Part shown: positions 1 to 36,989 of the stretch, one piece after another
Layout of the letters: each line of letters starts with the position of its first letter
How positions within the stretch are numbered: position 1 is the first letter of the stretch
Program-made: the position numbers and the translations under genes
Source of the DNA: an uncultured Coriobacteriaceae bacterium
GTDB lineage: Bacteria; Actinomycetota; Coriobacteriia; Coriobacteriales; Atopobiaceae
Direction of reading: 5' to 3'
Assembly: GCA_902797175.1 (NCBI GenBank)
Contig: CADBRX010000148.1
Location: forward strand, 1-36,989
Length of the DNA: 36,989 nucleotides
The notes under the pieces: model-generated
What the model was told of the DNA's origin: nothing
Seen by the model: only the letters and a program-made list of their open reading frames with translations
Database searches by the model: none

Positions 1-1
1 C

Positions 2-832
2 AACCTCTACCACCGCATGGGCCTCTATACCAAGCAGTTTGACTGGGAGAAGATGTGGGCCATCGCCGACGACGTCACCGACGAGGACGTCATCGCCGCC
101 AAGGTGGCCGACATCCACGACACCTTTGACATCCTCGGCGACTACGACGAGGCGTCCGTCCATGAGATGGCGCGCTACGTCGTGGCCTTCGAGCAGTGGG
201 TGAAGGAGGAGGAGCTGGGCTTCGTGGCGAGCCACTACGACGGCTTCGCGCAGGGCAAGGCGGGCGTGCTCGACTCCATGCTCATCCCCGCGTTCTCCAT
301 GCTCATCAAGCAGGGTGTTGCCTGCGCCGTGGAGGGCGACATCAAGGTGGCCATGGGCATGATGATCATGAAGGTCCTCTCGGGCGCCTGCCAGCTCTCC
401 GAGTTCTACACCTTCGACTTCAACGACGACGTGGTACTCATCGGCCACTCTGGCTCCGGTGACGCGGACTTCTCCACCGCGCGCAAGGCGTCCATGGAGA
501 TCGTCCCCGTGTTCCACGGCAAGGCAGGCGGCGGCTTCCTCACGCGCTTCTACCCCAAGGCCGGCCCCGTCACCTACCTCGGCATCACGCAGGACGCTGA
601 CGGCCACTTCAAGTTCATCGTGAGCGAGGGTGTCATCGAGGACGGACCCACGCTCGGCAACGGTGACACCACCTTCCGCACGCGCTTTAGCATTGGCGCG
701 CGCGAGTGGAACAACCGCTGGTGCGAGTGCGGCCCCACGCACCACTTTGCCGCCGCACAGGGTAGCTGGACTGACACCATCTGCAAGGTCGCCAAGATCC
801 TGGACGTGCCCGTGGAGGTCGTCTGCCGCTAG
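2..832 (+). CDS. L-arabinose/L-fucose isomerase family protein, C-terminal part (5' truncated by window edge)
   Basis: The reading frame is open back to base 2, so the gene begins before the window; the ATG at 17 is probably internal. About 276 residues are visible. Features of the fucose/arabinose isomerase C-terminal fold are present: a metal-site-like stretch EFYTFDFNDDVVLIGHSG around residues 135-150, then a conserved GPVTYLGITQDADGHF stretch and a C-terminal CGPTHHFA motif. In this family the glutamates and histidines of these motifs bind the catalytic Mn2+ and the sugar. The enzyme would interconvert an aldose and a ketose in the cytoplasm. The exact sugar cannot be read from the sequence. 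Family assignment is fairly sure; arabinose versus fucose is open. A strong terminator follows 26 bases after the stop. Confidence 0.7.
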   Translation, partial: NLYHRMGLYTKQFDWEKMWAIADDVTDEDVIAAKVADIHDTFDILGDYDEASVHEMARYVVAFEQWVKEEELGFVASHYDGFAQGKAGVLDSMLIPAFSMLIKQGVACAVEGDIKVAMGMMIMKVLSGACQLSEFYTFDFNDDVVLIGHSGSGDADFSTARKASMEIVPVFHGKAGGGFLTRFYPKAGPVTYLGITQDADGHFKFIVSEGVIEDGPTLGNGDTTFRTRFSIGAREWNNRWCECGPTHHFAAAQGSWTDTICKVAKILDVPVEVVCR

Positions 833-857
833 GCGCATGCACGATCTACCATCCAAG

Positions 858-905
858 ACGTGTGGGGCAGACGAGCAACCGCCCGGCTGCCCCACACGTT
901 TCTTC
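858..905 (+). terminator. Rho-independent terminator of the isomerase gene
   Basis: A perfect 13-bp inverted repeat (arms 858-870 and 887-899, ACGTGTGGGGCAG and its complement) surrounds a 16-base loop and runs into TTTCTT. It sits just after the isomerase stop and before the end of the oppositely oriented hipA-like gene, so it may insulate both transcripts. Confidence 0.8.
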
Positions 906-929
906 GCAAAGCCGCGCCTCGAGAGAAGT

Positions 930-2054
930 TCAAATGGTGGCTCGGGCAATCTGTCTGATGATCTCGCGACCCTTGCGAGCAGATATCGCTCCCGCAGCTC
1001 CCACAGACAGCAGGTCGCTCTCCTCTATTGCCGACCCCTTCCCGTTGACGAGCGTCGCGTGTTCCCCCAGAAAGCCCTCGTCCTTGGTGAGGTCGTACGC
1101 CGGAGAGAGACGCCAGGCTCCGTTCTCATACAGATACGAGAAGTTACGGGCATGGTCATCACAATTGCCAACCGCCACGTTAAAGTACATCACCCTAAAG
1201 AGCTGCTCGCAGTCGGCAACATTTCCCGTAAGCTCAAGCGTCAGCTGCATCAGATCGCGATAATCCATCACGTCATATGGTGACGCTTCAAGCAGGGCGG
1301 CAGCGCTCGCCATGTGGACCTTGCGCACAGCTCCCCGATCATCGCAGGTCCGGTCAAAACGTTTCGTGGCAAAATAGCCTTTGCAGATACGAGAGCGAAC
1401 AAGTCGCACCTCTGGCACTATGATGCCGCATGCCTTCGCAAGCCGCGCGAGCTCGTACTCATGTGCGCCCGAATCGGGGTCATCAAAGCGCGCAGGAAAC
1501 TTGACGATCCACGGTTTGCCCTCAAGATCCACCATCACCTTGGGCCGCGCGCCCCCAGACGATGAACCACGCGCATAGATGTCGTCGAGCGAGTCTGCGG
1601 TTTCCCCTTCAAGAAGCCTCTGGCACTGCTGAGACAGCAAGTCCCAGTCGTTGGATGACGCACGTTCGCCAAGCTGCCAATACGGAGCATACTCAAGCGC
1701 ACCAAGTCCAGATGAGCCCACAAGTGACAGGCGTGCAAGCGCCGACAGCGATCCTACCTTGACTCCCAACTTGGCAAGCATGCGGTCTTGCAGGAGTCTC
1801 CCCCAATCGTCAGGCAAACTGTCTCGGAATACGCCAAAGAGGCCGTCGGGCGCATCGGCCGATGCTTCGAAGAGACCTGGCCGAAGGGGCAGGGACAGCG
1901 GGCTGATCGAGTAGCCCGAGGCAAGCCACTCCGGGGCATACTCAAATGCCGCCAACCCGCTCCTCGTGGTCGCAAGCGTTCCCACGCGCGTTCCCTCAAG
2001 CAGAACATCAAGGTGACGGATGGCTGCAAGCTGTTCAGCCAGCGTCTTCGGCAT
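930..2054 (-). CDS. hipA: HipA-family serine/threonine kinase toxin
   Basis: A 374-residue HipA-like kinase. The N-terminal HipA_N-type region covers roughly residues 15-120. The kinase core has a Gly-rich loop SSSGGARPK (164-172), an ATP-site lysine in WIVKFP (K185), the catalytic loop GNCDDHARNFS (D299 and N304, matching E. coli HipA D309/N314) and the metal-binding Asp of LSPAYDLT (D321). All key residues are intact, so it should be active. Known HipA toxins phosphorylate glutamyl-tRNA synthetase or related targets and cause growth arrest; the target here is unknown. Its start overlaps the end of the upstream antitoxin gene by 20 bases, which suggests translational coupling. The protein is shorter than E. 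coli HipA (440 residues), which is common in the wider family. Confidence 0.9.
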   Translation of the reverse strand: MPKTLAEQLAAIRHLDVLLEGTRVGTLATTRSGLAAFEYAPEWLASGYSISPLSLPLRPGLFEASADAPDGLFGVFRDSLPDDWGRLLQDRMLAKLGVKVGSLSALARLSLVGSSGLGALEYAPYWQLGERASSNDWDLLSQQCQRLLEGETADSLDDIYARGSSSGGARPKVMVDLEGKPWIVKFPARFDDPDSGAHEYELARLAKACGIIVPEVRLVRSRICKGYFATKRFDRTCDDRGAVRKVHMASAAALLEASPYDVMDYRDLMQLTLELTGNVADCEQLFRVMYFNVAVGNCDDHARNFSYLYENGAWRLSPAYDLTKDEGFLGEHATLVNGKGSAIEESDLLSVGAAGAISARKGREIIRQIARATI

Positions 2055-2322
2055 CGGCTATCACCTCCGCAATCGAGCCATAGCGCTTGCGGGCAAACAG
2101 CGCATCGAAGTCTTCCCTGCAGTCAAGCGCAATCGAGAGCTTGATGAGCGAGGCAAGCGATATCTCGTGTTCGCGCTCAAAGCGCTTGAGAGACCCTAGT
2201 GACACGCCAGAGCGTCGGGCAAGCTCTTCCTGCGAGTAGCCGAGCTCCTTGCGGCGTGTCCGAGCTCGATTTGCAAGCTCCGCTTGAATGACGTCAGGGG
2301 TCTTCTTTGTTAGTTTAATCAT
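2035..2322 (-). CDS. hipB: HipB-type XRE-family antitoxin/repressor
   Basis: A 95-residue Cro/C1-type helix-turn-helix protein. The HTH spans about residues 20-75, with the recognition segment in YSQEELARRSGVSLGSLKRFE. It is the first gene of the pair and overlaps the kinase gene, the usual antitoxin-toxin order. HipB proteins bind HipA as well as their own operators, so autoregulation is expected. Two near-identical 20-bp imperfect palindromes lie at and upstream of its start codon. No Shine-Dalgarno sequence is visible before the ATG, and a -10-like TAGTAT lies about 8-13 bases upstream, so the mRNA may be leaderless; this is inference. Confidence 0.88.
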   Translation of the reverse strand: MIKLTKKTPDVIQAELANRARTRRKELGYSQEELARRSGVSLGSLKRFEREHEISLASLIKLSIALDCREDFDALFARKRYGSIAEVIADAEDAG

Positions 2323-2381
2323 AGCTAATATACTAACTATTTAAGGGATTATTGGGCTAATATAGCTACTATATTAACTAT
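2321..2381. promoter_or_regulatory. Twin operator/promoter region of the hipBA pair
   Basis: Two 20-bp sites, 2321-2340 and 2362-2381, match at 18 of 20 positions and lie 41 bp apart. Each is itself an imperfect palindrome of the form ATAGNTANTATANTANCTAT. The proximal copy overlaps the hipB start codon. The AT-rich stretch contrasts sharply with the GC-rich surroundings. This is the expected layout for cooperative HipB autorepression. Binding is inferred, not shown. Confidence 0.7.
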
Positions 2382-2524
2382 AATTCAGATGCTCGTCCAT
2401 CCATGTTGGGCCATTATCGAACTGTTGCCTGTGGCGCCACGGCACTTGTCGATCGCAAGACGCTCGAGTCGAACGTTCGGCAGTTTGAGCCCGACCTGCT
2501 GTAGGCGTTTTGCCCGCACATCGC

Positions 2525-3241
2525 CTACGCCAAGACAGCGATCAGCGCCTCCTCGAACTTCGGCGTCCACCACAGGCCGTACCCCGCCTTGGTGGGATGT
2601 ACCGGGTCGTGCATATAGAGGGCGTAGTCCTCGGGCGAGACTGCACGCATCCCCTCGTTGTGATAGAGGTCTATCACGGGCACATCCATGAGCTCGCTCA
2701 TCTGGTCGAGCAGCTCGACCATCTGGGCGTATTCCGCGCTCTCAAAGTAGGTGCCCGAATAGAAGAGCACGGGGCAATCCCAGGTCTTGCGCACGTATTC
2801 GACGATGTGTTGCATCGCCCCGGCCACGGTCGCCGTGTCGTAGGGACCCGCCGCAGCGATAGTCCCCATGGCCTTCCCCTTCCAGGCGTCGTTGGTGGAG
2901 AGCTGACACACGAAGGCGTCCAGGTGCGTGGACGCCGGGATGGTGAGCATGCGCTCCACGTACGAGCTGCCATCGTGCTCGTCGTCCGCGAGAGTCGTGC
3001 CACTCACGGCCTCCTTGAGAGCCAGCACGCCGCACCTGCGCGCGAGGAAGTCCGCGCACGCCTGCCCCATAGAGAAGGCGCCAACCGTGACCGAGCTGCC
3101 CAGAAAGGCGATCGCCCTGCCACGCAGCGAGCTCGTGCGGTCTGGCGCCACGATGCTCACGTCATAGCAGGCGGCGTTACCCGGGTGCTCCTGCGCCTTA
3201 TCGTTCGCCCTGCGTTGGGGCTCGTCATAGGCAATGGTCAT
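2525..3241 (-). CDS. SGNH/GDSL-like hydrolase
   Basis: A 238-residue SGNH-fold hydrolase, using the ATG at 3241, which has AAGGGA 9 bases upstream; a longer frame reaches 3274 but would overlap the upstream gene. Block I reads AFLGSSVTVG, with the probable nucleophile Ser50 in a GSS rather than the usual GDS context. A block II-like glycine occurs in EAVSGTTLAD. Block III is LSTND (Asn117), and block V is HDPVHP (Asp212, His215). These supply the expected Ser-Asn-Asp-His set. Such enzymes are esterases, lipases or acetylhydrolases acting on lipids or sugar esters; the substrate is unknown. There is no signal peptide, so it is cytoplasmic. It follows a small membrane protein gene by 13 bases and is probably co-transcribed with it. 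Confidence 0.82.
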   Translation of the reverse strand: MTIAYDEPQRRANDKAQEHPGNAACYDVSIVAPDRTSSLRGRAIAFLGSSVTVGAFSMGQACADFLARRCGVLALKEAVSGTTLADDEHDGSSYVERMLTIPASTHLDAFVCQLSTNDAWKGKAMGTIAAAGPYDTATVAGAMQHIVEYVRKTWDCPVLFYSGTYFESAEYAQMVELLDQMSELMDVPVIDLYHNEGMRAVSPEDYALYMHDPVHPTKAGYGLWWTPKFEEALIAVLA

Positions 3242-3254
3242 TGTCGTCTTCCCT

Positions 3255-3530
3255 TCACTCTGCCGCGGCAGCATCCAGCTTGAGATTACGCACGTATATG
3301 AGGTCGTTCACGATGAGCGCCACGAGGTTGAACACGTAGACGCCCAATACCCAGTTTACGTTGTGGCCCACGAACTTGGCCGCGATGCCCGCCACGTAGC
3401 CAAAGGTGATGAGGGCCAGGAAGGCCGGCGAGGTCGCCTTTGCCGTCCTCGCCCGCCACGCGTTGAGCGCATTGATGGGCCACGAAAGGCCAAAACAAAG
3501 GAGCATGGTTGCCTCAAGAACTGATGCCAT
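3255..3530 (-). CDS. Small multi-pass membrane protein (about 91 residues)
   Basis: The start at 3530 is preferred because AGAGGA lies 8 bases upstream; the frame itself extends to 3605. The product has three hydrophobic segments, roughly residues 4-22, 36-54 and 61-80, joined by a short basic loop (NAWRARTAKATS). The pattern SWP...RTAK...GY.AGI.AK...NWVLGVYVFN resembles small PQ-loop-like membrane proteins of unknown function found in Gram-positive gut bacteria. It precedes the SGNH hydrolase in the same orientation with a 13-base gap. No function can be assigned. It is divergent from the DNA glycosylase gene at 3646. Confidence 0.7.
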   Translation of the reverse strand: MASVLEATMLLCFGLSWPINALNAWRARTAKATSPAFLALITFGYVAGIAAKFVGHNVNWVLGVYVFNLVALIVNDLIYVRNLKLDAAAAE

Positions 3531-3645
3531 GAAAAGGTTCCTCTCGATGGTTGCCTGGCATGAGATTGTATCTTCTCGAGAGGGACGCAGGGCCCGCGCG
3601 CCCAAGACGCGCTACCATGTGGCTGTTGCCACACAAGGGAGGACC

Positions 3646-4227
3646 ATGGCCATCGCAAACCCGCTCGACTGCCGCTCGTGGTACGTCACCGATGCGCTGC
3701 TCGCCTACCACGACCACGAGTGGGGCGTACCCGTCCACGACGACCGGCAGCTCTTTGAGATGCTGTGTCTGGAGGGCATGAGCGTGGGCCTCTCGTGGCG
3801 AACCGTGCTCGACAAGCGCGACGAATATCGACGTGTCTTTCATGGCTTTGACATCGATGCCTGCGCAGACTTGACGGACGAGGAGCTTGAGGGCGCGCTC
3901 TCAAACCCCGGCATCATCCGCGCCCGCGCAAAGGTGTGGGCCATACGCGGCAACGCACGCGCGACGCAGTCCATCCAGCGCGAGTTTGGGAGCCTTGACT
4001 CATATCTCTGGGGCTTTGTGGACAATCGTCAAGTTGTTGGAAGCTGGACCGGCATGGACCAGATTCCCACGCAGACCGAGCTCTCGCGCACGGTGTCCGC
4101 CGACCTCAAGCGACGTGGTATGCGCTTTGTCGGCCCCGTCATCACCTATTCCTACCTGCAGGCCGTAGGCATCGTCAACGACCACCTGCTCAGCTGCGAT
4201 CGCCGCGTCGCCTGCATGGAGGGCTGA
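3646..4227 (+). CDS. tag: DNA-3-methyladenine glycosylase I
   Basis: A 193-residue Tag-family glycosylase that removes 3-methyladenine from alkylated DNA, starting base excision repair. The start has GGGAGG 4-5 bases upstream of the ATG; the open frame runs further upstream but without support. Zinc-snap residues are preserved: Cys9 and His22 (in YHDHEWG, the same 13-residue spacing as E. coli Cys4/His17), and a C-terminal HLLSC pair with the 4-residue spacing of E. coli His175/Cys179. The family signatures LFEMLCLEGMSVGLSW, which contains the active-site Glu, and NPGIIRARAKV, FVGPVITYS and NDH are all present. Length fits the family (about 187 residues). It is a stand-alone gene facing away from the membrane protein/hydrolase pair. 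Confidence 0.93.
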   Translation: MAIANPLDCRSWYVTDALLAYHDHEWGVPVHDDRQLFEMLCLEGMSVGLSWRTVLDKRDEYRRVFHGFDIDACADLTDEELEGALSNPGIIRARAKVWAIRGNARATQSIQREFGSLDSYLWGFVDNRQVVGSWTGMDQIPTQTELSRTVSADLKRRGMRFVGPVITYSYLQAVGIVNDHLLSCDRRVACMEG

Positions 4228-4297
4228 CGGATAGAATCAGGCAGTCCCACCTGCTACCATGACAATATCCATTGCTGCGACCGCCAAGGAGGCCACC

Positions 4298-5074
4298 ATG
4301 CAGGAGTTCTACATCGACAGCGACGGAGTTGCCCTTCATGCAAAGCTCGAGATGCCCGAAGGGGCGCCGGAGCGCTGTCCCCTGTGCATCGTGCAGCATG
4401 GCCTGACCGGCCACATGGAGGAGGAGCACATCCTTGCCGTTTCCGCGGCGCTGCGCGAGGTGGGCGTGGCGACCCTGCGCGTGGAGATGTACGGCCACGG
4501 CAAGAGCGGTGGCAGCTTTGGTAAGCACACCCTGCTCAAGTGGGTCGACAACATGCTCGACGTGGTCGACTACGCCAAGGGCCTGCCCTTCGTGACGGAC
4601 CTCTACCTCTGCGGCCACAGCCAGGGAGGCCTCCTCACCATGCTGATTGCCGCGCTGCGCCCCGACGACCTTGCGGCCATCATGCCCCTGTCGCCCGCCA
4701 TCATCATCGTAGACAGCGCACGCAACGGCGAGCTCTTTGGCATGACCTTTGACCCTCAGCACATCCCCGACCGCATCTACCTTGGCAATCCCAACCTGGC
4801 GGAGGGCGGCACCGAGACCCCCAGCTTCTGTGGCGACTACTTCCGTGTCGCACAGCACATCCATGTGGACGAGGCCATCGCGGCATACCACGGGCCCGTG
4901 CTCCTGGTCCATGGCACCGATGACATGGCCGTGCCCGTAAGCTACTCAAAGGATGCCGCCAAAAAGTACGAAAACGCCCAGCTGGTGCTGCTCGAGGGAG
5001 ACGACCACAACTACCACACGCACCTTGACCTCGCCTGCATGGCGGTGCAGGACTTCATGGGCAGCCTTGCGTAG
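4298..5074 (+). CDS. Alpha/beta-hydrolase, cinnamoyl/feruloyl esterase-like
   Basis: A 258-residue alpha/beta-hydrolase; the ATG at 4298 follows AAGGAGG by 5 bases, so the upstream ATG at 4259 is rejected. The oxyanion region is VQHGLTGH. The nucleophile elbow is CGHSQGG (Ser108). The acid is in HGTDDMAVP (Asp209) and the base in GDDHNYH (His237). There is an inserted lid between the elbow and the Asp, about residues 130-195, as in intestinal Lactobacillus and Butyrivibrio cinnamoyl esterases. It has no signal peptide. It may release hydroxycinnamic acids from diet-derived esters, but substrate choice cannot be deduced and a general carboxylesterase is also possible. Confidence 0.82.
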   Translation: MQEFYIDSDGVALHAKLEMPEGAPERCPLCIVQHGLTGHMEEEHILAVSAALREVGVATLRVEMYGHGKSGGSFGKHTLLKWVDNMLDVVDYAKGLPFVTDLYLCGHSQGGLLTMLIAALRPDDLAAIMPLSPAIIIVDSARNGELFGMTFDPQHIPDRIYLGNPNLAEGGTETPSFCGDYFRVAQHIHVDEAIAAYHGPVLLVHGTDDMAVPVSYSKDAAKKYENAQLVLLEGDDHNYHTHLDLACMAVQDFMGSLA

Positions 5075-5150
5075 CGCCCTGGAACAAAGGGGCATGCTCG
5101 TGCCTCTCGCGTAAAGAGGGCTTGCGGAAAACAGCAGACTTGTTGAGTCT

Positions 5151-5216
5151 GTGAGCACTTTATTACACTAAAGTGCTCACTTGACCAAGTGACAAAACTT
5201 AACATAAGCTTAAGTG
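5151..5216. promoter_or_regulatory. Inverted-repeat-rich promoter region with five AAGTG/CACTT words
   Basis: A perfect 12-bp inverted repeat with a 6-base spacer occupies 5151-5180 (GTGAGCACTTTA and its complement). It is followed by a second palindrome, CACTTGACCAAGTG, at 5178-5191. AAGTG or its complement occurs five times (5156, 5171, 5178, 5187, 5212). No T-run follows, so this is unlike a terminator. TTGACC at 5181 could be a -35 element. It probably controls the membrane sensor gene starting at 5300. Confidence 0.5.
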
Positions 5217-5299
5217 ACGGTTTCCTGATGCAGAGGCTTGCACGGTCGACCTCCCGTGATGCGCAGTGGCGCATTTTTCCACTCGAAAGAGAGGCCAAC

Positions 5300-6595
5300 A
5301 TGAACGGTTCTGTCGTCACCGCCTTCTGCATCGTGTCCGTTCTGCTTGCGTGGATTGACCTCACCATATCCCGAAGAGCCTTGGCAAAAACGACTGAGGT
5401 GGGCAACTACCTGGCGTTCTCTGGTATTGCCGCTGCCCTTGTCACCTTGTCCTACCTCCTCAGCGTGCTGAGTACCGACTACTTTAGGGCATCGCTTTCC
5501 TCGAGCATCTACTTCATGAGCATCGACTGGCTCCTCATCTTTCTCGTCCACTTCGTGATGCTCATCACCCGCCGCCACGCCGATGGTCTCAGTACGCAAA
5601 TCCGCAAGATCTTGCACGTCTATGCCATCTTTGACAGCGCGATGTTCTTTGTGAACGTATATAGGGAAATCGCCGTCTCGTACATTCCGCAAGAGTCACC
5701 CATCGCCCACTACGCATACGAGATGAAGCCTCTCTACATCGCTCACCTACTCTTTACCTATGTGATCGTGGGCATCATCTGCTACCTGCTCACCGACAAG
5801 ATCTTCCATACGCCCATCAAGTACCGCAACCAGTTCTTCTATCTTCTTGCCGCCATTCTCATGGTCGTAGCCATCAACGCCATCTTCCTCTACCCCTTTG
5901 GCAACAGCATCCTTTCGCGACTCGACGTGTCGGTGTGCGGCTACAGCGTGGGGCTGTACCTCATGTATTGGGCAGCCTTTGTCTATCGAGAGGACGAGAT
6001 GCTCGAGTCCCTCTCCATGACCATCTTTGAAAGCATTGACCAGGGCATCGTCCTCTTTGACTATGACGGCGAGCTCATCATGCACAACGCCATGTCAGAA
6101 CGCCTGCTGCCACACGTCTCCTTTCTACAGTCCATGCGCATCGAGGAGTTTCTTGACCAGTGCGAGCTGCCTCCCGTCAATGACGCCAAAAAGGACATCT
6201 ACTCCGTCCAGGGGCTCATGGGCACCGAGGGAAATGCGCCCCTGCACATCGACTATCGTCGCCTCCGTGACAAGGACGGCACCGTGACGGGGAACCTCTT
6301 CGTTTTCTCCGACGTGGCCAATGACGTCGACATGCTCACCGGTTTCCAGCACTGGGAAAACTTCCGCAAGTTCTCTGCCGAGAGCCCCTGGACCTTCGAC
6401 CATCCCACCTCCGTCGCCATCTTTGACATCATAGGCCTGGGCGAGATCAACCAGACCTTCGGCCGTGCCGTCGGTGACCAGCGCATCCGCAACCTCGTGA
6501 AGATCATGCGCGAAAAACATGCCCGAGGACACCTATTACGTACGCGGATTCGAGGCCCACCTTGTCGCCATCTGCCCCCTGCACGAGGAGGTTGA
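5300..6595 (+). CDS. Membrane sensor, N-terminal part: 7TM - PAS - first half of GGDEF (frameshifted)
   Basis: Start at ATG 5300 behind AGAGAGG. The first ~230 residues form seven hydrophobic helices resembling the histidine-kinase-type 7TM input domain. A PAS domain follows (about 236-340, beginning FESIDQGIVLFDYDGELI). From about 345 the first half of a GGDEF domain is readable (VAIFDIIGLGEINQTFG, then GDQRI). After Lys406 the frame turns into unrelated residues and stops at 6595. The missing half of the GGDEF continues in another frame from 6519, so the real protein is the sum of this and the next entry, about 843 residues. The break lies at an A5 run (6513-6517); dropping one A restores the frame. 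This may be a sequencing indel, a true mutation or programmed shifting. Confidence 0.75.
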   Translation: MNGSVVTAFCIVSVLLAWIDLTISRRALAKTTEVGNYLAFSGIAAALVTLSYLLSVLSTDYFRASLSSSIYFMSIDWLLIFLVHFVMLITRRHADGLSTQIRKILHVYAIFDSAMFFVNVYREIAVSYIPQESPIAHYAYEMKPLYIAHLLFTYVIVGIICYLLTDKIFHTPIKYRNQFFYLLAAILMVVAINAIFLYPFGNSILSRLDVSVCGYSVGLYLMYWAAFVYREDEMLESLSMTIFESIDQGIVLFDYDGELIMHNAMSERLLPHVSFLQSMRIEEFLDQCELPPVNDAKKDIYSVQGLMGTEGNAPLHIDYRRLRDKDGTVTGNLFVFSDVANDVDMLTGFQHWENFRKFSAESPWTFDHPTSVAIFDIIGLGEINQTFGRAVGDQRIRNLVKIMREKHARGHLLRTRIRGPPCRHLPPARGG

Positions 6596-7832
6596 CATTC
6601 TTCCCAGGGTGGAGGACATCGCCCGTGCGTGCGGAAACACCATCGTCTACGGTGTGAGCTCCACGGCTGACCGCACGATCGAAAGGCTTTCGAAGGAAAG
6701 CTCCACCCTTCCAGGAGGCCAGGGAAAGCTACGGCTTCGCGACAGCGAAAGCCGCAACATCATCCAGGCCATCGAGCGAGCCTCTCGCTCGATGCAGGTC
6801 AAGAAGCTGCTCGATCCCACCTCGCACCATTCGCATGCCCTCACGTCGCTTGTGCGCGCGCTGCAGGAGTCCGACGGCGACACCGAAGCCCACGTGCAGC
6901 GCACGCAGCACATGGGAGAATTGCTTGGCAAGCGCATCGGACTCAACGATGCCGAGCTCACCGACCTCAGGCTTCTCTGCCTGCTCCATGACATCGGAAA
7001 GATCGGCATTCCCCTCGAGATCCTCAACAAGCCGGGCAGGCTCACCGATGACGAGTGGAAGGTCCTGCAAAGCCATGCCGAAAAGGGCTATCAGATTGCC
7101 CTGTCCTCGAGCGACCTTCGTCCCATCGCCCCCTATATCCTGCACCACCACGAACAATGGGATGGCAAGGGATATCCCCAGGGCATCTCGGGAGAGACGA
7201 TTCCTTTGCTCTCGCGCTTCATTGCGGTGGTCGACACCTATGACGCCATGGTCAACACGCGCGCCTATCGCAAGGCCTTGTCGCCGGAGGCCGCCAAGGA
7301 AGAGATCAGGCGGTGCTCGGGCACGCAGTTTGACCCCTTCATAGCGGCAGAGTTTTTGCTCATGCTCGAGGAGAACCCCGAGCTCGCCCTTGGGGAGCGA
7401 ACAGGGGGCGAGGTCGCGCAGTCAGAGCGCATCTTCCAGAAGTCGGAGGTACGCGACGATCGGCCCATCGCGTCCTATGCCGTGGACTACACGCGCTATC
7501 TGCTCGACATCGACGACAACATCGTCGAGGTGGACGAGGCCTTCGAGAGGCTCACGGGCTACACCTACAGCGACGCCGTTCGCGGCAGGATGCACCAAAT
7601 CGACCTCATCCCTCCCGAGGACCAGACCGACTACTACGTGCTCGTAAGCAAGCAGTTCGCCCGCGCGAGCAGCGTCTACATCGAGCATGACATCCTGCGC
7701 AAGGACGGCACCAAGGTCCACGTGTTCTGCTACGGCAAGCGTTTCTTTGACTCGGCGCTCAAGGTTTTCCGCAGCGAGATCATCGTCTTTGACGCCTCGC
7801 AGGCACATACGGCGATGCACACGCTGCCGTAG
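6519..7832 (+). CDS. Sensor, C-terminal part: degenerate GGDEF end - HD-GYP phosphodiesterase - PAS
   Basis: This frame continues the preceding protein and has no Shine-Dalgarno before the ATG at 6519, so independent initiation is unlikely. Residues 6-16 (YYVRGFEAHLV) align with the GGDEF signature region but read RGFEA, so diguanylate cyclase activity is not expected. The HD-GYP domain (about 120-285) is complete: LLHDIGKIGIP (His157-Asp158), YILHHHEQWDGKGYP (HHE 210-212 and GYP 218-220) and VVDTYDAM (Asp240). It should hydrolyse cyclic di-GMP. A second PAS domain at about 322-430 (YLLDIDDNIVEVDEAFERLTGY) lies after the HD-GYP, an unusual position. The stop is at 7832, and a small unrelated gene follows. 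Confidence 0.78.
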   Translation: MPEDTYYVRGFEAHLVAICPLHEEVDILPRVEDIARACGNTIVYGVSSTADRTIERLSKESSTLPGGQGKLRLRDSESRNIIQAIERASRSMQVKKLLDPTSHHSHALTSLVRALQESDGDTEAHVQRTQHMGELLGKRIGLNDAELTDLRLLCLLHDIGKIGIPLEILNKPGRLTDDEWKVLQSHAEKGYQIALSSSDLRPIAPYILHHHEQWDGKGYPQGISGETIPLLSRFIAVVDTYDAMVNTRAYRKALSPEAAKEEIRRCSGTQFDPFIAAEFLLMLEENPELALGERTGGEVAQSERIFQKSEVRDDRPIASYAVDYTRYLLDIDDNIVEVDEAFERLTGYTYSDAVRGRMHQIDLIPPEDQTDYYVLVSKQFARASSVYIEHDILRKDGTKVHVFCYGKRFFDSALKVFRSEIIVFDASQAHTAMHTLP

Positions 7833-7865
7833 GCGCGCGGGTAGCGCACGGTTTGGAGGCAAGCC

Positions 7866-8198
7866 ATGGTCGGTGGATACAAGGTCGTCACGCTCTGCGG
7901 CAGTACGCGCTTTGAGCAGGCGTTTCGCGAGGCCAACAAGCGGCTGACGCTCGCCGGCAACATCGTCATCAGCGTGGGGCTCTTTGGCCACTCGGGAGAC
8001 GACGAGGTCTGGGAGGGTATGGACGAGGGCACGCTCACGCAGACCAAGCTCATGCTCGATGACATGCACAAGCGCAAGATCGACATGGCCGACGAGATCT
8101 TTGTCATCAACGTGGGCGGCTACATCGGCGACAGCACGCGCTCCGAGATTGCCTACGCCGAGGCACAGGGCAAGCCGGTGCGCTACCTGGAGCCGTAA
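7866..8198 (+). CDS. Nucleoside 2-deoxyribosyltransferase-like small protein
   Basis: A 110-residue protein with GGAGGC 5 bases before the ATG. The N-terminus KVVTLCGSTRF and the later DMHKRKIDMADEIFVINVGGYIGDSTRSEI match a widespread short family of the nucleoside 2-deoxyribosyltransferase/DUF4406-like superfamily (Rossmann-like alpha/beta fold). Characterised relatives cleave the N-glycosidic bond of nucleosides or nucleotides; for this short subfamily the reaction is not established to my knowledge. The GST and GxxGxSTxxEI motifs are the likely nucleotide-binding positions. It is cytoplasmic. It lies 33 bases after the sensor gene and may be co-transcribed with it. Confidence 0.68.
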   Translation: MVGGYKVVTLCGSTRFEQAFREANKRLTLAGNIVISVGLFGHSGDDEVWEGMDEGTLTQTKLMLDDMHKRKIDMADEIFVINVGGYIGDSTRSEIAYAEAQGKPVRYLEP

Positions 8199-8313
8199 GG
8201 CATTGCAGAGCCAGGACATGCGGGGTCTTGGTGCTTCCACTTTTTGGATGGTCTTACGCATGCGACCTGCAAAGGTCTATCCTTGAGTGCGCACCCTGCA
8301 CGAAGGAGCTTCC

Positions 8314-9003
8314 ATGGCCACAGGCGAAAAGGCACTCATGGCCTCGCAGCGCATGCGCGTCGCCTACATCCTCACCCTGGTGGGCGGTTACCTCGACGCC
8401 TACACCTACTTCATCCGCGGCGGCGTCTTTGCCAACGCCCAGACGGGAAACATCGTCAAGCTGGGCATTGCGCTCGCCAACGGCGCCCGAGACAAGTACC
8501 TCTTCTACCTCGTCCCCATCTGCGCCTTCGCGCTTGGTCTGGTCTGCGCGCTCTCCATCAAGGAAGTGCTCGAGCGCAGGCAGATCCGCCTCGTACGCCG
8601 CTCGATCCTCATCATCGAAATGGCGGTGCTGGCAATCGTGGGCACGATTCCCCTGGGCGAGGGCTGGGACATGCTCGCCAACAGCCTCGTCTCCTTTGTC
8701 GCGGCCCTGCAGTACGAGACCTTCACCACGTTCCGCGGCGAGGCGATAGTGACCACCATGTCCACGGGCAACCTCAAGAAGATCGTGGACGCGCTCTTTG
8801 CCGGCGTCGTGCACCACGACAGGGACAAGCTGCGGCGCGCAGGCATCTTTGTCAGCATCATTGCCACGTTTACCTGCGGAGCGTTTGTGGGGACGCGCTT
8901 TTGTGACGCCATGGAACGCGCGGCCGTCATCCCCGCCATCGTCCTTTTGGGCATGGCGGCCACCATCATCACCGTGCTGCGTCGCAGCAACGCCAAGGCG
9001 TAG
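8314..9003 (+). CDS. YoaK/DUF1275 family membrane protein
   Basis: A 229-residue integral membrane protein; the ATG at 8314 is preceded by AAGGAG, and the in-frame ATG at 8287 is discounted. The N-terminal signature YILTLVGGYLDAYTYFIRGGVFANAQTGN is typical of DUF1275/YoaK proteins. About six hydrophobic segments follow, with a short cytoplasmic basic loop (KEVLERRQIRLVRR) after the second or third. The family is widespread and its function is not established. It is followed 13 bases later by an ArsC-like gene with its own ribosome binding site, so the two probably form an operon. Confidence 0.85.
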   Translation: MATGEKALMASQRMRVAYILTLVGGYLDAYTYFIRGGVFANAQTGNIVKLGIALANGARDKYLFYLVPICAFALGLVCALSIKEVLERRQIRLVRRSILIIEMAVLAIVGTIPLGEGWDMLANSLVSFVAALQYETFTTFRGEAIVTTMSTGNLKKIVDALFAGVVHHDRDKLRRAGIFVSIIATFTCGAFVGTRFCDAMERAAVIPAIVLLGMAATIITVLRRSNAKA

Positions 9004-9016
9004 GAGGGAGCCTGAC

Positions 9017-9358
9017 GTGAACATCCAGATCTTTGGCACCAAGAAGAGCAGCGACGCACGCAAGGCGGAGCGCTGGTTCAAGGAGCGTCGCATCAAGTTC
9101 CAGTACGTCGACCTCAAGGAGAAGGGCCTTTCAAAGGGCGAGCTCGCCTCTGTCGCGCGGGCGGTCGGAGGCTTGGAGGAGCTCATAGACGAGCAGGCCA
9201 AGGACGGGTATGCGCTCGCCCTTGTCCAGCACACGCCCTCTTCCATGCTCGAGGGCGTCCTCCTCGAGAATCAGCAGGTCTTGCGTCAGCCCATCGTACG
9301 CAACGGACGCCAGGCAACCGTCGGCTACGCTCCTGAGGTTTGGAAGATGTGGGAATAA
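9017..9358 (+). CDS. ArsC/Spx-family thioredoxin-fold protein lacking all cysteines
   Basis: A 113-residue protein starting at GTG 9017 (GGAGGGAG 6 bases upstream). It has the ArsC-like pattern NIQIFGTKK..DARKAERWFKERRIKFQYVDL at the N-terminus and the C-terminal LRQPIVRNGRQATVGY that holds the conserved cis-Pro and Arg. Family members normally carry the catalytic Cys right after GTKK; here that position is Ser11, and there is no cysteine anywhere in the protein. Thiol-based arsenate reduction is therefore impossible, so it should not be called an arsenate reductase. It could be a binding or regulatory relative, as Spx is. It is paired with the DUF1275 gene. Confidence 0.82.
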   Translation: MNIQIFGTKKSSDARKAERWFKERRIKFQYVDLKEKGLSKGELASVARAVGGLEELIDEQAKDGYALALVQHTPSSMLEGVLLENQQVLRQPIVRNGRQATVGYAPEVWKMWE

Positions 9359-9388
9359 CGGAACACCCAATGCCGTTGCCCGTTCCGC
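9359..9388. repeat. Palindromic repeat unit, family 1 (single copy, core inverted relative to 12685-12754)
   Basis: A 30-bp unit running from CGGAACACCCAA to TTGCCCGTTCCGC. It matches the unit at 12686-12715 at 25 of 30 positions. The five differing central bases, TGCCG here and CGGCA there, are exact reverse complements. The outer CGGAAC/GTTCCG arms can pair. It lies between the ArsC-like and MATE genes. Confidence 0.75.
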
Positions 9389-9402
9389 TACTATAGGTAC
9401 CC

Positions 9403-10803
9403 ATGAAACATCTTTCCGCACTCATAGCTCCCCAGAAACAGACCCCCGAGGAGAAGCGCCGCGAGATGCTCGAGCGTCCCGTGCAGGATCTCATCTTCTC
9501 GCTTGCGGCGCCCTCCATCTTTGCCAACGTGGTGACCACCATCTACAACCTGGCCGACACGTTCTTTGTCGGGCAGATGGGAGAGACGAGCGCAAGTGCC
9601 GCCGTGGGTGTGGGCTTTGTCACCATGACGGTCATCCAGGCCATGGCGTTCTACTTTGCGCAAGGGACCGGCAACCCCATGAGCCGCTATCTGGGCGCAG
9701 GGGATCGCGAGCGAGCACGCGAGTTTGTCAACACGGGCCTCGCCGCAACGATAACCCTTGGCGTGCTCATCGCCCTGGTCGGACACCTTTTCTTGGACCA
9801 GCTATGCTACGTGGGCGGGGCGACCGAGACCATCCTCCCCTACGCCCGCACCTACATCGGCATCATCCTCTTTGGGGCGCCGTTCATCGCCAGCGGCTTC
9901 CTCATGAACATGCAGCTGCGCTTTCAGGGAGAGGCGTTCTACTCCATGCTCTGCATGGTCGCGGGCGCCGTGCTCAACACCATCCTCACGCCGATCCTCA
10001 TCTTTCCGTGCCATATGGGCATCGCCGGAAGCGCGCTCGCCACGGTCATCAGCGAGGCCTTCAGCTTTGTCCTGCTGCTTTTGCAGATGAACCGTGTGGG
10101 CATCACGCCGCTTTCTCTTAGCTACGTGCGCCTGCCCGATGGCGCCATGATGCGCGAGATCAACAACGGGGGCGTCCCCTCCTTTGCGCGCCAGGTGATG
10201 CTGGGCGTCGCGACCTCGCTGCTCAACAACGCCGCCGCGCCGTTTGGCGACGCCGCGATTGCGGGCATCGCCGTGGTGCAGCGCATCACCAGCGTGGGCA
10301 ACTTCTTCCAGATCGGCTTTGGCCAGGGCTTCCAGCCCATCGTGGGCTACAACCTGGGCGCCAAGCGTTACGACCGCATCCGCGAGGCCTACTTCACCGC
10401 GATCAGGGCGTCGTTTATTGCCGTAGCCGCCATCGGCGTGGTCACGTTTGTCTGGGCGCCGCAGCTCATCGCCGTCTTCCGCGACGATCCCGAGGTGGTC
10501 GCCTTTGCCACGCTCACCCTGCGCGTGGAGAGCGTCACGCTCCCCTTCACGTGCGTGGCCATGGCAACCAACTTCCTGCTCCAGACGAGCGGCAAGATGT
10601 GGCGCGCCACGTTCTTAGGCGCATGCCGCCTGGGCCTCGTGCTGGGGCCGGTCGTCCTCGTGCTTCCACCCCTTCTGGGGATGCTCGGCGTGCAGCTGGC
10701 CCAGCCCGTGACCGACATCATCACGACCCTCATAGCGCTGCCCATGGCAGCGAGCATCCTGGGTGAGCTGCGACAGATGGAGCGCTCTGGGCAAGCGGCG
10801 TAG
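9403..10803 (+). CDS. MATE-family multidrug/Na+(H+) antiporter
   Basis: A 466-residue polytopic protein with the MATE pattern: an N-terminal RPVQDLIFSLAAPSIFANVVTTIYNLADTFFVGQ half and a second half starting near residue 245 with NNGGVPSFARQVMLGVATSLLNN, each of about six helices. IGFGQGFQPIVGYNLGA is the classical MATE signature. It most resembles the MepA/DinF-like bacterial branch. Such proteins export cationic drugs or metabolites in exchange for Na+ or H+; the substrate is not predictable. There is no good Shine-Dalgarno, and TACTAT lies 8 bases before the ATG, so a very short leader is possible. The gene ends 7 bases from the convergent nagA. Confidence 0.9.
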   Translation: MKHLSALIAPQKQTPEEKRREMLERPVQDLIFSLAAPSIFANVVTTIYNLADTFFVGQMGETSASAAVGVGFVTMTVIQAMAFYFAQGTGNPMSRYLGAGDRERAREFVNTGLAATITLGVLIALVGHLFLDQLCYVGGATETILPYARTYIGIILFGAPFIASGFLMNMQLRFQGEAFYSMLCMVAGAVLNTILTPILIFPCHMGIAGSALATVISEAFSFVLLLLQMNRVGITPLSLSYVRLPDGAMMREINNGGVPSFARQVMLGVATSLLNNAAAPFGDAAIAGIAVVQRITSVGNFFQIGFGQGFQPIVGYNLGAKRYDRIREAYFTAIRASFIAVAAIGVVTFVWAPQLIAVFRDDPEVVAFATLTLRVESVTLPFTCVAMATNFLLQTSGKMWRATFLGACRLGLVLGPVVLVLPPLLGMLGVQLAQPVTDIITTLIALPMAASILGELRQMERSGQAA

Positions 10804-10810
10804 CGCTGCG

Positions 10811-11968
10811 CTACCGTACGAGCTGTCCGCCGATATAGGTCTCGCGCAGCGTCAGGTCCGCCTCGAGCACGTTGAAGTCGGCCACGCGCCCCGGCAAGAT
10901 TGACCCGCACACGTCCTCGATGAGCGACATGCGCGCAGGCACCTCGCTCGCCATGCGGATGGCCTGCTCCGCCGTGACGATGTTCCAGTCCACCACGTTC
11001 TTGACGGCACGGTCCAGCGTGAGCACCGAACCCGCAAGGTTGCCCTCGTCACGCAGGTGCGCGGCACCGTCACGCAGCACGATGGGCAGCTCCCCCAGCA
11101 CATACTCCCCCTCGGGCATGCCGCCGCACGCAAGGCAGTCGGTGATGAGCGCCACGTGCTCCCAACCCTTCGCGCGGATGAGGGCGTGCGCCGCGCCAGG
11201 CGATACGTGCTTGCCGTCGCAGATGAGCTCCGAGAAGGTCATCTGCGTCACCATGGCGCAGCCCACGAGGCCAGGGTTGCGATGATGCAGCGGACTCATG
11301 GCGTTGTAGGTGTGCACGAAGGAGTTGGCCCCAGCCGCCACGGCTGCGAGCCCCTGCTCGAAGGTGGCATCCGAATGCCCGAGCGCCGTTGCCACGCCCA
11401 TCTCCGCGAGCGCCCTGATGTACTCGACGCTACGGTCGCGCTCGGGGGCAAGCGCGCTGCGGCAGATGAGGCCCGCCGCAGCCTCCTGCCAGCGATTGAA
11501 GGCCTTCACGGACGGGTCGAGCATGTAGGCCTTGTTCTGGGCTCCCTTGTACTTCTCGGTAAAGAAGGGCCCCTCAAGGAAGATGCCCTGGATGCGAGCA
11601 CCGACATAGCCATCTCCACGGCCTTCGTCAGCCTCGAGAACCGCCGCACAGGCCGCCTCCGTCTGGTCAAGGGAGGCGGTAAGGGTCGTGGGCGTCCACG
11701 AGGTGGTGCCGTGACGCGCGAGCTCGAGCGACGCGTTGTTGAGCCCCGCAGGATCGCAGTACATCACATCGGTGCCAAAGAAGCCGTGGATGTGCGTGTC
11801 AACGTAGCCGGGAGCGACCCAGCAGCCGGTCCTGTCAACCACGTTTGCGCCATCTGGAGCCTGGGACACGACCTGGCCAAACGTTCCCTCGGCAACCTCG
11901 AGATACCCCGGACCAGCCACGTATCCAGGAAGCACAAACTTGTCGGCCTTAACATAAAAGACGCTCAT
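10811..11968 (-). CDS. nagA: N-acetylglucosamine-6-phosphate deacetylase
   Basis: A 385-residue amidohydrolase, the normal NagA length, with AGAGGAG 6-7 bases before the start. Metal and catalytic residues are visible: DTHIHG (His59, His61), EGPF (Glu132), GHSDAT (His198), HTYNAM (His219), DGKH (Asp251, His254) and ITDCLA (Asp277, the general acid/base). It removes acetate from GlcNAc-6-P to give GlcN-6-P in amino sugar catabolism or cell-wall recycling. No nagB is in the window. The next genes are a lone PTS EIIA and a ROK kinase, which suggests a sugar-related neighbourhood rather than a single operon, because orientations differ. Confidence 0.95.
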   Translation of the reverse strand: MSVFYVKADKFVLPGYVAGPGYLEVAEGTFGQVVSQAPDGANVVDRTGCWVAPGYVDTHIHGFFGTDVMYCDPAGLNNASLELARHGTTSWTPTTLTASLDQTEAACAAVLEADEGRGDGYVGARIQGIFLEGPFFTEKYKGAQNKAYMLDPSVKAFNRWQEAAAGLICRSALAPERDRSVEYIRALAEMGVATALGHSDATFEQGLAAVAAGANSFVHTYNAMSPLHHRNPGLVGCAMVTQMTFSELICDGKHVSPGAAHALIRAKGWEHVALITDCLACGGMPEGEYVLGELPIVLRDGAAHLRDEGNLAGSVLTLDRAVKNVVDWNIVTAEQAIRMASEVPARMSLIEDVCGSILPGRVADFNVLEADLTLRETYIGGQLVR

Positions 11969-12176
11969 GGCAGCTCCTCTATTTGACGTAGGTTCCCATC
12001 ATTGTGCAGCAACTGAAAAACGCTGAGTGCCGAGAAGCTTGTTTCGCTCCCCATACGGTAGCCTCACGGTCATCGGGCGATTACGACTCGTCACCAAAGC
12101 GCCGCGCTCCATACTTGGATTTGATGGTATGTTCTTTCACAGTCTGTCACTCAGCTTTGAACGGAGGAACCCCTTC

Positions 12177-12623
12177 ATGAGCAGCTACATCGATTCTACC
12201 CGCGTCTTCCTCGACAACCCGGCAACCACGGTGGAGGAGGTTTTTGCCTTCCTGTCCGACAAGGCCGTCGAGCTGGGCATCTCTGATGACCGCGATGCTG
12301 TCCTCGAGGCATTCAAGGCCCGCGAGGCTCTCGGCTCCACCGGCATGCACGGCGGATTTGCCATCCCGCACGCCAAGACCGACGCCGTCAAGCAGGCCGC
12401 CCTTATTGCCGTGAAGTTTGACAACGAGATCGAGTGGGCCTCCCAGGACGGCAAGCCCATCAAGGCCGCCATCGCCCTGTTCGCGCCTGCGAGCGACCCC
12501 ACCACCTATCTTAACCTGCTCTCCAAGGTGGCCGTCCTGCTCGTCAACGAGAACTTCTGCTGGAAGTTCCTCTCCTCCTCCGACGCCGCAGAGATCGCAT
12601 CTGCCGTGGCTGCCGGCCTGTAG
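12177..12623 (+). CDS. PTS fructose/mannitol-type EIIA protein (stand-alone)
   Basis: A 148-residue single-domain EIIA of the fructose/nitrogen-PTS type, with GGAGG 9 bases before the ATG. The phosphorylated histidine is His65 in GGFAIPHAKTD. The N-terminal segment YIDSTRVFLDNPATTVEEVFAFLSDKA matches the family. It would receive phosphate from HPr and pass it to an EIIB, or act as a regulator like PtsN. No EIIB, EIIC or other PTS gene is present in the window, so its partner lies elsewhere. It is expressed alone, between divergent nagA and convergent ROK kinase, and ends in its own terminator. Confidence 0.88.
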   Translation: MSSYIDSTRVFLDNPATTVEEVFAFLSDKAVELGISDDRDAVLEAFKAREALGSTGMHGGFAIPHAKTDAVKQAALIAVKFDNEIEWASQDGKPIKAAIALFAPASDPTTYLNLLSKVAVLLVNENFCWKFLSSSDAAEIASAVAAGL

Positions 12624-12646
12624 GAACCACTCCATAGCCAATCAGA

Positions 12647-12684
12647 GGTGGGCGGGTGTCACATGGCACCCGCCCACCCTTTCT
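12647..12684 (+). terminator. Rho-independent terminator after the EIIA gene
   Basis: The 12-bp arms GGTGGGCGGGTG (12647-12658) and its complement (12667-12678) enclose an 8-base loop and are followed by CTTTCT. It is immediately adjacent to the 70-bp palindrome. Confidence 0.75.
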
Positions 12685-12754
12685 GCGGAACACCCAACGG
12701 CATTGCCCGTTCCGCCGCATGCGGCGGAACGGGCAATGCCGTTGGGTGTTCCGC
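12685..12754. repeat. Perfect 70-bp palindrome (two head-to-head family 1 repeat units)
   Basis: The left half 12685-12719 and right half 12720-12754 are exact reverse complements with no spacer (centre CCGCA|TGCGG). Each half contains the 30-bp unit also seen in variant form at 9359-9388. It lies between the convergent EIIA and glucokinase genes and could form a cruciform or act as a bidirectional terminator. No T-run flanks it. Confidence 0.92.
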
Positions 12755-12767
12755 GCTCTTACGCTTG

Positions 12768-13718
12768 CTACTCAGCTTCCTTGCGCTCGGAAAGTGCCTG
12801 GAAGGCGCAGCCATACATGGCGGCGTCGTTGCCCAAGCTCGCCGGCAGGATGCGCGTGCTGGCACTCGGGGCGAGGCAATACTTGCGATAGGAGGCACGG
12901 AGGTCTTCGGCATACAGGTTGAAGCCGCCACCCACGCCGCCGCCGATCAGGTAGACCTGCGGGTCGACGACGAGCGAGATCTGCGCCATGGCATAGCCAA
13001 GGTAATCGCACATGGCGTCGATGGCAGCCTTGGCGGCCTTGTCGCCCGCGCGATGGGCATTGAAGACGGAGAGCGTGTCGGTCGGGCCGTCCAGGTTGAC
13101 GGGCGTGATGCCCAGGCGCTCGCATTCGGCCTTGTAGCCGTTGACGATGCCCTTGGCGGAGGCGTACTGCTCGAGGCAGCCCTTGCGGCCGCAGCCGCAG
13201 GTCTCGGTCTCGTCGCGATTGACCGTGATGTGGCCGATCTCGCCGCCGGCTCCAAAGGCGCCCGAGACGAGCTTGCCGCCGGCAACCACGCCGCCGCCCA
13301 CGCCGGTGCCGATGGCGATGAGCACGAAGCTCTTGGAGCCACGTGCCGTACCCTGCCACAGCTCGCCCAGGGCAGCTGCGTTGGCATCGTTCACGAAGGC
13401 GAGGTTGGCGCGCGGGAACGTGCGCTTGATGGCGGCCTGCAGCCCCTCGGGGTCGAGCTCGATGTTGGCGAGCATGCCCACCTTGCCGTCATCGTCAACC
13501 GGACCGGGAACGTCAAGGCCGATGGCGATGACATCATCGGGGGTGCCGCCGTTCTCCGCAAGCAGTCCCTTGAGGCCGTTGGTGACGACGGCAAACGCCG
13601 CCTCGCTCACGATCTCGCCCGTCGGGATCTTGGTGACAGCCTCAAGCGTGCCCTCGGTCGAGAACAGGCCGACCTTGATGCTCGTACCGCCGATGTCAAT
13701 GCCCAGCACACGATCCAT
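12768..13718 (-). CDS. glk: ROK-family glucokinase
   Basis: A 316-residue ROK sugar kinase; the ATG at 13718 has AAGGAG 8 bases upstream, so the longer frame to 13751 is rejected. Visible are the ATP-binding GIDIGGTSIKVG (6-17), GLDVPGPVD, catalytic Asp111 in FVNDANAAALGE, IGTGVGGGVV, the ROK signature GEIGHITV with zinc ligand His163, and the zinc cluster CGCGRKGCLE (Cys174, Cys176, Cys181). Length and motifs fit glucokinases of Gram-positive bacteria; the substrate could also be another hexose or N-acetylmannosamine. It acts in the cytoplasm, producing hexose-6-phosphate, and complements the nearby nagA and EIIA. Confidence 0.88.
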   Translation of the reverse strand: MDRVLGIDIGGTSIKVGLFSTEGTLEAVTKIPTGEIVSEAAFAVVTNGLKGLLAENGGTPDDVIAIGLDVPGPVDDDGKVGMLANIELDPEGLQAAIKRTFPRANLAFVNDANAAALGELWQGTARGSKSFVLIAIGTGVGGGVVAGGKLVSGAFGAGGEIGHITVNRDETETCGCGRKGCLEQYASAKGIVNGYKAECERLGITPVNLDGPTDTLSVFNAHRAGDKAAKAAIDAMCDYLGYAMAQISLVVDPQVYLIGGGVGGGFNLYAEDLRASYRKYCLAPSASTRILPASLGNDAAMYGCAFQALSERKEAE

Positions 13719-13929
13719 GGTGAATTCTCCTTCCAGATAGACGCAATGCACGTCAAAAAACTACCAACCAGTATCGCTCAAAAGCACGGGGTGTGAACAT
13801 CGTATCGACAGGCGAGCAATGCGCACCGCTGGGCTACACTCAATGGGAAGAACAAAGGCGCCGTCCCCAAGAGACGGGAACAACGGCACCTCCACGTCAC
13901 AGAGCGGATGCACCAACGAACGGAGAGTC

Positions 13930-15507
13930 ATGAACACCACCGACGACACCACGCAGATCAAGATTCCCGGCACCCCAGAGATGGCTTCCCCCGCAGCGCT
14001 CGACAACCCCAAGGCCGACCTTGCCGCCCTTGAGGACCTCGAGCGTCACCTGTTTGCGCACCGGTTTGCCCAGGCGGGAATCAACAGCTTCAACGGCTCC
14101 ATCAACCCCCCGAAGGCCTCCCGGGACAGCGGAGAGGTGCTCGCCATCCTTGAGCAGGAAGACCACGAACTGCTCTGCTCAGAGGCGACGGGCGCCATGC
14201 TCCAACGCCTCTCGGGGCACAGGGAGCTTCTCACGGACACGCAGAACGCCCAGGTCAAGATCCTCATGCGCGATCGCGCCGCCATCGTCGACGTGCCAGC
14301 CGAGGAGCAGGCGGCCTTCACGCGCCTGACCAACGAGTCGTTTGACGTCTGGCAGAAGGCCAAGGTCGGAAACGACTGGGCATCGTTCGAGCCCTACCTC
14401 GACCGCATCGTCGAGGCCATGCGCACCATCGCAGGCTACAAGAACGCCTCTGCCGATCCCTACGACGTGTGGCTCGACGAAAACGAGCACGGCACCGACC
14501 GCGCTTTCTACGACTCGTTCTTCTCGCAGGTAAAGGAGGTCGTGGTTCCGCTTCTGGCCGACGTCATCGCATCGGGCCGCCAGCCGTCCAAGCGGATGTT
14601 CGAGGGCAAGTTTGACGAGCAGCGGCAGTGGGCGCTCGCGCGCGACCTCATAGAGCTCGAGGGGCTCGACAAGGACAAGATGCTGCTCACCAAGACCGAG
14701 CACCCCTTCTCTGATGCCCTGACGACCAACTATGGCATCATCGCGAGCCATGTCCACGAGGACGACATCCTCTCCAACGTCTATTCGATGCTTCACGAAG
14801 GCGGCCATGCGCTGTACGAGACCGAGGGCAACCCCGCGTTTGACTACACCTCGCTCAAGGGCGGCACGTCGGCAGGCATGCACGAGTCGCAGTCACGCTT
14901 CTTCGAGAACTACGTCGGCCGCTCCGAGGCGTTTGCCCCGACGCTGCTGCACGCCATGCGCAAGCACTTCCCCGGACAGATGAACCGCGTGACCGCACGT
15001 CAGCTCTTCATGGCGGCCAACCGCGCCGAGCCCGGGCTCATCCGTACCGAGGCAGACGAGCTGACCTACCCGCTCCACGTGCTCATCCGTTACGAGATCG
15101 AGCAACTGCTTATGTCTGGCGAGGCGCATGCTTCCGACGTGCCCAAGCTCTGGCGTGACCGTTACAAGGCGTACCTGGGAATCCGCGTGCCTAACGACAC
15201 GAAGGGCGCGCTCCAAGACGTCCACTGGAGCCAAGGCGCCATCGGGTACTTCCCCACGTATGCCGTCGGCAGCGCATACGGGGCGCAGTTCCTGGCAGCC
15301 ATGGAGCGCTCCAGGATCGACTTCGACCTGCTCCTCTCGCGCGGGGACCTCGCACCGATTCGTGCCTGGCTGAAGGACAACATCTGGCGCCATGGGCGCT
15401 CGAAGGACTCGGCCGACATCATCCGCGATGCCTGCGGCGAGGAGTTCTCGGCCACGTACTACACCGACTACCTCGTCAAGAAGTATTCGGCCATCTACGG
15501 GCTGTAG
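13930..15507 (+). CDS. Metallocarboxypeptidase, M32 family (Taq/Pfu type)
   Basis: A 525-residue zinc carboxypeptidase; the ATG at 13930 follows GGAGAG and is preferred over the open frame reaching 13819. The family motifs appear in order: HPF (258-260), [11 protein letters not shown] with the HEXXH zinc site (His289, Glu290, His293), MHESQSRF (Glu319, third zinc ligand), [12 protein letters not shown] and [11 protein letters not shown]32 enzymes are cytoplasmic and trim C-terminal residues from peptides, with a broad preference excluding proline. There is no signal peptide. The first ~25 residues look like a disordered extension. The D-aminoacyl-tRNA deacylase gene begins 2 bases after the stop, so the two are translationally coupled. 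Confidence 0.94.
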
Positions 15508-15509
15508 CC

Positions 15510-15971
15510 ATGCGCGCATTGGTCCAGCGCGTCTCCCAGGCCAGCGTCACGGTTGAGGGCTCCGTCACCGGAAGCTGTGGGCGAGGCTTCCTCATCCTGC
15601 TTGGCGTCGGTCCCTCAGACGACGAGGCGTGCGCGCGCAAGCTCTGGGACAAGATCGTGCGCCTGCGGGTCTTTGAGGACGAGGACGGCAAGATGAACCG
15701 CTCGCTCGCCGACATCGGCGGCGAGGTGCTCGTCGTCTCCCAGTTCACGCTCTATGCGGACTGTCGGAGGGGCAACCGCCCCTCCTTTACGGGTGCCGCC
15801 AGCCCTGAGCTGGGGGAACGCCTCTACGAGCACTTCTGCGAGCTTGCGGAGGCGGACGCACCCTGCGGCCGCGGCGTCTTTGGCGCAGACATGCAGGTCG
15901 CGCTCGTCAACGACGGGCCCGTGACGATCTGGCTCGACACCGACGAGCTCTCCCGCTCGCGACGAGGGTGA
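15510..15971 (+). CDS. dtd: D-aminoacyl-tRNA deacylase
   Basis: A 153-residue DTD protein beginning [13 protein letters not shown], the family's near-invariant N-terminus. [17 protein letters not shown] and [12 protein letters not shown] (the Gly-cisPro motif that enforces D-chirality) are intact. It hydrolyses D-aminoacyl-tRNAs, and Gly-tRNA(Ala), freeing tRNAs mischarged with D-amino acids. Length is typical (about 145-150), with a slightly longer basic tail (SRSRRG). Only 2 bases separate it from the carboxypeptidase stop, and no separate ribosome binding site is evident, so expression depends on coupling. Confidence 0.96.
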
Positions 15972-16076
15972 CGGCCATTCTTTCTAGGCCATTACGCGAC
16001 GCGATTGCCCCTTCACTTTTCCTTCACATGCGCTAAAGTGTTGTACGCACGGCTCGTCTCTACGAAAGGAGTTCAT

Positions 16077-16496
16077 ATGAGCAAGTACATGGACGAGTTC
16101 AAGGAGTTCATCGCTCAGGGCAACGTCATGGACATGGCTGTCGGCGTCATCATCGGCGGCGCCTTCACGGGCATCGTCACCTCCCTCACCGACAACATCA
16201 TCAACCCGCTCATCACCACCATCACGGGCGGCGGCGCCGACATGGCTGGCTCGCTCGTTATCGCTGGCATGGACTTTGGCGCCCTCATCAGCGCAATCAT
16301 CAACTTCCTGATTGTCGCCTTCATCGTGTTCAACCTGGTTAAGGCCGTCAACAAGTTCAAGTCCACCCTCATTCCGGAGGCCCCTGCCGAGGAGGCTCCC
16401 GCACCCATCTGCCCGCACTGCCTCGAGGAGGTCAAGGAAGGCGCAACGCGCTGCCCGCACTGCGCAGGCGAGATCCCCGGTGGCGCCAAGGCATAA
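16077..16496 (+). CDS. mscL: Large-conductance mechanosensitive channel with C-terminal zinc-ribbon tail
   Basis: A 139-residue MscL homolog with AAGGAG before the ATG at 16077. The N-terminal helix (MDEFKEFIAQGNVMDMAVGVIIGGAF) and TM1 are canonical, and TM2 covers about 67-92 followed by the usual basic NKFK. It forms a pentameric pore opened by membrane tension during hypo-osmotic shock. Unlike E. coli MscL, which ends in an amphipathic helix bundle, this protein has a Pro/Ala/Glu linker and then ICPHC-x10-CPHC (Cys112, 115, 126, 129), a zinc-ribbon pattern. The tail would lie in the cytoplasm. The gene stands alone with a strong terminator after it. Confidence 0.93.
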   Translation: MSKYMDEFKEFIAQGNVMDMAVGVIIGGAFTGIVTSLTDNIINPLITTITGGGADMAGSLVIAGMDFGALISAIINFLIVAFIVFNLVKAVNKFKSTLIPEAPAEEAPAPICPHCLEEVKEGATRCPHCAGEIPGGAKA

Positions 16497-16511
16497 GCCA
16501 CCCACTCATAG

Positions 16512-16563
16512 CTCACGCAAGAAGAAGGGCGACCCCTGGGGGCCGCCCTTCTTCTTGCGTGAG
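16512..16563. terminator. Bidirectional terminator hairpin between mscL and the DUF4956 gene
   Basis: Perfect 20-bp arms (16512-16531 and 16544-16563) enclose a 12-base loop that can itself pair CCCC with GGGG. The arms contain AAGAAGAAGGG and CCCTTCTTCTT. It separates two convergent genes and is likely shared by both. Confidence 0.85.
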
Positions 16564-16593
16564 TACCTGGCCTGATCGCGTTGGAAGCGGCAA

Positions 16594-17277
16594 CTACAGC
16601 TGCTCCAGGACTTCCTGACGCGAGATCGAGATCTCGAGGTTGCCGTTGCGGCAGCGCAGCTCGTCGATGAAGGCACGCTCTGCGGAAGGGCTTGCCATGC
16701 CGACGTTGTAGGTCAGGCGGTAGAGGCTGCCCATGTTGGTCGTCTTGACGGAGAGCAGCCCGTGATAGGTGGTGTAGGTGCGCAGCACGTCATCAAAGAG
16801 CGTGGTGTAGTCAAGGTCCTCGGGAACGGTGATGCACAACGTGCGGTCCGTCTCATCGCTGCCCGACCCAAAGCCGACCGTCTGGTACACCAGGAAGCCG
16901 CCCGCGAGAATGAGGGTCGTCAGCACGGCGTAGCCCACATAGCCCATGCCGCAGACGAGGCCAACCACCATGGCTAGGAAGATGAAGCCGATGTCACGGG
17001 CAGAGCCGGGAACGCTGCGGAAGCGCACCAGGCTGAAGGCGCCGGCGACGGCGACGCCCGTCCCCACGTTTCCGTTGACCATCGAGATGACCACGCTGAC
17101 GATGGCGGGCAGCATGGCAAGCGTCATGACAAAACCCTTGTTGTGGCGGCTGCGGTAGCAGTAGACGAACGCAAGCACAAGGCCCAGCACCAGGGCACAG
17201 GCGACGCTCGTCACAAACGGCATCAGGGAAAGCGTGCTCACGGTGGTATTTGCAGTTGAGTACAGAGAGTCAAACAT
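16594..17277 (-). CDS. DUF4956 membrane protein, partner of the VTC-domain protein
   Basis: A 227-residue protein with AAGGAC upstream of the ATG at 17277. Four to five hydrophobic segments lie between about residues 16 and 135. They include the conserved family stretch AFSLVRFRSVPGSARDIGFIFLAM, and a soluble C-terminal domain follows (about 145-227). In many bacteria DUF4956 genes sit directly beside VTC-domain genes, as here (gap 63 bases to the upstream VTC gene), and the pair is thought to act at the membrane in polyphosphate-related or cell-surface functions; the reaction is not established. They are transcribed together from upstream of the VTC gene. Confidence 0.85.
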   Translation of the reverse strand: MFDSLYSTANTTVSTLSLMPFVTSVACALVLGLVLAFVYCYRSRHNKGFVMTLAMLPAIVSVVISMVNGNVGTGVAVAGAFSLVRFRSVPGSARDIGFIFLAMVVGLVCGMGYVGYAVLTTLILAGGFLVYQTVGFGSGSDETDRTLCITVPEDLDYTTLFDDVLRTYTTYHGLLSVKTTNMGSLYRLTYNVGMASPSAERAFIDELRCRNGNLEISISRQEVLEQL

Positions 17278-17340
17278 GGGAGAGGTCCTTCCTAAGACGG
17301 GAGAGGGCATACAGCGTCTTGAGTTGTGCGGGACAGGAGA

Positions 17341-18135
17341 CTAGGCGACGGCAGCCTTGAGATGCGCCGGGGCCATGTGGCGGTATGCGGGGAGACTCGA
17401 CACCCGCTCCCGCTCGAAAACGGGGGCGGACTGCCTGCGCCTGGACTCGCGGAGGCTGTGGGCGAGCCGCGTCTGATAGGCAGTGCCATACTTCGAGAAG
17501 CTCGTCTTGAAGATGCGCTCGGCAGACAGGAACTTCACCAGCCAAAGCGGCATGGCACCGTCGCATTTGACCTCGAGCAGCACCTTGCCATCCGGAAGAA
17601 TCTGCGTTCCCGCATCACCCAAGGCAAGGTCGAGTCCCTCGGTGCGGTAGCGCACGCGGCGGTCAAAGGTCATGCGAAACTCGTGGTCATGTGCCGCATA
17701 GTAGGCCACGCGGTCATAGGCAATGTAGGTGGCGGGTACCAGGCCCCCATAGCGCTTGATGGAGAAGTCCAGCTCGCGCTCGATCTGGTTCTGAGGGTCA
17801 CCGTTTCCTGCAAGGAACTGCTCCGCACGTGACGCGCTCATTGTGGCGCGGCGCTTGTACACCACGCCGTCGCTCTTCTTCTTGAGCTCCAGAAAGACGT
17901 CCTGGTCCGCCGACGGCGTGCCGTAGCTGCGCACGCGCACCTTCTCCTTGTAGAGCGGCTTCTCGAGCGAGCGGCGGATGAGCAGGCTCGTGGGGGTGTC
18001 GTAGTAGACGTTGCACACCGTGGAGGGGCCATACTGGTCGGGGACCATATATGCGCTCATGGCATGCATGAGGCGCGCGCACTGCTCCTCGGTGATCTGG
18101 TATTTGATCTCGTAGCGCTTGAACGTGAGTTGCAT
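17341..18135 (-). CDS. VTC-domain protein (polyphosphate polymerase-like, CYTH/TTM superfamily)
   Basis: A 264-residue soluble protein. It has the tunnel-fold signatures of VTC domains: FKRYEIKYQI at 5-14 with basic and acidic alternation, KVRVRSYGT, DVFLELKKKSDGVVYKRR and VLLEVKCDG. These supply the Lys/Arg-lined tunnel and the Glu residues that bind triphosphate and divalent metal. Yeast Vtc4 makes polyphosphate from ATP; bacterial stand-alone VTC proteins are less well characterised. A basic Ser/Arg-rich C-terminal tail extends beyond the domain. It is the first gene of a two-gene operon with DUF4956. Two tandem 10-bp repeats lie about 40 bases upstream. Confidence 0.87.
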   Translation of the reverse strand: MQLTFKRYEIKYQITEEQCARLMHAMSAYMVPDQYGPSTVCNVYYDTPTSLLIRRSLEKPLYKEKVRVRSYGTPSADQDVFLELKKKSDGVVYKRRATMSASRAEQFLAGNGDPQNQIERELDFSIKRYGGLVPATYIAYDRVAYYAAHDHEFRMTFDRRVRYRTEGLDLALGDAGTQILPDGKVLLEVKCDGAMPLWLVKFLSAERIFKTSFSKYGTAYQTRLAHSLRESRRRQSAPVFERERVSSLPAYRHMAPAHLKAAVA

Positions 18136-18175
18136 GATGGTCTGTCCCTTCTCGCTGTAGATACGATACGGTGCA

Positions 18176-18195
18176 GACCTTAAAAGACCTTAAAA
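18176..18195. promoter_or_regulatory. Tandem 10-bp direct repeat upstream of the VTC operon
   Basis: GACCTTAAAA occurs twice without a gap (18176-18185, 18186-18195) followed by GG. On the minus strand this reads TTTTAAGGTC twice. It lies 40-60 bases before the VTC start and just past the ligA terminator hairpin, where its T-rich minus strand may also serve as the terminator tail. A one-turn tandem repeat is typical of an activator or response-regulator site, but no regulator is known. Confidence 0.4.
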
Positions 18196-18224
18196 GGACG
18201 TCGCGCGTCACAGACGCGCGACGT
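18182..18224 (-). terminator. Terminator of ligA
   Basis: On the minus strand a 12-bp perfect hairpin (arms 18213-18224 and 18198-18209, loop of 3) is followed by CCTTTTAAGGTCTTTT. It lies 25 bases beyond the ligA stop. Confidence 0.75.
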
Positions 18225-18248
18225 TGCTAGACACAACCTGAAAGAAGC

Positions 18249-20495
<2,247 letters not shown>

Positions 20496-20526
20496 TCACC
20501 TGCGATTTGGCCTCCTACCTTCCTAT

Positions 20527-20621
20527 TAACAAACAATCGATGCATATCAATTACTTAAACAATGCATCTAGCAGGGTGTTTATAAATCAAGTACTCAATA
20601 ACCAAATTTGATTGTTTGTTA
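20527..20621. repeat. 95-bp AT-rich element with terminal inverted repeats (left copy)
   Basis: It begins TAACAAACAATC and ends with the exact complement GATTGTTTGTTA. It contains an internal GATGCAT/ATGCATC pair and a central GCAGG. Length and end sequences parallel the element at 21885-21979 on the other side of the orphan gene. It lies just past that gene's stop codon and upstream of ligA. Confidence 0.7.
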
Positions 20622-20632
20622 TTAAACTTGCA

Positions 20633-21847
20633 TCACACGAGCTCAATATGCTCCCACGCGTCCTCGTCTTGAAGCGACGCCCTAAGCACCTCAAGCTCGC
20701 TCCTCCTCCGCGCTGCCCTGCGAGCAAGACGTCTGCGAGCCTGCACCCCAAGTGCGCCCGGCATTGCCGACCAGAGCAAGTCCTGCCGCATTCTTGCCAA
20801 CTCCCGCACGCGCATGGCGGCACGGGTCATTTTGAACTTCTCTGAAGCACCTCTATCCAAGGCGTCAAGCACCAGGGTCATAAGGTTGTCGAGACCACCC
20901 TTCTCGATAAGATCCTCTTTGGTGACCGAGAAGACAAGACGCCCAGCGGCAGCAAGCTCGCAATCACGACGACGGTCGTCCACGTACTTTTCGCGAACGT
21001 CTTCCAATGCCGCACTCAGCTGTCGTTGAGAAGAATCCTCGCCCGCGTACTCCCTTAGCCTTTGCGCTGCCGAGACGACTTTCCCGAGGTCGAAGTGGTC
21101 TTCCCCGTCGTAGTTGAGGCCAACCGTACCGTTAGCAAACAGCATGTCAGGCACACGAGATGCTCTCGTTGCCTTCTCGGAAACTGGAACACGCTTGTTC
21201 AGAACGACCGGATCAATCCCATATCCACCGTATTCCAGCGGAAGGGCAGCCATCACCGCAACGAGCGCCTCCGTAGGTGACCACGCATTGTCCATCACGT
21301 AGCTCAACGCCTTAGCAGCTCTCGTAATGCCGCGCACGTGCGTACAAAGCTTTGCGAAGGTGCGGATTTTCTCAACAGACGTCACTGGATCGACCCAGTA
21401 CGCCACGTCTCCGTCATGAGGGTCAGCGGGATCGCGGCTAAAACTGCCGCAGAGCTCGCACCCCAAGAGCACAAGATTCATAAGCGGCATGACCTGGGCC
21501 ATTTCGATAAACAGCAGCTCAGGCGATGAAGCCTGGACGCCCTCGCCGAGCGACACGAATGCGCGCTGCATAGCTGGCTGGCTGAACACTTTGCAGGTGA
21601 TGCCCTTCGACTGGAGACGCTCAAGTTGGTCGAGAACCGCAACTTCGAGCATGCAGCCCTGGGGGACATGCCATGAGCCAACGCTCACGTCAGCAAGCAG
21701 CTTTGGCGTAAACCGCTTCCTTTCAGGGCCTGGATCTGGCGGCAGCAGAAGTTCGCGTTCTTTTGGGACGCCATTCTTGCCCGTCAGCCCTTGTCGTGCG
21801 GCCCTAAGAGCCGCGAGCGCCGAGATTCCACAGAGCGCAAGCTGCAT
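20633..21847 (-). CDS. Orphan protein with DUF559/Vsr-like C-terminal fold pattern (Coriobacteriia-type)
   Basis: A 404-residue protein of unknown function; GAGG precedes the ATG at 21847 (a TTG at 21859 is in frame). The N-terminal half holds ISALAALR and SSPELLFIEMAQVMPLMNLVLLGCELCG, which recall AbiEi-antitoxin-like proteins frequent in Coriobacteriia. The C-terminal half has the order S-P-T-E193, N-x-x-V, P-D234, and VGLNYDGEDHF (245-251), followed by a QRLREY helix. This order resembles Vsr/DUF559 PD-(D/E)XK nuclease folds, but the acidic residue usually preceding the YDG turn is Asn245, so activity is doubtful. The tail is very basic (QARRRLARRAARRRSE). It is flanked on both sides by matching 95-bp elements, suggesting a transferred unit. 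Confidence 0.6.
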   Translation of the reverse strand: MQLALCGISALAALRAARQGLTGKNGVPKERELLLPPDPGPERKRFTPKLLADVSVGSWHVPQGCMLEVAVLDQLERLQSKGITCKVFSQPAMQRAFVSLGEGVQASSPELLFIEMAQVMPLMNLVLLGCELCGSFSRDPADPHDGDVAYWVDPVTSVEKIRTFAKLCTHVRGITRAAKALSYVMDNAWSPTEALVAVMAALPLEYGGYGIDPVVLNKRVPVSEKATRASRVPDMLFANGTVGLNYDGEDHFDLGKVVSAAQRLREYAGEDSSQRQLSAALEDVREKYVDDRRRDCELAAAGRLVFSVTKEDLIEKGGLDNLMTLVLDALDRGASEKFKMTRAAMRVRELARMRQDLLWSAMPGALGVQARRRLARRAARRRSELEVLRASLQDEDAWEHIELV

Positions 21848-21884
21848 CGTTCCTCGCAATCGTTATACCACAGTGGGTATAGAT

Positions 21885-21979
21885 TAACATACATTCAAAA
21901 TCTATTTAAAGATTATTGATATAGATACTCGCAGGTAAAAGGACTAATATCAATAGTCATTAACTTTGAATGTATGTTA
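21885..21979. repeat. 95-bp AT-rich element with terminal inverted repeats (right copy)
   Basis: It starts TAACATACATTCAAA and ends with the exact 15-base complement TTTGAATGTATGTTA. An inner ATTGATAT/ATATCAAT pair and a central GCAGG are present. The ends match those of the left copy at 10 of 12 and 13 of 15 positions. It also includes the probable promoter region of the orphan gene or lies just upstream of it. Confidence 0.72.
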
Positions 21980-22043
21980 TGTGAACGGCAAGCAGCCCTG
22001 ATCCCGGTCATCCATGCTGGATCAGTCGTTCTTGTAGCGTGTC

Positions 22044-22250
22044 TTACGCCACGGACGCCTTGTAGCCCGCGTCCTCGACCGCCTTGACGAGCTTCTCGTC
22101 CTTGGTGATGAGGCCAACCTCCATGGTCGCCGTACCCTCGTCGAGGCTCACGGCCACGTTGTGTCCGCCGGCCTTCTCCAGAGCCTCCTTGACGTGTGCC
22201 ACGCAGTGCTCGCACATCATGCCCTCTACGTTCAGGTTTACCGTCCTCAT
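22044..22250 (-). CDS. copZ: Candidate internally initiated CopZ-like copper chaperone (3' end of copA)
   Basis: Within the copA frame, an ATG at 22250 is preceded by a perfect AAGGAGG (22256-22262) with a 5-base gap. It would produce a 68-residue protein, [16 protein letters not shown] onward, matching a free CopZ in length, with Cu-binding Cys13 and Cys16. CopZ carries Cu+ to CopA and CsoR. Whether the domain exists only as the CopA tail, as a free protein, or both cannot be told from sequence. The strength and spacing of the site are stronger than expected by chance inside a coding region. Confidence 0.55.
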
Positions 22251-24617
22251 GTCTTCCTCCTTGCTGTCTTCAGCCACTTCTTTGACCGTTGTCTCTACAG
22301 GCTCAAGCGGCGCCGCGGACACGGCCTTCCCGCTCGGCTTCCACGTGCGCAGGCGCAGGGCGTTTGAAACCACAAAGACGCTGCTGAATCCCATGGCTGC
22401 CGCACCGATCATGGGGTTGAGCGTGATGCCCCAGGGGCTCAGGGCGCCCATCGCGACGGGGATGCAGATGGCGTTGTAGAAGAGCGCCCAGAAGAGGTTC
22501 TGCTTGATGTTTGTCATGGTCGCGCGGCTGAGCTCGATGGCCGTGGGCACGTCGGAGAGGTCCGAGCGCATGAGCACCACGTCTGCCGAGCTGATGGCCA
22601 CGTCGGTCCCCGCGCCGATGGCGATGCCCACGTCAGCGCGGGCAAGCGCCGGGGCGTCGTTGATGCCGTCACCCACCATGGCGACCTTCTCGCCTGCCTG
22701 CTGGAGAGCACGAACCTTCTGCTCCTTCTCGTCTGGGAGAACGCCCGCAATGACCTCGTCCACACCCACCTGCCGGCCCACGGCCGCCGCCGTGCGCTCC
22801 TGGTCACCCGTCAGCATGACCGTGCGCACCCCCATCTGCCGCAGGCGTGCGATCGCGTCTGCGCTGGTTGCCTTGATGGGGTCAGCCACGGCGACGAGCC
22901 CGAGCAACGCTCCATCGCTGGACACATAGAGTGGGGTCTTTGCCTGCAAGGCGAGCTCGTTGGCGCGGCCCTCGAACGTGGAGATGTCAACCTCCCCCTC
23001 TTCCATCAGGCGCGCGTTGCCCACCAGCGTCACACGCCCGTCGACGGCGGCGACAAGGCCCCCTCCGGGAATCTGCTCGAAGTCCTCAATCGACACGTCC
23101 TGATCAATCCTGGGCGCCACCTCGTCGGCATAGGCACAGATGGCCTGGGCGAGGGGATGCTCGCTCTTGCGCTCGAGTGCCGTGACGGCAAAGAGCAGGT
23201 CGACCTCCTCTTTCCCCTGGGCACAGATGACGTCGGTCACGCGCGGCGACCCCTCGGTCACCGTGCCCGTCTTGTCCAGCACCACGGTCGTGAGCGAGCA
23301 GGCCGTCTCGAGCGACTCGGCGTCCTTGATAAGAATCCCGTTGGCCGCACCGCGCCCCGTGCCCACCATGATGGCCGTGGGCGTCGCCAGGCCAAGCGCG
23401 CAGGGACAACTGATGACCAGCACCGATATGGCGTGCGTGAGCGCGGTGGCAAAGTCGCCCGACAGGGCGAGCCACCCCACCAGCGTCACGGCAGCAATGG
23501 CCAGCACCACCGGCACGAACACACCCGCGATGCGGTCTGCCTGGCGCTCGATGGGTGCCTTGGAGCTGGTTGCCTCGTCCACAAGGCGAATGATGCGCGC
23601 CAGCGTCGTGTCCTCTCCCACGGCGCGCGCCTCCATGACAAACCAGCCACGCGTGCTCACCGTGGCTCCCGTCACCTGGCTACCCACCGACTTCTCCACA
23701 GGCACCGGCTCACCCGTGATGGCGCTCTCGTCCACAAGGGCACTACCCTCGACCACCACGCCGTCAACGGGCAGCGACTCTCCTGCCCGAACGACCACGC
23801 GGTCCCCCAGCACCACCTCGTCGGTAGAGATGACCTGCTCGGAGCCGTCGCGCAGCACCGTGGCCGTCTTGGGGGCCAGGTCCATGAGCTTGGTGATGGC
23901 GTCAGTCGTGCGGCCCTTGGCGCGCGCCTCAAAGAACTTCCCCAGCGTGATGAGGGTCAAGATCATGCCCGCAGAGTCAAAGTAGAGGTTGTGCATGGCG
24001 GCATGGGCCAGCTCCATGTCCATCTGCCCGAGCGCAAGCGCCATCTTGTACAAGTTGACCACGGAAAACGTCGCGCTTGCCGCGGAACCGATGGCAATGA
24101 GCGAGTCCATGTTGGGCGATGCGTGAGTGAGCGTCCTGAACCCCGTGATGAAGTAGTGCCTGTTGACGAACAGGATGGGGATGCAGAGCAAAAGCTGCGT
24201 GAGCGCGTTTGCCATCATGCCTTCCATGCCCGCAAGGCCTGGCAACTCGGGCCAGCCGAACATGGGGCCCATCGCAATGTAGAAGAGCGGAATGGAGAAG
24301 ATCGCCGAGACGACGAGCTGACGGCGCTTCTCCTCGATTGCCTGATCGATGACGGAGTTGGGGGCAGGCGCGGCGGCGGAGCCTGCCTTTGCGCTGCGGC
24401 TACGCAGCGAGGCGCCATATCCCGCCCGCTCGATGGCCGCGATGACGGCGTCAATCGTCTTGGGAGAGCCGTCGTAGGTGAGCTCCATGCTGTTCTTGAG
24501 CAGGTTGACGTTGGCCTCGGTGACACCGGCGCACTCGCCGGCAGCCTTGCCGACGCGCGCCGAGCATGCCGCGCACGTCATGCCCGTTATGTCAAAGGTC
24601 TCCTTTGTGGTAGCCAT
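22044..24617 (-). CDS. copA: Copper-exporting P1B-type ATPase with N- and C-terminal HMA domains
   Basis: An 857-residue heavy-metal ATPase; AGGAG precedes the ATG at 24617. An N-terminal HMA domain has GMTCAAC (Cys15, Cys18). The transport core shows TGEPVP (301-306), the Cu+ site CPC (404-406), the phosphorylated Asp448 in DKTGT, HP (487-488), and GDGINDAP (649-656). It pumps Cu+ out of the cytoplasm using ATP. After the last membrane helix a ~25-residue acidic linker leads to a second HMA domain (790-857, GMMCEHC) that is the size of a complete CopZ chaperone. That domain has its own ribosome binding site and ATG. The gene follows csoR by 10 bases and is controlled by the CsoR box upstream. 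Confidence 0.96.
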
Positions 24618-24627
24618 CGTGCGACTC

Positions 24628-24927
24628 CTAGCTGAACTTCTTGAGGAGGTCCATGACCTCGTCGATGACCTCGTCGTCACCCGCCTGGATGCGCTCGGTC
24701 ACGCAGGTCTGGAGGTGGTCACGCATGACGATGCGCGAGATGGACGCCACGGCCTTCTCCACCGCGGCAAGCTGCGTCAGGACGTCACCGCAGTAGCGGT
24801 CCTCCTCGACCATCGCCTTGATGCCGTTCAGCTGGCCGATGGCTCGGTTCACGCGCCTCGTGACGTCACGCTTGAGCTCCTCGGAGCGCGGCGTGTGCTT
24901 CTGGTGACAGCAGGACCCTTCTGCCAT
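24628..24927 (-). CDS. csoR: Copper-sensing transcriptional repressor CsoR
   Basis: A 99-residue DUF156/CsoR repressor; AGGAGG lies just before the ATG at 24927. The Cu+ ligand set is complete: Cys46 (RYCGDVLTQ), His71 and Cys75 (RDHLQTC). Around them are the helical-bundle residues [23 protein letters not shown]. An N-terminal Cys-Cys-His segment (CCHQKH) may add metal contact. CsoR tetramers bind an inverted repeat in the promoter and release it on Cu+ binding. The operator is visible at 24959-24975. It is the first gene of the csoR-copA operon. Confidence 0.95.
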
Positions 24928-24953
24928 GTCTCCTCCTCTGCTTGACACAGAGG

Positions 24954-24982
24954 AGAATATACCCCCAAGGGGTATCTGTCAA
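24954..24982 (-). promoter_or_regulatory. csoR-copA promoter with embedded CsoR operator
   Basis: On the minus strand TTGACA (24982-24977) and TATTCT (24959-24954) are separated by exactly 17 bases. The spacer holds the CsoR-type palindrome ATACCCC-CAA-GGGGTAT (24959-24975), whose edge overlaps the -10 box. Bound CsoR would block RNA polymerase directly. Confidence 0.9.
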
Positions 24983-25021
24983 ACCATGACTCACAAGGGT
25001 CCCACCCATTTGAGTCAAATT

Positions 25022-25050
25022 GACTCGGAAGGGAGCGTCCCTTCCGAGTC
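25022..25050. terminator. Hairpin, family 2 palindromic repeat, terminator of the DUF2130 gene
   Basis: Perfect 13-bp arms GACTCGGAAGGGA (25022-25034) and complement (25038-25050) have a 3-base loop. On the minus strand the hairpin is followed by AATTT. It shares the 15-base word GGGAGCGTCCCTTCC with the large palindrome at 35280-35349. A further small palindrome, GAGTCAAATTGACTC, lies beside it at 25012-25026. Confidence 0.65.
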
Positions 25051-25053
25051 AGG

Positions 25054-26466
25054 CTATTCGCCTGGCTCCACCTCGTCAGGCTCGACAGGCGTGTCATCCG
25101 CATCCTCGCGCAGGGCACGTGCCTCGGCAAAGGCGGCGCGCATGGTGGGGTTCTTGTACGTCAGCTTGCGAATGGTAAGCGCGTCAGCCTTGTCGTTGGC
25201 AAGGCGCAGCTGGCGCTCAGACGACGTGAGGCTCTCCTTGACGCGCTGGAGATCTGCGATGGCGCGGTCGATCTGGTCGATGGCATCGTTGAACTTGCGG
25301 CTCGCACGCTCGTAGTTGGCGCCAAACTCGCGCTTGAACTTCTCCATGCGCTCTTCGAAGTGCGTCACGTCTATGTTCTGCTGACGCACCGCGGCCAGCT
25401 CGCGCCGCGCCTCGAGCCCCGCCAGCGCGGCGTTGCGCAGGATGGTGATCATGGGCACGAAGAGCTGCGGGCGGATGACGTACATCTTGGGATACTCATA
25501 GCTCACGTCGGCAATGCCGCCGTTGTAGAACTCGTTCTCGGGCTCGAGCATGCTGACCAGCACCGCATACTCGCAGTTCTTGTTGCGGCGGTCCTGGTCG
25601 AGCTTCTTGAAGAAGTCGGCGTTCTTGTGGTGGTGGACGCTGTCCTCCTCCTCGGTCTTCATCTCGAACATGATGGAGAGGATCTCTACACCGTCCTCGT
25701 CCACCTCGCGATAGACGTAGTCGCCCTTGGAGCCGCCGACCACCTCGTTGTCCTTGTGGAACTCGGCATTTCTGAACGCGGTGGCACGCCAGCGGTTGAA
25801 CTCCATCTCGCAGTGCTGCTCGAGCGACTCGCCAATCAGCTTGGTGGTAAGTCGCGTGCGCTGGTCACGCAGGCGGGCAATCTCGTCATCGCGGTCACGG
25901 AGCTGCGCGTCTTTGTACGCCACCTGCTCGTTCATGCGCACGGTGAGCGCCGCCTCGACCTGGTCGCGCTCGGTCTGCGCCTGCCTAACCTGGCCTTCCA
26001 GCTCCACGACGTGGCGCTCCGCCTCGGCGGTTGCGGTCGCCACGGCCAGGGCCTGCTCTGCCTGGTGCGTGGCCCCCAGGGAGGAGATCTGCTGCTCGAG
26101 GGCGCCAATGCGGGCGTCTCGCTCCGCGACCTGCGCCTCGAGCTGCGCCTGCTCGGCGTCTCTCTCCCTCAGGGCGTCCGACACGGCCCCTTCCACCGCC
26201 AGGCGCCGCGTCTCGTCAAAGGCCGCAACCTGTGCGCTCAGCTGCGCAATCTGCGCATCGCGCGCAGCAAGCTCCTGGTCGCGCTCCCCCCTCGCCTTCA
26301 GGCGCTCTGCCTCGACGGCACGTTCGTGCGCCACCTTGAGCAGGCGCTCCCGCTCGGAAAGGTCGCGCTCGAACTCCGCGTCGCGCACCTGTCTGAGCAG
26401 ATTTGCATATCCCGACTCGTCAACTTGGAAAACCTTGCCGCAGTGTGGGCATCGAATCTCGTTCAT
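25054..26466 (-). CDS. DUF2130 protein: zinc-ribbon, coiled coil and nuclease-like domain
   Basis: A 470-residue protein. The ATG at 26466 is chosen because the family begins with [13 protein letters not shown] and GAGGGA lies upstream. After the CPHC motif (residues 6-9) comes a long Glu/Gln/Arg-rich coiled coil (about 30-220). Then follows the DUF2130 core with [18 protein letters not shown] and [15 protein letters not shown], a D...E-x-K arrangement like PD-(D/E)XK nucleases. [18 protein letters not shown] and [13 protein letters not shown] are also conserved in the family. A second coiled coil closes the protein. Function is not established; DNA or RNA handling is a reasonable inference. 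It is a single gene divergent from the cysteine desulfidase gene. Confidence 0.87.
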
Positions 26467-26620
26467 GTGCGCTCCCTCGTAGCCATCCTCTTGCCCATAA
26501 GCATACGTCACGTGCCGGACAACAAAGGCGTCAGGATTGCCAAGCTGTGCCTTTGGGCTTTCCCACGCGCAACGTTCCATGCGATAATGCGCACATACCA
26601 TGTCGCACAAAGGAGCACCC

Positions 26621-27916
26621 ATGGACGCCACTGCCTACGCCGAGCACGTCACCATACTGCAGGAGGAACTTGTCTGCGCCCTTGGCTGCACGGAGCCCAT
26701 AGCGGTCGCGTACGCCGCGGCGCTTGCCCGCGCGGCGCTGGGGGCCCTCCCCCGCCACATCGACGTCTCGTGCAGCGGCAACATCATCAAGAACGTCAAG
26801 AGCGTCACCGTCCCCAACTCGGGCGGCATGCGGGGAATCGAGGCTGCCGCGATCCTTGGCGTGCTCGGAGGAGACGAGACGCGAGCCCTTGAGGTGCTCG
26901 AGGCAATCACGGACGAGCACCGGGCGGTCACGCCAGAGCTCGTCAGCCAAGGGTACTGTTCCGTCGAGCTTGCGGAGGGCGTGTCAAACCTGTACGTCCG
27001 CATCGTGGCGACACGCGACGGGCACACCGCGATCGCCTGCATCGAAGAGCGCCACACCAACGTGGTCGAGCTCACGCTTGACGGCAAGGATGTGGCGGTC
27101 GGAGAGGTCCGTGCTCTGAAGACGAGGGAGGGGGAAGCTGTGCAGGACCCCCGCGCCCGCCTTACGCTCACATCCATCTGGGAGTTTGCCCATACCTTTG
27201 CCCTCGACGACCTCGACGAGCTCATCATGCGGCAGATCGAGACAAACAAGGCCATCTCTGACGAGGGCCTGCGCGGCGACTGGGGCGCCAACATCGGGCG
27301 CACCCTGCTCAAGAGCCGCAGCAACGACATCACCTGCAAGGCGCGCGCGACCGCGGCTGCGGGGTCTGACGCGCGCATGAGCGGCTGCAGCATGCCCGTC
27401 GTCATCTGCTGCGGAAGCGGAAACCAGGGCATCACTTGCTCCATGCCCGTGCTCGAATATGCCCACGAGCTCTGGTCGACCCGTGAGGAGCTCGTGCGCG
27501 CCGTCGTGCTCTCTGACCTCACAGCCGTGCACGTCAAGTACTACATTGGGGAGCTTTCCGCCTTCTGCGGAGCCGTCAGCGCGAGCTGTGGTGCCGGCGC
27601 CGGCATCTGCCTGCTCCGTGGGGGCTCCTTCGACCAGTTTGAGGCCACCGTCGTAAACACCTTGGTCAACGTGGGCGGCATCGTGTGCGACGGGGCAAAG
27701 CCCAGCTGCGCCGCCAAGATCAGCGCCGCCGTCGACGCCGCCATCCTGGGCTGCGACATGGCCCTTGCGGGAAACAACTTCCTCCCTGGCGAGGGCCTTG
27801 TGGGCGACACTCCCGAGGAATCCATCCGTGCCATGGGTTACGTGGGGCGCGTGGGCATGCAGCCGACCGACGTGGAGATCTTGAACATCATGATCGGCAA
27901 GACCAACGTCAGCTAG
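26621..27916 (+). CDS. cyuA: L-cysteine desulfidase / UPF0597 (serine dehydratase alpha-like) protein
   Basis: A 431-residue enzyme with AAGGAG before the ATG at 26621. The family signatures are clear: [15 protein letters not shown] (Cys23), [35 protein letters not shown] (around 255-271) and [11 protein letters not shown] (Cys357, Cys363). The cysteines are those thought to hold an oxygen-sensitive Fe-S cluster. Members (E. coli YhaM/CyuA) degrade L-cysteine to pyruvate, ammonia and sulfide under anaerobic conditions, which fits a strict anaerobe. There is no partner cysteine transporter nearby. It ends close to the convergent small membrane protein gene. Confidence 0.88.
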
Positions 27917-27959
27917 TCAGGTCCGACACGGTGCGAGCCTCGTCCTGTGCCCTGCGCCG

Positions 27960-28136
27960 TCAGGCCTCATAAAGAGCGTCCACATCGGCTTCCCACGAGA
28001 TAAGCTGAACGCGCTCGGCCATTTTGGCCGAATTGTCGGGATGCGCCCTCATGACAAGAAAGAGCCCCGTAAAGATCACCGCACCCACGAGCAACGCGAC
28101 AAGGGCCGCGTGCAGCAGCGATTTGCGCACCTGCAT
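27960..28136 (-). CDS. Small single-helix membrane protein (58 residues)
   Basis: The start at ATG 28136 is preferred, with AAGGGGG 6 bases upstream; the frame extends to 28211 without support. The product has a short basic N-terminus (MQVRKSLLH), one hydrophobic helix (about residues 9-29, AALVALLVGAVIFTGLFLV) and a ~29-residue hydrophilic tail ending ADVDALYEA. It has no recognisable family. It lies 90 bases after rnhA on the same strand and may be the last gene of the polA-rnhA transcript. It is probably membrane-anchored with the tail outside, by the positive-inside rule. Confidence 0.55.
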   Translation of the reverse strand: MQVRKSLLHAALVALLVGAVIFTGLFLVMRAHPDNSAKMAERVQLISWEADVDALYEA

Positions 28137-28225
28137 AGCAAACCCCCTTCTTGTGCCGACAGGCAATCGACAAAACGTTTCATATGCAGGTGGTACGCCT
28201 TGGTCAGGCAATCTGTCTCACATGC

Positions 28226-28738
28226 TCACAATGAGAAGAAGCTGTCTTGGCCTCTCAGATCCCGCTCTGGGACGTCTTCCAGAAGGGGTCCCTCCAACCC
28301 GTCGGCGGCACGGGTCGCCAGTTCGTCAGCGCGCTCGTTGAGCGGGTTACCCGCATGGCCCTTGACCCACACCCACGTGACCTCATGCGGCTTGGCGGCC
28401 TCGATCAGCCTCAGCCAAAGCTCCTTGTTACTCACGGGCTTGCGCTGCGCATTCTTCCAACCCTTGCGAATCCACCCATAGATCCAGTGCTGATTGAAGG
28501 CGTTCACCACATATTGAGAGTCCGAGTGGAGCTCCACCTCGCAGGGACGCTTGAGGGACTCGAGGGCCACCGCGGCAGCCATGAGTTCCATGCGGTTGTT
28601 GGTCGTCTCAAAGAAGCCCTGGCAGACTTCCTTGCGATGCTCCACGCCCGAGGGGTCCACATAGAGCAGGACCACGCCATAGCCACCAGGGCCGGGATTG
28701 CCACGCGAAGAGCCGTCCGTATAGGCGACCACGCGCAT
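28226..28738 (-). CDS. rnhA: Ribonuclease HI
   Basis: A 170-residue RNase H. The catalytic set is complete: Asp8 ([16 protein letters not shown]), Glu51 ([10 protein letters not shown]), Asp73 (LHSDSQYVV), His128 and Asp138 (NERADELA). It cleaves the RNA strand of RNA-DNA hybrids, removing primers and R-loops. The start is uncertain: an ATG at 28738 has GGAGG 8 bases upstream and fits the family N-terminus, while a GTG at 28756, also behind GGAGG, overlaps the polA stop as GTGA and would add six residues. Either way it is coupled to polA, which fits a shared role in primer removal and gap filling. Confidence 0.95.
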
Positions 28739-28752
28739 GCGACGTGCCTCCG

Positions 28753-31410
28753 TCACTTTGCCTCCGCCCAGTTGGATCCATAGCTCACATCCGCCAGCAA
28801 GGGAACGCGCAGCTCGACGATGCCCTCCATCGTCTCGCGCACGAGGGCGGAGAGTGCCTCGATCTCGTCCTCGGGAACCTCGAAGTCAAGCTCGTCATGA
28901 ATCTGGAGCACGAGCTTTGATTTCAGGCCCTCCTCGCGGAGACGCTCGGCAACGCGCACCATGGCGATCTTGATGATGTCAGCGGCAGAGCCCTGCATGG
29001 GGTGGTTCATGGCAGTGCGCTCGCCAAAGGCCTGCATCTGGCGATTGCGCGCGTTGATTTCGGCAATGTGGCGCTTGCGGCCGTACATGGTGGCGACCCA
29101 CCCGTGCTTGTGGGCAAAGGCCACCTGCCCGTCAAGGAACGCCTTCACGCCAGGATAGGCCTCGAAGTAGCGGTCGATCATGGACTGTGCCTCGGCCCTG
29201 CCGATCTTAAGGGAGGTTGCCAGCCCATAGGCCTGCTGGCCATACACGATGCCGAAGTTGACCGCCTTGGCACGGCTGCGCAGCTGCGGGGTGACCTCCT
29301 CAACGGGCACGCCGAAGACGCGCGCCGCCGTTGCGGCATGGAAGTCGGCGCCCTCGTTGAAGGCGGCGACCAGCCCCTCGTCAGCCGAGAGGTGTGCGAG
29401 CAGCCTCAGCTCGATCTGCGAGTAGTCACAGGCCAAGAAGACGCATCCTTCGGGCACCGTAAAGGCGGTGCGCACACGATGGCCCAGCTCGGAGCGCGTG
29501 GGGATGTTCTGAAGGTTGGGTTCGGAGCTGGAAAGGCGCCCCGTTGCCGCCACCGTCTGGTTGAGGCTCGTGTGGATGCGCCCGTCGCCCGCGATGAGCC
29601 CGGGAAGGGCATCAAGGTAGGTGCTCTTGATCTTTGCGCGCTCGCGATACTCAAGGACATCCGCCACGATGGGATAGCGATGGCTCAGGTCCTCCAAGAC
29701 CTTGGCATTGGTTGAGTAGTAGCCACGCTGCGTCTTTTTGAGGCCAAAGGTGGGAAGACCCATCACGTCAAAGAGCACATGCGACAGCTGCATGGGCGAG
29801 TCGACGTTGAAGCGCTCGCCAGCTCGCTCGTAGATGCCATCGATCATGCCCTCGATCTCTGCGCCAAGATCGGCAGACTGCTCGGCAAACTTCGAGCTGT
29901 CAGCGTGGAGACCCGTACGCTCCATGGCAAGGAGGACGGGAAGCAGCGGCAGCTCGATGCTGTCAAAGAGCTCGAGCGAGCCATCCTCTTCGAGGGCCTT
30001 GGCAAGCGGCTCGCGCAGCACCGCCACGCAGAGCGCATCGATTGCGCGGCGTGGGAGCTCCTCCGTGGGCTCGGGGGGCGTCAGCTGCAGGCGCTGCTCG
30101 GCAAGGCTCGCAACCTCATAGGATGACCTGTCGGACTCGAGCAGGTAGTCAGCCACGGAAGTGTCAAAGATGCGGGCGGGGTCGACTTCGGAGGCCTCGA
30201 TGAGCGCAGGTTCGGAAGAGTCCTTGGGGAAGATGGTGTGCAGCGCACCCTTGACGTCATCAGAGGCGATCTTGCCCCTTCTGACCAGGGTGGCAAGGGT
30301 CGCGTCCGCGTCCTGGTCGTCAAAGCGGAGGAGGGCGTCTTCCGTGGCCACCCAAAGCGTGCGGCCAAGCCCGAAGAGTGCATCCTGCGGCTTGTCGTCA
30401 TCGGCCGTGACGGCAAGCCATTCTCCGCGGTCAAGAGCGTTGGCGAGGGCGTCCTGCGCTTCCGCCCCGGTCAGGATGCCGGGCACCTTGAGCGCGTTTG
30501 CCGATGGCGACGCGACGACGCCGCCGGCAAGGTCGAGCACGCGCTTGGCCATGCTCGTGATGCCGAGCGACTGCAGCGCAGCACGCGCCACGTCCACGTC
30601 GAAGGTCGGAAACTGTGCGTCGGCAAGGTCCAAGTCAAGCGGCGCATCGGTGCGGATCGTCGCGATCTCGCGACTGAGCAGGGCGTCATCGATGTGCGCG
30701 CGCAGGTTCTCGCCCATCTTGCCCTTGACCTCGTCCGCATGCGCTATGACCTCGTCGAGGTTGCCGTACTGCACAATGAGCGCAGCCGCCTTCTTGGGCC
30801 CGATGCCCGGAACGCCGGGGATGTTGTCCGAGCTGTCGCCTTTGAGCCCATAGAAGTCCGGGACAAGCTCGGGCGTGATGCCGTGGTACAGGTCATCGAC
30901 GCTTTCGGGCGTCATGATGGCCACGTCAGAAAGACCGCGCTTGGTGCCCACGATCTTGATGTGGTCCGTCGCCAGCTGATACATGTCGCGGTCGCCCGTG
31001 ATGAGCAGCATCTCGTAGCCCGCCTCCTCGCCGCGGCGCGCCAGGGTGCCCAGGATGTCGTCACCCTCCCAGCCCTCAAGCTCTACCACCGGCACGTCAA
31101 GGGCACGCATGAGGTCCTTCACCCGTGGGAACTGCTCCCGCAGGAGCGGGTCCATAGGTGGACGCTGGGCTTTGTACTGAGGGAGCTTCTCCATGCGCAC
31201 CTTGGGCTTGCCCTTGTCAAAGGCGCAGATGATGCCGTCCGGCGCAAAGGAGTCCACCATCTTGAGGAACATGGACAGAAACCCAAAGACGGCATTTGTG
31301 GGAGTGCCGTCAGGCGCGTTCATGGTGGGAGGCACCGCGTGGAACGCGCGATGCATGAGCGAGTTGCCATCGATGACCGCAATGGTACGCGTCGAAGTCT
31401 GGTCAGCCAT
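28753..31410 (-). CDS. polA: DNA polymerase I
   Basis: An 885-residue family A polymerase with GGGAGG about 8 bases before the ATG. An N-terminal 5'-3' exonuclease domain (1 to about 290) has [34 protein letters not shown], and [16 protein letters not shown]. The middle 3'-5' exonuclease region (about 320-490) lacks the metal-binding acidic motifs, so proofreading is not expected, as in many Gram-positive Pol I enzymes. The polymerase domain shows motif A (DYSQIELR), motif B ([15 protein letters not shown]) and motif C (QIHDEL). It fills gaps in repair and Okazaki maturation. rnhA follows directly. Confidence 0.97.
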
Positions 31411-31510
31411 GAGAAGGTCCTCCCGTCTTGGTCGTGTGAACCATTGTAGCCCAGGGAATGGACGCCTTTTCGTCCCTCCTGTGTCTCCTCTTCTCTACTA
31501 TAAAACAGTT

Positions 31511-31610
31511 GTTCTTTAGATGCGAACTATTTTTCATAATCTGAAGAACTTTTGTTTGCTTTCTGCTTGAGATTGTTCTATAGTCTCTTTAACAAACGTA
31601 TACGTGTTCG
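31511..31610 (+). promoter_or_regulatory. AT-rich leader with inverted repeats upstream of the Rho_N-like orphan gene
   Basis: An 11-bp near-perfect inverted repeat (GTTCTTTAGAT at 31511-31521, ATCTGAAGAAC at 31539-31549) is followed by TTGAGA (31567) and TAACAA (31590), spaced 17 bases as a possible promoter, and by the palindrome ACGTATACGT at 31596-31605. Base composition is far more AT-rich than the neighbouring genes. Confidence 0.4.
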
Positions 31611-31625
31611 ATTGAGGAGGATGCC

Positions 31626-33032
31626 ATGGGTTGGTACAACAAAAACGCAGGGTCTCTGTACGGTTTTAGGACTGGATGCCTTGCAGGCCTTGAGGGGGAG
31701 GAACGCGAGGAGCGCATAAGGCAGGAACGGCGTCTCTATGGCTACCATTCGCCTAGATTTCTCGAGACTCCACGTCTTGACTATGTTGGGGTAGATCGGC
31801 GTACACGAGCAAACACTACCGCACCAGCCGGCTCTTCGCTCGAGGAGGCGCTGACGGGTGCCACATTGACCTCTCTTAGAGAGGCCGCCAGAAAGCTGGG
31901 AATCAAAAAGATGAGCGCGGCACCACGAGAAGAGTTGATGGAGCGTCTGATGAGGGCAGTCCCGCTTGAGACAAAGCGCTTCGAGGAGCTGCTGACCATC
32001 ACAGACAACGAAGCGTTCGAGACGCTGAAGCGCGCCCTCTTGGGAAAGCAGGTCTCCCATCCGGTCGTGCGGCCTCAGCGCAACATCCCCGACCTCCTGC
32101 CCTTTGCGTTCGCAAGCCAACAGGACGCTTCCTGCGTCACCTTCATGCCGCCCGAGCTGCAGGCTGCGTTCGGAGGCGTCGATATCGATCGAATCGAGCG
32201 CAACCGAAGCCTTAAGCTTGAGGTTATCTCGACCATCCATACGTACGTGACGCTTTGCGGAGTAGCACCGCTCGATGAGGTCTATGCCTACTTCCATTCC
32301 CAGACAGAACTTGAGGATGTCACTATGGAAGCCTTCTTCAACGTCATTCAAACGGTTACGGAATGGCAAGGCAACCTCTTCCGCCTCGTCGAGTTCGAAG
32401 GGGTCACCTACCTTGTGCATAGGGCAATCGATATCAAACGAGGTTTTCTTGCCCATGACAGCCAAATGGATCAAGAGGTAGACAGGTGGCTCTATGCCCA
32501 CAGCGTAGAGAGTTGGTTCTACGCCACCGACGATACTCAACCGCCAGCCGGGCACTCATGGGAAGTGCTGTTCAAACAGCAGCGCGGCGTAGCGGCACGT
32601 CTTTCGGGAGACATGCCCATAAAAGATGTGTCGAGATTCATCTACGGCCTTCCCTGCGTTCGTGCTCTGACAGGCTACTTTGACAACCATATCCCCTATG
32701 GCGAGGACGACTACACCTTCTCTGACAACATGGTCGATCTGCTCATCTACCTCTTTTTGGTGAAGGGGAGCAGCCTTTCTGACGTCTTGAGATGGCTCAG
32801 CAGAACGGGATGGAATCTCGGCGAAGGCACCAACTCATCTCCCGAGCTCACGAGGCTTGTCTACCGTCTCAGCCGGCAGCTCCCTCGTTGGGAATACCAC
32901 GGTTGGTCAGAGGAAGAGTATCTCGACCTCATGAACCTTCCTGCCCTTATCAGTGACACACAGGACTTCGAGGATGCAGAGGGCGATGACGTCGATTACG
33001 AAGGTCTCACGGACACGCGCCTTGCCTCATGA
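31626..33032 (+). CDS. Orphan protein with Rho_N/SAP-like segment
   Basis: A 468-residue protein of unknown function; GAGGAGG stands 5 bases before the ATG. Residues about 70-112 (LEEALTGATLTSLREAARKLGIKKMSAAPREELMERLM) follow the Rho N-terminal/SAP-like pattern used in nucleic acid binding. A middle stretch (about 195-270, LKLEVISTIHTYVTLCGVAPLDEVYAYF) looks like a winged-helix module. The C-terminal part is rich in Trp and Tyr and ends in an acidic tail (DFEDAEGDDVDYE). No enzymatic motif is recognised. It has its own AT-rich promoter region and no operon partners. Acquisition by transfer is possible because of the leader composition; a regulator or nucleic-acid-binding role is only an inference. 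Confidence 0.6.
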   Translation: MGWYNKNAGSLYGFRTGCLAGLEGEEREERIRQERRLYGYHSPRFLETPRLDYVGVDRRTRANTTAPAGSSLEEALTGATLTSLREAARKLGIKKMSAAPREELMERLMRAVPLETKRFEELLTITDNEAFETLKRALLGKQVSHPVVRPQRNIPDLLPFAFASQQDASCVTFMPPELQAAFGGVDIDRIERNRSLKLEVISTIHTYVTLCGVAPLDEVYAYFHSQTELEDVTMEAFFNVIQTVTEWQGNLFRLVEFEGVTYLVHRAIDIKRGFLAHDSQMDQEVDRWLYAHSVESWFYATDDTQPPAGHSWEVLFKQQRGVAARLSGDMPIKDVSRFIYGLPCVRALTGYFDNHIPYGEDDYTFSDNMVDLLIYLFLVKGSSLSDVLRWLSRTGWNLGEGTNSSPELTRLVYRLSRQLPRWEYHGWSEEEYLDLMNLPALISDTQDFEDAEGDDVDYEGLTDTRLAS

Positions 33033-33097
33033 CAATCCGTTCTCCCACCAAGAACGTCTTGTTTCAAGATTGCGCACGTATTTGGCGGGAAACATTC

Positions 33098-33159
33098 TGC
33101 TGTTAGGCTGAATTGCATTAAACAGCACGCATTCTTTGGTACCGTTAGCTGGACAGCTA
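33098..33159 (+). promoter_or_regulatory. Inverted repeats in the glnN leader
   Basis: TGCTGTT (33098-33104) pairs with AACAGCA (33121-33127), and a second small hairpin TAGCTG-GA-CAGCTA occupies 33146-33159, just before the ribosome binding site AAAGGGAGG. These may be operator or leader structures for nitrogen control, but they match no consensus I recognise. Confidence 0.3.
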
Positions 33160-33179
33160 GCGCATAAAGGGAGGCGCAC

Positions 33180-35270
33180 ATGGCCAAGGACAAGGTCAGC
33201 AGCGAGTGGGGGGAACTCCTCTTCGACGACGCCGACATGCAGGAACGCCTGCCCAAGCCCACCTATCGGGAGCTCATGCGGGTCATCAAGGACGGCAAGC
33301 CTCTCGATCTTGACATTGCCAACGAGGTGGCCCATGCCATGAAGGAGTGGGCGCTGGAGAAGGGTGCCACGCATTTCACGCACTGGTTCCAGCCCCTGAC
33401 GGGCATCACGAGCGAAAAGCACGACAGCTTCCTCACGCCCAACGGTGACGGCACCATCCTCATGGCCTTCAGCGGCAAGGAGCTCGTCCAGGGCGAGCCT
33501 GACGCGTCCAGCTTCCCAAGCGGAGGCCTGCGGGCTACCTTCGAGGCGCGCGGCTACACCGTCTGGGACCCGACCAGCCCCGCGTTCATCAAGGACGAGG
33601 TGCTCTGCATCCCCACAGCCTTTATCTCCTATACCGGAGAAGCACTTGACAAGAAGACGCCTCTCCTGCGCAGCCAGGTCGCACTCGAGATGCAGGCAAA
33701 GCGCGTCCTTTCCCTCTTTGGGCGCGAGCCACACCGCGTCACCACCAACATTGGCCCCGAGCAGGAATACTTCCTCATCAAGGAAAGTGACTACCAGGCA
33801 CGTCCCGACCTCATCCTTACGGGACGCACCCTCTTTGGCGCTCCCCCTGCCAAGGGACAGGAGCTGGAGGAGCACTACTTTGGTGCCATCCGCCCCACGG
33901 TCAACGAGTTCATGAAGGAGCTCGACGACGAGCTCTGGAAGCTGGGCGTGCCCGCCAAGACCAAGCACAACGAGGTCGCGCCCTGCCAGCATGAGCTGGC
34001 GCCCATCTATGAGCAGGGATCGGTCGCCATCGACGACAACCTGCTCACCATGGAGAAGATGAAGCTCCTTGCCTCTCACCATGGACTCGTGTGCCTGCAG
34101 CACGAAAAGCCCTTCGAATACGTGAACGGTTCGGGCAAGCATGACAACTGGTCCCTCTCGGCAGACGGCAAGAACCTCCTTGAGCCAGGTGAGCATCCCG
34201 AGGACAACCTCCTGTTCCTGGTGTTTCTTGCCTGCCTGGTGGCCGCGGTCGACGAACATGCCGACCTTCTGCGCATGAGCGTCGCCTCTGCCGGAAACGA
34301 CCACCGTCTGGGCGCCAACGAGGCCCCGCCAGCCATCGTGTCCGTCTTCTTGGGCGACAACCTCTCCCCCGTCGTTGAGGCACTCATCCACAAGGAGCAG
34401 GCGGAGGCGCACGAGAGCGAGCTGATGGACCTCGGCGTTCCCCAGCTGCCCGACATCCTGCGCGACAACACCGACCGCAACAGGACCTCCCCCTTTGCCT
34501 TCACCGGCAACAAGTTCGAGTTCCGCATGCCGGGAAGCCGCCAGAATCTCGCCGATCCCAACGTGGTGCTCAACACCGCCGTCGCAGAACAGTGCGACCG
34601 CTTCGTCAACTATGTGGCTGACCGTTCCGAAGAGCCCTTCACGCAGGTGGCCATGCGCTTCGTGCGCCATACCTTCCGCGACCACCAGCGCGTCATCTTC
34701 AATGGCAATGGCTATTCGCAGGAGTGGGAGGAGGAGGCAGAGCGCCGTGGCCTTCCCAACATCAAGGCCACGCCTGATGCGCTGCCCGCGCTTCTCGACC
34801 CCGCAAACATCGCGCTCTTCGAGAAGTACGGCGTGCTGACCGAGGCCGAGATGCACGCACGCTATGTGGCAAAGGCAGAGCAGTACGCAAAGCTCATCAA
34901 CATCGAGGCCAACTGCATGGTCGACATGGCTCGCAGGCTCTACGTCCCCGCCATCTCATCCTATGCGGGCGACCTCGCCACGGCCGTTGCCGCAAAGGCA
35001 GAGCTGGGCATCTCCAGCCCCTCCGAAAAGGGCATCATCACCAGACTGACCCGCGGCATCGACGCCATCTGGAGCCTCGCTGACGACCTGGAGTCGCGTA
35101 ACTACAAGGCACGCGGCATCGAGGACCCTGGCGAGCAGGACCACTTCTACCTGAACGAGGTGCTCCCCGCAATGCAGGCGCTGCGTGACGAGGTCGACGC
35201 ACTCGAGCCGATGGTGGGCGACAGCTGGTGGCCCGTGCCCACCTACAACACGATCCTGTACTACGTGTAG
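33180..35270 (+). CDS. glnN: Glutamine synthetase type III
   Basis: A 696-residue GSIII enzyme, much longer than GSI (about 450), as is typical for this class. The ribosome binding site GGGAGG is 5 bases from the ATG. Active-site signatures: [11 protein letters not shown] (190-200), [19 protein letters not shown] (260-278), a glycine/HDNW segment (HDNWSLS, 321-327), [20 protein letters not shown] and [18 protein letters not shown]. It makes glutamine from glutamate, ammonia and ATP as a large cytoplasmic oligomer. GSIII lacks the adenylylation loop of GSI, so control is probably at transcription. The gene is single and ends in a large palindrome shared with the convergent amylase gene. Confidence 0.96.
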
Positions 35271-35279
35271 CCCGAGACC

Positions 35280-35356
35280 GGCTTGGAAGGGACGCTCCCC
35301 CTTGCGTCACCCCACGGGGTGACGCAAGGGGGAGCGTCCCTTCCAAGCCTCTTTTG
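35280..35356. terminator. 34-bp-arm perfect hairpin, family 2 repeat, bidirectional terminator
   Basis: The left arm 35280-35313 and right arm 35316-35349 are exact complements around a 2-base loop (AC). TCTTTTG follows on the plus strand. It lies between convergent glnN and the amylase gene, and the outer part of the right arm contains GGGAGCGTCCCTTCC, as in the hairpin at 25022-25050. Confidence 0.88.
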
Positions 35357-35364
35357 CCAGCCTG

Positions 35365-36696
35365 CTACCGCTCGCAGAGGACGAACTTGGTCTGGAAGGG
35401 TCCGAGCTCCGAACCCGCACCAAAGTCGTGGTCCTCGCCCGTCAGCAAGTCGACGCCACGGCCGCAGTCGGCATTGAAGTGCAGGACCGCCGGCTCATCT
35501 GAGGCGTTCACCATGACGATGACGCGCTCATGGTCGCTTTTGCGCGAGAACGCCAACTGCTGTGGAGAGACGCAGAGCTGCGTGTAGTCGCCCCATCGCA
35601 GCGCCTCGCTCTCATGCCTTGCCTTTGCGAGGGCCGCTATCCAGTCCGTCAGCTCGTTCCACTCGGGCGCCTCGAGCGCAGGACGCAGCTCGTGGTCGCC
35701 AAAGTGCTGCTCGCCCTCGATTCCCCACTCGCTGCCGTAGTAGACGCAGGGCACGCCGCACATGCCAAAGACGATGCCGTAGAGCGGCCAGAGCTGCCGT
35801 CTGTCGTTCAGCTTGGTGGCGATGCGCGGCACGTCGTGGTTGTCGGCAAAGTTGAGGAGGTGCTTGCCCGTATAGAGGTCCCAGGGATGGCTGCCGCTCT
35901 GACGCTCCAGCGCGTAGGCGACCTCATGCATGTTGGCGGCGTTCATGGATGACCACAGGCCCTTGTACACCTCGTAGTTGGTGACGGAATCGCAGCGTTC
36001 GTCGCTCATCCACTGGTTGTAGTCACCAAACATGGTTTCGCCAAGCAGGAGGAACTTCTCTCCCCTCTCTGCCGTGATTTCATTGGCAATCTGGCGCAGG
36101 TACCCCAGGAACCCCAAGTCTAGGCAGTAGGCCACGTCGAGGCGCAGGCCATCGATGTCGTAATCGCGCACCCAGGAACGGATGGTGTTGGCACAGTATT
36201 CGTTGCAGCCAAAGTCATGGTGATTGAGCTTCACCAGGTAGGGAACGCCGGCCCACGTCTCATACGAGAAGCCGTCACCGTACTCGTTGTCTCCACCCCA
36301 GTTGATGTTGAACCAGCCTGCGTAGGGGCTCGCCTCGCGCTTCTCGCGCACGTCGGCAAAGGCCCCAAAGCTGCGCCCCACGTGGTTGAACACGCCATCG
36401 AGCAAAACGCGGATACCCTTTGAGTGGCATGCGTCGACCACGCGGCGCAGGTCGTCACCCGTGCCCAGGCGCACGTCCACCTGGCGGTAGTCAATCGTGT
36501 CGTACCCGTGCGCCTCGCTCTGAAAGACCGGGTTCAAGATGAGGCAGGAGACGCCCAGCTTCTCCATATGGTCAATCCAGCCATTATCGATAAGCTGCAG
36601 AAGCCGGTGCTCGAGCACGCCGTCGTTCTCATACGGGGCACCAGTCAGTCCCAGCGGGTAGATCTGGTAGGCGACGCTATCTTCGTACCAAGACAT
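35365..36696 (-). CDS. Alpha-amylase family glycosidase (GH13, maltodextrin-type)
   Basis: A 443-residue intracellular GH13 enzyme with CAGGAG 7 bases before the ATG and no signal peptide. The four conserved regions are DGVFNHVG (100-107), GLRLDVAY with nucleophile Asp187, LLGETMFGD with acid/base Glu220, and NFADNHD with Asp288. The sequence starts directly with the barrel (WYEDSVAYQIYPLGLTG), and the C-terminal domain is short, so it is a compact form close to cyclomaltodextrinase/neopullulanase-like enzymes without the extra N-terminal domain. It likely cuts imported maltodextrins in the cytoplasm. Substrate range cannot be fixed from sequence. No transporter genes are nearby. Confidence 0.9.
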   Translation of the reverse strand: MSWYEDSVAYQIYPLGLTGAPYENDGVLEHRLLQLIDNGWIDHMEKLGVSCLILNPVFQSEAHGYDTIDYRQVDVRLGTGDDLRRVVDACHSKGIRVLLDGVFNHVGRSFGAFADVREKREASPYAGWFNINWGGDNEYGDGFSYETWAGVPYLVKLNHHDFGCNEYCANTIRSWVRDYDIDGLRLDVAYCLDLGFLGYLRQIANEITAERGEKFLLLGETMFGDYNQWMSDERCDSVTNYEVYKGLWSSMNAANMHEVAYALERQSGSHPWDLYTGKHLLNFADNHDVPRIATKLNDRRQLWPLYGIVFGMCGVPCVYYGSEWGIEGEQHFGDHELRPALEAPEWNELTDWIAALAKARHESEALRWGDYTQLCVSPQQLAFSRKSDHERVIVMVNASDEPAVLHFNADCGRGVDLLTGEDHDFGAGSELGPFQTKFVLCER

Positions 36697-36742
36697 GTGA
36701 CTCTCCTGTTCTGGCGTCAGGAATCAGACGCATCGGGGGGGA

Positions 36743-36989
36743 TTACACCATCTGCTCTGGGTTGAACACCTCGTCAAAGCGGTCCTGTGAGAGGTATCCC
36801 AGACCAACGCACGCCTCGCGCAGGCTGATGCCCTCGTCGTAGGCCTTGTGCGCCACCCTGGCGGCGTTTTCGTAGCCGATGTAGGGGTTGAGGCACGTGA
36901 CAAGCATGAGCGAGTTGTGCAGGTTGTCGTGCATCTTCTGGCGGTCTGCCACGATGCCCGAGACGCAGCGCTCGCGGAACGAGTCCATG
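36743..36989 (-). CDS. fumC: Class II fumarate hydratase, C-terminal end (truncated by window edge)
   Basis: Only the last ~82 residues are inside the window, and the frame is open to base 36989. NSLMLVTCLNPYIGYENAARVAHKAYDEG, LGYLSQDRFDEVFNPEQMV at the very C-terminus, and the preceding CVSGIVADRQ match FumC rather than aspartase, whose C-terminus usually ends DPENM or KPENM. Fumarase interconverts fumarate and malate. The catalytic residues (SS loop GSSxMPxKxNP) are outside the window. The gap to the amylase start is 46 bases, so the two could be co-transcribed. The aspartate ammonia-lyase alternative is less likely but shares the fold. Confidence 0.8.
   Translation of the reverse strand, partial: MDSFRERCVSGIVADRQKMHDNLHNSLMLVTCLNPYIGYENAARVAHKAYDEGISLREACVGLGYLSQDRFDEVFNPEQMV

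Follow-up and report, generated by a model that had tools for sequence, protein, structure and literature searches.

The stretch of DNA analysed here (the window) is 36,989 nt long and comes from a 2.25-Mb draft genome of 194 contigs that is 81.6% complete. An ArsC-family gene at 9017–9358 on the plus strand ends in TAA, and a single 29-bp unit at 9359–9387 (+) lies directly 3′ of this stop codon. Fifteen nucleotides separate the unit from the next ATG, where a MATE transporter gene begins (9403–10803, +). Further on, a PTS EIIA gene (12177–12623, +; longest open reading frame from 12027) and a convergent ROK-family, glucokinase-like gene (12768–13751, −) flank a perfect 70-bp palindrome at 12685–12754. 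The palindrome is made of two further units, a left arm at 12686–12714 (+) and a right arm at 12725–12753 (−), the latter 14 nt from the end of the ROK gene. A separate short hairpin with 12-bp arms occupies 12647–12678, in the interval between the EIIA gene and the palindrome. The predicted RNA fold of 12680–12760, the sole pair of this family that was folded, was −75.8 kcal/mol (z −13). Rfam gave no match over the window at gathering scores. Relatives of the ROK protein at about 80–92% identity came mostly from uncultured Atopobiaceae and Coriobacteriaceae assemblies, several of them labelled animal gut.

The initial annotation had described the two plus-strand units as having exactly common flanks around cores that are reverse complements, and this was confirmed. 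Positions 9359–9388 read CGGAACACCCAA-TGCCG-TTGCCCGTTCCGC and positions 12686–12715 read CGGAACACCCAA-CGGCA-TTGCCCGTTCCGC. Over the 29-bp units (9359–9387 vs. 12686–12714), 24 of the 24 positions outside the 5-bp core are identical, and the core TGCCG (9371–9375, +), which is bounded by the 3-bp inverted repeat CAA/TTG, is the exact reverse complement of CGGCA. The unit at 12686–12714 is a palindrome arm and not a free copy. It pairs with the minus-strand unit at 12725–12753 and, therefore, reading that second arm on the plus strand gives the "other" core. The accompanying claim that point mutation alone would not give such a difference was overstated because the cores differ by just three substitutions (C/T, G/C, and A/G), although the simulation given below makes substitution unlikely.

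Copies of the unit were collected with a model built on the flanks alone; masking the core kept its orientation from biasing the search. At least 39 hits were obtained at E-values up to 1, with 150 of 736 first-look candidates scored, so there may be more weak copies. From these 39, we removed two weak or coding hits and one half copy and added one partner arm, which gave 37. One dropped hit (contig C160, position 12769) has a matching stretch with the same surroundings on contig C164 of the sister genome G003 and was, therefore, taken as conserved coding sequence. The other (C193:357) was dropped as too weak (E 0.025); its core, GGCCG, resembles the reversed core. The half copy at C70:26367 belongs to the single on C70, and the partner arm on C92 had been missed by the model and was added from flanking sequence. 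The 37 units of this family (family 1) occupy 22 sites as 15 inverted pairs and 7 singles, in agreement with the earlier proposal of a small palindromic repeat family. The unit is CGGAAC-ACC-CAA-CGGCA-TTG-CCC-GTTCCG, a 29-bp layout of 6-3-3-5-3-3-6. As a control, the flank pattern had 30 matches in the genome at up to three mismatches and the same pattern read backwards had none.

Core orientation was nearly constant in family 1. The cores of all 30 paired units were CGGCA or CGGCG or, in one pair, had the same 1-bp deletion in both arms, and five of the seven singles had CGGCA or CGGCG. The family, thus, does not consist of many unrelated cores among which an exact complement would be a coincidence. 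A clear reversal was seen in one of the 37 units, that at 9359, with all flank positions unchanged. One more single (C28:8573) has the core CGCCG, the reverse of CGGCG, and is ambiguous since CGCCG is also one substitution from CGGCG. The prediction that both core versions would be present in many places was consequently not supported for family 1; it held in a second family described below, in many places relative to the arms, with drift of arm triplets as a live alternative.

One possible origin of the 9359 core is coincidence, with C to T, G to C, and A to G changes arising independently and together producing the reverse complement. Just three differences are needed, two of which are transitions, and, of the 34 other units, 5 have G at the fifth core position and 1 has C at the third. 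T at core position 1, however, is found in 0/34, and the 24 flanking positions are all unchanged. We simulated independent substitution with rates taken from the 34 other units, treating sites and units as independent, which paired units are not, and leaving out the C144 pair that carries the 1-bp deletion (it was also left out of the pairing table). Exact reversals of at least three changes were expected about 0.0005 times in 37 units (5 in 400,000 simulated units), and the TGCCG core alone 0.003 times in 37 copies. Coincident substitution is, on these numbers, an improbable origin.

Reversed cores were biased toward singles when the ambiguous C28 copy was included (2/7 vs. 0/30; Fisher p = 0.03, calculated by hand) but not clearly without it (1/7 vs. 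0/30, p = 0.19). The counts are small and fit a process in which flips survive in singles. In predicted RNA folds, reversing one core in the pair at 12685 changed the energy from −75.8 to −66.4 kcal/mol, a cost of 9.4, while the single unit at 9359 folded to −7.7 kcal/mol and to −7.2 with the usual core, so that its two orientations differ by 0.5.

With genes called by a codon-usage caller written for this analysis, none of the 22 family-1 elements was inside a called gene, and 21 of them lay 0–47 nt past the nearest stop codon (0–4 nt for the seven singles). The exception is the C114 pair, which has the opposite polarity and is the sole element between divergent genes. Convergent genes flank 8 of the elements, 2 of which share a spacer, and co-directional genes flank 12; of the other two, one has divergent neighbours and one lies at a contig edge. 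TAG precedes five units and is the called stop of the neighbouring gene in four of these (C42, C28, C159:19968, and C160) but not at C70:4927. This placement just past stop codons, in convergent or co-directional contexts, is what would be seen if the elements were ordinary intrinsic terminators that are similar by chance. A T-rich tract (at least 5 T in the 8 nt past the hairpin, on either strand) was, however, found at only 1 of the 15 pairs, so the family-1 pairs are not standard intrinsic terminators. The hairpin at 12647–12678 also lies beside the EIIA gene as a separate structure, and the sequence has 22 occurrences in one species and is nearly absent from its family. Chance likeness among terminators is, therefore, very improbable. 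In E. coli, REP elements that lie near a stop codon influence translation or the decay of mRNA. The elements described here may act at the level of RNA.

The distribution of family 1 was examined among relatives. At up to three mismatches, matches were present in 2 of 140 genomes of the bacterial family, namely the source genome and G003, which has one decayed pair, and the unit was absent from the 17 other congeners at up to two mismatches. By these counts, family 1 is nearly confined to one species. A match in a congener (G007:C24:175806) was taken as chance. Exact-pattern scans returned 0 stretches each in public genome contigs and in viral contigs, collections from which records very near the source genome were possibly excluded. 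The unit was found at the same ArsC-side spacer in 0 of 10 relatives examined and, since all 10 spacers are without it, the ancestral state of the 9359 core is not polarisable. The G007 spacer at this site (L091) has a single hairpin with a GGGGTAGCCCC centre. At two sites on C159, G003 lacks the unit and carries other DNA instead, so these sites provide no clean insertion junction.

The spacer beside the ROK gene was compared in the 17 congeners. The EIIA gene was convergent in 6 loci, in the same direction in 10 (53–63% identical to the EIIA of the window), and not found in 1. Three of the six convergent loci (G002, G003, and G007) have a long palindrome of different sequence just past the ROK gene, with arms of 32 bp in G002 and 22 bp in G003 by script, and of 33 bp with two mismatches in G007, found by eye and then checked. 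The other three (G006, G009, and G013) have just hairpins with 16-bp arms, and in the roughly 330 nt examined at each of the 10 same-direction loci no palindrome with arms of at least 12 bp was found by script. Paired GGGGTAGCCCC centres were present in G002, G003, and G007 (ROK spacers L066, L082, and L065) and were absent from the 15 others.

A second family was found around a transposase gene. The Y1-transposase family had one match in the genome, a 252-aa gene at 1165–1923 of locus L049 (G000:C134), which scored above the cut-off for Y1_Tnp and below that of the REP-associated transposase model NF047646 (48.8 of 80 bits). A search of solved structures with this protein gave no hits at E 0.1. 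The gene is flanked not by family 1 but by pairs of another unit (family 2), which start at 1037 and 1922. The TGA stop of the gene shares two bases with the start of the downstream unit. The family-2 unit is GATACG-TAG-GGG-TGGGA-CCC-TTT-CGTATC, which has the 6-3-3-5-3-3-6 layout of family 1 and a different sequence. In the source genome, its motif had 99 + 109 matches at up to three mismatches, some of which are one unit matched on both strands; there were 8 in G003, 4 in G008, and 0–1 in each of the other congeners, against 0–2 for a reversed-pattern control. No transposase was found adjoining family 1 in this 81.6% complete genome. Spread by the RAYT-like transposase may be supposed for these elements, with the link being to family 2 only.

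Our family-2 census covers part of the family, namely 56 fetched stretches from among the matches listed and the transposase locus. Of 99 windows that fit the layout, the 95 with core TGGGA or TCCCA were used and the 4 with other cores were dropped. Of the 57 elements formed by the 95 units, 19 are singles and 38 are neighbouring pairs, with inverted orientation in 36. In a hand-picked sample of 20 of the 57, the distance to a stop codon was −2 to 27 nt throughout, with 10 elements in convergent and 10 in co-directional contexts. A mixed pair of this layout is present in the window at 24988–25050; one unit (24988–25016) has the core TCCCA within GGG-core-CCC and an outer stem of GACTCA/TGAGTC, and its neighbour (25022–25050), 3 nt from the end of the gene at 25054–26511 (−), has the core AGCGT. 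Family-2-type stems with the core AGTAT were seen at L250 (G000:C101:5237) and L256 (G000:C158:30707), which suggests that cores may be exchanged as well as flipped. Two other structures in the window were noted. The long palindrome at 35273–35356 has 41-bp arms, 37 positions of which are paired, with GGG-ACGCT-CCC inside, and separates a gene whose end is at 35270 from a convergent amylase-family gene; it resembles the family-2 centre, and its arms differ. The hairpin at 16512–16563 has 25-bp arms with 24 positions paired and convergent genes on either side, and bears no evident likeness to either family.

In family 2, orientation was read relative to the arms. In the orientation that gives TGGGA as the core, 21 units had TAG/AAA as arm triplets and 10 had AAA/TAG. 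A per-element vote among the 45 elements with a single arm state gave nine for one phase and four for the other; the 12 of 57 elements that carry two arm states were left out. The reversed phase was more frequent than after shuffling of the right-hand triplets (4 vs. 1.07 expected, p = 0.003), and four pairs had the reversed phase in both arms with zero differences between arms. Because TAA, AAG, and AAA are frequent triplets, these phases could also have arisen by stepwise change of the arms.

The arms of a pair were much more alike than arms taken from different pairs. In family 1, the mean number of differences was 1.33 within pairs and 3.58 between the arms of shuffled pairs (p = 5e-5, n = 15), and in family 2 the values were 1.22 and 4.04 (p = 5e-5, n = 36 pairs). 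The excerpted account of Abraham and Hazkani-Covo (2021, PMC8604942) describes template switching between inverted-repeat arms as homogenising the arms and inverting the spacers, and the abstract of PMC8794818 describes it as mending stems. We consider it probable that the elements are REP-like mobile palindromes whose arms are homogenised, and whose cores are occasionally inverted, by template switching during replication. The unit at 9359 would then be a lone copy of a REP-like element specific to the species. This element is a quasi-palindrome of 29 bp, in which a 6-bp stem, 3 mostly unpaired positions, a 3-bp stem, and the 5-bp core are followed by the mirror image. It occurs mostly as an inverted pair just past a stop codon, and when transcribed there it would give the mRNA a hairpin close to its 3′ end. 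A replicating polymerase could switch between complementary arms and back. A switch within a pair would copy one arm onto the other and keep the long hairpin nearly perfect, while a switch that starts at CAA and returns at TTG, whether inside a single unit or onto an inverted copy, would invert just the 5-bp core. In a single, such a flip would survive because it is nearly neutral for the fold; in one arm of a pair, it would spoil the long stem. One process would account for both the near-perfect pairs and the core reversal at 9359. The likeness of arms, but not the reversal, could also be explained by selection for RNA pairing.

The initial annotation had suggested that the core flipped through strand switching in a hairpin, and this is the best of the explanations considered, with only 0.0005 exact reversals expected by independent substitution. 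Some points count against it. The inner stem at the switch points is just 3 bp, with 9 of 12 arm positions paired, and the clear flip amounts to a single event seen in a single draft genome, each species being represented by one genome. The same excerpts of PMC8604942 report spacer inversions in yeast only with arms longer than 9 bp, though 1 of 10 began from a 5-bp arm.

Another possible explanation is that the 9359 unit is a deletion patchwork of a longer alternating array (a unit, a reverse unit, and a unit). The CAA and TTG junctions are common to both orientations, and a partial tandem copy of the unit exists at C70:26367–26413. Two deletions with 3-bp junctions would be required, however, and no array of three full units was found among the 22 elements, which makes this origin quite unlikely. 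A site-specific recombinase that inverts the 5-bp core in the style of phase variation had also been proposed. Inverted repeats do bound the core and both orientations exist, but the clear flip is limited to 1 of the 37 units, and no recombinase was linked to family 1 in a genome-wide search that covered the Y1 transposase family. To our knowledge, a 5-bp segment between 3-bp repeats is also far below the size of known invertible segments. The recombinase proposal is, thus, unsupported, and we regard it as highly improbable. Template switching would remain the probable cause of the flip.

We compared both families with known systems, as far as the excerpted descriptions of these extend. Family 1 is like REP/REPIN elements (Bertels and Rainey 2011, PMC3116915) in being a short (29-bp) palindromic unit with many extragenic copies, and in forming inverted doublets predicted to fold into hairpins (15 of the 22 elements) with singles alongside. 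Its mostly convergent or co-directional positions downstream of coding regions also match (PMC3116915, PMC3733652). Unlike REP/REPIN elements, neither unit has a constant GTAG or CGTC terminal tag beside it (tags as given in PMC3733652). TIRtrons, as described there by Di Nocera et al. (2013, PMC3733652), contain RAYT-like TIRYT genes flanked by inverted repeats, with the TIR elements in dimers or clusters. Like these TIRs, family 2 is self-complementary, occurs as singles and dimers, and flanks a Y1, RAYT-like gene. The motif GGGGWSAS of some TIRs is, in contrast, unmatched by family 2, which has GGGGTGGG, and family 1, unlike TIRtrons, has no adjoining transposase in this incomplete genome. 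In short, family 1 agrees with REP elements in its unit size, its copy number, its inverted doublets, and its position past genes, and family 2 resembles the TIRs of TIRtrons. Core reversal is not mentioned in the excerpted TIRtron description (PMC3733652). The spacer inversions in yeast (Abraham and Hazkani-Covo 2021, PMC8604942) are, in the excerpts, similar in that a short spacer is exactly inverted with the arms unchanged, through two to five substitutions there and three here. Those cases differ in being in yeast coding genes with mostly previously perfect arms of more than 9 bp, compared to a bacterial repeat with an interrupted 12-bp arm. Our literature search found no paper joining REP elements with template switching, spacer inversion with bacterial genomes, or Atopobiaceae with REP elements, and a search for Coriobacteria with palindromic repeats gave, among the papers listed and judged by title, unrelated ones only.

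Between them, the two families provide 51 inverted pairs in one genome (15 and 36 examined), and arm likeness and core orientation can be read directly from these. Template switching at bacterial palindromes can, therefore, be studied in natural sequence. The data also serve as a warning that short "inversions" within palindromic repeats require no recombinase. A broader idea, which we consider unlikely, is that both 29-bp families are cognate versions of a common 6-3-3-5-3-3-6 design. In it, a 3-bp stem would separate an asymmetric core from asymmetric arm triplets, core and arms would flip recurrently relative to one another, and the two arms of a pair would come to share a phase. Core inversion would belong to the replication or repair of the elements, perhaps via single-stranded hairpin intermediates of the Y1 (RAYT-like) transposase. 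If this were true, core inversion would be a regular step for REP-like elements and no rare accident. The findings bear on how REP-like hairpins stay nearly perfect and on how sequence families turn over between species.
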